Source of the DNA: Nocardia stercoris
GTDB lineage: Bacteria > Actinomycetota > Actinomycetes > Mycobacteriales > Mycobacteriaceae
Direction of reading: 5' to 3'
DNA length: 64,000 nucleotides
Assembly (NCBI RefSeq): GCF_003696265.1
Contig: NZ_RFFH01000002.1
Location: 248,001-312,000, forward strand
Shown: positions 1 through 64,000 of the stretch, in pieces
Position numbering within the stretch: the first letter of the stretch is position 1
Layout: the number at the start of each line of letters is the position of its first letter
Translations under genes and position numbers: made by a program
Notes under the pieces: generated by a model
The model's input: only the letters and a program-made list of their open reading frames with translations
Told to the model about the DNA's origin: nothing
The model's database searches: none

Positions 1-327
1 CCGTGGACGCCGGTCTTCACGCACGGCGACCTGCAGCCCGCCCACGTGTTCACCGACGGCGACGCGATCACCGGTGTCATCGACTGGTCCGAGGCAGGCC
101 CGGGCGATGCCCTGTACGACATTGCCGCCCTGACGCTCGGCCACGAGGAGCGCCTCGATGACGTGGTCGCGGGCTACGGCACCGCAGTCGATGTCGATGT
201 CGTCCGGGCCTGGTGGTCGTTGCGCAGCCTGCTCGGGGTCCGCTGGCTGATCGAGCACGGTGTCGACGCGACCGCACCGGGATGCGAGGTCGACGTCCTC
301 AGTACCCAGGCCGGGCGAGACAGCTGA
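1..327 (+). CDS. Phosphotransferase (APH-like) family protein, C-terminal part
   Basis: The reading frame is open from base 1, so the gene starts outside the window and only 108 residues are seen. The visible part has the kinase catalytic loop HGDLQP (residues 8-13 here) followed by a metal-binding IDW (27-29) and the hydrophobic DIAALTLG helix, the pattern of aminoglycoside phosphotransferase and related small-molecule kinases. The loop is atypical: the usual Asn of H-x-D-x4-N is His15. The substrate cannot be told from this fragment, and resistance should not be assumed. The gene ends convergently with the lipoprotein hydrolase that follows. Confidence 0.75.
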   Translation, partial: PWTPVFTHGDLQPAHVFTDGDAITGVIDWSEAGPGDALYDIAALTLGHEERLDDVVAGYGTAVDVDVVRAWWSLRSLLGVRWLIEHGVDATAPGCEVDVLSTQAGRDS

Positions 328-373
328 TCCGGTGGCCGCCGTTCGCAGCCGCCACGCCCCCTCGCCCGCCGGA

Positions 374-1789
374 TCACGCGGCCGGGCAATGGGTTCCGGC
401 TGCGGGCACGGTTCCCGAGATCAGGTACGCGTCGCCCGCAGCGGTGGTGCAGGGGGTGCGGCTGTAGACGCCGTGACCCCAGCCGTCGTAGGTGAGGAGC
501 GTAGCTCGCGGGGTGTGTGCGGCAACGGCCGCGGCCCATTCGTAGGGTGTGGCCGGGTCGTGAATCGAGTTCATCACCAGGACGGCAGGGCCGCCGGTGA
601 CCGACGGCAGGTGCGCCGGGTCGGCCGGGGGGATAGGCCAGCCGGAGCAGAGAGTGGCTGCCGCCCACGCGAAGTGGGCGTGCAGGGGGCCCGCGTTGCG
701 GTTCTGTTCCGACCACAGGTCGGTCCAGCGGGCTTGGTCGGGGATGTCGAAGGTCCAGTCGGAGCAGACGGCCAGTTGGCCGGCGGAGACGGCGACGCCG
801 GTGGGCTGCGGCCAGGGGACCGGGCCGGAGATCGGCGGCCGATCACGCAGGGCCGCAAGGTCGTTCGCGAGGGCAGTCCAGTCCGGCTGGTACAGCCGCT
901 GGGTCACCGCGGTACTCAGGCCGAGCGCGGTCGAGGGGCGGCCGTGCGAGTCGGCCAGGGTGCCGTGCAGGGCGCTGTCCCACAGCCGGTCGTACAGCCC
1001 GGGGATGTCGGAGCCGTGCAGGGCGCAGGCAGCTTCCCGGTCGCACCAGGACACGAACTCGCCGAAGGTGTCCCCGCCGGCGCGGGCCTCGGCGGCCAGG
1101 AAGCCGGGTCCATCCAGGCTGTGGTCGTCCACGCTGTCGATCAGCAGCGCCCGGACCCGTTGCGGGAACAGCTCCAGGTACGCCTGGCCGGACATGGTCC
1201 CGTAGGAACGGCCGTAGAGGGCGACCGTCGATCGGCCGAGGGCGGCGCGCAGCGCGTCCACGTCGCGGGCGACGCTGATCTCGTCCACATGCTCGAACAG
1301 GGGACCGGTGAACGTGCGACAGCTGTCGGCCAATCGGTGGGCGTACGCCTGCAGCTCGGCCAGCGTATGCCCCGATTCGGGGGCGGTGTCGGGCTGGGCG
1401 AGCAGTCCCTGGTCGCATCGGATCGGATGGCTGCGGCCCACACCACGCGGGTCGAAGCTGACGATGTCGAACGCGTCGTGCAGCGCGGGGGAGAACTGGT
1501 CCTGGGTGCGGAGTTCGTCGACCCCGGAGGTGCCGGGACCACCGGGCAGGGAGATCAGGGTCCCGGTCGGGTGGGTTCCGGTGGCGCGCTTGCGGGTCAC
1601 CGCCAGGTCGATGGTGGCGCCGTCCGGGTGAGCCCAATCGATCGGGACGGCGATCGAACCGCAGTCGAGTGCCGCGCTCTCGGGGCACGGATGCCAGGCG
1701 ACGGTCGGCGGGGCGGAGCGGCAGGCTCCGGCCGACAGCACCGCCAGCAGAGCGGCGGCGAATGGAATCATGTTGCGGCGCAATCGCAT
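374..1789 (-). CDS. Secreted alpha/beta-hydrolase lipoprotein (tripeptidyl aminopeptidase-like)
   Basis: Predicted 471-residue exported serine hydrolase. The N terminus has a short Arg-rich n-region, a hydrophobic stretch (residues 8-20) and a lipobox-like AGA-Cys23, so it is probably a membrane-anchored lipoprotein. An oxyanion-type PGGPGTSG segment is at 82-89, the nucleophile elbow GRSYGT places Ser at 195, and the likely Asp and His are near 411 and 439 (HDPATPY, GHGVYS). This layout matches the Streptomyces tripeptidyl aminopeptidase / TAP-like C-terminal family. I chose the start that puts the signal peptide at the N terminus; an upstream in-frame start at 1852 would add 21 residues without signal character. 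It lies downstream of rsmG, where parA usually sits. Confidence 0.8.
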   Translation of the reverse strand: MRLRRNMIPFAAALLAVLSAGACRSAPPTVAWHPCPESAALDCGSIAVPIDWAHPDGATIDLAVTRKRATGTHPTGTLISLPGGPGTSGVDELRTQDQFSPALHDAFDIVSFDPRGVGRSHPIRCDQGLLAQPDTAPESGHTLAELQAYAHRLADSCRTFTGPLFEHVDEISVARDVDALRAALGRSTVALYGRSYGTMSGQAYLELFPQRVRALLIDSVDDHSLDGPGFLAAEARAGGDTFGEFVSWCDREAACALHGSDIPGLYDRLWDSALHGTLADSHGRPSTALGLSTAVTQRLYQPDWTALANDLAALRDRPPISGPVPWPQPTGVAVSAGQLAVCSDWTFDIPDQARWTDLWSEQNRNAGPLHAHFAWAAATLCSGWPIPPADPAHLPSVTGGPAVLVMNSIHDPATPYEWAAAVAAHTPRATLLTYDGWGHGVYSRTPCTTAAGDAYLISGTVPAAGTHCPAA

Positions 1790-1870
1790 ACATCCGATCG
1801 TGCCGTCGCGTGCCCGAACCCGGCATCCCGCGCTGGAACGAGCGGCCCCCATACCGGGGTAGCGGGGTGG

Positions 1871-2587
1871 CTAGCGGTTCTTGCGGGACTTGCGACCCGC
1901 ACGCCCCACGGTCCGGGCGACGCGCTCGATGCTGAGCACCACCGTCGGCGGCGACACGATTCCGGCGCCGCATTCGAGAATCTCGCTGCGTCCGCCGCCG
2001 GCGCGCTCCACCTCGGCCCGGTCGCGTTCCAGTTCCTCGGCGACGCTCGACCCCTTGAGGGCGAGCATCCGGCCGCCGTCGTGTACGAGCGGCATGGACC
2101 ACTGTGCGAGCTTGCCCAGCGGGGCGACGGCCCGCGAGGTGACGACGTCGGCGCCCCCGGCCTCCTTACGGACGTCCGGCTGCTCGGCCCGGCCGCGAAT
2201 TACGGTGAGCCCCAACCCGGTTGCGGCGATGAACTCCGCGAGGAAGACGGTGCGCCGCAGTAGCGGTTCGACGAGGGTCACATGCAGATCCGGCCGCGCG
2301 ATGGCGAGCGGGATCCCGGGCAGGCCGGCGCCGCTACCGATGTCGACGACGCGCGCCCCCTCCGGGATGATCTCACCGAGGACAGCGCAATTGAGGATGT
2401 GCCGATCCCACAGCCGCGGCACCTCCCGGGGTCCGATCAGTCCGCGCTCGACGCCGGCTGTGGCCAGCGCGGTGTAATAGCGCTCCGCGATCTCGAGTCG
2501 ATCGCCGAACACCTCGGCCGCGGCCGGCGGCGGGGTCGGGTCGGCCGACGCTACCTCGGGATCCACTTCTCGTTCCACGTGAAACAT
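1871..2587 (-). CDS. rsmG: 16S rRNA (guanine527-N7) methyltransferase RsmG (GidB)
   Basis: Methylates N7 of G527 in the 530 loop of 16S rRNA with SAM. The 238-residue product has the class I methyltransferase glycine motif [12 protein letters not shown] at 80-91, followed by an acidic VEP (strand 2) and the GidB-type VTSRAVAPL segment. The start MFHVERE is typical of actinobacterial GidB; the codons for FHVE overlap a parS-like palindrome. A longer open frame runs 83 codons upstream, but it is low-complexity and lacks family similarity. It is the last gene of the conserved rpmH-rnpA-yidD-yidC-khpB-rsmG block. Loss of this enzyme is known to give low-level streptomycin resistance. Confidence 0.95.
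2571..2586. promoter_or_regulatory. parS-like ParB-binding site
   Basis: The 16-bp stretch CGTTCCACGTGAAACA matches the parS consensus TGTTTCACGTGAAACA at 14 of 16 positions. It lies inside the first codons of rsmG, where a parS site is common in actinobacteria. ParB loading here would fit a centromere about 5-6 kb from the origin. ParB itself is not encoded in the window. Confidence 0.7.
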
Positions 2588-2774
2588 CCTTCCATCTCGT
2601 TCGGCGACCACACGCACTCCACCACGGCCCGATCGGCCCCGAATCGGGCCCACCCCACGGCATCGATCGGTTTCGTCACGGTGACACCTGGCCGCAGCCG
2701 GCCGGTGAATCCCCCTGCGACGCAACTGGGCCCCCGGTTCGACGGAACACGGGGGCCCAAGAGCTCGAGCACGA

Positions 2775-3368
2775 TCAGGCAGGCAACACCACGACGCGAC
2801 GGTTGGGCTCGGCGCCCTCGCTCTCGCTCGTGACACCCGCGACCGCGGCGACCGCGTCGTGCACGATCTTGCGCTCGAACGGCGTCATCGGCGCCAGCGA
2901 TTCCGGCTCACCCGACGCCAGCACCCGCTGCGCGGCCTCGGCACCCAGCGCGCTCAGCTCCGCGCGGCGCTTCGAACGCCAGCCCGCCACATCGAGCATC
3001 AGGCGGCTGCGGATACCGGTGGCCTGCTGCACCGCGAGGCGGGTCAGCTCCTGCAGCGCATCGAGCACCTCGCCGCGGCGGCCGACCAGCTTCGACAGAT
3101 CGCGGCCGCCGTCGATGCTCACCACCGCGCGGTCGCCCTCGACATCGAGGTCGATGTCACCGTCGAAGTCGAGCACGTCCAGCAGCTGCTCGAGGTAGTC
3201 GCCGGCGATCTCGCCCTCTTCGATCAGGGCTTCCTCGGAATCGTTCGCACCGGAGCCGGTCTTCGCTTCGGCGTCCGATTCGTTCTCGGTCACCGGCTCC
3301 GCCTCGGTCGCCACACCGTTCGCACTGAGGGCCACAGCGGCATCCCCTCCGTCGGTTTCAACAGTCAT
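2775..3368 (-). CDS. khpB: KhpB/Jag, KH and R3H domain RNA-binding protein
   Basis: A 197-residue cytoplasmic RNA-binding protein. The first 45 residues are acidic and low-complexity. A Jag-type KH domain follows with the loop GRRG at 96-99, and an R3H domain with R-K-I-V-H at 166-170, ending in RRVVVLPA. KhpB usually pairs with KhpA and affects cell elongation and division through bound RNAs. The start MTVETDG has an AAGGA ribosome site; five further in-frame residues upstream are less likely. It lies 61 bp after yidC in the same orientation, the order found across actinobacteria. Confidence 0.92.
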
Positions 3369-3429
3369 TGGTCCGTCCTTCAATCCGCATCATCCGTCGT
3401 GTCCGGCACCCGCGGCGCCGGGAATCCGC

Positions 3430-4557
3430 TCAGCGCTTGCGCTTCTGATTCGCCCGGCCGCGATTGCCGCTCCGCTTCCGGTCGCCCGCGCCGCCCTTGG
3501 CAGCGGGCGCCTTCGCGGTGCCGTTGGTGGCCGGCTTCGCCGTACCGTTCGACGTGGCCGTCCCGTTGGCCGACGGCTCGGCGTCGACCGGTGCGTCCTC
3601 GACCGCGTCTGTGGGTGCGGCCTTCTTCTGCTTGGTGGGCTTGGCGCCGGGCTTGGGAGCATTCTGCGCGCGGCGCTCGAGCGCCTGCTGCTTCTTCAGC
3701 TCCTCTTCCTTCTCGATCTTGCCGAAGACCAGGTGCTGCTGTCCGTAGGTCCAGATGTTGTTGGCGACCCAGTAGAGCAGGATGGCGATCGGCAGGAACG
3801 GTCCACCGACGATCACACCCAGCGGGAAGATCCACAGCGCCATCTTGTTCATGAGTGCGGCCTGCGGGTTGGCGGCCGCCTCCGGGCTCTGCCGGGCGAC
3901 CGACGCGCGCGCGTTGAAGTGGGTGGCCAGACCGGCCAGGATCATCAGCGGCACGGCGACAAAAGCCATGTTCCACCAATGGATCTGCTCACCGGCGGAC
4001 CGGACGAACGCTTCCAGCTGTGCCTGCGGAGTGGTGATGGCGGCCGAGATCGGGGCACCGAACAGACGGGCGCGCAGGAACGACTGCACGTCGTCCACAC
4101 CGAAGAAGTAGTTGGCCGTGTTCGCGTTCTGCTCGACGGTCATGCCGCCGCTCTTGCCGAAGCCCATGAAGCCGGCGCTGCTGCCGACCCGGTTGAACGA
4201 CCGGAGCACGTGGTACAGACCGAGGAACACCGGCACCTGCAGCAGCACGGGCAGGCAGCCCATGAGCGGGTTGAAGCCGTGTTCCTTCTGCAGTTTCTGC
4301 ATCTCGACGGCCATGGTCTGGCGGTCGTTCTTGTACTTGCGCTGCAGTTCCTTGATGTGCGGCTGCAGCTCCTGCATCTGCCGCTGCGTGCGGACCTGCT
4401 TCACGAACGGCTGGAACAGCACCAGCCGGAGCGTGAACACCAGGAACACCACCGAGAGCGCCCAGGTCACACCCCGGTCCGGGCCCAATACAAAACCGAA
4501 GACACGATGCCAGAACCATAGGATTCCCGACACCGGGTAGTAGATGAAATTGAGCAC
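3430..4557 (-). CDS. yidC: Membrane protein insertase YidC
   Basis: Inserts proteins into the cytoplasmic membrane alone or with SecYEG. The 375-residue product starts with a GTG codon ([11 protein letters not shown]), has a first membrane segment and a 60-kDa inner-membrane-protein domain from about 25 to 280. This includes the basic cytosolic [14 protein letters not shown] region and the hydrophobic [19 protein letters not shown] segment. The C-terminal tail of about 90 residues is hydrophilic, rich in Lys, Ala and NGT repeats, and probably contacts the ribosome. The start follows the yidD stop by 4 bp, so the two are co-translated. An in-frame start at 4590 would overlap yidD. Confidence 0.94.
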
Positions 4558-4561
4558 GGTC

Positions 4562-4894
4562 CTATGTACTCCCGTCGTTCGTGTCGGCACTCACCGCGTG
4601 CGCCGACCCTTTACAAGGCTTGTCCGCGGCCGTCGCCGCCGCTGCCCGTTTCCGTTCCGGAACCGGGTCCCACCCACCAGGGTGCCAGGGCGCGCATTTG
4701 GCCAAGCGCACGGCCGCCAGTCCGAGGCCGACGACGAGGCCGCGGGTGCGCAGCGCGGTCACCGCGTACTCGCTGCAGGTGGGAGTGAACCGGCACGTCG
4801 GCAGGCGGGTGGGGGAGATGTAGGTGCGGTACAGCTCGATGAGGAAGATCAGTGCCCGGGCCGGAAGCCCGGCCACCACCCGCAGAGCGGTCAT
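4562..4894 (-). CDS. yidD: Membrane protein insertion efficiency factor YidD
   Basis: A 110-residue YidD protein. It carries the family signature at 24-46, TYISPTRLP followed by C34[10 protein letters not shown], and a second Cys motif [14 protein letters not shown] near 66-79. The N-terminal helix [14 protein letters not shown] is amphipathic and probably lies on the membrane. YidD supports YidC-dependent insertion; its biochemical role is still loosely defined. Its ATG overlaps the rnpA stop codon by 4 bp, indicating translational coupling. Confidence 0.93.
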
Positions 4895-5319
4895 GGTGCG
4901 CCATCCGCGGTGGGCACGGGCGTGCCGGTCCGGACGCGTTCGGCCGGGGCGCGCAGCAGCTTGTGTAGCGCGGCCCGCAGCTGCCGGTCGAGTTCCGCGG
5001 TGGGAGTGTCCGCGGCGCCCGGCAGGGCCCGGATGACGATGTCCGTCTCGGCGGGCAGTTCGTCGCGCAGGGCACCACACATATGACGCAGGCGGCGAGC
5101 CACGCGGTGACGTACCACCGCGGAGCCCACCGCCTTGCTGACGATCAATCCGAAGCGCGGACCACCGGAACGAACGAACGGTTCGCCGGTGTGCTCGTCC
5201 GGACCGGTCGGCCAGACGAGCGCATGCACGACCAAGTCCCGTCTCCCGATGCGACGGCCCCGCCGTACCGTTCGGGAGAAGTCGGCACGATGATGCAGCC
5301 GATACGGCTCAGGCAACAC
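4891..5319 (-). CDS. rnpA: Ribonuclease P protein component
   Basis: Protein subunit of RNase P, which matures the 5' ends of tRNAs with the rnpB RNA (not in this window). The 142-residue product has the N-terminal RLHHRADFSRTVRRGRR segment and the RNR-type helix AVVRHRVARRLRH at 67-79, where the usual Asn is His71. The start codon is GTG at 5319; the next Met is far inside the domain. It lies 81 bp downstream of rpmH, as in nearly all bacteria. Confidence 0.94.
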   Translation of the reverse strand: MLPEPYRLHHRADFSRTVRRGRRIGRRDLVVHALVWPTGPDEHTGEPFVRSGGPRFGLIVSKAVGSAVVRHRVARRLRHMCGALRDELPAETDIVIRALPGAADTPTAELDRQLRAALHKLLRAPAERVRTGTPVPTADGAP

Positions 5320-5400
5320 CCGAGTGTCCGAGCACGCAGCGGGACGGGAGTCCTGAGCCGTACAGCCGTACGGTCATGGCGCCGATGTCGAGGCCGACTA

Positions 5401-5544
5401 TCAGGCGGTCAGCTTCGCACGGCCCTTGCCGCGGCGTGCCGACACGATGGCACGGCCGGCACGGGTACGCATCCGCAGACGGAATCCGTGGACCCGCGCC
5501 CGACGACGGTTGTTCGGCTGGAACGTCCGCTTGCCCTTGGCCAC
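5401..5544 (-). CDS. rpmH: 50S ribosomal protein L34
   Basis: The 47-residue product is a classic L34: [20 protein letters not shown], then [17 protein letters not shown]. It is very basic and packs into 23S rRNA. The GTG start is preceded on the minus strand by GAGGAG at a normal distance. It is divergent from dnaA across a 490-bp gap and is the first gene of the leftward rpmH-rnpA-yidD-yidC-khpB-rsmG transcript. Confidence 0.97.
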
Positions 5545-6034
5545 GGTCAACACTCCTCGAGTTGGTGGGCACCGTGCGGCGCCCGAAGCTTTGTTCGGTG
5601 AAACTGTAGGGTTCGCGCCGGATAAGCGGGTCATCCGAGGCGCGACGCCCATCGCGGTAGGGCCAGGGCCTGCTGGACAGCAGACAGCCACCACCGCGTC
5701 GATGGGTGACCGTTCGAGGGTACTGACCGCAGCGAAACAGGTCAAACTCAGCCCAGACGGCCCCTGCGCCACTCCACCAGCGACCTGCGAATATCGATAG
5801 CCCCCGGATTGCTGTCCGGCGACACTCGGCCGGTCGGCCCGGCCTTCCCGCTACGGGACGTGCCGTGAACGCGTAATCCACATCTGTGGATAATTGTGTG
5901 GAAACAGCGACGCGGTGGCATATCGTATGGCAACCCGCCAGCCCGGACGAGCGAACCCACACCCGCGCACGGGGAGACGCGGACCGGTGTCCGCCTGTCT
6001 GCTTCTTTCGACCGATTCGGGGAGGAATACGTCC
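5545..6034. other. rpmH-dnaA intergenic region (no gene seen)
   Basis: A 490-bp divergent regulatory region. It should hold the rpmH promoter on the left and the dnaA promoter on the right. The only clear elements are the DnaA-box cluster at 5874-5905 and the dnaA ribosome-binding site GGGGAGGA just before 6035. I see no convincing gene in it; the long open frames crossing it are products of high GC content. Confidence 0.7.
5874..5905. promoter_or_regulatory. DnaA-box cluster upstream of dnaA
   Basis: Three boxes are packed in 32 bp: TAATCCACA (5874), the perfect inverted TGTGGATAA (5885) and the weaker inverted TGTGGAAAC (5897). DnaA bound here would be placed to autoregulate the dnaA promoter, as known in other bacteria. 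The short local drop in GC content fits a promoter region. Confidence 0.75.
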
Positions 6035-8335
6035 GTGGACGACGAGCAGAACGTGTTGACCGCAGTATGGCCGGAGGTCGTGGCCGAACTGACCACGGGG
6101 TCGGCCGACGGGTCGATCCCGGCGGTAACCAACGCGCAGAAGGCGTGGTTGGGCCTGGTCAAGCCGCTGAACGTGGCGCAGGGATTCGCGCTGCTCTCGG
6201 TCCCGTCCTCGCTCGCCCAGGAGGCCATCGAACGTGATCTGCGCGAGCCGATCCTGCGTTCGCTGGGCCGCCGTCTCGATCACCAGGTCGAAGGACTCGG
6301 AGTTCGCATCGCCGCGCCGGCCGGCACCTCGGGGGACCGGCAGTCCGGTTCGCCCCGGCACGCTCGGATGACCACCCGTCCCGAGCGGATGCGCGAGGTC
6401 GTACGAGACCCGCGCGATCATCCACAGGCCCAGTCGGTGCCGGAGTACCCGGCCGCCGAGGAGTACGCCGCGCCGCGCTATCACACGACCGGCGACTACC
6501 CCATGGTCGCGGACTATCCCCAGGGTGAGTACCGGACCGGTTCGATGGCCGCGGAATTGCCGGACATCCCCAGGCAGGATCCGATGCGCACCGGGCATCC
6601 GGACACCGGCCGACACCCGTATCCGGAGCAGCTGCGGCCCGCCGACGGGTATGCCGAACAGCTGCGTCCGGGCGAGGGCTACTCCGACCAGATGCGGTCC
6701 GGCGACGGTTACTCGGACCAGATGCGGACCGGCGAGGGCTACCCCGAGCAGATGCGGACCGCCGAGAGCTACTCCGATCACATGCGGTCCGGCGACGGTC
6801 GCCCCGACCAGATGCGGTCCGCCGAGGGCTACTCCGACCAAATGCGGTCCGCGGACACCTACTCCGACCAAATGCGGTCCGCGGACACCTACTCCGACCA
6901 GCTACCCCCGGCCGAATCCCGCCGCCCGGTCCACCCGGAACCGGTCCACCAGGTCCGCCACGAGCAGCTGCGGCAACCGATCCACGAGCACGAGCAGCTG
7001 CCGCGACCCGGGCACCCGGCCCGGCAGGAATCCCTGTTCGGCGCGGAATCCGATGCGGTGCAACGACGTCCGCTCGAGCAGCCGCACGAAGCACCGCGCC
7101 ACCCCATGGAACAGCCGCGGCATCCGATGGACGAGCAGCCGCGCCGGCCCGTGGACGAGCAGCCGCGGCATCCGGCACCGGAACCGCAGCGCGGTCCGGC
7201 GCAGCCGGATCCCGCCGACGACGAACCGGTAGTGCCGGTGCGCAACTCCTGGCCGTCGTATTTCACCAAGCCACCGGAACCGGCCGCACCCGCGGCCGCG
7301 CAGAACGGTGCCAGCCTGAACGCGAAGTACACCTTCGAGACCTTCGTCATCGGTGCCTCGAACCGCTTCGCACACGCCGCCGCGGTGGCGATCGCGGAGG
7401 CGCCGGCACGGGCCTATAACCCGTTGTTCGTCTGGGGCGCTTCGGGTTTGGGCAAGACGCACCTGCTGCACGCGGCGGGCCACTACGCCCAGCGGCTGTT
7501 CCCGGGTATGCGGGTGAAGTACGTCTCCACCGAGGAGTTCACCAACGACTTCATCAACAGCCTGCGCGACGACCGCAAGGTGGCGTTCAAACGCCGCTAC
7601 CGCGAGACCGACATCCTGCTGGTGGACGACATCCAGTTCATCGAGGGCAAGGAAGGTATCCAGGAGGAGTTCTTCCACACCTTCAACACCCTGCACAACG
7701 CGAACAAGCAGATCGTGGTCTCCTCCGACCGGCCGCCCAAGCAGCTGGCGACCCTGGAGGAGCGGCTGAGGACCCGGTTCGAGTGGGGTCTGATCACCGA
7801 CGTGCAGCCGCCGGAGCTGGAGACGCGAATCGCCATCCTGCGCAAGAAGGCCCGGATGGATCGCCTGGATGTGCCGCACGATGTGCTGGAACTCATCGCC
7901 AGCCGAGTGGAGCGCAATATCCGTGAGCTGGAGGGCGCGCTGATCCGCGTCACCGCGTTCGCCTCGCTGAACGGGCAGCCGCTGGACCTGTCGCTGGCCG
8001 AGGTGGTGCTGCGGGATCTGATGCCCGACGCCACGACGCTGGAGATCACCGCGGCCACGATCATGGCCGTGACGGCGGAGTACTTCAACACGACGCTGGA
8101 CGAGCTGACCGGTCCCGGTAAGGCCCGGCCGCTCGCGCAGGCCCGCCAGATCGCCATGTATCTGTGCCGGGAGCTGACCGACCTGTCGCTGCCGAAGATC
8201 GGGCAGGCGTTCGGCCGCGACCACACCACGGTCATGTACGCCGAGAAGAAGGTGCGCAAGGAGATGACCGAGCGTCGGCGGGTCTACGACCAGGTGCAGG
8301 AGCTCACCGCGCGCATCAAGCAACGTTCGCGGTAG
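6035..8335 (+). CDS. dnaA: Chromosomal replication initiator DnaA (extended domain II)
   Basis: Initiates replication by binding DnaA boxes and melting oriC. The start is GTG at 6035 ([12 protein letters not shown]), with GGGGAGGA upstream. Domain I covers about 1-95. Domain II runs from about 110 to 425 and is far longer than in most bacteria; it is acidic, rich in Pro, Gln, Arg and His, with ten decapeptide repeats at 196-295. Domain III has Walker A GASGLGKT at 468-475 and Walker B DD at 531-532. Domain IV ends with the DNA-recognition motif [14 protein letters not shown] (DHTT at 729-732). The total is 766 residues, longer than typical mycobacterial DnaA of about 500. An in-frame start upstream at 5894 lacks domain I similarity. 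Confidence 0.97.
6620..6919 (+). repeat. Ten 30-bp tandem repeats in dnaA domain II
   Basis: Ten consecutive 30-bp units encode decapeptides of the form [13 protein letters not shown]. The last full [10 protein letters not shown] unit is an exact 30-bp duplication (6841-6870 and 6871-6900). Earlier units vary at a few residues (PEQL, AEQL, SDHM). The repeats stay in frame and are confined to the linker domain. Confidence 0.95.
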
Positions 8336-8425
8336 TTCGCGCGGACTTTTCCGACGCGAGCCGATCATCGGCTCGGCGGTCTGTCCCCATGGTGGACAAC
8401 AGTTGTCCTCGAGTGCCGATCCACA

Positions 8426-8465
8426 AGCCGGTTCCCCCCTCCGACCTGGGGGAACCGGCTTTTTT
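8426..8465 (+). terminator. Rho-independent terminator of dnaA
   Basis: Perfect 13-bp stem AGCCGGTTCCCCC (8426-8438) with GGGGGAACCGGCT (8448-8460), a 9-nt loop, then a run of six T. It lies 90 bp after the dnaA stop and would keep dnaA transcription out of oriC. Confidence 0.93.
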
Positions 8466-8472
8466 CGGATGT

Positions 8473-8512
8473 GGATTCCTCGAGGAGTCCTTGTGGAGTC
8501 CTCGAGGAATCC
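8473..8512. repeat. oriC inverted repeat, copy 1
   Basis: Two 18-bp arms, each containing TCCTCGAGGA, are separated by TTGT and are inverted with one mismatch. The element begins GGATTCCTCGAGGAG and ends CCTCGAGGAATCC. It is nearly identical to the element at 8648-8687, with two differences in 40 bp, and similarity continues a few bases past its right end. Confidence 0.9.
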
Positions 8513-8647
8513 CGAGTCTGTACACCGGTTTCCGCACAGCTTCGCCCCCAGGCTGGGGAGGGATCGACTCACAACCGGTAGTCCACAGTGTGCACAGGTG
8601 AATCCGTCCACGGGCCCTGAGCAGCGGCGTTGCCGAGTTGTCCTCGA

Positions 8648-8687
8648 GGATTCCTCGAGGAGTCCTTGTCGACTCCTCGAGGAATCC
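8648..8687. repeat. oriC inverted repeat, copy 2
   Basis: Perfect 17-bp inverted arms GGATTCCTCGAGGAGTC (8648-8664) and GACTCCTCGAGGAATCC (8671-8687) around CTTGTC. It lies 175 bp from copy 1 in the same orientation, directly after a TTGTCCTCGAG (8638) and just before another (8693). Confidence 0.92.
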
Positions 8688-8890
8688 CGGGTTTGTCCTC
8701 GAGTCGGCGCACAATGTGCAGAAGTGGGCTCGGATCATGGAAGAACTCGAGGATGGCTCGAGGATGGAGTTGGGACAGTTTCGGTGGCTCCACAGCGGCC
8801 CGCTGTTCATCCTCGAGACACCCCCTGGCCATCCCCACGGCGCCACACGCTCCGACCTGCGCGGATGGCTGGACTCCACAGAATCCACAG

Positions 8891-8939
8891 CGCCTATTAC
8901 TACTTCAGTTCTTCTTCTAGAAATCTCTCTTCAAAACAG
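8891..8939. other. AT-rich patch, candidate DNA unwinding element
   Basis: About 49 bp of markedly lower GC (CGCCTATTACTACTTCAG and onward to TCAAAACAGG) in a genome near 68% GC. It is preceded by two near-DnaA boxes (CTCCACAG, ATCCACAG) and followed by the inverted TGTGGAAAC. This position would suit a duplex-opening site; it is an inference from composition. Confidence 0.55.
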
Positions 8940-9308
8940 GATGTGTGGAAACTCGGCTCGAGGACGGATCGACCGGACTCCAGCCGCACACCGGACTCGA
9001 ACGAGGCATCGAGGGGAAGGGGGTCCACCGGATCACTCGGAACTCACGCGAGGAGCCCGCACCGGTCCGAGCACTCGACTCCTCGGTGCTCCTCGCACCG
9101 GACTCCGGAGTGGCACCACATCGGACAGCGGTGGCACCCACAGGACACGGCCCCACACCCGTTCCTCGAGCCTGCTACGGTTTCTTGTCGGTCGCCTGTG
9201 CCAGACTCGTCGGCAACGGATGTGGGGACCGATCAGCACTTCCACGCACACCAGCGCGCTGCGTGTAGAGATCACCACTGGTCGACACTGGAAAGGACAG
9301 ACCCGGCG

Positions 9309-10478
9309 ATGGAGCTTGCAGGCATGAAGTTTCGGGTCGCACGCGAGGATTTCGCCGAGTCCGTCGCATGGGTGGCCCGCAGCCTCCCGTCGCGCCCGCC
9401 GGTGCCCGTTCTCGGTGGCGTGCTGCTGGTAGCCGAGGAGGACGGCCTGACCGTCTCCGGCTTCGACTACGAGGTCTCCGCGCAGATGCGGGTGGCGGCC
9501 GAGGTCGCCGGCTCCGGTCAGGTGCTCGTCTCGGGCCGCCTGCTCGCGGATATCACCAAGGCGCTGTCCAACAAGCCGGTGGATGTGTCGGTGGACGGCA
9601 CCCGCGTGCTCATCGCCTGCGGTAGCGCCAAGTTCTCGCTGCCGACCATGCCGGTGGAGGACTATCCCCAGTTGCCCGAGTTGCCGCCGCAGACCGGTGA
9701 GCTCGGCGTCGACGTGTTCTCCACCGCCATCGCCCAGGTCGCCGTCGCCGCCGGCCGCGACGACACGCTCCCCATGCTGACGGGCATCCGGGTGGAGATC
9801 GAGGGCGAGCGCATCGTCCTGGCCGCCACGGACCGTTTCCGGCTGGCTGTGCGCCATCTGGAGTGGAAACCGGGCCGTCCCGATGTGGAGACCGCCGCTC
9901 TGGTTCCCGCGCGCACGCTGTCGGAGTCCGCGAAGACGCTCGGTACCTCCGATGCGCCGGTGCAGCTCGCGTTCGGCGCCGGCACCGACGGCCTGCTGGG
10001 CATCGTCAACGGCGGCCGCCGCACCACCACCCGGCTGCTGGACGCCGAATTCCCCAAGTTCCGTCAGTTGCTCCCCAAGGAGCACACCTCGCTGGCCACG
10101 CTGCAGGTGAGCGCCCTCATCGAGGCGATCAAGCGTGTGGCGCTGGTGGCCGAGCGCGGTGCCCAGGTGCGCCTGGAGTTCTCCGAGCAGGGCCTGCTGC
10201 TCTCGGCCGGTGGCGACGACGCCGGCCGCGCCGAGGAGTGGATGGAGGCCGACTTCCGCGGCGAGCCGCTGACCATCGCCTTCAACCCCGGTTACCTGAA
10301 CGAGGGTCTGTCCGCGCTGCATTCGGACCGGGTGACCTTCGGTTTCACCACGCCGAGCCGTCCCGCGGTCATGTGTCCGACGGCCGAGGGCGAGCCGGAG
10401 ACCACCGAGTCCGGTGCGTTCGCGGCGCTCAGCGGTGACTACACCTATCTGCTGATGCCGGTCCGGTTGCCCGGCTGA
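9309..10478 (+). CDS. dnaN: DNA polymerase III beta subunit (sliding clamp)
   Basis: Forms the dimeric ring that tethers the replicase to DNA. The 389-residue product has three clamp folds and family blocks such as [56 protein letters not shown] and the C-terminal [10 protein letters not shown]. The start [10 protein letters not shown] is at 9309 with AAAGGA upstream; ATG at 9324 is a possible alternative. The open frame extends far upstream into oriC, but that part is non-coding. A perfect DnaA box and a nearby half box lie between this gene and recF. Confidence 0.97.
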
Positions 10479-10598
10479 TCCCCTGTGGACACTGTTGATG
10501 AATCTGTGAACAACCGTGTGCGCGTGGGGATTTCGTACCCCTCGTTCGAGTTGTCCACAGCCGCAGTGCTGTTCGTTTCCCCGTCGGCGGTGGGATAG
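10479..10598. promoter_or_regulatory. dnaN-recF spacer with DnaA boxes
   Basis: A 120-bp spacer with a perfect TTGTCCACA box at 10551-10559 and an inverted TGTGGACA near 10485. DnaA bound here could extend origin control into this gap or modulate recF transcription. Confidence 0.65.
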
Positions 10599-11873
10599 GT
10601 GCACATTCGTGCCCTCTCCCTGCGCGACTTCCGGTCCTGGTCGGCGGTCGAGCTCGAATTGCAGCCCGGGCGAACGGTTCTGCTGGGTTCCAACGGCAAC
10701 GGCAAAACGAATCTGATCGAGGCGGTCGGGTATCTGTCCACCCTCGGTTCGCACCGGGTGTCCTCGGACGCGCCGCTGATCCGGATCGGTGCCCGGCAGG
10801 CGCGCATCGGTGCGACGGTGGTGAACGCCGGCCGTGAACTGCGGATCGACGTGGAACTGAACCAGGGCAGCGCGAATCGCGCGCAGATCAACCGATCTCC
10901 GGTACGGCGGCCGCGGGAGATCCTCGGCATCCTGCACACCGTGCTGTTCGCGCCGGAGGATCTGGCCCTGGTCCGCGGCGATCCGTCCGAGCGCCGGCGC
11001 TTCCTCGACGAGTTGTGCACAGCTCAGCTCCCCCGCTTGGCGGGCGTGCGCTCGGACTACGACAAGGTGCTGCGCCAGCGGTCGGCCTTGTTGAAAACCG
11101 CGGGGCGCCTGGCCCGTTCGCGGTCGGGCGGCAACGAGCTGAGCACGCTGGACGTGTGGGACGGCCACCTCGCCGCGCACGGCGCCCAGCTGCTGGCCCA
11201 TCGGCTGCGCCTGGTGCACGAGCTCTATCCCCAAGTGACACAGGCATATCGAGCGATCGCCCCCGAGTCGCGGACCGCCGGCATCGGCTACCGCAGCGGC
11301 TATCTGCCACCGGAATTCCTGGCGCCCGAACGGATTCCGGCGCCAGACGACATCGAGGTCCTCGAAGCGATCCTGCTCCGGGAGCTCGCAGCGGCCCGCG
11401 GCAAGGAGCTCGAACGCGGCGTGTGCCTGGTGGGCCCGCATCGCGACGATCTGGACCTGCTGCTGGGTTCGGCACCGGCCAAGGGGTTCGCGAGCCACGG
11501 TGAATCCTGGTCGTTCGCGCTCGCCTTGCGGCTGGCCGGTTTCGAACTGTTGCGCAACGCGGGCACCGATCCGGTCCTGGTGCTCGACGACGTGTTCGCC
11601 GAACTCGACCGGCGCCGCCGCACGGCACTGGCCGCGGTCGCGGCCGGCGCCGAACAGGTGCTGATCACCGCGGCGGTGCCCGAGGACGTGCCGGCCGAAC
11701 TCGAGGCGGTGCCGTTGCGGGTGGAGACCACCGGTGCGGCGGATGCGCGGATCTCACAGCTCGTTCATCCACAGGAGGATGCGGATGGACCGGTGGACAA
11801 CGAATCCGCACCGGACCGGATAACCCCTGGTCCTGTGCAGAACAGCCACTCGGCTGTGGACAACTCTGGATAA
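10599..11873 (+). CDS. recF: DNA replication and repair protein RecF
   Basis: SMC-like ATPase that loads RecA at gapped DNA. It has 424 residues with an N-terminal [14 protein letters not shown], Walker [10 protein letters not shown] at 30-38, the signature-like region [25 protein letters not shown] and the Walker B region [18 protein letters not shown]. The start is GTG at 10599. The C-terminal 45 residues, after [10 protein letters not shown], are hydrophilic and their DNA carries DnaA-box-like sequences. The order dnaN-recF-dciA is conserved. Confidence 0.96.
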
Positions 11874-11940
11874 CTTCGGCACATCCCCCGCTCGAGCCGG
11901 GGGCCGGGCTCGAGGATGAATCCACGCCGAGTTGTCCACA
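11855..11940. promoter_or_regulatory. DnaA boxes and hairpin after recF
   Basis: A perfect inverted box TGTGGACAA (11855-11863) overlaps the recF 3' end, followed by TCTGGATAA. A second perfect TTGTCCACA is at 11932-11940. Between them is a small hairpin CCCCCG/CGGGGG with CTCGAGC in the loop (11885-11903), and another CTCGAG follows. The CTCGAG elements match those in oriC. Confidence 0.65.
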
Positions 11941-12096
11941 GCTGTTATCGAATCGGGGGATGGGAACCGCCCGAACTCGCGGCCGACCGCCCTCCGCGTT
12001 GTGGAATTCGGCTCGCGGGCCGACCGGATAGCCTGTCAGGCACGACATTCGCGCCACCCGGGCGCGAATCGGCTACGGCGGAAGGGACGCCACACG

Positions 12097-12663
12097 ATGA
12101 CCGACGACGACGGTCCCGCGCAGGGCACCCCTGCCGCCGGGGAGCCGGAACTACGCGGCGTCGACCTGGCTCGCCGCGCGCTCGAGGAGGCCCGGGCCGC
12201 GGCCCGAGCCAGCGGAAAGGCGGTCGGCCAGGGCCGGGCCTCGCCGCGCAAGGGCGGGGTCCGAGCACTGCGCGGCCGCCGCGGCTGGTCCGGCGCCGGC
12301 CCCGACCAACGCGATCCGCAGACCCTCGGCAGCCTGACCGGTGCCCTGGCCAAGAGCCGCGGCTGGTCGGGCCGGGTCGCGGAGGGCACGGTCTTCGGCC
12401 GCTGGCCGAACGTGGTGGGGGAGGACATCGCCGCCCACGCCACCCCGGTGTCGCTGACCGACGGCGTGCTCAGCGTGCAGGCCGAGTCCACCGCTTGGGC
12501 CACCCAGCTGCGGCTTTTGCAAGGGCAACTGCTCGCCAAGATCAATGCCGCGGTCGGCCAGGGCGTGGTCACCTCGCTGCGGATCAGCGGCCCGGCAGCG
12601 CCGAGCTGGCGCAAGGGTGAGCGTCATATCAAGGGCCGCGGCCCGCGCGACACCTACGGGTAG
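12097..12663 (+). CDS. dciA: DciA family protein (DUF721)
   Basis: A 188-residue homologue of mycobacterial Rv0004. It has a variable, basic, Ala/Arg/Gly-rich N-terminal half and a DUF721 domain from about 85 to 170 ([28 protein letters not shown], then [17 protein letters not shown]). DciA loads or activates the replicative helicase DnaB in most bacteria. The start at 12097 is preceded by GGAAGGGA. The position between recF and gyrB is the conserved one. Confidence 0.92.
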
Positions 12664-15063
<2,400 letters not shown>

Positions 15064-15070
15064 GTGGTAC

Positions 15071-15129
15071 CGGGGCGCAGTGGAATTCCCGCGTTCCGGT
15101 CCCTCGGGGGTTCGAATCCTCTTGTCCCG
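15071..15129 (+). other. tRNA-like relic between gyrB and gyrA
   Basis: The segment ends with a normal-looking T arm, GGGGG-TTCGAAT-CCTCT (15106-15122), followed by TGTCCCG, which can pair (two G-U) with CGGGGCG at 15071-15077 as an acceptor stem. Only about 28 nt lie between the acceptor strand and the T arm, too few for a D arm plus an anticodon arm. I read it as a decayed tRNA or a tRNA-mimicking element in the gyrBA transcript, not a functional tRNA. Confidence 0.4.
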
Positions 15130-15171
15130 CTGTAGCAACGCTCCCAGCAGACTTTCTACGGAGACCAATTC

Positions 15172-17679
15172 ATGACTGAGACTTCACTTCCGCCGTCGGG
15201 CGGGGACCGGATCGAACCGGTCGACATCCAGCAGGAGATGCAGAACTCCTACATCGACTACGCGATGAGCGTGATCGTCGGGCGCGCGCTGCCCGAGGTG
15301 CGCGACGGCATGAAGCCGGTGCACCGCCGCATCCTGTACGCGATGTACGACAACGGGTACCGGCCCGACCGCGGCTACGTGAAGTCCGCGCGCCCGGTCG
15401 CCGACACCATGGGTAACTACCACCCGCACGGTGACACGGCCATCTACGACACCCTGGTCCGCATGGCGCAGCCCTGGTCGCTGCGCTACCCGCTGGTCGA
15501 CGGCCAGGGCAACTTCGGTTCCCGCGGCAACGACGGCGCGGCCGCCATGCGGTACACCGAATGCCGGCTCACTCCGCTGGCCATGGAGATGCTGCGCGGA
15601 ATCGACCAGGAGACGGTCGATTTCATCCCCAACTACGACGGCAAGACCGACGAGCCGGTCGTGCTGCCGGCCCGCGTGCCCGCGCTGCTGATGAACGGCA
15701 GCAACGGCATCGCGGTCGGTATGGCCACGAACATCCCGCCGCACAACCTGACCGAGCTGGCCGAGGCGGTCTACTGGGCGCTGGACAACCACGACGCCGA
15801 CGAGGAGTCCACCCTCGCCGCGTGCATGGAACGGGTGAAGGGCCCGGACTTCCCGACCGCGGGCCTGATCGTGGGTTCGCAGGGCATCCACGACGCCTAC
15901 ACCACCGGCCGTGGTTCGATCCGCATGCGCGGTGTGGTCTCCATCGAGGAGGACAGCCGCGGCCGCACCACTATCGTCATCACCGAACTGCCGTACCAGG
16001 TCAACACCGACAACTTCGTCAACTCCATCGCGGAGCAGGTGAAGGAAGGCAAGATCGCCGGCATCTCCGACATCTACGACGAGTCCTCCGACCGGGTGGG
16101 TCTGCGGATCGTGGTGGCGGTCAAGCGTGATGCGGTCGCCAAGGTCGTGCTGAACAACCTGTACAAGCACACCCAGCTGCAGACCAGCTTCGGCGCCAAC
16201 ATGCTGTCGATCGTCGACGGTGTGCCGCGCACGCTGCGGCTCGATCAGATGATCCGGCTCTACGTCAACCACCAGTTGGACGTCATCGTCCGGCGCACCC
16301 GGTACCTGCTGCGCAAGGCCGAGGAGCGGGCCCACATCCTGCGCGGCCTGGTGAAGGCGCTCGACGCGCTCGACGAGGTCATCGCACTGATCCGGCGTTC
16401 GGCCAACACCGACACCGCGCGCACCGGTCTGATGCAGTTGCTCGAGATCGACGAGATCCAGGCCACCGCGATCCTGGACATGCAGCTGCGCCGCCTGTCC
16501 GCCCTGGAGCGGCAGAAGATCATCGACGAGTTGGCCGAACTCGAGGCCGAGATCGCCGACCTGAAGGACATTCTGGAGAAGCCGGAGCGGCAGCGCGCGA
16601 TCGTGCGCGACGAGCTCAAGGAGATCGTCGACAAGCACGGCGACGAGCGGCGCACCAAGATCATCGCGGCCGACGGGGACGTCGCCGACGAGGACCTGAT
16701 CGCCCGCGAGGACGTAGTCGTCACCATCACCGAGACCGGCTATGCCAAGCGCACCAAGACCGACCTCTACCGCAGCCAGAAGCGCGGCGGCAAGGGCGTG
16801 CAGGGCGCCGGCCTCAAGCAGGACGACATCGTCAAGCACTTCTTCATCAGCTCCACCCACGACTGGCTGCTGTTCTTCACCAACAAGGGCCGGGTCTACC
16901 GGGCCAAGGCGTACGAGCTGCCCGAGGCCAACCGCACCGCGCGCGGCCAGCACGTGGCCAACCTGCTGGCCTTCCAGCCGGACGAGAAGATCGCCCAGAT
17001 CATCCAGATCAAGTCCTACGAGGACGCGCCCTATCTGGTGCTGGCGACCCGTAACGGTTTGGTGAAGAAGTCCAAGCTGACCGACTTCGACTCCAACCGC
17101 ACCGGCGGCATCGTCGCGGTGAACCTGCGCGATGCCGACGAATTGGTCGGGGCCGCACTGTGTTCCGCCGAGGACGACCTGCTGCTGGTGTCGGCGCACG
17201 GCCAGTCGATCCGGTTCCCGGCCAACGACGAGGTGCTGCGCCCGATGGGCCGTGCCACCTCCGGCGTGCAGGGTATGCGGTTCAACGCCGACGACGAACT
17301 GCTCTCGCTCAATGTGGTTCGCGACGGATATCTGCTGGTCGCGACGGCCGGCGGGTACGCCAAGCGGACCGCGATCGAGGAGTACACCCCGCAGGGTCGC
17401 GGCGGTAAAGGTGTGCTGACGATCCAGTACGACGAGCGACGTGGCAGTCTGGTAGGAGCGCTCATCGTCGACGACGACGACGAGCTCTATGCCATCACCT
17501 CCGGCGGCGGTGTGATCCGTACCGCAGCGGTTCAGGTGCGCAAGGCCGGCCGGCAGACCAAGGGCGTGCGATTGATGAACCTGGGCGAGGGCGATACCTT
17601 GCTTGCGATCGCGCGCAACGCGGACGAGCCCGATCCGGTCTCCGGTGATGACAGCACCAGCGGTTCCGAGAACAGGTAG
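15172..17679 (+). CDS. gyrA: DNA gyrase subunit A
   Basis: The 835-residue DNA-cleaving subunit. The active-site tyrosine is Tyr128 in [11 protein letters not shown]. The quinolone region reads [17 protein letters not shown], with Thr89 at the E. coli Ser83 position and Asp93 at the Asp87 position. The GyrA box [10 protein letters not shown] (around 538-547) starts the C-terminal DNA-wrapping beta-pinwheel. The C-terminal tail is short and acidic. The start [11 protein letters not shown] has GGAG upstream. Confidence 0.97.
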
Positions 17680-17724
17680 TTTCCTCCTCAGCAGCGGCGG
17701 CACGAAGGACCGAAGGATTTTCCA

Positions 17725-18627
17725 TTGACCACCAACCAGTCGAACGACGGGAACCACGCCAACGGCGTGACCGAGCGGATAGCGTCATCCGCACCCGACG
17801 ACGCGACCGTGAAATCCGAATCATCGGAGAACGCAACGGAATCGGACGGGAGTGCCAAAGCCCCGAACGATGACCGGTTCCAAGAGGGCTGGTCGCAGCT
17901 GCCGCAGCGCGAGCCGCAGTCCAATATCAGCCGGCCCGGCGTGAAGTCGGTGACCGGTGGCGCCGGCGCGGCGAAGGTCGGGCTGTCCGGATCATCCGGA
18001 AATGCCCGCACCACAGCGGATCTCGCGGCCAAGGCGGCCCGCAAGGAAGCCGCGATGGTCAAGTCGGTCGGCATCGACGGCCCGACGCGCAGCATCGCGC
18101 GCCCGGAGCTGATCAAGGACATGCCGGACCTGTCGGAGCTGCGGCACCCGCTGCCGACGGCAGCCCCGGCACCGGCGAGCGATCTGCCGATGGCTCACAT
18201 CCCGGGGAAGTCGTCCCAGCCGGTGTCGCCGTCCGTGCCGGCTGCGGCCGTGGCCGCGTCCAGCGGTGAGCCGCTGCGCGCGACCGTCCAGCTGCGCCAC
18301 ATCGACCCGTGGTCGACGTTGAAGGTGTCGCTGGTCATCAGCATCGCCATGTTCTTCGTGTGGATGCTGGCGGTCGGCCTGCTGTACATCGTGCTGTCCG
18401 GCATGGGCGTGTGGGACCGGTTGAACACCAGCTTCACCGACATCGTGTCCGACAGCTCCTCGTCGGGCGCGATCATCGACGCGGGCTCGGTCTTCGGCTA
18501 CGCCGCGGTGATCGGCATCATCAACGTGGTTTTGCTCACCGCACTGTCGACAGTCGGTGTATTCATCTACAACCAGTGCACCGACTTGGTCGGCGGCATC
18601 CAGGTCACCCTGGCCGACCCGGACTAG
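17725..18627 (+). CDS. DUF3566 membrane protein (Rv0007-like)
   Basis: A 300-residue protein conserved downstream of gyrA in Mycobacteriales. The first 190 residues are hydrophilic and disordered, rich in Ser, Pro and Ala. The C-terminal DUF3566 domain begins at RATVQLRHIDPWSTLKVSL and has two membrane segments (about 200-222 and 258-282) around GVWDRLNTSFTDI, ending in ADPD. The start is TTG at 17725 with AAGGA upstream. Function is unknown; in mycobacteria this position has been linked to the cell-division/envelope membrane context. Confidence 0.88.
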   Translation: MTTNQSNDGNHANGVTERIASSAPDDATVKSESSENATESDGSAKAPNDDRFQEGWSQLPQREPQSNISRPGVKSVTGGAGAAKVGLSGSSGNARTTADLAAKAARKEAAMVKSVGIDGPTRSIARPELIKDMPDLSELRHPLPTAAPAPASDLPMAHIPGKSSQPVSPSVPAAAVAASSGEPLRATVQLRHIDPWSTLKVSLVISIAMFFVWMLAVGLLYIVLSGMGVWDRLNTSFTDIVSDSSSSGAIIDAGSVFGYAAVIGIINVVLLTALSTVGVFIYNQCTDLVGGIQVTLADPD

Positions 18628-18643
18628 TCGCCGCGGTCTGACG

Positions 18644-18680
18644 ACGGCCGGCTCCCGCCCCTCACGGCGAGGCCGGCCGT
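18644..18680 (+). terminator. Hairpin after the gyrBA-DUF3566 unit
   Basis: Perfect 9-bp stem ACGGCCGGC/GCCGGCCGT with a 19-nt loop, just after the DUF3566 stop. No T tract follows, so it is only a possible terminator. Confidence 0.5.
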
Positions 18681-18719
18681 TGCCGCATCCCAGGGTCCGC
18701 AGCGCTCCTACCAGCCGTT

Positions 18720-18749
18720 TTGGCCGATCCGCACCCGGTCGGGTAATCT
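18720..18749 (+). promoter_or_regulatory. Probable tRNA(Ile) promoter
   Basis: TTGGCC (18720-18725), 18 bp spacer, TAATCT (18744-18749), about 37 bp before the tRNA. This fits a sigma-70-type promoter; assigned by eye. Confidence 0.45.
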
Positions 18750-18786
18750 TTGCACTCGGTTCGAGAACACGAACCGAACTGAATAC

Positions 18787-18860
18787 GGGCCTATAGCTCA
18801 GGCGGTTAGAGCGCTTCGCTGATAACGAAGAGGTCGGAGGTTCAAGTCCTCCTAGGCCCA
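18787..18860 (+). tRNA. ileT: tRNA-Ile (GAT)
   Basis: 74 nt cloverleaf: acceptor GGGCCTA pairs with TAGGCCC, discriminator A, anticodon GAT in CTGATAAC, T arm GGAGG-TTCAAGT-CCTCC. No CCA is encoded. It is the expected tRNA after gyrA. Its 3' half, from 18819, is the attachment core for an integrated element. Confidence 0.97.
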
Positions 18861-18864
18861 CCCA
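18819..18864 (+). repeat. attL: tRNA(Ile) 3' half
   Basis: 46 bp from CTGATAACGAAG to GGCCCACCCA, identical to 20033-20078. It lies within the functional tRNA, so integration restored the gene. Confidence 0.88.
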
Positions 18865-18870
18865 CTATGC

Positions 18871-18910
18871 AAAACCGGCCCTGACCTGCTTGAAGGTTGG
18901 GGCCGGTTTT
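18871..18910 (+). terminator. Terminator after tRNA(Ile)
   Basis: Stem AAAACCGGCC(C)/(G)GGCCGGTTTT around an 18-nt middle; the 3' arm supplies the T run. A related hairpin follows the attR copy at 20083-20121. Confidence 0.85.
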
Positions 18911-18969
18911 CTGTATCCGGTGTCCGATTCATGTGACCCATGCGCCGGAAATGCAGCAGAAATACAGCA

Positions 18970-19443
18970 TCAGCTTTCGGTGTCGTCGCCGAGCAGACCC
19001 CGGATGCTGTCGTGATCGTCGGTCCGGCGGACATAGAGCTGCATCGTCGTGGTGATGTGCTCGTGGCCCATCAGCTTGGCGACCCGGTGCGGCGGGATCC
19101 CGTCGTCAGCCAGCCAGGTGCCGTAGGAGTGGCGCAGATCGTGGAACCGCAGCCCGCCGTGTTCGGACCGGGCGACGTGGTTCACCGCCTGGCCGTGCTT
19201 GGCGAAGACCTCGGCGTGCACGTCGCCTTCATCGTCCATCCATACGGCCTCGAACTTGCCGTCGACTTCGGAGACCTCACCGAGCAGCCCGGCACGCACC
19301 AGCGACGGCCGCCACACACGGGACCGGAACAGAGTCCGGCTCAGCGGGTTACCTGCCTCGTTGGTGAAGATCGGGTCGCGCTGGCCGGCGGGATACTCCT
19401 TGAGATAGGCCGCCATTCGGGTCGGTGCCCATGAAAGCAGGGT
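18970..19443 (-). pseudogene. Tyrosine recombinase/integrase, C-terminal remnant
   Basis: About 157 codons of a phage-type integrase catalytic domain. The second active-site block HDLRHSYGTWL, the LMGHEH motif and the catalytic tyrosine in TTTMQLYVRR are present. Before this, DPIFTNEAGNPLSRTLFRSRVW marks the middle of the domain. The N-terminal arm- and core-binding domains and the first catalytic Arg block are missing: similarity stops near 19443, where the frame enters sequence antisense to the secreted-protein gene. The frame is open further, but those residues are not integrase-like. The stop lies 106 bp from attL, the usual int-att arrangement. Confidence 0.8.
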
Positions 19444-19480
19444 CTTGGCGGCGAGGCATGGCCGCAATAGGTTCCGTCGC

Positions 19481-19816
19481 ATGACGAATCGCATACTCGG
19501 CGGGACGGTATTCGCCGCCGCCATACTCACCGCCCTCACCGTCGGCGCTGGCGCGGCGAGCGCCGAACCGCTGCCCCTCACCCCAGTGAATTCGGACATC
19601 ACCGGTACCGTCGGCACCTCCCCGAGTGGCACGGTGGCAAACGGCCTGCTGTCGGGCTCGGCCGGTGTCGCCTCGCTGTTTTACGGCGGCAGCGGCGACC
19701 ACTTTTCGACGGACAACGTCGTGGACACGCTCAGTGTCGATACCGGTCTGGTCACATGCTCCGCCAATCCGATGGCGTTCACCGGTGGCTGCAGTCCGGC
19801 TGTGACCTTCTCCTGA
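19481..19816 (+). CDS. Small secreted protein, unknown function
   Basis: A 111-residue predicted exported protein. It has a basic start MTNRILGG, a hydrophobic core FAAAILTALTVGAG and a likely signal-peptidase site ASA-EP near residue 28. The mature part is small, Gly/Ser/Thr-rich, with two cysteines (VTCSANP and GGCSP) that could form a disulfide. I do not recognise a family. It lies next to the integrase break point inside the element, so it may be cargo or a host gene joined by a deletion. The start with the signal peptide is preferred over the in-frame ATG at 19445. Confidence 0.6.
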   Translation: MTNRILGGTVFAAAILTALTVGAGAASAEPLPLTPVNSDITGTVGTSPSGTVANGLLSGSAGVASLFYGGSGDHFSTDNVVDTLSVDTGLVTCSANPMAFTGGCSPAVTFS

Positions 19817-20032
19817 CCCCTGCAGAACCTGATACCTGGCTGCACGGTTTCGCCAGGTCGATGACCAGTCCCGGCTCCCGAAGACGTCCCCGAGCCGCCT
19901 CCGGAGCAGCAGGCGGGATACAGCAGAAATGCAGCGAACGGCCCGACAACCGTTGTTCCCGAGTGATACTGAACGACACAAACGCGCAGCTCAGAGCTAC
20001 TGCCAGGCACCCCGGAGTCTCCTGGTACTGCC

Positions 20033-20078
20033 CTGATAACGAAGAGGTCGGAGGTTCAAGTCCTCCTAGGCCCACCCA
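20033..20078 (+). repeat. attR: duplicated 3' half of tRNA(Ile)
   Basis: Exact 46-bp copy of 18819-18864. It lacks the acceptor 5' strand and D arm, so it is not a tRNA gene. Confidence 0.88.
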
Positions 20079-20082
20079 GAAG

Positions 20083-20121
20083 AAAACCGGCCCCACCTAC
20101 ACCAGGTTGGGGTCGGTTTTT
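20083..20121 (+). terminator. Terminator-like hairpin after attR
   Basis: AAAACCGGCCCCACCT pairs imperfectly with AGGTTGGGGTCGGTTTTT. It resembles the hairpin after tRNA(Ile) and is probably the original terminator of that tRNA before integration. Confidence 0.75.
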
Positions 20122-20133
20122 CGTTTTCGTGCC

Positions 20134-20149
20134 CGATTCACGTGAAACA
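20134..20149. promoter_or_regulatory. parS-like site
   Basis: CGATTCACGTGAAACA matches TGTTTCACGTGAAACA at 14 of 16 positions and lies in non-coding DNA, so coding constraint does not explain it. A degenerate version (CGATTCATGTGACCCA) is at the matching place near attL (18928-18943). Confidence 0.65.
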
Positions 20150-20366
20150 TGTGCCGCCCAGGCGCTGGCCGGGACTGGATTCACCGGCGATAGTCGAGGC
20201 GGCGTGCCTGCCCCGCGGCGACGTCGACCCCGGGCTCTCCCAACTGGGAAGCGATTTCGAGCTCAGGGGCGGATAGACGACCTGTCCGCTGGCACTCCAG
20301 CTTGACAGCTCAGGACCCGCCACCGATGCTCTGTGGAGAAGCAGTGGTCGATCAGGGGGACGTCCG

Positions 20367-20681
20367 GTGGAGATAAAGCAGATCACCGGGTTTACCGAGG
20401 TATGCACCGTCGGGGTGGCCGTTCTCTTCCTTACCTTCGGGCTAGTGATCCTGGTCGGTTCGACAAGGCTCAGGCACCTGGTCCTGCGCGGATATGCCCA
20501 ACGATCCAGGGCTGCTGAGCGACTCCTGGGGCTGGCGTATGTCGCCACAGCCGGTGGCTGGCTGCTGACCGTGCGCTGGCCGGAACTCATGATCCTTGTG
20601 ATGCTCGGGATGAGCGCGCCAGCCGCAATGGGCTGGAAGCGCCGCACAGTAGCCGGCCTGAGTACTACGCCAGGCTCCTGA
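20367..20681 (+). CDS. Small membrane protein, unknown function
   Basis: A 104-residue protein with a GTG start and a strong AGGGGGA ribosome site. Three hydrophobic segments are visible: VCTVGVAVLFLTFGLVILVGS, LGLAYVATAGGWLLTV and MILVMLGMSAPAAMG. The C terminus is short and polar. I do not recognise the family. It lies just outside attR, between the element and a secreted protein on the other strand. The competing minus-strand frame over it has no features of a real protein. Confidence 0.6.
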   Translation: MEIKQITGFTEVCTVGVAVLFLTFGLVILVGSTRLRHLVLRGYAQRSRAAERLLGLAYVATAGGWLLTVRWPELMILVMLGMSAPAAMGWKRRTVAGLSTTPGS

Positions 20682-20766
20682 GCTGGGCAGCAGGAAGGCA
20701 GCGAACGACCCCGTCACCGGGTGACCCGGAACGAGTGCCGCTCGAAACCTTTCTCGTTGTGTGGGT

Positions 20767-20994
20767 TCAGAGGCAGCCGGCTTGGCGGAGTTGGGCGGCG
20801 GCCTCGTCGGAGACTGTGATGGTTTCCGGTGGGGCGGCGGTGAGGGCGGGGATGTCCATGATGTCGGCGGTCATCGCGCAGTCCAGGAATTGCAGGTTGG
20901 CTGTCACGGTCTGATCGGCTTGTGCCGCACCGGCTCCGGTCACGACGGCTCCGGCGACGGCCGCGGTGACGAGACTCGCCCGCACGATACGCAT
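20767..20994 (-). CDS. Small secreted protein, unknown function
   Basis: A 75-residue exported protein: MRIVRASLVTAAVAGAVVTG followed by AGAAQADQTV, with likely signal-peptidase cleavage after AQA near residue 26. The mature peptide is about 49 residues, with two cysteines (LDCAMTADI and the penultimate Cys in AGCL). GGAG precedes the ATG. A 17-codon upstream extension is rejected because it would bury the signal peptide. No family recognised. Confidence 0.65.
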   Translation of the reverse strand: MRIVRASLVTAAVAGAVVTGAGAAQADQTVTANLQFLDCAMTADIMDIPALTAAPPETITVSDEAAAQLRQAGCL

Positions 20995-21215
20995 AGCTCT
21001 CCTTCGAAGACTTCGGTCGGGGAACAGCATCGAACGCAGGCACACAGTACCGCCGCCGCGGCGTACCGCCCGGTGTCGTGTCCGGCAGCGTCCGCGGGTT
21101 GTCTACTACGACCGTTTTCGCTGGTGGCGGCCGCTCATTCCGGACTTCGGCTGCGATGATGGGGCGCGGTGGCCGAGCCGGTCACCACGGGCGACGCGGC
21201 AGGAGGGTTCGACGT

Positions 21216-21527
21216 ATGACGAAGTTCCTGGTTCTGTACAAGTCGGAGCGTTCGGCTGCCGAGCAACTCGCGTTGTCCAGCGCGGACGAACAGCAGGCCG
21301 GCGTGCAGGCCTGGATGGACTGGGTCGGCCGCGTCGGACACGCCATCGTCGACCTCGGATCGCCGCTGGTACCGGTCTCACCCGGCGCCGAACCCGGAGT
21401 CGGCGGATTCTCGATCATGCAGGCCGACAATGCCGAGGCCCTGCTGGAGCTGATGCGGGGACATCCGCACACCGAACAGGGCGGCACGATCGAATGCTTC
21501 GAATACCTGACCACGCCCAGCTGGTGA
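21216..21527 (+). CDS. YCII-related protein
   Basis: A 103-residue protein with the small ferredoxin-like alpha+beta YCII fold: MTKFLVLYKS at the start, a middle WMDWVGRVGHAIVDLGSPL segment, and the C-terminal GFSIMQADNAEALLELMRGHPH block. A perfect AGGAGG lies 9 bp before the ATG at 21216. Family members are small enzymes or ligand-binding proteins, sometimes fused to sigma factors; the specific role here is unknown. Confidence 0.85.
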   Translation: MTKFLVLYKSERSAAEQLALSSADEQQAGVQAWMDWVGRVGHAIVDLGSPLVPVSPGAEPGVGGFSIMQADNAEALLELMRGHPHTEQGGTIECFEYLTTPSW

Positions 21528-21549
21528 GGGCCGCGCCACCCCGAACGTT

Positions 21550-21579
21550 TTGACCGGGTCCCGCCCGGGCGGGTACCGT
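21550..21579 (+). promoter_or_regulatory. Probable tRNA(Ala) promoter
   Basis: TTGACC (21550-21555), 18 bp spacer, TACCGT (21574-21579), 32 bp before the tRNA. Confidence 0.55.
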
Positions 21580-21611
21580 TCCGGAGACGCGGTGACAGAA
21601 TCTGTCGCTCC

Positions 21612-21684
21612 GGGGCGTTAGCTCAATTGGCAGAGCGCCGCCTTTGCAAGGCGGAGGTCAGGGGTTCGATTCCCCTACGCTCCA
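21612..21684 (+). tRNA. alaT: tRNA-Ala (TGC)
   Basis: 73-nt cloverleaf: GGGGCGT pairs with ACGCTCC (one G-U), discriminator A, anticodon TGC in CTTTGCAAG, T arm AGGGG-TTCGATT-CCCCT. No CCA encoded. In mycobacteria alaT follows ileT directly; here 2.75 kb separate them. Confidence 0.97.
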
Positions 21685-21690
21685 CACCCG

Positions 21691-21733
21691 AGACCCTCTC
21701 GACCGGCGGTACGGCCGGTCGAGAGGGTCTTTT
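21691..21733 (+). terminator. Terminator after tRNA(Ala)
   Basis: Perfect 16-bp stem AGACCCTCTCGACCGG (21691-21706) with CCGGTCGAGAGGGTCT (21715-21730), followed by T residues. Confidence 0.93.
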
Positions 21734-21793
21734 CGTGTGCGCCGAATCCGGCGATGGATCTCGGCTGTCCCGGGTCTGCGTGAGCGAAAACGG

Positions 21794-22729
21794 TTACGCG
21801 GGCCGCAGCGCCGCCGTGGTGTCCGGGGTGAACGAGGTGAGCCCGATGTCGCGATAGTTGCCGACCAGCCGCCGGTACTGGCGGCGGTTGCGGGCCAGTG
21901 GGGTGTCGGTGGCCCAGGTGGGCAGATACCGGTAGCCGACGCGGACCAGGGCGGTCAGGACGGCGAATTCCAGGTCGTGGCGGCGGGTCCAGGTGATCGG
22001 CAGCAGGGCGCGGGCGCCGGGATGCATGATGCCGTAGCCGAGGACGCCGGAGACGTGGCCGGCCAGCGGGCGGGTCGCGCGCCAGAGTGGTTCGGCGAGG
22101 GCGGGCAGGAACGGTGGCCGCGGCGGGCGCCGGACCGTCGCGCAGGCGTCGGCGGTGGTCTCGGTGGGGGTGAGTTTCTCGGCGACCATGCGGTCGTAGT
22201 AGGCGCACAGCTCGGTGTAGTCCTCGATCAGGCGGGCCCGGCCGGGCAGCTGCAGCCCCTCGACGTTGGTGCGGACCCGGTCCCAGATCGCCTGATTGCC
22301 TGCGGCATCGAGCTTTTCACCGGTCAGGGCGAGGAAGGCGCCGCGGTACATGAAGAAGGTGCTGATCAGGATCCAGTTCCAGCTCTCGGGATGCAGGGCG
22401 CTGTAGCGGATCCCGTCGGGGCTCACGCCCTTGACGTCGCGGTGCAGGAGTTTGAGCCGTTCCATCTCGACGCGGCGGTCGCCCTCCTCGCCGTGGAAGA
22501 CGATCTGGTCGGACGCCGCCGACCGCATGGCCCGGCCCCACGGCTGGTTTCGGATCCGGCCGGTGTACACCAGGGCCGCGGAGACTTCCGGCAGGAGGGT
22601 CTGATCGAAGAGCGCGGAGGCGAACAGCGTGATGAACACGGTTCCGGCGGCGTCGTCGAATCGTTCCACGACCGCGGGCGTGGTCGGTGCGGTAGCCGCC
22701 GTGCCGTGGGGGTTCACCGGGCAGGTCAT
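21794..22729 (-). CDS. Oxygenase MpaB family protein (DUF2236)
   Basis: A 311-residue protein of the MpaB/latex-clearing-protein-like, heme-type oxygenase family (DUF2236). It shows FDQTLLPEVSAAL, the RPWGRAMRSA-like segment and a central WILISTFFMYRGAFL helix. The C-terminal RRQYRRLVGNYRDIGLTSF is also present. The start has AAGGAG six bases upstream. It is divergent from a TetR regulator across a 113-bp gap with tandem operators, so it is probably the regulated target. The substrate is unknown. Confidence 0.75.
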   Translation of the reverse strand: MTCPVNPHGTAATAPTTPAVVERFDDAAGTVFITLFASALFDQTLLPEVSAALVYTGRIRNQPWGRAMRSAASDQIVFHGEEGDRRVEMERLKLLHRDVKGVSPDGIRYSALHPESWNWILISTFFMYRGAFLALTGEKLDAAGNQAIWDRVRTNVEGLQLPGRARLIEDYTELCAYYDRMVAEKLTPTETTADACATVRRPPRPPFLPALAEPLWRATRPLAGHVSGVLGYGIMHPGARALLPITWTRRHDLEFAVLTALVRVGYRYLPTWATDTPLARNRRQYRRLVGNYRDIGLTSFTPDTTAALRPA

Positions 22730-22757
22730 GTGGACTCCTTCGTCCTGACGCCTCATC

Positions 22758-22808
22758 TGGTGCGTCATGACACCAAATAATTTCTGGTGCCAGGATGCAC
22801 CAGAAATT
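22758..22808. promoter_or_regulatory. Tandem operator for the TetR regulator
   Basis: Two copies of TGGTG-N8-CACCA, at 22758-22775 and 22785-22802, are spaced 27 bp apart. The right one extends to a perfect 11-bp inverted repeat AATTTCTGGTG/CACCAGAAATT. They lie in the divergent promoter region between the oxygenase and TetR genes. Confidence 0.75.
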
Positions 22809-22842
22809 GGCGCCCGGTCAAGAGAATGGGGAAGATGGCAGG

Positions 22843-23484
22843 ATGACAGCAGCGACCCGCAGCTACGGCGGTGAAACCGCGGAGCAACGCCGGGACCGGC
22901 GCCGGGCCGCACTGCTGGACGCCGCACTCGACCTCTACGCCGAGGGCGGGGCGAGCGCCGTCACCAAGCGCGCGGTCTGCGGCCGTGCCCGGCTCAACGA
23001 CCGCTACTTCTACGAACACTTCGCCGACCGCGACGCCATCCTGGACGCCGTCGCCCAGGACGTCACCGCCCGCGGCCTGGAGGTGGTGGTCCCCGCCGCC
23101 CTGGCGCCCGCCCCCGATGTTCGTGGTCAGATCCACGCGGCCGTCGACGCCGCCATCACCTTCGTCACTGACGACCACCGCCGCGGCCAGCTGCTACTGA
23201 ATTCCCAGGCAGCCGAAGTGGTCCAGCGCGCCCGCACCACCAGCACCCACACGATCGCCGTCGTCATGGCGGAAATGACCCGAGACCTGTTGGGCGACAA
23301 GGCTCCCGACCAGGTAGACGGTGACATGGCCGCCTACGCCGCCGTGAGCGGGGTAATGGAACTCGTAGCCGCCTGGCTCCGCGGCGAATTCGACACGACC
23401 CGGGAACATCTGGTCGACCTGGTCACCGCCATGCTCACCGCCGGCATGGACCTGGCCCCGCACCTGCGAACCGAGATCGATTAG
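22843..23484 (+). CDS. TetR family transcriptional regulator
   Basis: A 213-residue regulator. The N-terminal helix-turn-helix domain reads RAALLDAALDLYAEGGASAVTKRAVCGRARLNDRYFYEHFADRDAILDAV (about 21-70), the classic TetR pattern with the YFYEHF recognition-helix end. The C-terminal domain is ligand-binding and helical, with no recognised ligand signature. It probably represses its own gene and the divergent oxygenase through the TGGTG-N8-CACCA sites. I chose the ATG at 22843; an in-frame ATG at 22795 lies inside the operator. Confidence 0.88.
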   Translation: MTAATRSYGGETAEQRRDRRRAALLDAALDLYAEGGASAVTKRAVCGRARLNDRYFYEHFADRDAILDAVAQDVTARGLEVVVPAALAPAPDVRGQIHAAVDAAITFVTDDHRRGQLLLNSQAAEVVQRARTTSTHTIAVVMAEMTRDLLGDKAPDQVDGDMAAYAAVSGVMELVAAWLRGEFDTTREHLVDLVTAMLTAGMDLAPHLRTEID

Positions 23485-23532
23485 GGCTCAGCTCCTTTCG
23501 GGTACCGCTCCCGTCGAGCCGCTCCCACGCAC

Positions 23533-23985
23533 TCAGCCTTCGGTGAAGAACCGCGTCAGGGCCGCGCCGACGGGCTGCGGGTTCTCCAGATGTGGGTAGT
23601 GGCCGGTGACCGGTTCCTCGTCGAGGACGACGAATTCCGCGTGGCCCAACCGTTCTCGCAAGCGTGGTAGGACGTGTCCGCCGCTGTTGGGGTCGTCCGG
23701 GCCCCAGACGAACAGCAGCGGGCCGGGGTAGGACTCGAGGGCCTGTACCCAGCGGGTGGCGTTGGCGTGCCGTTCGCCGATGTAGCGCAGGATATTCGGC
23801 TGGATCGCGCGGCCGCCGTCGCTGCTGGTCGCCAGCCACAACTGGTGCAGTTCGGCATCGTCGAGCCGGCGTCCCATGACGGCCCGCAATGTCTTTCGGT
23901 AGGCGGGTTCGGTGAGGGCTAGTGTCAGAAGCGATCCGAGATTCGATGGCCGCCGAGCTCGAGCATGGTTCCGCCGGCGATCCAC
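23533..23985 (-). pseudogene. Alpha/beta-hydrolase, C-terminal remnant
   Basis: The last about 135 residues match the C-terminal part of a haloalkane-dehalogenase/epoxide-hydrolase-like protein. They include the cap region SLLTLALTEPAYRKTLRAVMGRRL, then YPGPLLFVWGPDDP, whose Asp is the usual acid residue, and GHYPHLENPQPV with the catalytic His. The nucleophile half (G-x-S/D-x-G) is missing, and the sequence before NLGSLL is Arg-rich and unrelated. It therefore appears to be a 5'-truncated gene. A start at 23985 exists but the product should not be catalytic. Confidence 0.65.
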
Positions 23986-23993
23986 TCCTATTC

Positions 23994-24036
23994 AGTTCGA
24001 AGTTCGAACTAAATATAGTTCTATCATCGAACTACT
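23994..24036. promoter_or_regulatory. AGTTCGAACT palindromes beside the MarR gene
   Basis: AGTTCGA (23994), the full palindrome AGTTCGAACT (24001-24010), ATAGTTC and CGAACTACT (24028-24036) lie in one AT-rich 43-bp stretch. The repeated, symmetric half-sites look like a regulator-binding site, possibly for the adjacent MarR protein. The site is at the 3' end of that gene and upstream of the broken hydrolase. Confidence 0.5.
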
Positions 24037-24466
24037 GATAGGGGTCTGTGATCTCGCGCAACATCGCCAAGCTCTTGCGGAACTCACGCATCCGATCCGC
24101 ACCCAGGTGCGCGGTCCATTCCCGCACGATCGCCCGGTCCGCGGCCGCCGCCACCTCCAGCGCCAGGCGGCCCCGGTCGGCGATCTGCACCAGCCGGCCC
24201 CGCCCGTCCGCCGGATCCGGAACCCGCCGCACATAGCCGGACCGCTCGAGCTGGTCCACCAGATGGGTGGCGGTCTGCTTGGTGACCTGCGTCTGTTCGG
24301 CGAGATCGGTGAGCCGGATACCGTCCGGCGCCAGCCGGGCCACAACGCGCGCCTGCTGCAGCGTGAGGTCGTCGAATCCGGCTGCCCGCAAGTCCGCGAA
24401 CACACGGTTCTCGGCGGAACGGTAGGCCACGAACATCGACACCGTGGGACTGAGTCGTTCGACCAT
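24032..24466 (-). CDS. MarR family transcriptional regulator
   Basis: A 144-residue winged-helix protein. The DNA-binding domain includes LTLQQARVVARLAPDGIRLTDLAEQTQVTKQTATHLVDQLERSGYVRRVPDPADGRGRLV (about 33-93), with the DPADGR wing typical of MarR. The flanking helices would form the dimer interface. It probably controlled the neighbouring hydrolase, now truncated, and perhaps the thioesterase-like gene upstream. No clear ribosome site precedes the ATG. Confidence 0.88.
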   Translation of the reverse strand: MVERLSPTVSMFVAYRSAENRVFADLRAAGFDDLTLQQARVVARLAPDGIRLTDLAEQTQVTKQTATHLVDQLERSGYVRRVPDPADGRGRLVQIADRGRLALEVAAAADRAIVREWTAHLGADRMREFRKSLAMLREITDPYQ

Positions 24467-24534
24467 GGAACCATCTTGGCAGCCCGCGGCCGCGAGCCGA
24501 TCGGGACCGTGAACCGGCCGAATCGCCGCGGAGA

Positions 24535-25194
24535 TCAGCCCGCCAGCCGGATCCACACCTGCTCGGAGCGACTGATCAGGCGGTCGTCGCTGCCGTAGAG
24601 GGCAGTGGCGGTGCGGATCTTGCGGCCGTCCTGCGCGTGCAGGGCACCGACCACCACGCACTCCTCGGCCGGGGCGGGGAGATCCAGCAGGGTCGCGGTC
24701 ATCGAGCCGAGGAGAGCGGGGCGGTCGAACATGCCCGGCACGGCCCAGCCGCCGGGACAGTCCATCACGGCCCACAGCAGGGGCGTGTCGATCGCGACGG
24801 TGCCGTCCGGAGACCACGGTGCGGCCACGACCCCCGAGCCCACCGGACCGGCCTGGATGCCGAGACCGTCGGTGCGCAGGCTGCCGCACACGAAACAGTG
24901 CCCGAATACCTCGCCGCCGTTGTGGGCGCCGCTCACCGCGGCCGCGAGCTCGGGTGCGACCGGTGGCGGCGGCTCGTGCTCGAACCCGGCCGGCGCGGAC
25001 GTGGCGACCACCTGCTCGCCGTGCAGCAGGTTGCCGTCGGCGACCCGCAGCGGGGTCTCCAGCGGTGGCGGGGTGCGCAACATGATCCGCACTACCGGCT
25101 CGTCCCGAGTCGCGGCCAGCATGCCCGCCACGTAACCGCCGTTGCCGGAGTCCGGCGGGCCGTTGAATCGGGCGGGAATGCGCAATGTGGTCAT
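24535..25194 (-). CDS. Hotdog-fold thioesterase-like protein
   Basis: A 219-residue protein that looks like an acyl-CoA thioesterase-like double hotdog. It has MTTLRIPARFNGPPDSGNGGYVAG near the start, GHCFVCGSLRTDGLGI in the middle, LLWAVMDCPGGWAVPG, and a C-terminal ECVVVGALHAQDGRKIRTATALY. The substrate is unknown. The start MTTLRIP is preferred over an upstream Met 12 codons earlier. It is divergent from the acyl-CoA dehydrogenase 158 bp away, which suggests a fatty-acyl context. Confidence 0.7.
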   Translation of the reverse strand: MTTLRIPARFNGPPDSGNGGYVAGMLAATRDEPVVRIMLRTPPPLETPLRVADGNLLHGEQVVATSAPAGFEHEPPPPVAPELAAAVSGAHNGGEVFGHCFVCGSLRTDGLGIQAGPVGSGVVAAPWSPDGTVAIDTPLLWAVMDCPGGWAVPGMFDRPALLGSMTATLLDLPAPAEECVVVGALHAQDGRKIRTATALYGSDDRLISRSEQVWIRLAG

Positions 25195-25351
25195 TCCGGC
25201 CACGGTAGTGAAGCCGCCGGTGCCCGGCACGGCCGCCCGCCCGACCTAGCGTCGTGCCCCCGATTCCGCCGATTCACGGCGATAGAACCGGATGAAAGGC
25301 CCGGACCGCCGTAGGCTGGTCCCGTTCGCAACTTCGCGGAGGAGCCCGCCG

Positions 25352-26557
25352 ATGGATTTCGCGCTCGACTCGAAGACCACCGAGGTGGTGGACCGGACCT
25401 GGGAGTTCATGCGGGAGGAGGTCTTCCCCGCCGAACCGGTCTGGGCCGAGTATCTGCGCGAGCACGGTGAGCATTCGCATCCGCCGGTCATGGAAGAGCT
25501 GAAGAAGTCGGCCCGGGCGCGCGGCCTGTGGAATCTGTTCCTGCCGGCCTGGTCGGGGCTGACCAATCTGCAGTACGCGGCGGTCGCCGAGGTCAGTGGC
25601 TGGTCCCCGGTGATCGCGCCGGAGGCGATGAACTGCCAGGCGCCCGATACCGGCAACATGGAGACGCTCGAGCTGTTCGGGACCGAGGAGCAGAAGCGGC
25701 GCTGGCTGGAGCCGCTGCTCGACGGCACCATCCGGTCCGCCTTCGCGATGACCGAACCCGACGTGGCCTCCTCCGACGCCACCAATATCCGCACCTCGAT
25801 CCGCCGCGACGGCGACGACTATGTGATCGACGGCCGCAAATGGTGGATCACCGGCGTGGCCGACGACCGCTGCGAGATCTTCATCGTGATGGGGCAGACC
25901 GATCCGGACGCCGAGCCCTACCGTCGGCAGTCGATGATCCTGGTCCCGCGCGACACGCCGGGCGTCGGCATCGTGCGGCATCTGCCGATCTTCGGGTACC
26001 AGGACCAGCACGGACACTCCGAGCTGGTGTTCGAGAACGTCCGGGTGCCGGCGGCGAACCTGCTGGCCGAGCCGGGGGACGGGTTCCGGATCGCGCAGGC
26101 CCGGCTCGGGCCGGGCCGGATCCACCACGCCATGCGCGCGATCGGCATGGCCGAACGGGCGCTGGCGCTCATGGTGGAACGGGCCAAGTCCCGCACCGCA
26201 TTCGGCGGTCCGCTTGCCGACCAGGGCGTGGTGCGGGAGCTGATCGCCAAGTCCCGCATCGAGATCGATCAGGTGCGGCTGTATGTGCAGAAGACGGCGT
26301 GGCTGATCGATCGGCACGGCGCGAAGGGCGCGCTCACCGAGATCTCCGGAATCAAGGTCGCCGCGCCGGCGGTGGCGACCGCGGTGATCGACCGTGCGAT
26401 AGAGGTTTTCGGTGCGGCGGGCGTCAGCGACGACACGGTGCTCGCGTATTTCTATGCCTGGGCGCGGGTACTGCGCATCGTCGACGGACCGGACGCGGTG
26501 CACCGCCGCACGGTGGCCCGCAACGAATTACGCCGGACCCCGCCCTGGACCGGGTGA
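25352..26557 (+). CDS. Acyl-CoA dehydrogenase family protein
   Basis: A 401-residue flavoenzyme of the FadE/ACAD11-like type. It has an N-terminal helical domain and the central FAD-binding AFAMTEPDVASSDATNI (about 131-147). WWITGVADDRCEIFIVMGQTD and the C-terminal domain with GPGRIHHAMRAIGMAERAL and QGVVRELIAKSRIEIDQVRLYV follow. The catalytic base is hard to assign by eye. GGAGGAG precedes the ATG. It would oxidise acyl-CoA esters to trans-2-enoyl-CoA in beta-oxidation or a related pathway; chain length is unknown. Confidence 0.9.
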   Translation: MDFALDSKTTEVVDRTWEFMREEVFPAEPVWAEYLREHGEHSHPPVMEELKKSARARGLWNLFLPAWSGLTNLQYAAVAEVSGWSPVIAPEAMNCQAPDTGNMETLELFGTEEQKRRWLEPLLDGTIRSAFAMTEPDVASSDATNIRTSIRRDGDDYVIDGRKWWITGVADDRCEIFIVMGQTDPDAEPYRRQSMILVPRDTPGVGIVRHLPIFGYQDQHGHSELVFENVRVPAANLLAEPGDGFRIAQARLGPGRIHHAMRAIGMAERALALMVERAKSRTAFGGPLADQGVVRELIAKSRIEIDQVRLYVQKTAWLIDRHGAKGALTEISGIKVAAPAVATAVIDRAIEVFGAAGVSDDTVLAYFYAWARVLRIVDGPDAVHRRTVARNELRRTPPWTG

Positions 26558-26563
26558 GGAAAG

Positions 26564-26572
26564 TTGTCCACA
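26564..26572. promoter_or_regulatory. DnaA box
   Basis: Perfect TTGTCCACA seven bases after the acyl-CoA dehydrogenase stop, 17 kb from oriC, in non-coding DNA. Confidence 0.6.
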
Positions 26573-26724
26573 GTTGTGTCCGATAGTGTTGCCGCGCTGT
26601 CCATTACGGCGCGGCAAGGGTTTCGCGTGCTACGTTCGATGCCGACATATCGTTCCGGGTCTCGGCTCCGTTGCCCGGCACTTCGTGCCGTTCCGGGTCG
26701 TCCCGCATCACACAGAGGTGATTC

Positions 26725-26832
26725 ATGAAATTCGTTCTGGTTCTGGGTGTCATCGCCGCCGCCGTGTTCGCCGTCACCAAGTTCCGCCAGCGCAACGAGG
26801 CCGACCTGTGGCACGAGGTCACCACGCGCTGA
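26725..26832 (+). CDS. DLW-39 family small membrane protein
   Basis: A 35-residue protein: MKFVLVLGVIAAAVFAVTKF, then a polar tail RQRNEADLWHEVTTR with the Asp-Leu-Trp signature. AGAGGTG lies upstream of the ATG. It has one N-terminal membrane segment and a short cytosolic tail. This tiny family is conserved in actinobacteria, often close to the gyrA/tRNA region; its function is unknown. It is easily missed because of its size. Confidence 0.8.
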   Translation: MKFVLVLGVIAAAVFAVTKFRQRNEADLWHEVTTR

Positions 26833-26852
26833 TTCGGCCGTAAGGTCGAATC

Positions 26853-27878
26853 ATGGCCAACCCGGGTTTGTCATCCGTCGTGCTGACGGCCATCGAGGAA
26901 TATCTCCTCGGCGGTCCGCGCGAATTCAGTCGTGTCGATGTCAGCGAACGCACCGGTGTGCCGTCGGAGGTGACACAGCGGCTGTGGGTCGCACTCGGGT
27001 TCGCGGCCACCGGTGACGATTCGGCCCGCGAATATGCGGCCGCCGATCTCACCGCTATCGAAACGTTCCGCGGCATACCGAGTTTCGCGGACCTGGACAT
27101 CGACCGCCAGACGGCGGTGACCCGGGCCGTCGGGCAATGGGCGGCCCGGCTGGCCGAATGGCAGGTCGATGTCGTCGTCGACGAGATCGGCAAACAGGTC
27201 GAGGTGCTGCTCGCCGCGGATCCGGACCGGGACCCCGCCGACGCGGCGGCGGCCGCCACCGCGACCGTCATGTCCGCGTTCGAGGCCATGAACTCCTATG
27301 TGTGGCGGCGGCATCTGGCCGCCGCGCTGACGCGGGCGTCGGGTGCCCCGGCCGACGACAGCGCCGCCGGCACCACCCGCCGGCTGGCGGTCGGATTCGC
27401 CGACATGGTCGGATTCACCAGGCTCACAAGGCGTCTCGATCTCGGCGAGCTCACCGAGCTACTGCATTCGTTCGAAGGGATCACCGCCGAGGTGATCGCG
27501 AACAACGGTGGCTGGGTGGTGAAGAACCTCGGCGACGAGGTCATGTTCGCCGCCGACACCCCGGCCGCGGCGGTGCGGATCGCGCTCGTCATCCAGGACG
27601 CGATCCGCAAGGCCGACGCCACCCCCGATCTGCGCACCGGAATCGCCTACGGCGAGGTGCTGCAACGGTTCGGGGACCTGTACGGCACCGTGGTCAACAC
27701 CGCCGCCCGGCTGACCGGTCTGGCCCGTCCCGGCACGGTTCTGGTCGACGACGAGGCGGCCGCGGAACTGGCCGCCGATCCCGAATTCTCGGTGTGGGGG
27801 CTGCGTCCGGTGCACGTGCGCGGGATCAGCCGGCTGCGGCCGCATCTGGTGCGCCGGGCGCGAGTTCGCCAGAGCTAG
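26853..27878 (+). CDS. Class III adenylate cyclase with N-terminal regulatory domain
   Basis: A 341-residue soluble protein. The N-terminal 165 residues form a helical regulatory domain similar to mycobacterial Rv1264-type cyclases (FSRVDVSERTGVPSEVTQRLW). The cyclase domain has metal-binding Asp184 (GFADMVGFTRL) and Asp228 (NLGDEVMF). It also has substrate-defining Lys224 and Asp275, and transition-state Asn282 and Arg286 (GTVVNTAARL). All catalytic residues for ATP to cAMP are present. It starts 20 bp after the DLW-39 gene, so the two may share a transcript. Confidence 0.9.
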   Translation: MANPGLSSVVLTAIEEYLLGGPREFSRVDVSERTGVPSEVTQRLWVALGFAATGDDSAREYAAADLTAIETFRGIPSFADLDIDRQTAVTRAVGQWAARLAEWQVDVVVDEIGKQVEVLLAADPDRDPADAAAAATATVMSAFEAMNSYVWRRHLAAALTRASGAPADDSAAGTTRRLAVGFADMVGFTRLTRRLDLGELTELLHSFEGITAEVIANNGGWVVKNLGDEVMFAADTPAAAVRIALVIQDAIRKADATPDLRTGIAYGEVLQRFGDLYGTVVNTAARLTGLARPGTVLVDDEAAAELAADPEFSVWGLRPVHVRGISRLRPHLVRRARVRQS

Positions 27879-27916
27879 CAGCTCATCCGTGACGTCGGAG
27901 GTCCCCGGGCATGGGA

Positions 27917-27985
27917 GCGGGCCTCGGCGAAGGGGGGGAGTTTGCCGAGGCCCGCTGGAGGTCGGCCCGGGGGGGAGGGGCCGAC
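27917..27985 (+). terminator. Tandem hairpins after the adenylate cyclase
   Basis: Stems of 12 bp and 8 bp with G-rich loops (GAAGGGGGGGAGTTT in the first). They lie 39 bp after the cyclase stop. There is no T run, so the termination role is inferred from position. Confidence 0.5.
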
Positions 27986-28292
27986 GACTCAGATCCTACG
28001 CGACGTCGGCGCTTTGTGGGGTGATGAGGGAAACCGCATTCGGAAAATCTTTTCCACCCGGCGATTGCCCTCCCGTTGCCGCGTCACCGATGCGCCAGGG
28101 ATCGCGATCGAATCGGCTGGCGCGCAAGCATTTACACGATGTTGCGGGCGGCGGTTCGGCGCAAATGTGCCTTTCACCAGGAGGTATGCCGAACCCGCGG
28201 GATCGGCGCTATTTCACCCGGGACAACGATTGTCGGCGTGTCGCAGATTGCCGGTGGCCCAGCGGATCCGGGCGGCGGCGGCGACGGTGGTG

Positions 28293-28433
28293 TCAGCGAT
28301 TTCGCGAACTGTGCCCCAGGCGCGGCGGTTCGGCGGCCGGCTCGGGCAGCTGAGGACGACGAGTGGACAACAACCAGGCCGCGCCGCCGCCGAATGCGAC
28401 GAGGACGGCCAGTACGAGCCGGGTACGTGCCAT
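28293..28433 (-). CDS. Possible small membrane protein (46 residues)
   Basis: An uncertain small gene. The product starts MARTRLVLAVLVAFGGGAAWLL, a plausible single membrane segment with a basic N terminus, followed by a Pro-rich tail SSTRRPQLPEPAAEPP-like region. Third codon positions are almost all G or C, as in its neighbours. No ribosome site is visible. Mycobacteria have a minus-strand membrane protein between alaT and ppiA, which is the only contextual support. Confidence 0.35.
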   Translation of the reverse strand: MARTRLVLAVLVAFGGGAAWLLSTRRPQLPEPAAEPPRLGHSSRNR

Positions 28434-28532
28434 GCGACCACTGTGTCACAGACACGCCGGTCGCGCACCGCCGCAGGTCAGGGGCATGTCGGCCCGGATC
28501 GCGACCACGCCGGGCGGGGTATGCGGTGACTG

Positions 28533-29087
28533 GTGAGCCGGATGAGGCACCATGTGCGGGTGACCACACCGAATCCGACCGCAGTCGCCACACTGCACAC
28601 CAACCACGGCGACATCAAGATCTCGCTCTTCGGTAACCATGCCCCGAAGACGGTGCGCAACTTCGTCGGCCTCGCCGACGGAACCGCCGAATACACCTCC
28701 GAGAATGCCTCCGGGACCAAGACCGGGCCGTTCTACGACGGCTCGGTGTTCCACCGCGTGATCGACGGGTTCATGATCCAGGGCGGCGACCCCACCGGGA
28801 CCGGACGCGGCGGCCCCGGCTACGAGTTCGGCGACGAGTTCCACCCCGAACTCCGCTTCGACCGCGGCTACCTGCTCGCCATGGCCAACGCCGGGCCGGG
28901 CACCAACGGTTCCCAGTTCTTCATCACCGTGGGCCCGCAGCCGCACCTCAACCGTCGGCACACCATCTTCGGTGAGGTCACCGACCCCGACTCCCGCAAG
29001 GTGGTCGACAGCATCGCCACCACCGCGGTGGACCGCAACGACCGTCCCAAGGACGAGGTCACCATTACCGGAATCAGCATCGCCTAG
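28533..29087 (+). CDS. ppiA: Peptidyl-prolyl cis-trans isomerase, cyclophilin type
   Basis: A 184-residue cyclophilin that speeds proline isomerisation in folding proteins. The core motifs are [79 protein letters not shown] and [12 protein letters not shown], which include the catalytic Arg in FHRVI. It closely resembles mycobacterial PpiA. The start is ambiguous: GTG 28533, ATG 28542 and GTG 28560 are in frame; only about nine residues are affected. It is followed by the rhomboid gene 13 bp downstream. Confidence 0.94.
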
Positions 29088-29100
29088 ATCGGATCAGATC

Positions 29101-29949
29101 GTGCACGACCGGCCGCCCACCCCGAGCTGTTATCGCCACCCGGACCGTCCCACCGGACTGTCCTGCACTCGGTGCGGGCGGCCGGCCTGCCCGCAATGCC
29201 TGCACGCGGCACCCGTCGGCAGCCACTGCGACGAGTGCGTGCGCGCCGAGGCGAAGGCGCGGCCGGCTCCGGCCCGGCGGCCCACGCCGTACGTCACCTA
29301 TGCGCTGATCGCGTTGAACGTGTTGGTCTTCGCGATCACCGTCGCGCAATCCCACAGTCTCGCCGACAATGTCGGGTCGCCGCTGTTCCGCGACTGGGTG
29401 ATGATTCCCGACGGTGTCGCCGCGGGGCAGTGGATCCGGGTGATCGGATCCGGCTTCCTGCACTACGGTCCGCTGCACCTGGCGGTCAACATGTTCGCGC
29501 TCTACATCCTCGGGCGCGACACCGAGCTGGCCCTGGGCCGGCCACGCTATCTCGCGGTGTACCTGACGTCGCTGCTGGGCGGTTCGGCCGCCGTGATGTG
29601 GCTGGCGCGCGACGCCGCGACCGCGGGCGCCTCGGGCGCGATCTACGGGCTGTTCGGCGCCGTCACGATCATCCTGCTGCGGTTGAAGCAGAGCCCGGTG
29701 CAGATCCTGGTGCTGATCGCGATCAACCTGTTCATCAGCCTGACCCTGCCCGGAATCTCGCTGTGGGGTCACCTGGGCGGGCTCGCCACCGGCACCCTCG
29801 CCACCGCGGGCATCCTGTTCCTGCCGGAACGGGCCGGCGCCCGCACTCCGGCCGACGCGGCCCGGATCGGGTGGTTCGCGGTCGCGGGCGTGGCGCTCGC
29901 GGCGGTGGTCCTGATCGGCGCGGCGGCCGCGTCGATGCAGTCCTTCTAG
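29101..29949 (+). CDS. Rhomboid family intramembrane serine protease
   Basis: A 282-residue protein. It has an N-terminal B-box-type zinc finger (Cys10, His13, Cys22, Cys25, Cys30, Cys33, Cys43, Cys46), then about seven membrane segments. The rhomboid dyad is Ser179 in TAGASGAIYG and His224 in LWGHLGGLATG; the supporting HYGPLHLAVNM is at 121-131. The GTG start follows the ppiA stop by 13 bp. It would cleave single-pass membrane proteins within the bilayer; targets are unknown. Confidence 0.9.
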   Translation: MHDRPPTPSCYRHPDRPTGLSCTRCGRPACPQCLHAAPVGSHCDECVRAEAKARPAPARRPTPYVTYALIALNVLVFAITVAQSHSLADNVGSPLFRDWVMIPDGVAAGQWIRVIGSGFLHYGPLHLAVNMFALYILGRDTELALGRPRYLAVYLTSLLGGSAAVMWLARDAATAGASGAIYGLFGAVTIILLRLKQSPVQILVLIAINLFISLTLPGISLWGHLGGLATGTLATAGILFLPERAGARTPADAARIGWFAVAGVALAAVVLIGAAAASMQSF

Positions 29950-30413
29950 CGGCCCGCGTCCTCGTGCGGCACCACGCCGTGCACGATCAGAGCGTCGAGC
30001 ACGTCCTGGGGATGCGCGCCGAGGTCCCAGCGGCCGAAGATCAACAGCCGCTCGTGGCCGTCGGCCTCGATGTCGATCTCCAGCGAGGGCACCGACCGGC
30101 CGTGCCGCCGCGGACTGAGCACGCGGGCGCGCATCACCTGGGCGGGGGAGTACTCGGCGGGACGCCGCAATCCGCCCACCACGAGCCGTGGGGGATCGAG
30201 GCGGGCCGTCAGGCGCGGCCGGAGGCGCAGTGCGACCGCGGTCATCCCCAACAGCAGTGCGGCGGCCAGTCCGACGAGCAGCCGGGCCGGCGGATCCGGG
30301 GCCACGACCGCCGCGCCGAGCAGCACCAGGCCGCCGATTCCGGTCGCGACGAGCGCGGCCGGGGGCGTCGACCAATTCAGGGATTCCGGTGAGTTGTGCA
30401 CAGGGTTATCCAC
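29946..30413 (-). CDS. PH domain membrane protein (Rv0010c-like)
   Basis: A 155-residue protein with two membrane segments (PPAALVATGIGGLVLLGAAVV and ARLLVGLAAALLLGMTAVAL) followed by a bacterial PH domain (PPRLVVGGLRRPAEYSPAQVMRARVLSP, then GRSVPSLEIDIEADGHERLLIFGRWDLGAHPQDVLDAL). It overlaps the rhomboid gene tail-to-tail by 4 bp. The GTG start codon lies inside a perfect DnaA box. Orthologues occupy the same place next to crgA in mycobacteria. Confidence 0.85.
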   Translation of the reverse strand: MDNPVHNSPESLNWSTPPAALVATGIGGLVLLGAAVVAPDPPARLLVGLAAALLLGMTAVALRLRPRLTARLDPPRLVVGGLRRPAEYSPAQVMRARVLSPRRHGRSVPSLEIDIEADGHERLLIFGRWDLGAHPQDVLDALIVHGVVPHEDAGR

Positions 30414-30414
30414 A
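30394..30414. promoter_or_regulatory. DnaA-box pair at the PH-protein start
   Basis: TTGTGCACA (30394-30402) and the perfect TTATCCACA (30406-30414), the latter covering the start codon of the PH gene. Confidence 0.6.
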
Positions 30415-30464
30415 GGTGTGAGTGAATGACATCGCTGTTATCCGCTCGTCACCGACTCGATGCC

Positions 30465-30731
30465 TTACCGCCACCGCATCGTCATGACCAGGCCGATCAC
30501 CATGAGGCCGAAGCCGATGAGGAAGTTCCAGGCGTTCAGATCCGCCATCCAGGTGATGTGATCCGAGGCCAGGTAGTAGACGAGCAGCCACGCCAGACCG
30601 GCCAGCATGAACCCGAGCATGATGACCACGTACCACACCGGCGACGGCCCACCCTTGACCTTGACCGGAGTGCGGTTGTTACCGCTGACGGCGGAGTAAT
30701 CGGTCTTCTTGCGGACCTTCGACTTGGGCAT
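30465..30731 (-). CDS. crgA: Cell division protein CrgA
   Basis: An 88-residue inner-membrane protein, diagnostic for actinobacteria. The start MPKSKVRKKTDYSAV is followed by two membrane segments (VWYVVIMLGFMLAGLAWLLVYYL and WNFLIGFGLMVIGLVMTMRW) with the loop ITWMADLNAWNF between them. In mycobacteria CrgA joins FtsZ, FtsQ, FtsI and other division proteins at the septum. It sits divergent from pabA, as in related genomes. Confidence 0.96.
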   Translation of the reverse strand: MPKSKVRKKTDYSAVSGNNRTPVKVKGGPSPVWYVVIMLGFMLAGLAWLLVYYLASDHITWMADLNAWNFLIGFGLMVIGLVMTMRWR

Positions 30732-30836
30732 GACGTCCTCGTGTTCGGGGAGACTGGTCTCCCTTGAAGGCTAACCCACCAGGCGCGATCGAGAGCGGGA
30801 GGTAATACTCTTGCGCGTCCCACGTACCCTTCAACC

Positions 30837-31496
30837 ATGCGTGTTCTGGTCGTCGACAACTACGACAGCTTCGTGTTCAACCTGGTCCAGTATCTGGGGC
30901 AGCTCGGAGTGGAGGCCACGGTCCGGCGCAACGACGACCCGGAACTCACCACCGCGGCGGCCACCGCGAGCGGCCTCGACGCGTTGGTCACCGGCTACGA
31001 CGGCATCCTGATCAGCCCCGGCCCCGGCACCCCGGACCGCGCCGGCACCAGCATCGAACTGGTCCACGCCTGCGCCCGCACCGCGACCCCGCTGCTCGGC
31101 GTCTGCCTGGGCCACCAGGCCATCGGCGAGGCCTTCGGCGCCACCGTCACCCGCGCACCCGAACTGCTGCACGGCAAGACCAGCTCGGTCTTCCACAGCG
31201 ACGCTGGGGTGCTCGCCGGGCTGCCCGACCCGTTCACCGCCACCCGCTACCACTCGCTCACCGTCCTCGAGGACACGCTGCCCGCCGACATCGAGGTGAT
31301 CGGCCGCACCGAGACCGGAATCGTCATGGCGCTGCGGCACCGCACCCTGCCGATCCACGGCGTCCAGTTCCACCCCGAATCGGTACTCACCCAGGGCGGG
31401 CACCGCATGCTCGCCAACTGGCTGGCCGCATGCGGCGAGCGCCCGGCCGAGGGCTTGGTGGCGACGCTGGAAGCCGAAGTAGCGGCCCTGGTGTGA
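30837..31496 (+). CDS. Glutamine amidotransferase PabA/TrpG
   Basis: The 219-residue glutaminase component of aminodeoxychorismate or anthranilate synthase. The catalytic triad is Cys90 (LLGVCLGHQAIG), His179 and Glu181 (GVQFHPESVLTQGG). The oxyanion region SPGPGTP is at 60-66. In mycobacteria the gene at this position is called trpG, but folate (PabA) use is equally possible because no synthase subunit is adjacent. No ribosome site is seen; a -10-like TACCCT ends 6 bp before the ATG, so the mRNA may be leaderless. Confidence 0.88.
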   Translation: MRVLVVDNYDSFVFNLVQYLGQLGVEATVRRNDDPELTTAAATASGLDALVTGYDGILISPGPGTPDRAGTSIELVHACARTATPLLGVCLGHQAIGEAFGATVTRAPELLHGKTSSVFHSDAGVLAGLPDPFTATRYHSLTVLEDTLPADIEVIGRTETGIVMALRHRTLPIHGVQFHPESVLTQGGHRMLANWLAACGERPAEGLVATLEAEVAALV

Positions 31497-32185
31497 CGAC
31501 CCGGCCCTTCGTCACCCTGTCCGTCGCGGTCAGCCTCGACGGCTACCTCGACGACGCGCGGGTCGAACGGCTGCTGCTGTCCAACTCGGCCGATTTCGAC
31601 CGGGTCGATGCCGTCCGCGCCGCGTCCGACGCCATCCTGGTCGGCGCCGAGACCCTGCGCCGCGACGATCCCCGGCTGCGGATCGCCGACGCGGGCCGCC
31701 GGGCCGTACGGGCGGCCGCCGGTGAACCCGAACTGCCGCTGCGCGTGACCGTCACTGCGAGCGGTGACCTGGACCCCGGCCTGCGGGTGTTTCTCCCCGG
31801 CGGCGCGGCGCTGGTCTACACCACCGACACCGGCGCCCGGACGCTCGGCGACCGACTCGCCGGCCGCGCCGAGGTCGTCACGCTCGGCCCGGAGATCGAC
31901 TTCGGTGACCTGCTCGACGACCTGGGCCGCCGCGGCGTCACCCGGCTGATGGTCGAGGGCGGCGGCCGTGTCCACACCGCCTTCCTGGCCGCCGATCTCG
32001 CCGACGAGCTGCTGCTCGCCGTGGCGCCCGTCCTCGTCGGTGATCCGGCCGCACCGCGCTTTCTGCATCCGGCCGCTTTCCCGGGCGGTTCCGAGCGCAG
32101 AATGGAACTGGTGGACGTCGACCGGGTCGGAGACGTCGCGGTCCTGCGATACCGGCCCCGGCCGCACGCCCCCGTCCGCGATTGA
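31493..32185 (+). CDS. RibD C-terminal/dihydrofolate-reductase-like reductase
   Basis: A 230-residue single-domain reductase of the RibD-C family. It has the N-terminal VTLSVAVSLDGYLDD, the NADPH-binding SDAILVGAETLRRDDPRLRI, the conserved LMVEGGGRVHTAFLAADLADELLLAVAPVLVG and a terminal LRYRPRP. The start GTG overlaps the pabA stop by 4 bp. It is followed by a CMP/dCMP-deaminase-type protein, so the two domains of RibD appear as separate genes. The substrate could be a riboflavin precursor or another pyrimidine-like molecule. Confidence 0.8.
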   Translation: MTTRPFVTLSVAVSLDGYLDDARVERLLLSNSADFDRVDAVRAASDAILVGAETLRRDDPRLRIADAGRRAVRAAAGEPELPLRVTVTASGDLDPGLRVFLPGGAALVYTTDTGARTLGDRLAGRAEVVTLGPEIDFGDLLDDLGRRGVTRLMVEGGGRVHTAFLAADLADELLLAVAPVLVGDPAAPRFLHPAAFPGGSERRMELVDVDRVGDVAVLRYRPRPHAPVRD

Positions 32186-32194
32186 GGAGGGCTC

Positions 32195-32662
32195 GTGCGC
32201 TGGGATCCACCACCCGATGTCTCCGTCGACCGGCGCTGGATGCGGCACGCCATCGGCCTGGCCCGGCTGTCCCCGCCCAGCCCGGGCGCCTACTCGGTCG
32301 GCGCGGTCATCGTGGGTGCCGACGGAGTCGAACTGCGCCACGGCTATTCGCGGGAGACCGACCCCAAGGTGCACGCCGAGGAATCGGCGCTGAACAAGCT
32401 CGGCGCCGATCCACGGCTGCGGACGGCCACCATCTACAGCACGCTGGAACCCTGCTCCCAGCGGGCGAGCGTCGACCGGCTGCCGTGCACCGACCGGATC
32501 CTGGCCGCCGGTATCCGGCGCGTCGTGGTCGCCTGGCGGGAACCGGCGCTGTTCGTGGCCGACTGCGTCGGCATCGAGACGCTGCGTGAACACGGCGTCG
32601 AGGTCGTCGAATTGACCGACCTCGCCGACGAGGCCATGTCGATGAACCGCCACCTGTTCTGA
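32195..32662 (+). CDS. Zinc-dependent deaminase (RibD N-terminal-like)
   Basis: A 155-residue cytidine-deaminase-superfamily protein. The zinc site is H60-A-E62 and PC87...PC98; Glu62 is the proton shuttle. The spacing between the cysteines is 11 residues, two more than in typical RibD (PCSHxGRTPPC). GGAGG precedes the GTG start, 9 bp after the reductase. It probably works with that reductase on a riboflavin-like pyrimidine. Because a housekeeping ribD is usually elsewhere, this pair may serve another pathway. Confidence 0.82.
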   Translation: MRWDPPPDVSVDRRWMRHAIGLARLSPPSPGAYSVGAVIVGADGVELRHGYSRETDPKVHAEESALNKLGADPRLRTATIYSTLEPCSQRASVDRLPCTDRILAAGIRRVVVAWREPALFVADCVGIETLREHGVEVVELTDLADEAMSMNRHLF

Positions 32663-32667
32663 ACGGC

Positions 32668-32701
32668 GCAGCGCCCCCGGAGAAGTCCCCGAGGGCGCTG
32701 C
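32668..32701. terminator. Hairpin between convergent deaminase and pknB
   Basis: 9-bp stem GCAGCGCCC/GGGCGCTGC with an inner CCGG-rich loop, placed between the 3' ends of the two transcripts. It could stop transcription from both sides; no T run is seen. Confidence 0.65.
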
Positions 32702-32719
32702 ACGGCAGGCTGTCCCGGA

Positions 32720-34627
32720 TCAGGGCGGTCCGAGGACGTAGACGACCACGTTGACGCTGCCGTTACGGGCCACCAGACCACCCGGAGTCGGTGTCTGGCT
32801 GGCGATCTTGCCCACGCTGCCGGCGTCGAAGGTGCCCTGCGAGGTCTGCACGATATTGGCGGCCGTCCCGGTCCAGCCCTTGGCGCGCAAGGCGTCCACC
32901 GCGGCGGACGGGGTCAGCCCGACCAGGCTCGGCATGGTGATCTGATCACCCGAGGACACCTGCACGGTGACCGTCGAACCCTTGTCGGCCAGCGTGCCCC
33001 CGGCCGGACTGGTCGCGATGACCTGCCCCTTGGGCTGCGTCGACTGGACCTCCTGCACCGTGATCTTGAATCCGGCGCTGTCCTCCAGATTCGGCTGCGC
33101 CACATCGATGCTCTGCCCCACCACGTCCGGCACCCGGACCTGATCGGGTCCCTTACCCAGCGTGATCGTGACCTGGCTGCCCCAGTCCACCTTCGAGCCC
33201 GCGCTCGGGTTCGAGGAGATCACCTTGTCCTTGTCGTCGGCACTGGACGTGTCGCGCTGGATCTGCGGATTCAATTGCAGGCCCACCGCATTCAGCTGCT
33301 GTTCGGCCTGCTGCTGATTCAGCGTGTTCAGGCGCGGGACCTGCACCTCCTGCGGGCCGGTGGACACCTGCAACGTGACGGTGCTGCCCTTGGGCGCGCG
33401 CGAACCACCCAGCGGCTGGGTGGCGATCACATTGCCCACCCCCACCTTCGGGTCCGGCTTCTCCTGGATCGCGACCGAGAAACCGGCGGACTGCAATTCG
33501 CTCTGCGCCGTCGCGGCCGGCTTGTTCGACAGATCCGGCACCCCGACCTGATCCGGCTTCGTCAACGGCGAGATCACCAGCCACGCGACCGTTCCCACCA
33601 CCGCCAGGGCGACAGCGAGCAGCAGACCCATGAGCAGGCTGCGCCGGCCACCACCGTCACCGGTCGCGACCACCTGCTCCGCGGTGTCGTCACCACGGTC
33701 ACCGGAGCGGTAGCCGCGCGACGGCGGCACCGCGCCGAGCATGGTGGTGCGGTCCTCCTCGGTCATCACCGTGGGCGCGTTCGGCTTCTGGCCGCCCAGC
33801 ACCCGGATCAGGTCCTGGCGCATCTCCGCGGCCGACTGGTAGCGGTTGGCCGGATTCTTGGCCATCGCCTTGAGCACCACGGCATCCAGCTCGCGCGGCA
33901 CACCCGGATGGACGTGCGACGGCGACTTCGGATCCTCCCGGACATGCTGGTAGGCCACCGCGATCGGCGAGTCACCGGTGAACGGCGGTTCGCCGGTGAG
34001 GATCTCGTACAGCACACAGCCGACCGAATACACGTCCGAACGGGCGTCGACCGGCTCGCCGCGGGCCTGCTCCGGCGAAAGGTATTGCGCCGTACCGATC
34101 ACCGCGGCGGTCTGGGTGACCGGGTTCGCGCTGTCGTGGATCGCCCGCGCGATACCGAAGTCCATCACCTTCACCGCGCCCTGGCGGTTGATCATGATGT
34201 TGGCCGGCTTCATGTCGCGGTGCACGATGCCGTTCTTGTGGCTGAAGTCCAGGGCCGCACACACATCCGCGACCACCTCCATCGCGCGGCGCGGCGGCAG
34301 CGGACCCGTACCGCGCACGATATCGCGCAGGGTGTCGCCGTCGACGTACTCCATCACGATGTAGGGCAGCGGACCACCGTCGATCTCCGCCTCGCCGGTG
34401 TCGTACACCGCCACGATGGCCGGATGGTTCAGGGCGGCCGCGTTCTGCGCCTCGCGCTTGAAGCGCAGATAGAACGTCGGGTCGCGGGCCAGGTCGGCGC
34501 GCAACACCTTGATCGCCACGTCGCGGCCCAGCCGCAGATCCCGAGCCTTGTGGACCTCCGACATGCCACCGAACCCGATGATCTCACCCAGCTCGTAGCG
34601 GGAAGAGAGATTCTTCGGGGTTGTCAT
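32720..34627 (-). CDS. pknB: Serine/threonine-protein kinase PknB
   Basis: A 635-residue transmembrane kinase that senses peptidoglycan fragments and controls growth and division. The kinase domain has Lys40, HRD Asp138 and DFG Asp156, with activation-loop Thr171 and Thr173 as in M. tuberculosis PknB. A juxtamembrane linker leads to one membrane helix (about 331-352) and four extracellular PASTA domains ([18 protein letters not shown] onward), the sensor for muropeptide or lipid II. The start overlaps pknA by 4 bp. It is the last gene of the fhaB-pstP-rodA-pbpA-pknA-pknB operon. Confidence 0.97.
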
Positions 34628-36177
34628 GACTGTCCTCGAGATCCGGGGGGCGGCGGGAGACTCTCGTCGATCCCGGTTCCGAACGGACCGGGAGGCACAG
34701 AAAACGATGGTAGGCCCGAAGGCGTGAACGTGGTGTGACCTGGGGTGGTCTTGGTCGGCGATGTCGTGACGACCGACGAAGTCGTCGACGGTGTCGTCAC
34801 GATCGTCGTCGGCACCGTGGTCGTCGTCGGTGGCGGCGGCGGTGGCGGGGTCGTGGTCGGCACCGGGAAGTACGGGACCGTGGTCGTCGGCTCTTCGGTG
34901 GTGGTCGGCGCCGCGGTCGTCGTGTAGGTCGTCGTCTGGGGGGTGGTCACCGGGGCCACCGGAGGCGTGGTCACCGTGGTCGGCGCCGGCGGCGAACCGC
35001 TGAACAGCACATACGCCGCGAGACCGAACAGCACGACCGCGGCGACGCCGAGACCGGCCAGCGTCCGCTGCCCGCGCGTCATGTTCGCGATGTCGAATCG
35101 CGACTTCTGCATGTGCTGCGGCTTCGACCCCGAACCGCCGTAATTCGACGGGCCGGGATAGCTGTTCGGCGGCAGCACCGTGGTGCCACCCACCGACTGC
35201 GGCATGGCCGGGCGTCCCGGACCCGAGGGGTACCGGGCGGTCGCCGCGTCGTACTCCGGCGGCACCGGGGGTGGCGGCGGGGTGCCCGGCGGCAGCACGC
35301 GGGTCGCGCCGGTCGCCACGGCCGCGTTGCGCGGCGGCGGCGGCCGGTGCCCGGCGCGCACCGCGGCGACCGCGTCGGCGAACTCGCCGCCGGTCGCGTA
35401 CCGGTTCGCCGGATCCTTCGCCAGCGTGATGTCGATCAGTTCCCGCACGTTGTCGGGCAGATCCACCGGCATCGGCGGCGGCATCTCCCGCACGTGCTTC
35501 ATGGCGACGGTCAGCGCGCCGTCACCGGTGAACGGCCGCACACCGCTCAGCGCCTCGTAACCCACCACACCCAGCGAGTACACGTCACTGGCGGAGGTGG
35601 CGTCGTCGCCGGTGGCCTGCTCGGGCGCGATGTATTGCGCGGTGCCCATGACCATTCCGGTCTTCGTCACCGGCGAGGCGTCGACCGCCTTCGCGATGCC
35701 GAAGTCGGTGATCTTCACCTGCCCGATCGGGGTGACCAGGATGTTCCCGGGCTTCACGTCCCGGTGCACCACCCCGGCCGTGTGCGCCACGTCGAGTGCG
35801 CGGCCGGTCTGCTCGAGCATGTCGAGCGCCTGCACGACCGACAGCCGTTCCAGTCGGCCCAGCACCGCGTTCAACGGCTCACCCTGCACCAATTCCATGA
35901 CCAGATAGGCGGTTTCGCCGTTGGCCGGATCGGTGGTCTCGCCGTAGTCGTAGATGCCGGCGATACCCGGGTGGTTCAGCTGCGCGGTGGTCCGGGCCTC
36001 GGTCCGGAACCGCTGGCGGAAGGTCGGATCCGCGGAGAACTCGGCCTTGAGGACCTTGATCGCCACCCGGCGGTCGAGCCGGGTGTCCGTCGCCTCCCAG
36101 ACCTGGCCCATCCCGCCGGTCGCGATCAGGCGCAGCAGGCGGTACCGATCCGCGATCAACGCACCGTTGGTCAGCAT
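34624..36177 (-). CDS. pknA: Serine/threonine-protein kinase PknA
   Basis: A 517-residue transmembrane kinase. The catalytic domain has GGMG at 21-24, Lys41, HRD Asp140 in [10 protein letters not shown] and DFGIAKA. A Pro/Gly-rich linker precedes the membrane helix (about 363-383). The exposed C-terminal part of about 130 residues is unusual: it is almost entirely Thr, Pro and Val ([16 protein letters not shown], then a [12 protein letters not shown] run) with no PASTA domains. It acts with PknB on division and wall-synthesis proteins. The 4-bp overlap with pknB indicates coupled translation. Confidence 0.96.
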
Positions 36178-36212
36178 GAGGCCCCCCGTTCACGGCTGGT
36201 ACGCATCATCGT

Positions 36213-37679
36213 TCAGCCCCCCAACAGTCCGGCGTCGAGCACCGACCGGGCGATCGGCGCGGCGACCGATCCGCCGGTGGCGGCCAGCGCCCGGTCACCA
36301 CCGTTCTCCACGATCACCGCGATCGCGATCTTGGGGTTCTGGGCGGGTGCGAAGGCGATGTACCACGCGTGCGGCGGTGTGTTGCGGGGGTCGTCACCGT
36401 GTTCGGCGGTTCCTGTCTTGGAGGCGATCTGGTAAGGGCGCGGCTGCGTGCCGCCGGTGGTGGCCTGCTCCGAGGCGAGCATCAGAGAGGTGAGCTGGGA
36501 GGCGACCGGCGCGGACACCGCCTGGCCGACCGACACCGGCTTGGTCTGCGACAGCACGCTCAGGTCGGGGCCCTGCAACTGGTCGACCAGATGCGGTTCC
36601 ATCCGCACCCCACCGTTGGCGACCGTGGCGGCCACGATCGCGTCCTGCAGCGGGGTCATCGCCACATCGCGCTGGCCGATGCTGCTCTGCGCCAAGGACG
36701 GCAGGTCGCTGATCGGCCCGGTCTGGCTGGTGGCCACCGGCATCGGCACGTTCATCTCCGAGCCGAGCCCGAACGCCGACGCCATGTCCTTGAGCTTGGC
36801 CGCACCGACCTTCATGCCGATCTCGGCGAAGGCGGTGTTGCAGGACAGCCGGAACGCGTCGTACATCGAGGCATTGGGCCCCTGCCCGCACGGCGTGCCG
36901 TTGTAGTTCTCCAGCGTGGTCGCGGTTCCGGGCAGCGTGATGTTCGGTGCCGAGGTGAAGGCGTCCTCGGGCTTGATACCGGCCGAGAGCGCGGCCGCGG
37001 CCGTGATCACCTTGAAGGTGGATCCGGGCGGATAGATCTCCGACACAGCTCGATTCAACATGGGCTGCTTCGGGTCGGAGTTCAACTGTTCCCACGCCTG
37101 GGTGCTCTTGGCGCCGTCGTGCCCGGACAGCTGGTTGGGGTCGAAGCTCGGCGTCGACACCATGGTGAGGATCCGGCCGGTGCTCGGCTCGATCGCCACC
37201 ACCGAGCCGGTGTAGTGCTTGGCGGTCAGTTCGTCGTAGGCGACCTTCTGCATGACCGGGTTGATCGTGGTGACCACATTGCCGCCGCGCGGGTCGCGCC
37301 CGGAGATCAGGTCGATCAGGCGCCGGCCGAACAGTTTGTTGTCCGAGCCGTTGAGCACCGAGTCCTCGGCCAGTTCGAGCTGGGTGCGGCTGTACTGCAA
37401 CGAATAGAAGCCGGTCACCGGGCTGTAGGCGAGCGGGTCGGTCGGGTAGGTGCGCAGGTACTTGTATCGGTCGTCGGTGGCCACCGAGGTGGCCAGGACC
37501 GTGCCCTGGGCCGAGATCTGGCCGCGCTGCCGCGAGTATTCGTCCAGCAGCACCCGCTGGTTGCGCGGGTCGTCGCGCAGCTTGTCGGCTTCGAAGACCT
37601 GGACATAGGTGGCATTGGCCAGCAGGGCCAGCACCATCACCATGACGGCCAGTGCGACGCGACGCAGGGGAGTGTTCAC
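36213..37679 (-). CDS. pbpA: Penicillin-binding protein PbpA (class B transpeptidase)
   Basis: A 488-residue membrane-anchored transpeptidase that crosslinks septal or lateral peptidoglycan. It has an N-terminal anchor (RVALAVMVMVLALLANATYV), a dimerisation region, and the active-site motifs S220-T-F-K223, S279-C-N281 and K421-T-G. The gene overlaps rodA by 4 bp; RodA (glycosyltransferase) and PbpA form the usual SEDS/bPBP pair. Mycobacterial PbpA is a kinase substrate in this cluster. Confidence 0.96.
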   Translation of the reverse strand: MNTPLRRVALAVMVMVLALLANATYVQVFEADKLRDDPRNQRVLLDEYSRQRGQISAQGTVLATSVATDDRYKYLRTYPTDPLAYSPVTGFYSLQYSRTQLELAEDSVLNGSDNKLFGRRLIDLISGRDPRGGNVVTTINPVMQKVAYDELTAKHYTGSVVAIEPSTGRILTMVSTPSFDPNQLSGHDGAKSTQAWEQLNSDPKQPMLNRAVSEIYPPGSTFKVITAAAALSAGIKPEDAFTSAPNITLPGTATTLENYNGTPCGQGPNASMYDAFRLSCNTAFAEIGMKVGAAKLKDMASAFGLGSEMNVPMPVATSQTGPISDLPSLAQSSIGQRDVAMTPLQDAIVAATVANGGVRMEPHLVDQLQGPDLSVLSQTKPVSVGQAVSAPVASQLTSLMLASEQATTGGTQPRPYQIASKTGTAEHGDDPRNTPPHAWYIAFAPAQNPKIAIAVIVENGGDRALAATGGSVAAPIARSVLDAGLLGG

Positions 37680-39172
37680 GCGCCCACTCCCTTCAGGTTG
37701 GCCGAGTCCGTCGGGCGCAGGACCTCGGTCGTGGTGTGGCGGGGCAGTTCGCTGGTAGCGTCGCCCGCGGTCTCGCGCTTGCGGACCGGGGCCGGCGCGC
37801 GCGCCGCGTCCGAGATCCGCGCCAGCAGCGCGACCAGCGCGAGGTCGGCCAGCAGCGCCGAACCACCGTAGGACAGGAACGGGGTGGGCAGCCCGGTGCG
37901 CGGCAGGATCCGGGTGACGCCGCCGACCACCAGGAACACCTGCAGCGCCAGCGTGATCGACAGACCCGCCGCCAACAGCTTGCCGAAGCTGTCCCGCACC
38001 GCCATCGCCGTGCGCAACCCGCGTACGGCCAGCACGGTGAACAGCAGCAGGACCGCGGTGAGCCCGATCAGGCCCAGTTCCTCACCGAGTCCGGCGACGA
38101 TGAACGAGGTCTTCGCCAGCGGCACCTGCGACGGCCGGCCGCTGCCCAGGCCGGTGCCGCCGGCCCCGCCGGTGGCCAGGCCGAACAGCGACTGCACCAC
38201 CGGATAGCCGCCGGGCTCGGTGAACGGATGCAGCCAGGCCGCGACCGCGGCCCGAATCGACTCGGACAGCTGATATCCGGCGACCAGCTCGCCGACCAGC
38301 AGCACCCCGCCGACCGCGAGCCAGCCGGTGCGCTCGGTCGCGGTGTACAGCATGGCCAGTGCGAGCACGAAAACCAGTGCGGCCGCGCCGAGGTCGCGTT
38401 CGAAGATCAGCACGCCGAACGCGACCAGGCCGACCAGCAGCAGCGTCCACAGGTCCCGGATCCGGGGCAGTTCCAGGCCGAACAGGTGGCGGCCGGCGGC
38501 GGTGAACAGTTCGCGCCGCGACACCAGCACCGACGCAGCGCATACGACCAGCGCGAGCAGCGCGAAAACCCCGGGCTGCATCGAGAATCCGGGCACGTGC
38601 AGCCACAGCCGCGCGCCGTCGACCTCGGCGAACCGGGCCGGCAGGAGTGCGGGCAGTGCCAGCGCCAGCAGGCCCAGCACCCCGAGGATCCAGCCCCGGC
38701 TCGCGAGACTGCGGTAGTCGCGGACCACCACCAGCACCACCAGGAACAGCGCGACCGCGGCGGCCGTCCAAGCCAGCTGATGCGGTGCGTCGGCCACCGG
38801 CGCGGGACCGGATCCCAGTGCCGCGGCCTCGGCCTGTTCGAGGTCGAGCCGGTGGATCAGCACGAGTCCCAGGCCGTCGAGCGCGGCCACGATCGGCAGC
38901 AGCAGCGGATCGGTGAACGGTGCGAACCGGCGCACCGCCAGATGAGCCACACCCCAGAGCCCGGCGAACCCGAGGCCCAGCAGCGCCGGATCCCAGGTCA
39001 CCTCCTGGCTCTGACCGGCTTCGACCAGGACCAGACCGGTGACCGTGAGTGCCGCCGCCCCCGCCAGGAGCATCAGTTCGACATTGCGTCGGGTGGCGGG
39101 CCGCGGAGCGGGGGCGAAGCCGCCCGGCGGATTGGCGAAGGGACCGACGGACGGTAGGCCCGGTGCGGACAT
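37676..39172 (-). CDS. rodA: SEDS peptidoglycan glycosyltransferase RodA
   Basis: A 498-residue polytopic protein. The first 30 residues are a Pro/Ala-rich cytosolic tail; about 12 membrane segments follow. SEDS family signatures include DLGAAALVFVLALAMLYTATERTGWLAVGG, the YPVVQSLFGLATGGAGGTGLGSGRP loop, and TGLPTPFLSYGGSALLADLALVALLARISD at the end. It polymerises lipid II with PbpA. The start MSAPGLPS overlaps the pstP stop by one base; a longer upstream frame is antisense-like and rejected. Confidence 0.96.
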   Translation of the reverse strand: MSAPGLPSVGPFANPPGGFAPAPRPATRRNVELMLLAGAAALTVTGLVLVEAGQSQEVTWDPALLGLGFAGLWGVAHLAVRRFAPFTDPLLLPIVAALDGLGLVLIHRLDLEQAEAAALGSGPAPVADAPHQLAWTAAAVALFLVVLVVVRDYRSLASRGWILGVLGLLALALPALLPARFAEVDGARLWLHVPGFSMQPGVFALLALVVCAASVLVSRRELFTAAGRHLFGLELPRIRDLWTLLLVGLVAFGVLIFERDLGAAALVFVLALAMLYTATERTGWLAVGGVLLVGELVAGYQLSESIRAAVAAWLHPFTEPGGYPVVQSLFGLATGGAGGTGLGSGRPSQVPLAKTSFIVAGLGEELGLIGLTAVLLLFTVLAVRGLRTAMAVRDSFGKLLAAGLSITLALQVFLVVGGVTRILPRTGLPTPFLSYGGSALLADLALVALLARISDAARAPAPVRKRETAGDATSELPRHTTTEVLRPTDSANLKGVGA

Positions 39173-40656
39173 CAGTCCGCCTTCCTGCAGTTCTCTCCCG
39201 GAGTCTGCGGCACCGGGGTCTGGGTGACCGGCGGCGCGATGGTGGACGGTGCGGGAGTGTCGGCGTGCGGCACGCTCGGGTTGGCGTTGGCCGGCTGGTT
39301 CGGGTCGGCGGGCGGCGCCGGGGCGGGCGTCGGCACCGGCGGGAAGATCACCGGCGGCGGCACCACCACGGTCTGCGTGACGCAGGCCGGCAGCAGTTCC
39401 TGCTGGGCCAGCATCTGCAGCTGGCGGCGAGTGTCGTCGACGCTGCCCGGCTGCAGGGCGTTGTTGCGCACCTTGTCCCGGCCCGAGGGTTTGAGGTCGT
39501 TCACCTTCAGCTGCTTGCAGCCGGCCGGGAACGCGGCACCGGCCGCCAGCACGGTCGGGTTGCCGGACCGGTCGACACAGGCGACCTGGTCGACGCTGCG
39601 GATCGTCAGGCCCAGCACCGAACCCGGTACCGAACCGGGCAGGCCGCGCATGATCACGACATTGTCGTCTTGCGCGCCGACATAGTAGTTGCTGCGAATC
39701 ATGTTGTAGCCCACCACGAGTCCGACCGCGACCGCGACCAGCAGTGCGACGGCCAGGCTGATCCACCGCCAGGTGTGCCGCTTGCGCGGCGCCGGCGGCT
39801 CGGCCGCGACGGGTGCCCGGCGCGGGGTGGCGCGCGGCGGGCGCATGGCCGCGGCCCGCCCGGCGGCGGTGTTCGGCGGCGGAACGTCCTCGTCCTCACC
39901 GGAAGCCGCGCCGGCCACGATCGGATGGCTCTGGCCGTAGTCGACGTCGATGACGTCGGCGACGACCACGGTGACGTTGTCGGGGCCGCCGCTGCGCAGC
40001 GCCAGCTCGATGAGCCGGTCGGCCGCGTCGTCGGTGGTGCCCTCGCGCAGCGTGTTGGCGATGGTCTCGTCGCTGACCACGTCGGACAGGCCGTCGGAAC
40101 ACAGCAGGTACCGGTCGCCGGCCACGGCCTCGCGCATGATGAGCGTGGGGTCGATCTCGTTCCCGGTGAGCGCCCGCATGATCAGCGACCGCTGCGGGTG
40201 GGTGTGCGCCTGTTCGGCGGTGATCCGGCCCTCGTCGACCAGCGACTGCACGAACGTGTCGTCGCGGGTGATCTGGGCGAGTTCGCCGTTGCGCAGCAGA
40301 TACGCGCGGGAGTCGCCGATATGAGCCATGCCGAGTTTGCGGCCGGCGAACAGGATGGCGGTCAGGGTGGTGCCCATGCCGTCGAGTTCGGGCTCCTCCT
40401 CGACCTGGTCGGCGATGGACGCATTGCCTTCGCGCACAGCCCGATCTAGCTTGCCGAGCAGATCGTCGCCCGGCTCGTCGTCGTCCAGGTGGGCCAGCGC
40501 GGCGATCATCAACTGGCTCGCGACTTCACCGGCGGCGTGGCCGCCCATCCCGTCGGCGAGGGCGAGCAGGCGCGCTCCCGCGTAGACGGAGTCCTCGTTG
40601 TTGGCCCGGACCAGACCGCGGTCGCTGCGCGCTGCGTAGCGGAGAACAAGAGTCAC
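39172..40656 (-). CDS. pstP: PP2C-family Ser/Thr phosphatase PstP
   Basis: A 494-residue membrane phosphatase that reverses PknA/PknB phosphorylation. The PP2C catalytic domain (1-240) has Asp22 and the DGMGGHAAGE metal motif (Asp35-Gly36), DSRAYLLRNG and SGGPDNVTVVVADV. A membrane helix is near 297-318, and an extracellular domain ends in a Pro-rich tail (TPAPAPPADPNQP). It needs two Mn/Mg ions. It overlaps fhaB by 4 bp. Confidence 0.96.
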   Translation of the reverse strand: MTLVLRYAARSDRGLVRANNEDSVYAGARLLALADGMGGHAAGEVASQLMIAALAHLDDDEPGDDLLGKLDRAVREGNASIADQVEEEPELDGMGTTLTAILFAGRKLGMAHIGDSRAYLLRNGELAQITRDDTFVQSLVDEGRITAEQAHTHPQRSLIMRALTGNEIDPTLIMREAVAGDRYLLCSDGLSDVVSDETIANTLREGTTDDAADRLIELALRSGGPDNVTVVVADVIDVDYGQSHPIVAGAASGEDEDVPPPNTAAGRAAAMRPPRATPRRAPVAAEPPAPRKRHTWRWISLAVALLVAVAVGLVVGYNMIRSNYYVGAQDDNVVIMRGLPGSVPGSVLGLTIRSVDQVACVDRSGNPTVLAAGAAFPAGCKQLKVNDLKPSGRDKVRNNALQPGSVDDTRRQLQMLAQQELLPACVTQTVVVPPPVIFPPVPTPAPAPPADPNQPANANPSVPHADTPAPSTIAPPVTQTPVPQTPGENCRKAD

Positions 40657-41120
40657 GATCGCAGCTCGATCACTGTCTTGCCGACGCGGACCGGAGTCCC
40701 GAGCGGCACACGGACGGGGGTGGTGACTTTCGAGCGGTCCAAGTACGTTCCGTTGGTAGATCCTAGGTCCTCGACGTACCAGTCGTCGCCGCGCGGGGAC
40801 AGCCGCGCGTGCCGGGTCGAGGCGTAATCGTCTGTGAGTACCAGCGTGGAGTCGTCAGCACGTCCGATCAGAACCGGTTGAGTGCCGAGTGTGATTCGTG
40901 TGCCGGCGAGTGAGCCCTGAGTCACCACTAGATACTTGGCACCCTTCTGGCCCCGGTTGAAGGACGGCAGTACCGCGGACCCACGCGGGGCCCGGGGCTG
41001 GATCCGAATTCCGGAAGCCGCGTAGATGTCGCTGCGCAAGGTCTTCAGCACCGCCCACACGAACAACCACAGCAGCAGCAGGAAGCCCGCTCTGGTCAGT
41101 TGCAGGATCAATCCCTGCAC
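40653..41120 (-). CDS. fhaB: FHA-domain protein FhaB (FipA)
   Basis: A 155-residue protein, first gene of the kinase/RodA operon. An N-terminal membrane helix (FLLLLWLFVWAVLKTL, about 13-28) precedes an FHA domain from about 82 (VLIGRADDSTLVLTDDYASTRHARL, then [11 protein letters not shown]), which binds phosphothreonine. It links kinases to division proteins such as FtsZ and FtsQ in mycobacteria. GTG is the start codon. Confidence 0.93.
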   Translation of the reverse strand: MQGLILQLTRAGFLLLLWLFVWAVLKTLRSDIYAASGIRIQPRAPRGSAVLPSFNRGQKGAKYLVVTQGSLAGTRITLGTQPVLIGRADDSTLVLTDDYASTRHARLSPRGDDWYVEDLGSTNGTYLDRSKVTTPVRVPLGTPVRVGKTVIELRS

Positions 41121-41234
41121 GGCGGTCCACCTCCTCCTCGCGACTGGTTCCGTGGGTACGGGCCGACCCTCGACCGGCGTTGGCGTGCCGACCGAGTATG
41201 GGCAGCATCATAGGGCCGTCGGCCGGTTGTCAGC

Positions 41235-41267
41235 ACGGTGGGACGCAGGATTGGTGCGCCCCACCGT
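41235..41267 (-). terminator. Hairpin downstream of fhaA
   Basis: Perfect 8-bp stem ACGGTGGG/CCCACCGT between fhaA and fhaB, 23 bp after the fhaA stop. It is followed by a weak pyrimidine tract, so termination is tentative. Confidence 0.45.
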
Positions 41268-41289
41268 TGGCACCGGCGAGCTTACGGGA

Positions 41290-42762
41290 TCAGACGATTC
41301 GGATCAGGATCTCGGAATGCCCAGCACGGATGACATCGCCGTCGGCGAGCTGCCAGTCCTGAACGGGCGATCCGTTGACGAGAGTGCCGTTCGTGGAACC
41401 CAAGTCGGAGAGCATGGCCACTTGGCCGTCCCAGCGAACCTCGATGTGGCGGCGGGAGACACCGGTGTCGGGCAGCCGGAAGTGCGCGTCCTGGCCGCGG
41501 CCGATGATGTTGCTGCCCTCGCGGAGCTGGTAGGTGCGGCCGCTGCCGTCGTCGAGCTGCAGGGTCGCCGAGTAGCCGGCGTTGGCCCGGCCCGGCTGGC
41601 CGTAGCCACCGGGCTGCTGGCCGTAGCCCTGCGGCTGGTCGTAACCGCCGCCCTGCGGCTGGTCGTAGCCACCCTGGTCGTAACCCGGCTGCTGGCCGTA
41701 ACCCTGCGGACCGCCCTGGCCGTAGCCCTGGTCGTAGCCGCCGGGAGCCGGCGCGCCCGGCTGACCGTAGCCCTGGTCGTACCCCTGCTGCTGACCGTAG
41801 CCCTGGTCGTAACCCGGCTGCTGGCCGTAACCCGGCTGCTGGCCGTAGCCCTGCGGGCCGCCCTGGCCGTAGCCCTGGTCGTAGCCGCCGGGAGCCGGCG
41901 CGCCCGGCTGACCGTAGCCCTGGTCGTAAGCCTGCTGACCGCCCTGGCCGTAGCCCTGCTGGCCGTAGCCCTGGTCGTAACCCTGCTGGTCGTAGCCACC
42001 CTGCTGCTGGCCGTAGCCGCCGGGCTGCTGGCCGTAGCCCGGCTGGTCGTAGCCGCCCTGCTGGCCGTAGCCGTTCTGCTGGTATTCGCCGCCGCCGTAC
42101 TGGCCGTCGGCGGCACCGTATTCGCCACCGCCGTACTGCTGCTGGCCGCCGTGGCCGTAGTCGTCGCGGTACTGGCCGGGGCGACCGGCCGGCGGCGCGT
42201 ACCCGCGATTGCGTGCGTCCTCCGCGGGCTCACGGCTGGGGTCGTAGCCTGAGTTCTGCGTCATGGGGCCAGCTCCTGGTTGCGGGTTTTCAGGTCGGTA
42301 TCGAGATTGTCCGGGGCGATCCGGTGGCATGGAGGTTCGTGTCGGACCCCGTGGTGTTCGAGGGCTCGGCCCTCCTGGGTTCCGTCGGCCCGCGTCCGGG
42401 TCGACCCGACCGCGCGTTCTGAACTGTCCGCTGTGCAGCGTAGGGGATGCCTCGAATTCCACGTGCACTTCGCCGTAGGTCTCCCAGCCTTGATCGCGGA
42501 TGAAGTCCTGGAGATGCTTGGCGAATGCCCGAAGTGTGAGGTCGTGGTCGGCGTCGAGCTGCTCGAGATCCGCGGCGCTGACGGTGATGACATAGCTGTT
42601 GGGGGCGAGCAGATGTCCGCCCACGTCCTCGACCCGGTCGGTGGCTTCCCGCTGCAGTGCGGCCTCGACCTCGGCGGGGACGACACTGCCGCCGAAGACT
42701 CGCGCGAAGGCGTCACCGACCGCGCCCTGCAAGCGGCGCTCGAAGCGCGAAACGATGCCCAT
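41290..42762 (-). CDS. fhaA: FHA-domain protein FhaA
   Basis: A 490-residue cytosolic adaptor. The N-terminal DUF3662 domain (1-~115, [33 protein letters not shown]) is followed by a Pro/Arg linker. A long Gly/Tyr/Gln-rich low-complexity region (about 190-400, [12 protein letters not shown] repeats) comes next, then a C-terminal FHA domain ([28 protein letters not shown], then [11 protein letters not shown]). In mycobacteria it binds phosphorylated MurJ and PknB to restrain peptidoglycan synthesis. AAGGAG precedes the start. It is transcribed separately from the fhaB operon. Confidence 0.93.
41702..41927 (-). repeat. Direct repeat in the fhaA low-complexity region
   Basis: About 79 bp (41702-41780) recur at 41849-41927 with few changes, 147 bp (49 codons) apart. 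The duplication is inside the Tyr/Gly/Gln-rich part and keeps the reading frame. Shorter 9-30 bp repeats fill the rest of the region. Confidence 0.85.
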
Positions 42763-43050
42763 CCCGCACTCCTTTCGTTCGGCGCCGGTCGCTGCGGTAG
42801 CGGTTCGGTCGGTGGTGTGTAGCCGGCTCGTGACACGTCGGCTCCTCCCCATTGTCGGCCTGTTTCCGTGACGCGCCGACAAGGCGTGTCGTGGTCCGGG
42901 CCCGGTCCCTGCATGATATCCACGATTACCCACCCCTGTAACTCTTGGCGGGTCCAGCCGGTTCCCGAGCCCGGGCGTGGCGTCCGAACGGCCTGTGACC
43001 AGGCGATTTCTTTTTCTGCCGGTTGCCGTGCTAACTTTTTCGAGTCGCTC

Positions 43051-43133
43051 GGGCGAGTGGCGGAATGGCAGACGCGCTGGCTTCAGGTGCCAGTGTCCTT
43101 CGGGACGTGGGGGTTCAAGTCCCCCTTCGCCCA
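43051..43133 (+). tRNA. leuT: tRNA-Leu (CAG)
   Basis: 83-nt class II tRNA: acceptor GGGCGAG with TTCGCCC, anticodon CAG in CTTCAGGT, variable arm TGTCCTTCGGGACG, T arm GGGGG-TTCAAGT-CCCCC, discriminator A. No CCA encoded. A -10-like TAACTT is at 43032. Same place as leuT after fhaA in mycobacteria. Confidence 0.96.
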
Positions 43134-43145
43134 CAAGATAGCGGG

Positions 43146-43178
43146 AGAGCCGCAGTTCCTCGATGGAGCTGCGGCTCT
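43146..43178 (+). terminator. Terminator after tRNA(Leu)
   Basis: 10-bp stem AGAGCCGCAG/CTGCGGCTCT around a 13-nt loop, followed by TCCTGTTT. Confidence 0.88.
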
Positions 43179-43220
43179 TCCTGTTTCGCGGGTGAGTGTG
43201 CTCCTGGTCACGCCGCGCCC

Positions 43221-45554
43221 CTATGCCGACGCCTCGATGCTCACCGGGATGTTCTTCATGAGCGGCTGGTCGCTCTGTGTGCTGGTGTCGCCGATCGCGA
43301 TCAACACGTTCAGTTCCGGCATGTAGCCCTGGACGCAGCCGCGCGGGATCGGATACGGGATCAGCCGGTAACCGCGCACCGTCCGAGTGCTGCCGTCACG
43401 GGCATGACTGGTGACGTCGACGTGATCGCCCTGCTTCCAGCCGCGGTCGGCCATGTCGTCCGGGTTCATGAAGATCAGCGTGCGCAGGTTCTTCACGCCG
43501 CGATAGCGGTCGTTGTACGAGTAGACGGTGGTGTTCCACTGGTCGTGCGACCGCATCGTCGACAGCCGGTACCGGCCCGCGGGCAGGCGCAGGTCCGGTA
43601 GCGGCGCCGCGGAGAACTCGGCCTTGCCCGACGGAGTGAGGAACACCAGTTCCCGTGCGGGCTGGCGGATCCGGAATCCGAGCGGTAGCCGAACCCGCCG
43701 GTTGTAGTCCTCGAAACCGTCGATGACCTTGGCCATCACATCGCGGATCCGGTCGTAGTCGTCGATCCACTCCTGCCACGGTGTGGGCGAGTCGGGCAGG
43801 GCCGCCATCGCGATGCCGCCGATGATCGCGGTCTCCGACCGCAGGTCCGGTGCGGGCGGTGTCCGCATACCCTCCGAGCGGTGCACCATCGCCATCGAAT
43901 CCTCGACCGTTGTCACCTGCAGGCCACTGCGCTGGAAGTCCTTCTCGGTGTGTCCGAGGGTGGGCAGGATCAGCGCCCGCTTGCCGTGCACCACATGGCT
44001 GCGGTTCAGCTTGGTGCTGATCTGGACGGTCAGTTCCGTGTTGCGCAGTGCCTCGAAGGTGTAGGCGGTGTCGGGAGCGGCGGCGGCGAAATTTCCCATG
44101 CCCACGAACACCTTGACCGCGCCGGCGTGCATCGCCCTGATGCTCTCGTTGACGTCGTAGCCGGGCGCGCGGGGCGGTTCGATCCCGGTCACCTGGCCGA
44201 GCCGGTCGAGGAATTCGGCGGTCGGGTTGTTGTCGATGCCGCAGGTGCGGTTGCCCTGCACATTGCTGTGCCCGCGGATCGGTGACGGGCCGGCGCCCTC
44301 GCGGCCCAGATTGCCGCGCAGGAGCAGCAGATTCACGATTTCGCGGATGGTGTCGACACTGTGTTCGACCTGGGTGATGCCCAGGCACCAGCTGATGATG
44401 GCGCGGTCGGCCTCGGTGTAGATCCGGGCCGCCTGCCGGATGACCGCCTCCTCGACCCCCGACTGCTCGACCAGTTCCGGCCACGGGGTGGCGCGCAGCA
44501 GCGCCGCGTACGCGTCGAAACCTTCGGTCCAGCGTTCGATGAACTCGTGGTCGAGGGCCTTGTCGTCGGTCTCGGACGTCTCGAGGACCGCCTTCGCGAT
44601 TCCGCGCAGCAGCGCGAAGTCACCGGCGATCACCGGCTGGATGTTCAGGGTGCTGGTCGGCGTGGCATGGAACATGGCCATCTCGACGAACTCGTGCGGG
44701 ATGATCGTGCTCTTCGCCCCGGCCTCGACGAACGGGTTGATGTGCACGATCTGCGCGCCGCGCCGGTGGGCGTCGGCCAGCGCGGTCAGCATTCGCGGTG
44801 CGTTGGACGCGGCGTTGACGCCCAGGATGAACAGCGCGTCGGTGACCGACCAGTCCTCCAGATCGCAGGTGCCCTTCCCGGTGCCCAGGGATGCCTGCAG
44901 CGCCCGGCCGCTGGCCTCGTGGCACATGTTCGAGCAGTCGGGCAGGTTGTTGGTGCCGAGCTCGCGGGCCAGCTGCTGATATAGGAAGGTGGGCTCGTTG
45001 GGCAGCCGTCCGGAGGTGTAGAAGGCGGCCTGGTTGGGGTCGTCGAGTTCGCGCAGCGCGCGGCCGACGAGTTCGAGGGCCTCCGGCCAGCCGATCGGCA
45101 CGTACTTGTCGGTCGCGGGGTCGTAGACCATGGGTTCGGTGAGCCGGCCCTCGTGTTCGAGGTCGTAGCTGCTCCAGGTGGCCAGCTCGGACACCGTGTG
45201 GCGGTCGAAGAATTCGCGTTTCACCCGCCGGTGCGTCATCTCCCACGTGACGTGTTTGATGCCGTTCTCGCAGATGTCGAGGTGGGTGCCCTTGATCGAG
45301 TCGGGCCAGGCGCAGCCGGGGCAGTCGAAGCCGCCGTTCTCGTGGTTCATCTTCAGGATGGCCCGACTGCCGCTGACCGGCTCTTTCTCGCCGAGCACCA
45401 TGAAGGCGCCGACCGATTTCGCGGCTCCCCAGCCGGCGGCCGGGTGCCGGTAGGGCCCGGTGAACTGGGGCGGCGCCACTTCGGCGCGCCGGCGGCTGGG
45501 GCCCTGGTCGGGGTTGTACGGGTCGAGCTCGTCACGAGGTTCGGTGGCCGTCAT
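43221..45554 (-). CDS. FdhF/YdeP-type molybdopterin oxidoreductase
   Basis: A 777-residue enzyme of the formate-dehydrogenase-like alpha-subunit family. It has [10 protein letters not shown] (Cys78, Cys81) near the N terminus, and a ligand-region motif [30 protein letters not shown] and a C-terminal MoCo dinucleotide-binding domain ([27 protein letters not shown]) follow. Unlike true formate dehydrogenases it lacks a full CxxCxxxC...C iron-sulfur motif, as in E. coli YdeP. The reaction is unknown; an fdhD-like partner is not adjacent. It is monocistronic by appearance. Confidence 0.85.
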
Positions 45555-45687
45555 ACCGCATCCCTTCGGTGGTTCGGCGACGCCTAGGGAACGTGGGCAA
45601 CTCGAGCGGTGCGCTTCGCTGAGACTACTCCGGCCGAGGGGGGTCGCGGGGGTCCGGTTCGGGCGGCAGGCGTGTCGGGTGCGCAGG

Positions 45688-46344
45688 TCATTCGGGGTCG
45701 GCGGAGAGCGGGACGCCGGTGTGGAAGAACTGGATGAGCCGGCCGATCCGGATCAGGTGCGCGGTGCAGCGTTCCCAATGATGGGCCAGCAGCGCGAGAT
45801 CCACCGCGGTGGCGCTGCCGTGCGGCCATTCGGCGGCGGTGACCGTGGACAGCAGCTGCTGGACCCGTTGCGGCACAGTGTCGTCGGCGCTGCCGGTGGC
45901 GGCGGGCGGAACCGGGTGCCGGTCGGTGATGGTGTGCCCGGCGGCGGTGGCCAGGGTGACGACGCTGCTGCCGATCGCGCCGAGGGTGGCGAGCAGGTCC
46001 GGTGGCGCAATGGGTTTCGGGTAGTGCCGCACCACGGTTTCGGCGATCCGGTCGGTGAGCCGGCCGATCTGGGAGAGGTCGTCGGCGATCTGGATGGCGC
46101 TCACCACGTGGCGCAGGTCGCGCGCGACGGGGGCTTCGAGTGCGAGCAGCAGGACGGCGCGGTTCTCGCAGGCGCCGTAGGCGAGCTGTAACTGCTCGCC
46201 GAGTGCGAATACCTCGTAGGCCACGGTGAGGTTGGCGTCGGCGACGGCCACCATCGCGAGTTCGGCGGCGTCGCGGGCGAGCTTCGCGAGCCGTGCGAGA
46301 TCGTCGGTGAGCGCCGCGAGCTCGGATGAGAACTTCGTCCGCAC
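45688..46344 (-). CDS. phoU: PhoU family phosphate-signalling regulator
   Basis: A 218-residue helical protein with a two-repeat PhoU fold. The N-terminal VRTKFSSELAALTDDLARLAKLARDA is the family start, and the middle RAVLLLALEAPVARDLRHVVSAIQIADDLSQIGRLTDRIAETV holds the usual metal-binding acidic residues. The second repeat ends AHHWERCTAHLIRIGRLIQFFHTG. The start is GTG at 46344. A longer frame upstream is Arg/Pro-rich and not PhoU-like. PhoU damps phosphate uptake through PstSCAB and a sensor kinase; those genes are not nearby. Confidence 0.85.
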   Translation of the reverse strand: MRTKFSSELAALTDDLARLAKLARDAAELAMVAVADANLTVAYEVFALGEQLQLAYGACENRAVLLLALEAPVARDLRHVVSAIQIADDLSQIGRLTDRIAETVVRHYPKPIAPPDLLATLGAIGSSVVTLATAAGHTITDRHPVPPAATGSADDTVPQRVQQLLSTVTAAEWPHGSATAVDLALLAHHWERCTAHLIRIGRLIQFFHTGVPLSADPE

Positions 46345-47141
46345 GCGTTCATCTTTGTCGTTCGCGGCGATGATCGCAGCGCTTCCGTGCGGCAAGGATG
46401 CTGTCCGGATCCGTTGCGCACGAGCATGATCGGTGATCCGGCCAGGTTGCGGCCGAAAACGGCCGATCGACCACGGGTTACGCGGCCGGTCGCGGGGAGC
46501 GCGCGGCGGCTCGAGGCAGCTGGTGTGATGTTCGTCGCAGTACGGGCCCGGCGGGGGTGCCGGATCGTGGCGTCGCGGGAGCGGCTGCCGGGTTACCTGG
46601 TGCCGCGTTCGCCGGCGGGAAAATGGGTGGACATTCGCAGGCGGTGGTTTGTGGCATATGCCGGGTTCAGTAATTCGGTTCGAAACAAACTTCAAGTTTG
46701 TTAATCGGGTTATTTCCGGTCACAAGTAAAACTGTTGGGCCGCCTACCTCGGCGTTTCGTGGTCCGCGAGCTGAACCGGAAGGCGGAGTGCTGCGCGCCG
46801 GGGGTAGCGCATCGTTTCCATTCGGCGGCATTCCGGACCCGAATCCGGAGCGCAGTCCGATCGGTAGCGCGCGCTGCCGTCGATCGAAAGCTGCGAATTT
46901 GCGCGCTCGCGGTCGACGCCTATCCGAACTGGGTTACGGGAAGGCAACTTGCATGCGACTCGGGTCACAACGAGGGTTGCGTCGCGGTAACGATTGTGTA
47001 CAGTTGGTGGCAACGCTGGCCGCAGCTGAGCTGGACTCGCTGCGGCCAGTGGCTCTCAAATTTCGGTCTCCCGCATCGGGATTCGCAGACCGGTACGCGG
47101 CCCGGGCGCACAGGCGCCGGGCGCGGTACGCCTTCGATTAG
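46345..47141. other. 797-bp intergenic region with a palindrome
   Basis: No credible gene is seen between phoU and the SpoIIM gene. Open frames here lack ribosome sites and family patterns. The centre is less GC-rich, and a perfect palindrome lies at 46684-46702. An orphan low-GC TTACTTGTGACC-like stretch follows the palindrome. The right part could carry the SpoIIM 3' region or an unseen RNA. Confidence 0.5.
46684..46702. promoter_or_regulatory. AACAAACTT-C-AAGTTTGTT palindrome
   Basis: Perfect 9-bp inverted arms around one base, in unusually AT-rich DNA 340 bp upstream of the phoU start. It looks like a dimeric repressor site. The regulator and target are unknown. Confidence 0.6.
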
Positions 47142-48152
47142 CTATCCGGCACTCCGAGTTGTCGCCGACTGTTCACTCTCGGCGCCTACAGTGCGCCCGG
47201 CATCGTCGTGCGCGCGAGCCGCCCGGCCGCCGAGCACGAAAACGTAGCCGAGAAAGGCCAGTTCGGCGAGCGCGCCGATCCCGATCCGAACAACGGTCGG
47301 CCAGCCGCTCGGCGTGACGAAGCCCTCGATCAGGCCCGACACCAGCAACACCCCGACCAGCCCCAGTGCGATCGTGGCCGTCGCCCGGCCCTGCCGGGCC
47401 AGCGCCCGCCCGCGGCTCTGCCGGCCCGGATCCACCAGCGTCCAGCCCAGTTTCAGGCCGGCGCCGCCCGCCACGAAGACCGCGGTCAGCTCCAGCATCC
47501 CGTGCGGCAGGATGAAACCGAAGAACGCGTCCAGCCGCCCCGCGTCGGCCATCAGCCCGGCGGAGACCCCGACGTTGAGCGCGTTCATGAACAGGACGGA
47601 CACCGCGGGCAGCAACAGGATCCCCAGGAACAGCGCCAGCGCGGACACCCAGGCGTTGTTCGTCCACACGTGCGCGGCGAACGCGCCGTGCGGATGCTCG
47701 GAGTAGTAGGTCTCGAACGCGCCGCCCGGGCCGGTCAGATCGCCGTTGTCGTCGTGCAACCCGAGCAGATGGCGCGCGTCCGTCGAATTCGCCACCCAGA
47801 CCGCGAGGCCGGTCGCGACGGTCAGGAAGGCCGCGCCCACACCGGCCCACCACCCGCGCGCCCGGTACAGCTCGGCCGGGAACCGCTCGGTCCAGAAGCG
47901 GCCCACCTCGCGCCAGGCGTCGATGCGGCCGCGCAGGATCCGCGCCCGCGCCCGCGCCAGCAGTGCGCTCAGGCCGCCGACCAGTTCCGGGTCCGGGGAA
48001 TGCGATTGGAGCCGGGCCAGCTGCTGGGAGGCCCGCCGGTACAGCGTGACCAGCTCGTCGGCCTCGGCGCCGGACAGCCGGCCGCGGCCGCTCAGCTCCG
48101 CGAGCCGATCCCAGGACCGCCGCTGCGCGTAGGCGTATGCGTCGACGTCCAT
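47142..48152 (-). CDS. Stage II sporulation protein M-like membrane protein
   Basis: A 336-residue SpoIIM/DUF95 protein (Rv3694c-like). A hydrophilic N-terminal helical region (MDVDAYAYAQRRSWDRLAELS) is followed by five or six membrane segments (AAFLTVATGLAVWVA, WVSALALFLGILLLPAVSVLFMNA, GLMADAGRLDAFFGFILPHGMLELTAVFVAGGAGLKLGW). The organism class does not sporulate in the Bacillus way, so the name only marks the family. It is divergent from the RDD protein, in the arrangement seen in mycobacteria. Confidence 0.87.
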   Translation of the reverse strand: MDVDAYAYAQRRSWDRLAELSGRGRLSGAEADELVTLYRRASQQLARLQSHSPDPELVGGLSALLARARARILRGRIDAWREVGRFWTERFPAELYRARGWWAGVGAAFLTVATGLAVWVANSTDARHLLGLHDDNGDLTGPGGAFETYYSEHPHGAFAAHVWTNNAWVSALALFLGILLLPAVSVLFMNALNVGVSAGLMADAGRLDAFFGFILPHGMLELTAVFVAGGAGLKLGWTLVDPGRQSRGRALARQGRATATIALGLVGVLLVSGLIEGFVTPSGWPTVVRIGIGALAELAFLGYVFVLGGRAARAHDDAGRTVGAESEQSATTRSAG

Positions 48153-48218
48153 CGAATGGCCTCCCGTGCTGTCCGCGGGGCGCCGCGTCCCCCGATACAG
48201 GCTAATCTGTGAAAGGTC

Positions 48219-49043
48219 ATGGCCGTCTTCACCACCGGCGAGGGAGTCGCCCTCGACCTGCCGATCGCGCGGATCCCGACCCGGGCCGCGGCGTTCCTGA
48301 TCGACCTGCTCGTGCAGGCCGTGATCCTCAATGTGCTGACCGCCGGCCTGCTGTTGCTCGTGTTCCAGCTGCGTCCGGACGACGCCTGGGTGGCCACCGG
48401 GTTCCTGCTGATCTTCGTCGGTGTCCTGGCCGGATATCCGATCGCGTGCGAGACGCTGCTGCACGGGCGGACCCCCGGCAAGCTGGCCCTGGGGCTGCGG
48501 GTGGTGCGCGACGACGGCGGGCCGATCGATTTCCGGCACGCCCTGACCCGGGGGCTGGGCGGGACGATCGTCGACTTCTGGATGCTCGGCGGCTTCGGCG
48601 CGGTCGCGGTCGTCACCTCGGCCTGCTCGCCGCGCGGCCGCCGGGTGGGCGACATCCTGGCCGGAACCGTGGTGGTGCACAACGTATCCCGGGTCCCGTA
48701 CCCGGCCCTGGCGGTGGCGCCGCCGTGGCTGGCGGCCTGGGCCCACCGGCTCGACCTGTCCGGCCTGACCGAGGACCTGGCCCTCCCGGTCCGCACCTAT
48801 CTGACCCGCTTCCCGACCCTCACCCCGGAGGTCCGGCACAACCTGGGCCATGCCCTGGTGATCGCGGTGTGCGGGCGGCTCCGGGTGCCCGCACCCGCGG
48901 GCTACCCGCCGATGCACATCCTGGCGGCGGTGGTCGCCGAACGGCAGCGCCGCACCCTGGCGCCGGCGGTGCCGCCGGCGCGACAGCCGGTTACCTCGAC
49001 AGCACCGCGGACGCAAGAAGCCGCCTGGGTCCTCCAGGCCTGA
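48219..49043 (+). CDS. RDD family membrane protein
   Basis: A 274-residue protein with an N-terminal RDD domain. RIPTRAAAFLIDLLVQAVIL carries the family Arg and Asp (R-x-x-A-F-L-I-D); HGRTPGKLALGLRVVRDDGGPIDFRHALTR is the second signature. Four membrane segments are likely. The C-terminal 90 residues are cytosolic and variable. It is divergent from the SpoIIM gene (66-bp gap). Function is unknown; RDD proteins have been linked to transport and osmotic stress. Confidence 0.87.
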   Translation: MAVFTTGEGVALDLPIARIPTRAAAFLIDLLVQAVILNVLTAGLLLLVFQLRPDDAWVATGFLLIFVGVLAGYPIACETLLHGRTPGKLALGLRVVRDDGGPIDFRHALTRGLGGTIVDFWMLGGFGAVAVVTSACSPRGRRVGDILAGTVVVHNVSRVPYPALAVAPPWLAAWAHRLDLSGLTEDLALPVRTYLTRFPTLTPEVRHNLGHALVIAVCGRLRVPAPAGYPPMHILAAVVAERQRRTLAPAVPPARQPVTSTAPRTQEAAWVLQA

Positions 49044-49236
49044 GATGCGAAGCCGAAGCGCGGGAACCGTTTCGGTGCACGAACGCATTCGGCAGCGGCG
49101 GGAGGTGAATGCCGCGAATCGGAGCACCGCACTGCGCTCGCAGCGGACCGCCCGACGTCGGGTGGGTGGACGTCACGCAGGGTGACGCCTGAGGGACCCG
49201 ATCATGCGGTGGCGCAGAGGTCTTCAGTGCCACCCA

Positions 49237-50586
49237 CTACATGCGGCCGGTGCGCTTGAGTTCGAGGTATTCGTCGGCGAGGGCTTCGGGGAGGCGGGCC
49301 GGGGCGGCGGCGATCACGGTTATCCCGTTGCGGCGCAGCTGTTCCTGCACCACTGCCTGTTCCGCGAGCGCGCGTTCGGCGGCGGCCGCGAGATAGATCT
49401 GCTCCAGGTCGTCCCGGCCTGCGGCGGCCGCGGCGATGTCCGGGTCGGTGATCGAGACCAGCAGGACCCGGTGGCGTTGGGCGAGGACCGGGAGCACCGG
49501 CATCAGGTTCTCCTCGACCATCGCCGGGTCCAGGCTGGTGAACCACACCACCAGGCTGCGTCGCCGGGTCTGGCGGACGGCGGTGCGGACCAGGCCGGGG
49601 GTGTCGGTGTCGAGCAGCGCGGGTACCACGCCGGCCAGGGCGTGCATCAGCTTGGGCTGCACCGCTTTTCCGCTCGTACCGCGCACCTCGGCCCGGACCT
49701 GCCGGTCGTAGGCGAGCAGGTCGACGGTATCGCCGGCCGCGGCGGCCACCCCGCCCAGCAGCAGCGCGGCCTCGATCGCCACCTCCAGCCGAGTGCCGTC
49801 CCCGACCCGCCCGGCCGCGACCCGGCCCGTGTCGAGCAGCATCAGTACGTGCCGGTTACGTTCCGGCCGCCAGGTCCGCACCAGCACGTCGTCGGCGCGC
49901 GCGGTGGCGCGCCAGTCGATGGTGCGCACGTCGTCGCCGGCCACATACTCACGGAAGGAATCGAATTCGGTGCCCTGGCCGCGCACGTTCGTCACGTTCC
50001 GGCCTTCCAGGTGGTGCAGCTGCCGGACCTTGGACGCGAGGATCCGTTCGCTGCGGAAGGCAGGCAGGGCGCGGACCCGGGCGGGAGCCTCCCGTCGAAT
50101 TTGCCTGCCCGCCAAGCCGAGTGGGCCCAGCAGGCGCAGGGTCACCGGGCCCGCCACCCGGTCGCCGCGGTGGCGCGGGGTGAGGGTCACGGTGAAGCGT
50201 TGTTTGGTGCCGGGCGCGAGGCGCAGCCGGTGCTCGCGCGGCACCGGATCCGTGCTGTCGGGCCAGTCGTCCCAGAACCGGCCGCGCAGCGGCCGCGGAC
50301 CCGAATTGGACACGGTCAGTTCGACTTCCGTGGACCGGCCCAAGCGCACCACGGTCAGTTCCGGGCGGGACAGTTCGAGCCCGCGCACCCGGCCCACCAG
50401 CGCGGCGTCGACGACGATCAGCACGGTCAGGACGCCGGTGACCGACACCACGCCGGCCCACGACGGCAGCAGCAGCGACACCACCGCGGCTCCCGCGATC
50501 GCGAGCGCGGCCAGCCGCCCGGTGAGAACCACTGTGCTGTACCGGCGGCGCGCGTCCGCCGCCCGGCCGGCACCCGATTCGGCCAT
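49237..50586 (-). CDS. DUF58 domain-containing protein (Rv3693-like)
   Basis: A 449-residue membrane-associated protein. Two N-terminal membrane segments are followed by a beta-sandwich and a DUF58/VWA-like domain with the signature GDDVRTIDWRATARADDVLVR (about 209-230), then RNRHVLMLLDTGRVAAGRVGDGTRLEVAIEA. It is the partner of MoxR AAA ATPases. It starts 3 bp after the moxR stop, in the same operon. Confidence 0.88.
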   Translation of the reverse strand: MAESGAGRAADARRRYSTVVLTGRLAALAIAGAAVVSLLLPSWAGVVSVTGVLTVLIVVDAALVGRVRGLELSRPELTVVRLGRSTEVELTVSNSGPRPLRGRFWDDWPDSTDPVPREHRLRLAPGTKQRFTVTLTPRHRGDRVAGPVTLRLLGPLGLAGRQIRREAPARVRALPAFRSERILASKVRQLHHLEGRNVTNVRGQGTEFDSFREYVAGDDVRTIDWRATARADDVLVRTWRPERNRHVLMLLDTGRVAAGRVGDGTRLEVAIEAALLLGGVAAAAGDTVDLLAYDRQVRAEVRGTSGKAVQPKLMHALAGVVPALLDTDTPGLVRTAVRQTRRRSLVVWFTSLDPAMVEENLMPVLPVLAQRHRVLLVSITDPDIAAAAAGRDDLEQIYLAAAAERALAEQAVVQEQLRRNGITVIAAAPARLPEALADEYLELKRTGRM

Positions 50587-50589
50587 GCG

Positions 50590-51573
<984 letters not shown>

Positions 51574-51583
51574 CCGATCTCCG

Positions 51584-52621
51584 TCATCCGATGGTCGATT
51601 CGATCCAGTCGAGCTGGGCGGCAACATATTCCAGGGCCTGATCGTCTGGCACCGGGCCGGTCAGCGCGGCGGCGACCACGGCCGGGTCGGTGCCCGACCG
51701 CTGGGCCGCCGCTGCGCAGATCTGTTGCGGCGGTGCGTCCGCGGGCAGGCCCAGGCGGGGCCGGATCCGGCGCAGGGTCGCCGCGCGCAATTGTCCTGCG
51801 GCATAGTCGCGGTCGCGGGAGCGCCGGTAGAGCCCGGCCTGGCCGGCCAGCACCTCGTTGGCGGCGACCTCCACCGGCCGGGGTTCGGGGACCAGTGCGC
51901 CGCGGCGCGGTGCCCGCCACCAGACGACCGCCGCGAACGCGATCAGCGCCTGGATCAGGCCGTACGCCAGCCAGTTCGGCATCCCGGACAGAATCGAGTC
52001 CTGCCCGCGGCCGAAGTCCGGCGGCGGTGGTTTCGACGGTTCGGGGATCTGCGGGGGCGGCGGCGGTGGTGGCGCCCCGAGGACCTTCACCAACACGATG
52101 CCGATCAGCACCAGCGCGAGGATCGCCCACAGCACGCCCCAGAGCCGCGGATCACGCAGCAGCTCGGGAAGTTCGAGGCCCGGCAGCCGCTTGCGGCGGG
52201 TGCGTTGCTTGCGCTGTTCGCCGGAACCGGCCGCCGTGGTGGCGTCGACGAGGTCGGCTTTCGGTGGCGGCGCGTTCGAATACCGGTCCGCCTGTTCGAG
52301 ATAGCGGTACTCGTCGGCGGTGGCGGGCCGGCCGCCGTACACCACCTCGTCGAAACTGTGTGCTGCGGTGGGTAGTTCGATCGCGGCGGCCCGGTCGGCG
52401 GCGGCCGCGGCGGTCTCCCGCGCGGTGCGCGCGCGTTGCACCTCCAGCAGGCCGTTCTGTTCCAGACCGCGGACCACCGCGCGATAGCGCTCGCGCAGCG
52501 CGGTGTCGTAGTCGGCGCGTTGCGCCGCTTGTTCCGCGGCACTGCGATGTTCGCCGGCGGCACCCAGTTCCGGTGGCGGGGGAGTGGCGGGATGCGCGGT
52601 CTCCCAGCGGGGCTGATTCAC
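51584..52621 (-). CDS. DUF4129 domain-containing protein (Rv3691-like position)
   Basis: A 345-residue protein. A hydrophilic N-terminal half is followed by two membrane segments (LWGVLWAILALVLIGIVLV and WLAYGLIQALIAFAAVVWW) and a C-terminal DUF4129 helical domain (NEVLAGQAGLYRRSRDRDYAAGQLRAATLRRIRPRLG). DUF4129 proteins travel with MoxR-DUF58. It overlaps the upstream membrane protein by 4 bp. Confidence 0.8.
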   Translation of the reverse strand: MNQPRWETAHPATPPPPELGAAGEHRSAAEQAAQRADYDTALRERYRAVVRGLEQNGLLEVQRARTARETAAAAADRAAAIELPTAAHSFDEVVYGGRPATADEYRYLEQADRYSNAPPPKADLVDATTAAGSGEQRKQRTRRKRLPGLELPELLRDPRLWGVLWAILALVLIGIVLVKVLGAPPPPPPPQIPEPSKPPPPDFGRGQDSILSGMPNWLAYGLIQALIAFAAVVWWRAPRRGALVPEPRPVEVAANEVLAGQAGLYRRSRDRDYAAGQLRAATLRRIRPRLGLPADAPPQQICAAAAQRSGTDPAVVAAALTGPVPDDQALEYVAAQLDWIESTIG

Positions 52622-53505
52622 CGGCGGGCCTCCGGAATCGTGATGTCCCAGGCTTCACGCCGGCAGCGCCGGTCGACGTATGCGACCACGCGCGTGGCGG
52701 ATTCGATGGTTTCGGCGACCGCCACCGCGGTCAGCACGGCACACACGACGAGTACGGTCACGGTCCAGCGGTGCGTGCCCGTATAGCGGGAGAGGAAGAA
52801 GGGGATACCGGCCAACGGGACCGTGAGCACGACGGTGAGCACCCGCAGATACAGCCAGATCCCGGCCAGCCGCCAACCAGCGCCGCTCACCAGCAGTTTG
52901 GACCGGTCGCGGGCCTGCCCGAGCGGCAACTGCTCGGCGAAGAGCACCGGAACCGTCACGAACTGCTGCGCCCGCAACCAGCTCAGCCACACCGCCGACC
53001 CCACCAGCCCGACGAGGAACACCAGTGCGCCCAACACTGTGATCCCAACTCCGGTCAGGGTGAACAGACAGTGGAATCCGAGCAGCGGCCCGAACCGCGC
53101 GCCGAACGCTCCCAATGCCGCCTTCGCGGTGAGCGGCTGCTGCCGTACCCCGGCCAGGGCGACCGGCGTCACCACCCCGCGCACGACGGTCCGCAGCATC
53201 CACGCGAGTACCACCGTGACCAGCACCGCGACCCCCGCGAGCCGGCCGCCGGCCCCGCCGATCGCGTCCGCCACCGCGATGATCCCGAGGTCCACCGCCG
53301 CCGCCACGGCCAGCGCGCTCCCGACCAGTCCCGCGACCACCCGCAGCCGCCCCTGCAGCACCGCGAACGGCAGATCGAGCAACTCCCGCCCACTGAACGG
53401 CCGCAGCGGAACCCGCTCGGCCGCCTCGGTTCCGCTATCGGCCGAGCGCACCACCTCGCCCCCACCGGCGGCTGCTGACAACACGCGCCCGAGTGTATCC
53501 GCCAC
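52618..53505 (-). CDS. Conserved membrane protein (Rv3690-like)
   Basis: A 295-residue protein with about six membrane segments (VVAGLVGSALAVAAAVDLGIIAV, LAGVAVLVTVVLAWMLRTVV, GVGITVLGALVFLVGLVGSAV and others). It has a short charged N terminus and an Arg-rich C terminus. It is the first gene of the MoxR operon. I infer homology to Rv3690 from position and topology. The specific function is unknown. Confidence 0.72.
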   Translation of the reverse strand: MADTLGRVLSAAAGGGEVVRSADSGTEAAERVPLRPFSGRELLDLPFAVLQGRLRVVAGLVGSALAVAAAVDLGIIAVADAIGGAGGRLAGVAVLVTVVLAWMLRTVVRGVVTPVALAGVRQQPLTAKAALGAFGARFGPLLGFHCLFTLTGVGITVLGALVFLVGLVGSAVWLSWLRAQQFVTVPVLFAEQLPLGQARDRSKLLVSGAGWRLAGIWLYLRVLTVVLTVPLAGIPFFLSRYTGTHRWTVTVLVVCAVLTAVAVAETIESATRVVAYVDRRCRREAWDITIPEARR

Positions 53506-53591
53506 CGACGGTTCCGATCAGAGCCGGAAGGTCTCCACACCGCACCGGATCATCCCGCCCTCGGCAAGCGGCTGGAACGTGGTGTCGGCGA

Positions 53592-55547
53592 TCAGGAGTG
53601 GTCGGTGCCCGGGGGGAGTTCGCGGGTGCCGCGGGATTCCAGTTCCGCGCGCTGTTGCGCGGTCAGGGAGTTGGGGTCGACGCCGGCCGGGAGTCCGTAT
53701 CCGGCCTGGCCCGGGGTCAGTGCGGTGTAGCGGGGGTCCTGGTACTGGTAGCCGGGGTGGGGGATGCGGTCGGACGGTACGGAGTACGGGCCGGTGGGGG
53801 CTGTCGGCAGCTGGTACGGGTGCGGCTGGGTGGGGAAGGCCGGGGCGTATTGCTGCTGGGTCGGCTGGGGCTGTTCCACGCCGTCGACGGTGACCTTGCG
53901 GGTGCGGCGGAAGGTGAAGGTGACCTCCTCCGACTCCTCGAAGGCCTGCCGGATGGTGCGCAGCGGGCTGGTGGCGGTATCGATGGCACCCTCGATGGCG
54001 TTTGTCACGAAGTTCGGTACCAGCGGGCGGATCATGCGGGCGGCCGTGTCGGTGAAGGGGACCGTGCCGATGATCGGAAGTTCCAGGCCGCCACCGGATT
54101 TCGCCGCAGGCAGGACGTCCGGGTGGGCGGTGGCCGACAGCATCGGATAGGCCGGGACCGGTGTGCCCGCGGGCAGGCGGGCGGGCAGGTTCGAGGGATG
54201 GGTCACGATGTCCTCCTGGGACAGGGTGTCTGCGGGACTGCCCGACGGCAGTGCGGAATTGCCATGCGGCGGAAGTGTGTTCGGCCCTGGGCCGGGCAGA
54301 GTGCCGGTGGCGCTGTCGAATTCGTGCAGCGCGCGTGGTGCGGCGCCGGTGAGGCCGATCTCGAAGCCGCCGATGGCCGCCACGATCCGGGTGCGCTGCC
54401 GCTCCCGGTCGATCGCCTTGTCGGCGACGGCGGCCAGCCGGGCGGCATTCAATTCCTGTTCGACACGCAGGAATTCGGCTTCCTGACCGGCTTCGGCGCG
54501 CCGCACCGCGACCGCGGTCTCGGCGGCCCGGCCGGCGCGGTCGGCGGCCGTGTGGGCCGCGATCTCGCGATCCAGCGCGGTCTCCCCGCGCCAGCGGCGC
54601 AGCAGGAGCGGAAGCAGGGCGAGCAGTACACCGGCCACGAGGTCGGCGAGCCGCAGCAGCAGGCCGCCGGGGTGACCGGCGGTGTAGCTGTTCATGGCGA
54701 GCCAGCGGGCACCGGCGCCGCGGTCGGCGGATCCGACGGCGGCGGTCCGTGCCTGGTCGAGGGCGTCGCGCTTGTCGGCGACCCGCTGATCCGCGGCCGG
54801 GACCTGGCCCTGCACGGCGGCGAGCCGGTTGCGGGCGTCCTGCAGCATGGCGTCGTCGGTGGCGGTCTCCGGGCCGCGCCCGGGCACCCCGGTGATCTTG
54901 GTCTGCGGGCAGTCCGGCGTCGGGTGGTACTCGCAGCGTGCGGTCTGCAGCGCGTCGGCGATATCGGTCTGGGCCTTGTCGAGCTGCTGTTGCAGGCCGG
55001 CCCGGTCGCCGCGGGCCGCGTCGAGCTGGGACTGTGCGGCGACCACCGCCGGCGCCGAATCGGTCGCCCGGTGGGCTTGATCGTCGAGCACCCGGTCCAC
55101 GGTGCCGCCCAGCAGCAGCACGGTCGCCAGCTCGGCCACCACGATGCCGGCCGCCGCGGCCGCGCCCGCGCGAGTCAGCAGGTCGGCGCGGGTGGCGCCG
55201 GAACCGGTCGTGGTGGCCCGGGCGCCGGCACCGGTGAGCAGGACGGCCAGCAGGGCCACGACGACATCGGCCGCGACGGGCCACCCGGCGGCCCGGCCGG
55301 TCAGCAGCACCACGGTCGCCGCGGCGAGCGCGAACACCGCCACGGCGGCACCCGAGATCGCGTAACTCGCCCGGTCGTGGCGGTTCACGACGGTTCCGGT
55401 GCCGCCGCCCAGCCACGTGAGGAGCCCGGTGCCGGTGAGCTGCGCGCGCTCGGTGACTCGCGGTTGCGCCCGATCGGTGCCGTGCGGTTCCGCGGCACCC
55501 GGCGGCGTCGCGCTGTCGCCGGCGTGCGGGACATCGGGGGTGGTCAT
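53592..55547 (-). CDS. DUF4407 domain-containing membrane protein
   Basis: A 651-residue protein. Four membrane helices (AISGAAVAVFALAAATVVLL, VVVALLAVLLTGAG, GIVVAELATVLLLGGTVD and a later LADLVAGVLLALLPLLLRRW) flank a coiled region with QSQLDAARGDRAGLQQQLDKAQTDI. This is the DUF4407 pattern. The C-terminal 300 residues are Pro/Gln-rich and disordered. The start at 55547 (MTTPDVPHAG) is preferred; an upstream Met at 55595 is possible. Function is unknown. Confidence 0.78.
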   Translation of the reverse strand: MTTPDVPHAGDSATPPGAAEPHGTDRAQPRVTERAQLTGTGLLTWLGGGTGTVVNRHDRASYAISGAAVAVFALAAATVVLLTGRAAGWPVAADVVVALLAVLLTGAGARATTTGSGATRADLLTRAGAAAAAGIVVAELATVLLLGGTVDRVLDDQAHRATDSAPAVVAAQSQLDAARGDRAGLQQQLDKAQTDIADALQTARCEYHPTPDCPQTKITGVPGRGPETATDDAMLQDARNRLAAVQGQVPAADQRVADKRDALDQARTAAVGSADRGAGARWLAMNSYTAGHPGGLLLRLADLVAGVLLALLPLLLRRWRGETALDREIAAHTAADRAGRAAETAVAVRRAEAGQEAEFLRVEQELNAARLAAVADKAIDRERQRTRIVAAIGGFEIGLTGAAPRALHEFDSATGTLPGPGPNTLPPHGNSALPSGSPADTLSQEDIVTHPSNLPARLPAGTPVPAYPMLSATAHPDVLPAAKSGGGLELPIIGTVPFTDTAARMIRPLVPNFVTNAIEGAIDTATSPLRTIRQAFEESEEVTFTFRRTRKVTVDGVEQPQPTQQQYAPAFPTQPHPYQLPTAPTGPYSVPSDRIPHPGYQYQDPRYTALTPGQAGYGLPAGVDPNSLTAQQRAELESRGTRELPPGTDHS

Positions 55548-56204
55548 CGGGAGCTCACATCCTCTGGGTCCCGGGTCGTTGTCCAGGCACGGCACTAGGG
55601 GTCGGAGGTTCGGGTGGACTCAGCGTGACAGGCAGACGGTCCGGTGAGCGACTGCGGCCAGGGTTCTGTGGGTAGGGTCACACTGATAGCGAGCAACTAT
55701 TTCCGCACGTCGCGACGGTTGATCTTGGCCGGAGTCGGGCCTCGCGAACCGGCCGCGCGTACCGTCGGCGGGGTGGGAACGGGTGGCAGCGGCAGTGCCG
55801 CCGAAACTCACTGTGCGGCCCCGACGTCGGTGAACGATCCGGTGGAGTGCGAGCGCCATGCCCGGCCGAGGGCGCTGTGCGTAACGTCACAATGGCCTGA
55901 ATTGCCGAAAGTGTGCTGAACTCCACAAAAGCAAAAAATGCCGTACGGTCGGAACATTGGCGCGGCACGTCGCGGGCGTGTCCGGGTTGTCGCGTTCGAG
56001 TGACGAGTGGGTTAGCCGTGCGTGGATCGGGTTTACCCGTGCCCGGCCCGGAAACTCTGCTTCGGTGCAGGTAGGAGCCATTGCGGCCCCGGCGGCGGGT
56101 GTCTGTGACTGTCTCGGGTGCGACGCGCCACGGTGGCGAAAGCGACTGCGGAGATGGTCCGATCCTGCCTTACACTGGACAACGCGCAGATAGGTAGAGG
56201 ACCG

Positions 56205-56222
56205 ATGACAAAGACCAGGTAG
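56205..56222 (+). other. Five-codon upstream ORF in the gltB leader
   Basis: ATG-ACA-AAG-ACC-AGG-TAG (Met-Thr-Lys-Thr-Arg), preceded by TAGAGGA at ribosome-site distance. It lies just before the alternative hairpins. A leader peptide is an inference from its position and ribosome site. Confidence 0.45.
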
Positions 56223-56234
56223 ACGGATTATTTA

Positions 56235-56266
56235 GCCAACCCTCACTTGGTTGGGACCTGGTTGGC
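56235..56266 (+). promoter_or_regulatory. Mutually exclusive hairpins in the gltB leader
   Basis: GCCAACC (56235-56241) can pair with GGTTGG at 56249-56254 or, more fully, with GGTTGGC at 56260-56266. Only one pairing can form at a time, as in attenuators or riboswitch-like leaders. Confidence 0.5.
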
Positions 56267-56286
56267 ACTTATCGTTTGCTCTGAAC

Positions 56287-56307
56287 GCCGGGCACATAAT
56301 GCCCGGC
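56287..56307 (+). promoter_or_regulatory. Strong hairpin in the gltB leader
   Basis: Perfect 8-bp stem GCCGGGCA/TGCCCGGC with loop CATAA. No T tract follows, so it is not a classic terminator. Confidence 0.6.
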
Positions 56308-56518
56308 TACCTCGCTCATTGCGGTCGCGGGCTCATGGCCTCAGGCTGACGAGCGAAACCGGAGCGCGGTGGCTGACGGATGCGCGCGCGTTCCGCTACC
56401 GCCGAGCACCCGGCGACGACCCGGAGCGGGTGAACAACTGGAGAGTTGACTGCACAGGACGGCCACCACCGCCGCTGGCACCCAACAGTCCTTGGGCAGT
56501 CTAGACGGAGGCATTCGA

Positions 56519-56559
56519 CGAAGGCCGTATTTCTTCGAAGGCCTGATTTTTTTGAAGGC
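56519..56559 (+). repeat. Three 17-bp-spaced repeats before gltB
   Basis: CGAAGGC at 56519, CGAAGGC at 56536 and TGAAGGC at 56553, each exactly 17 bp apart. The T-rich spacers (GTATTTCTT, TGATTTTTT) align too. The third copy supplies the GAAGG ribosome site of gltB. Confidence 0.65.
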
Positions 56560-56565
56560 AGAGGC

Positions 56566-59500
56566 ATGACGCAACTTCCTGGCCACCGGTCACCCGGGCC
56601 CATCGGTCTGTACGACCCGGCGAACGAACACGACGCCTGTGGCGTCGCGTTCGTCGTCGACATGCACGGCCGTCGCAGCCGCGACATCGTGGACAAGGCC
56701 ATTACGGCGTTGCTCAACCTGGAGCACCGTGGCGCCGCGGGCGCCGAGCCCAACTCGGGCGACGGCGCCGGCATCATCATCCAGCTGCCGGACAAGTTCT
56801 TCCGTGGCATCCTCGCCGACGAGGGAGCCACCTTCGAGCTGCCGCCGCTCGGCTCCTACGCCTCCGGTATCGCGTTCCTGCCGCAGGCTCGCCGCGAGGC
56901 GGCCCGCGCCGCGTACAAGGTCGAGAAGATCGTCGCCGAAGAGGGCCTGGCGGTCCTCGGCTGGCGTGAGGTGCCGATCGACGAGAGCAGCCTGGGCGCG
57001 CTGGCGCGGGACGCCATGCCGACCTTCAAGCAGTTGTTCATCGCCTCGCCCAAGGGCGGCGCCGAGCAGCTCTCCGGCCTGGACCTCGAGCGTCGCGCCT
57101 ACGTGATCCGCAAGCGCGTGGAGGCCGAGCTCGGCAAGCAGGGCGCCGGCGAGGGCACGGTCGGCCACGAGTCGGTCTACTTCCCGAGCCTGTCCGGTGA
57201 GACCTTCGTCTACAAGGGCATGTTCACCACCCCGCAGCTGCGCGCGTTCTACCTGGACCTGCAGGACGAGCGGGTCGAGTCGGCGCTGGGCATCGTGCAC
57301 TCGCGCTTCTCCACCAACACCTTCCCGTCGTGGCCGCTGGCGCACCCCTTCCGGCGCGTCGCCCACAACGGTGAGATCAACACCGTCACCGGTAACGAGA
57401 ACTGGATGCGCGCCCGCGAGGCGCTGCTGAAGTCCGACGTCTTCGGCAACGACGCCGACGGCAACAACCGCCTGGAGAAGATCTTCCCGGTCTGTACCCC
57501 CGGCGCCTCCGACACCGCCCGCTTCGACGAGGTGCTCGAGCTGCTGCACCTGGGCGGCCGCAGCCTGCCGCACGCGGTGCTGATGATGATCCCCGAGGCG
57601 TGGGAGCGCAACACCACCATGGACCCGGCGCGCCGGGCCTTCTACCGCTACCACTCCTTCCTCATGGAGCCGTGGGACGGCCCGGCCTCGGTGTGCTTCA
57701 CCGACGGCACCGTGGTCGGCGCGGTCCTGGACCGCAACGGCCTGCGGCCCTCCCGCGTGTGGGTCACCGAGGACGGCCTGGTCGTCATGGCCTCCGAGGT
57801 CGGCGTGCTGGACATCGAGCCGTCGAAGGTTGTCCGCAAGGTCCGCCTGCAGCCGGGCAAGATGTTCCTGGTCGACACCTCCAAGGGCCGGATCATCGGC
57901 GACGACGAGATCAAGTCGGAGCTGGCCGCCGCGGCGCCCTACCAGCAGTGGCTGGACGAGGGCCCGGTCAAGCTGTCCGAGCTCCCCGACCGCCCGCACG
58001 TGCACATGTCGCACGACCGCGTGCTCATCCGGCAGCAGATCTTCGGCTACACCAACGAGGAACTGAACCTGCTGATCTCGCCGATGGCCGCCACCGGTGG
58101 TGAGGCGCTCGGCTCGATGGGTACCGACACCCCGATCGCGGTGCTGTCGTCGCGCTCGCGACTGCTGTTCGACTACTTCTCGCAGCTGTTCGCGCAGGTC
58201 ACCAACCCGCCGCTGGACGCCATCCGCGAAGAGGTGGTCACCAGCCTGCGCAGCACCATCGGCCCCGAGTCCGACCTGCTGCACCCCGGCCCGGAATCGG
58301 CCCGGCACATCACGCTGACCCAGCCGATCCTGGACAACGACGAGCTGGCCAAGCTGGTTCACATCAACGACGACGGCTCCCGCCAGGAGCTGCGTTCGGT
58401 GGTCGTGCGCGGTCTTTACCCGGTCCGCAAGGGTGGCAAGGGCCTGCGCAAGGCGCTCAAGGCCATCAACGAGCAGGTGTCGGCCGCCATCGACGGTGGC
58501 GCCCGTATCATCGTGCTGTCCGACCGCGAGTCGAACGAGAAGCTGGCGCCGATCCCGTCGCTGCTGCTCACCTCGTCCGTGCACCACCACCTGGTCCGGG
58601 AGAAGACCCGCACCAAGGTCGGCTTGGTCGTGGAGGCCGGTGACGCCCGCGAGGTACACCACATGGCCCTGCTGATCGGTTTCGGTGCGGCCGCGATCAA
58701 CCCGTACATGGCCTTCGAGTCGATCGAGGACATGCTCGAGCGTGGCGCGCTGAAGATCCCCGGCTCGACCGGCGACCACGAGGCCGACTTCGCCAAGGCC
58801 GTCGCCAACTACAACAAGGCGGCCGGCAAGGGTGTGCTGAAGGTGATGTCCAAGATGGGCATCTCCACCATCGCCTCCTACCGCGGCGCGCAGCTGTTCC
58901 AGGTCATCGGTCTCTCGCAGGACCTTCTGGACCAGTACTTCACCGGTCTGCGGTCCCCGCTGGACGGTATCGGCTTGGACGACATCGCCGACGAAGTCGC
59001 GGCCCGGCACCGGATCGCCTACCTGGAGAACCGCAACGAGCGCGCGCACCGCGAGCTAGAGGTCGGTGGCGAGTACCAGTGGCGGCGGGAGGGCGAGTAC
59101 CACCTGTTCAACCCGGACACGGTGTTCAAGCTGCAGCACGCCACCCGGACCGGCCAGTACAAGGTCTTCAAGGAGTACACGAAGCTGGTCGACGACCAGT
59201 CGGAGCGCCTGGCGTCGCTGCGCGGTCTGTTCAAGTTCCGCACCGAGCACCGCAACCCGATCTCGATCGACGAGGTCGAGCCCGCGAGCGAGATCGTGAA
59301 GCGGTTCTCCACCGGCGCGATGAGCTACGGCTCGATTTCGGCCGAGGCGCACGAGACCCTCGCGATCGCGATGAACCGCCTGGGCGCGCGCTCCAACTCG
59401 GGTGAGGGCGGCGAGTCGCCGGTCCGCTTCGAGGTGGAGGAGAACGGTGACTGGCGCCGGTCGGCGATCAAGCAGGTCGCTTCGGGCCGGTTCGGTGTCA

Positions 59501-61233
59501 CCGCGCACTACCTGACCAACTGCACCGACATCCAGATCAAGATGGCGCAGGGCGCCAAGCCGGGTGAGGGTGGCCAGCTGCCGGCGCACAAGGTCTACCC
59601 GTGGGTGGCCGAGGTGCGACACTCGACGCCGGGTGTCGGCCTGATCTCGCCGCCGCCGCACCACGACATCTACTCGATCGAGGACCTGGCGCAGCTGATC
59701 CACGACCTGAAGAACGCGAACCCGCAGGCGCGGATTCACGTGAAACTCGTCGCGGAGCCCGGCGTCGGTACCGTCGCCGCGGGTGTGTCCAAGGCGCACG
59801 CCGACGTGGTGCTGATCTCCGGCCACGACGGTGGTACCGGTGCCTCGCCGCTGACCTCGCTGAAGCACGCGGGTGGCCCCTGGGAGCTCGGTCTCGCCGA
59901 GACCCAGCAGACCCTGCTGCTCAACGGTCTGCGCGACCGGATCGTGGTCCAGGTCGACGGCCAGATGAAGACCGGCCGCGACGTGATGATCGCCGCGTTG
60001 CTCGGTGGCGAGGAGTACGGTTTCGCGACCGCGCCGCTGGTGGTCTCGGGCTGCGTCATGATGCGCGTCTGCCACCTCGACACCTGCCCGGTGGGTATCG
60101 CCACCCAGAACCCGGTGCTGCGGGATCGTTTCACCGGTAAGCCGGAGTTCGTCGAGAACTTCATGCTCTTCATCGCCGAGGAGGTCCGCGAGCTGCTGGC
60201 CTCGCTGGGTCTGCGCACGCTCGACGAGGCCATCGGCCGGGTCGACCTGCTCGACACCACGGCGGCCAAGGAGCACTGGAAGGCCTCGAAGCTGGACCTG
60301 TCGCCGATCCTCGACGACGTCGAGACCGCGTTCATGGCTCAGGACCGTCGCCGGACCAAGTCCCAGGACCACGGTCTGGACAAGGCGCTGGACAACCAGC
60401 TGATCGCGCAGGCGGCCGACGCGCTCGAGCGCGGCAAGCCGGTGAAGTTCGAAACCAAGATCACGAACGTGAACCGGACCGTCGGCACCATGCTGGGCCA
60501 CGAGGTCACCAAACTCTACGGCGGCGCCGGCCTGCCCGACGACACCATCGACCTGACGTTCACCGGTTCCGCCGGTAACTCGTTCGGCGCGTTCGTCCCG
60601 GCCGGTATCACCCTGCGGGTCCACGGTGACGCGAACGACTACGTGGGCAAGGGCCTTTCGGGTGGTCACATCGTGATCCGCCCGTCGCTCAACGCGCCCG
60701 AGTCGTTCGTGGCCGAAGAGAACATCATCGCGGGCAACGTGATCCTGTTCGGTGCCACCAGCGGTGAGGCGTTCCTGCGCGGCATCGTCGGCGAGCGCTT
60801 CGCGGTCCGGAACTCGGGTGCCACCGCGGTGGTCGAGGGCGTGGGCGACCACGGCTGCGAGTACATGACCGGTGGCCGCGTGGTCATCCTCGGTGAGACC
60901 GGCCGCAACTTCGGTGCCGGTATGTCCGGTGGCGTGGCGTTCGTCTACGACCCGGAAGGCACGTTCGCGCAGCGGGTTTCGCCGGAGCAGGTCGACGCCG
61001 TCGAGCAGCTGTCCGGTGACGACTTCACCTGGCTGCACGACACCGTCACCCGCCACAAGGAGCAGACGGGTTCGGCTGTGGCCGAACGCATCCTGGCCGA
61101 CTGGTCGCAGCAGGTGAACCACTTCGTGAAGGTCATGCCGCGCGAGTACAAGAAGGTCCTGCTGGCCATCTCCGAGGCCGAACGCGACGGCCGCAACGTG
61201 GAAGAGGCCATTATGGAGGCCGCGCGTGGGTAA
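56566..61233 (+). CDS. gltB: Glutamate synthase (NADPH) large subunit
   Basis: A 1,555-residue GOGAT alpha subunit that makes glutamate from glutamine and 2-oxoglutarate. A 24-residue propeptide precedes the N-terminal nucleophile Cys25 (HDACGVAFV), the glutaminase residue released by processing. The FMN domain follows, and the 3Fe-4S cluster Cys residues are 1163, 1169 and 1174 ([16 protein letters not shown]). The C-terminal GXGXG beta-helix contains [14 protein letters not shown]. The ATG at 56566 is chosen because it places Cys25 correctly; an upstream frame to 56446 is not GltB-like. GltD follows. Confidence 0.97.
59732..59747. promoter_or_regulatory. parS-like sequence inside gltB
   Basis: GGATTCACGTGAAACT matches the parS consensus at 13 of 16 positions with the TTCACGTGAAAC core intact. 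It encodes RIHVKL, a conserved part of GltB, so it may be chance. Confidence 0.35.
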
Positions 61234-61322
61234 CCCGTCCCACGTCGCGACTGCCGTAATGGCGGTGCGACGCACCGAAATTGAAGGGTGCGCCGAGACG
61301 GCGCTGAACGCTGGAGCCGTAC

Positions 61323-62792
<1,470 letters not shown>

Positions 62793-62806
62793 ACGCTGCA
62801 CAGCTC

Positions 62807-62844
62807 GAACGGCGCCTGTGGATTTCGATCCACAGGCGCCGTTC
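62807..62844. terminator. Terminator-like palindrome after gltD
   Basis: Perfect 17-bp stem GAACGGCGCCTGTGGAT/ATCCACAGGCGCCGTTC with a TTCG tetraloop. It is very stable but lacks a T run. A near copy is at 63925-63956. Confidence 0.85.
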
Positions 62845-62885
62845 GCTGTTTGCGCACAGGTGGTGTCGCCGTGACGGGCGGTGGT

Positions 62886-62928
62886 GCGAAGTTATCCACA
62901 GTCTGCACATGGCTGTGGATAACTTCGC
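62886..62928. promoter_or_regulatory. Symmetric pair of perfect DnaA boxes
   Basis: Two 16-bp arms GCGAAGTTATCCACAG (62886-62901) and CTGTGGATAACTTCGC (62913-62928) form a perfect inverted repeat. Each contains a perfect TTATCCACA box; the spacer is 11 bp. It is far from oriC (over 53 kb). Confidence 0.8.
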
Positions 62929-63076
62929 ATGCCGGTGATTCGGGCTGTGGATGCTGCGGGCTGATCCAGCCGTCCGGTGTGGAGCGGGCTGACGTAGGTC
63001 GTGAAGGTAATCCCCCGAGCCCTTCGGATGCAAAGTGGTCCCGGTCCCGGTTACCGGTGCGGCAGCTCGCTTCCGC

Positions 63077-63105
63077 TTCGTAACCAAGCAAGCAATTGCT
63101 AGGGT
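63077..63105 (+). promoter_or_regulatory. Probable leaderless promoter of the SDR gene
   Basis: TTCGTA, 17-bp spacer, TAGGGT at 63100-63105. The ATG at 63112 is six bases after the -10 and no ribosome site is present, so the transcript probably begins at the start codon. Confidence 0.5.
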
Positions 63106-63111
63106 GCGAGA

Positions 63112-63873
63112 ATGAAGATCGATAACTCTGTCGCCGTCGTGACCGGTGGGGCTTCGGGCCTCGGGCTGGCGACTGTTCGTGCCCTGCACGCGCAGGGGGC
63201 CAAGGTGGTCGTCCTGGACCTGCCGTCGTCGCCCGGTGTGGCCGTGGCCGAGGAGCTGGGCGACGGTGTCGTGTTCGCTCCGACCGATGTGACCAGCGAG
63301 GAGCAGGTCGGGGCCGCGCTGGACATCGCGCAGGGGCTGGGTGAGCTGCGGATCGCGGTGAACTGCGCCGGAATCGGCAACGCCATCAAGACCGTCGGCA
63401 AGAAGGGCGCCTTCCCGTTCGACGCGTTCCAGAAGGTGGTGTCGGTCAACCTGTTCGGCACCTTCAACGTCATCCGGCTGGCCGCCGAGCGCATGGCCGC
63501 CGTCGAGCCGGCCGGCGAGGAGCGGGGCGTCATCGTCAACACCGCCTCGGTCGCGGCCTACGACGGGCAGATCGGCCAGGCCGCCTACTCCGCCTCCAAG
63601 GGCGGCATCGTCGGCATGACCCTCCCGATCGCGCGTGACCTGGCGGAGCTGAAGATTCGCGTCGTCACCATCGCGCCCGGCCTGTTCCACACCCCGCTCT
63701 TCGCGAGCGCCTCGGACGAGATCATCTCCCACCTCGGCAAGCAGGTCCCACACCCCTCCCGCCTCGGTGACCCCGCCGAGTTCGCGGCGCTGGCCCAGCA
63801 CATCGTGGAGAACCCGATGCTGAACGGCGAGACCATCCGCCTGGACGGCGCGATCCGCATGGCCCCGCGCTGA
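63112..63873 (+). CDS. Short-chain dehydrogenase, 3-hydroxyacyl-CoA dehydrogenase-like
   Basis: A 253-residue SDR protein. The NAD-binding TGGASGLG is at 11-18 and the catalytic residues are Ser146, Tyr159 and Lys163 ([17 protein letters not shown]). The sequence resembles type 2 3-hydroxyacyl-CoA dehydrogenases (HSD10-like): [27 protein letters not shown], and the C-terminal [17 protein letters not shown]. It would oxidise 3-hydroxyacyl-CoA or a hydroxysteroid with NAD. The gene is monocistronic, between two palindromic elements. Confidence 0.9.
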
Positions 63874-63924
63874 GCATTGCCCTGATCCGAAAACCCTATC
63901 GGCCCAGCTACTCCCGGGTCGAGT

Positions 63925-63956
63925 ACGGCGCCTGTGGACAACTCCACAGGCGCCGT
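63925..63956. terminator. Terminator-like palindrome after the SDR gene
   Basis: Perfect 14-bp stem ACGGCGCCTGTGGA/TCCACAGGCGCCGT with loop CAAC. The stem sequence is the same as in the element after gltD. It contains TGTGGACAA, a perfect inverted DnaA box, at 63933-63941. Confidence 0.85.
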
Positions 63957-64000
63957 TCGCATTTCGCACCTATCCGGCCGACGGTACCGACCGCGCGGAT

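Follow-up and report, generated by a model that had tools for sequence, protein, structure and literature searches.

Dam methylates GATC at the Escherichia coli oriC, and SeqA reads those sites while they are hemimethylated. The same species carries a Dcm-Vsr pair with the target CCWGG, and CTCGAG is the sequence addressed by BsuMI and XhoI-type restriction-modification. For Nocardia and Rhodococcus we know of no mechanism that prevents an origin from firing twice. Orphan methyltransferases with motifs clustered at origins are described in passages of Blow et al. 2016 (PMC4752239), according to which the origins of Nocardiaceae, in Nocardia the dnaA-dna polIII gap, carry clusters of CTCGAG that correlate with an orphan CTCGAG methyltransferase and for which a role in replication was proposed. 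As far as those passages go, CTCGAG clustering at the Nocardia origin has been known in outline since 2016. A partial literature search returned no further publications on this origin.

The window analysed here is a stretch of 64,000 nucleotides from Nocardia stercoris. Its dnaA-dnaN gap agrees with the passages of Blow et al. 2016 (PMC4752239) in motif, gap, genus and the correlated, conserved orphan methyltransferase. What the present work adds is a likely writer, a Dcm-type enzyme accompanied by Vsr, a word absent from the main text of that paper. The geometry of DnaA boxes and hexamers, the 11-bp phasing and the one-mismatch test likewise come from the present analysis and do not appear in sections 12 and 15 or the passages of PMC4752239 at hand.

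With the Dam-SeqA system the locus shares a putative methylation target that is clustered at the origin, an apparently orphan enzyme and sites adjoining DnaA boxes, in Nocardia also a spacing close to helical turns. Unlike that system, the enzyme is of the cytosine type, a hexamer takes the place of GATC, and the reader is hypothetical here; a search for SRA domains gave no match anywhere, the controls likewise giving none. As in the E. coli Dcm-Vsr pair, a gene for a PF00145 methyltransferase is followed by one for a Vsr mismatch endonuclease, but the predicted target is CTCGAG, clustered at oriC, and not CCWGG. Our preferred reading, to which we assign a probability of roughly 60%, is that the 12 CTCGAG sites of the gap are targets of Dcm-type methylation which, like Dam sites, would mark new origins and limit re-initiation through a DnaA that binds separate TCCACA boxes.

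The CTCGAG cluster in the dnaA-dnaN gap

The features of the gap, which is likely oriC, are listed in Table 1; the nearest named DnaN has 93% identity, and the region is the dnaA region of a Nocardia. Whereas the genome density of CTCGAG (3440 in 7,545,798 bp, or 0.46 per kb) leads to an expectation of 0.44 in these 973 bp, 12 are present (Poisson P ~8e-14). Outside the gap, no 973-bp stretch of the 64-kb window holds more than four. Close CTCGAG pairs number 69 genome-wide against 33 for the control, and five of them, among the matches listed, are in the gap. The original prediction, which had spoken of about a dozen hexamers and of a chance rate well below one per kb, was accurate on both points, and the chromosome-wide count makes clear that CTCGAG is not equally frequent elsewhere. 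Its three TTGTCCTCGAG elements are also found, at 8403, 8638 and 8693. Overstated was that the hexamers usually lie within TCCTCGAGGA, as the perfect form holds 5 of the 12.

Table 1. Coordinates of genes, repeats, CTCGAG sites and TCCACA cores in and around the origin gap (positions in the window; conservation of CTCGAG refers to 64 aligned Nocardia gaps).
Feature	Position	Strand	Remark
dnaA	5894..8335	+	longest ORF taken; start codon putative
dnaA-dnaN intergenic gap, likely oriC	8336..9308		bounded by flanking ORF ends; gap kept in relatives
dnaN	9309..10478	+	ATG at 9309
First 11-bp phased array	8473..8512		inverted-repeat arms GGATTCCTCGAGGAGTCC / GGAGTCCTCGAGGAATCC
Second 11-bp phased array	8648..8687		17-bp perfect inverted repeat
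CTCGAG core site 1	8479..8484		exact in 58/64
CTCGAG core site 2	8501..8506		exact in 61/64
CTCGAG core site 3	8654..8659		exact in 63/64
CTCGAG core site 4	8676..8681		exact in 64/64
CTCGAG core site 5	8746..8751		exact in 62/64
CTCGAG core site 6	8757..8762		exact in 59/64; 11 bp from core site 5
CTCGAG core site 7	8812..8817		exact in 63/64
Lineage-specific CTCGAG, inside TTGTCCTCGAG	8408..8413		exact in 1/64
Lineage-specific CTCGAG, inside TTGTCCTCGAG	8643..8648		exact in 1/64; ..TGTG in most relatives
Lineage-specific CTCGAG, inside TTGTCCTCGAG	8698..8703		exact in 2/64; relatives mostly CACC/CACG-type
Lineage-specific CTCGAG	8957..8962		exact in 1/64
Lineage-specific CTCGAG	9165..9170		exact in 1/64
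TCCACA core	8420..8425	+	degenerate DnaA box
TCCACA core (as TGTGGA)	8470..8475	-	9-mer box abuts CTCGAG 8479; TGTGGA 3 nt away
TCCACA core (as TGTGGA)	8492..8497	-	9-mer box abuts CTCGAG 8501; TGTGGA 3 nt away
TCCACA core	8582..8587	+	degenerate DnaA box
TCCACA core	8789..8794	+	degenerate DnaA box
TCCACA core	8875..8880	+	adjoins likely unwinding element
TCCACA core	8884..8889	+	adjoins likely unwinding element
TCCACA core (as TGTGGA)	8944..8949	-	beyond AT-rich stretch
DnaA-trio-like CTATTACTACT	8894..8904		predicted, likely start of DNA unwinding

One scan supplied 80 named loci, the gap being readable in 79 (L074, a contig piece without dnaA, was dropped). All 71 named Nocardia have between 3 and 11 CTCGAG per gap, and six of the eight named Rhodococcus/Prescottella have 7-10; Rhodococcus spelaei has none and Rhodococcus sp. 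RD6.2 has one. When 64 Nocardia gaps including that of the window were aligned, with eight gaps longer than 1100 bp excluded, seven CTCGAG sites proved to be exact in 58-64 of the sequences, so that the cluster is strongly conserved in relatives, whereas the other five sites of the window recur in one or two. Where a core site was lost in this alignment, no one-base variant of CTCGAG is among the replacements listed. The gap thus carries a dense and conserved motif cluster of the kind that characterizes orphan-methyltransferase systems. TTGTCCTCGAG is not conserved, occurring in 13 of the 71 named Nocardia with at most two copies each. Judged from the alignment, its likeness to a DnaA box is lineage-specific, since relatives mostly have TGTG- or CACC/CACG-type sequence at 8643 and 8698. 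Nocardia carnea and seven similar loci (L057, L060, L061, L063, L064 and L066-L068) have gaps of 1.6-2.7 kb with 3-6 CTCGAG and 4-6 perfect DnaA boxes each, a differently balanced origin.

DnaA boxes, phased arrays and a likely unwinding element

It had been proposed that CTCGAG repeats stand at this origin instead of canonical DnaA boxes, which is mostly wrong. Perfect TTGTCCACA or TTATCCACA boxes (TTRTCCACA) are missing from the gap and present next to recF and dnaA, as was pointed out at the time: nine occur in the window where 0.18 are expected, among them one at 5885 upstream of dnaA and those at 10551, 11855 and 11932 around recF. The gap, however, contains eight TCCACA cores, with a box next to the trio-like CTATTACTACT. 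TCCACA is enriched 22-fold across 72 Nocardia gaps, and the boxes of the gap are degenerate at their first three bases. Among the 71 named Nocardia gaps, 52 lack a perfect box and 19 have one. GAATCCACAGCGC leads into CTATTACTACT at 8894, which resembles a DnaA-trio element; a CCACA box followed by a trio-like motif was found in 65 of the 79 named loci. Moreover, in 78 of the 79 loci the 24-residue helix-turn-helix of DnaA has no more than two residues that depart from its most frequent form, and in the remaining locus it has three. By its sequence, the gap therefore appears to combine DnaA-box cores with an unwinding element as a canonical origin does, and it shares with such an origin the TCCACA cores, the trio-like repeat beside a box and the intact helix-turn-helix, while differing in its degenerate boxes and in lacking perfect TTGTCCACA or TTATCCACA.

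Hexamers and boxes are arranged with some regularity. CTCGAG sites in Nocardia are spaced by 11, 22, 33, 44, 55 and 66 bp, with TGTGGA alternating with CTCGAG in the arrays, and this 11-bp phasing is absent from the eight named Rhodococcus/Prescottella gaps. In TGTGGANNNCTCGAG a 9-bp DnaA box lies flush against the hexamer, an arrangement counted 219 times at the 543 Nocardia sites, in rows that are related to one another. Its mirror form CTCGAGNNNTCCACA is present in genera g23, g10 and g27, where counts are not independent either because rows are related. Compared with random placement, direct contact between CTCGAG and a DnaA 9-mer is over-represented (p<0.01) in five of the 11 representatives, namely G049, G081, the window and two further Nocardia; in the other six it is not above random at that level.

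A Dcm-type methyltransferase with Vsr as the candidate writer

The genome (97.9% complete) has a single match to PF00145, at G000:C12:481575-482915 and thus about 225 kb from the gap; PF01555 has no match in this genome. The PF00145 enzyme is of the Dcm type, as it scores above the cut-offs of PF00145 and TIGR00675 and has the PCQ and ENV motifs of m5C methyltransferases, and a Vsr gene lies behind it. Each of the 29 genomes sampled from genus g1, that of N. stercoris among them, has a strong ortholog. A Vsr gene is within the flank of the methyltransferase gene at 30 of 30 loci, and the two are the only genes common to all 14 neighbourhoods compared; the putative target-recognition region is near-invariant among 14 proteins. 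Proteins of Nocardia sp. BMG111209 and BMG51109 (P0005 and P0032) are orthologs as well, both strains being named in the passages of Blow et al. 2016 (PMC4752239). For Micrococcus luteus, an excerpt of its methylome study gives CTCGAG as probable m5C (PMC6346199). Taken from the protein and motif data, the Dcm-type cytosine methyltransferase with Vsr is likely the CTCGAG writer and would make m5C.

Another candidate, an M.BseCI-like adenine methyltransferase (L083 on G000:C6; E 2.9e-94 against M.BseCI, the target of which is ATCGAT), was rejected as a general CTCGAG writer, as many site-rich genomes have no strong match to it. Strong matches among the 301 genomes are limited to g1 (25 of 28 other g1 genomes sampled), G016 and G172; none was found in g10, g23 and g27, nor in G133 with its 10 sites or G271 with its 9. 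L083 is probably the orphan ATCGAT enzyme of Nocardiaceae mentioned in passages of Blow et al. 2016 (PMC4752239). Further methyltransferase-like genes are the HsdM-like L084 and a 1225-aa Eco57I ORF (L082).

The likeness to BsuMI and XhoI-type systems lies in the ortholog P0038, which bears the NCBI name 'putative BsuMI modification methylase subunit YdiP', and in a predicted endonuclease encoded between methyltransferase and Vsr in the six relatives examined. This endonuclease candidate belongs to a family of 275-aa proteins, which is predicted to have a restriction-nuclease-like fold. The family (L212:8554-9378 and relatives) has no match in Pfam, NCBIfam or PADLOC. Unlike in those relatives, no member of the family was matched in the N. 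stercoris genome, and for this reason, judged on the 275-aa family and the neighbourhoods, the Dcm-type enzyme looks like an orphan here.

The idea that clusters arise where the endonuclease was lost failed within genera. An initial set of 29 enzyme-bearing genomes did divide almost cleanly, the 14 without endonuclease having 6-16 sites and the 15 with it 0-6. In g23, however, nine readable genomes with endonuclease still have 7-9 sites (16 without: 11-16), and in g6 it is the 19 genomes with endonuclease that have 0-5 sites and the 10 without that have 0-1. The endonuclease is not the determinant.

Distribution of cluster and enzyme

Origins were read in the window and in 160 of the 301 genomes of the family, which had been picked after the presence of the enzyme was seen; three or more CTCGAG were counted as a cluster. 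Among the 160 genomes, a cluster is found in 69 of 106 with an ortholog of the enzyme and in 2 of 54 without. Both exceptions are incomplete assemblies (G014, 66% complete; G296, 75%). At six loci no dnaA was in reach (G109, G096, G022, G082, G213 and G207), and sites there were counted on at most the last 900 bases, in G213 on 8 bases. After removal of these six, of three rows with fewer than 200 DnaA residues and of five incomplete genomes, 147 complete-enough and readable genomes remain (window included), with clusters in 66 of 100 bearing the ortholog and in 0 of 47 lacking it. Fewer than three sites occur in 37 of the 106 enzyme-bearing genomes, three of which (G213, G096 and G207) are without dnaA in reach. 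The enzyme thus does not need the cluster.

The correlation expected of an origin-clustered orphan-methyltransferase system is therefore present, but it is statistically weak. On the DnaA tree each of the two traits changes only five times, and there are at most two independent pairs on supported branches, so that the association cannot reach significance in a sign test. This bears on the view that a separate origin-binding regulator, one that has nothing to do with methylation, recognizes CTCGAG as its palindromic site, and that the sharing of this site with a methyltransferase is a phylogenetic coincidence. Few independent changes would allow for such a coincidence, a strict palindrome would suit a dimeric binder, and in genus g30 no effect of the enzyme is seen, with 2 and 1 sites in the two genomes that have it and 0-1 in the ten that do not. 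On the other hand, the only clear within-genus contrast favours the methyltransferase, as the sole enzyme-bearing genome of genus g22 has 10 sites and the three others 0, 0 and 0, and an orphan methyltransferase of the same motif has been published (passages of PMC4752239). We consider a separate regulator unlikely.

Strictness of the hexamer

The writer hypothesis and a binding site for DnaA can be compared by the tolerance of the motif. With expectations computed after masking the motif, exact CTCGAG is enriched 23.8x in 72 Nocardia gaps (543 vs 22.8 expected), whereas its one-mismatch words are not (664 vs 801, 0.83x). The corresponding values for exact and one-mismatch words are 66x and 0.48x in g23, 82x and 1.03x in g10, and 50x and 0.41x in g27, and among single one-mismatch words the maximum is 1.8 for Nocardia and 2.8 for g10. 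TCCACA behaves differently: its pooled one-mismatch words are at 1.8-2.2 across groups (1.83x in Nocardia, single words up to 10.8x), headed by TGCACA, TACACA, TTCACA and TCCCCA. Since only the exact hexamer is enriched whereas TCCACA tolerates variants, CTCGAG looks like the target of a methyltransferase, for which all-or-none recognition is typical, as tolerance is for DnaA. The contrast between exact word and neighbours is weaker in g6, a genus with few sites (CTCGAG 6.9-fold, TTCGAG 2.9-fold). The top-enriched palindrome in the origins of its 29 genomes is ATTAAT, with 22 occurrences against 0.5 expected.

The same comparison speaks against the idea, raised in the original prediction, that DnaA itself reads CTCGAG as a variant box of low affinity, the palindromic TCCTCGAGGA arrays loading it on both strands. 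Some features do recall a box. The hexamer context has TCC.C in common with TCCACA, CTCGAG and TGTGGA alternate in 11-bp steps in the Nocardia arrays, and the CTCGAG at 8643 and 8698 replaces DnaA-box-like sequence of relatives. Yet near-matches of CTCGAG lack the enrichment that those of TCCACA show, and the clusters follow a methyltransferase. In addition, the helix-turn-helix of DnaA is unchanged, being identical in R. spelaei (L072), which has 0 CTCGAG, and in L075-L078 and L080, which have 7-10. Of the proposed ways of reading the origin, a factor besides the canonical DnaA box is probably involved, while we hold the variant box to be quite improbable.

Methylation to m5C alongside Vsr should also leave a mutational trace. 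However, the deamination product CTTGAG/CTCAAG shows no loss outside the origin (1.31x in 921 kb, mostly Nocardia loci), so this trace is missing. A depletion of CTTGAG inside the gaps is only apparent, as its expectation is inflated by the CTCGAG motif itself.

That the cluster is a mere by-product, either an expanded family of palindromic repeats or hairpins or a set of sites kept by Vsr-biased repair, is very improbable: the two 40-bp arrays are similar and fold strongly (single-strand folding of 8460-8720, z -8.2), but the array word TCCTCGAGGANTCC has eight matches in the genome on both strands, all at window 8473-8687 (reversed control: 0), Rhodococcus-type genera cluster the hexamer without repeat flanks, the positions are kept across 64 Nocardia, and CTTGAG is undepleted outside the origin.

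Proposed role of methylation at the origin

According to our preferred reading, methylation of CTCGAG, the PF00145 enzyme of the genome would place m5C in the hexamer; that CTCGAG is a methylation target we infer in part from the 2016 report. Replication would then leave the CTCGAG sites of the origin hemimethylated. DnaA is predicted to act through the separate TCCACA boxes, and, by analogy with Dam and SeqA, either the hemimethylated state itself or a reader protein may alter the loading of DnaA until the sites are remethylated, as several of them abut DnaA boxes in the 11-bp arrays. If the CTCGAG marks gate DnaA in this way, Nocardia and Rhodococcus would possess a methylation clock of their own, which would illustrate one path from a restriction-modification methyltransferase to a regulator of replication. 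A more far-reaching version is that the methyltransferase-Vsr pair, in relatives still next to its endonuclease, was freed from restriction in Nocardia and that 5-methylcytosine in CTCGAG gates the origin, DnaA or a reader sensing hemimethylated origins and preventing their re-initiation, as a clock that arose in actinobacteria independently of Dam-SeqA but resembles it. We offer this version tentatively and regard it as somewhat doubtful.

Further features of the window

A 14-bp perfect hairpin, AAGCCGGTTCCCCC/GGGGGAACCGGCTT, lies at 8425-8466 and is followed by a T run; it is likely the intrinsic terminator of dnaA. At the far end of the window, two perfect TTATCCACA form an inverted pair 22 bp apart (62892-62922), with a TTGTCCACA 1 kb further on at 63933, and these boxes could constitute a second DnaA-binding region. 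Finally, domain II of DnaA, encoded at about 6630-6905 of the window, contains, in the translated ORF, tandem copies of a unit of about 10 residues.
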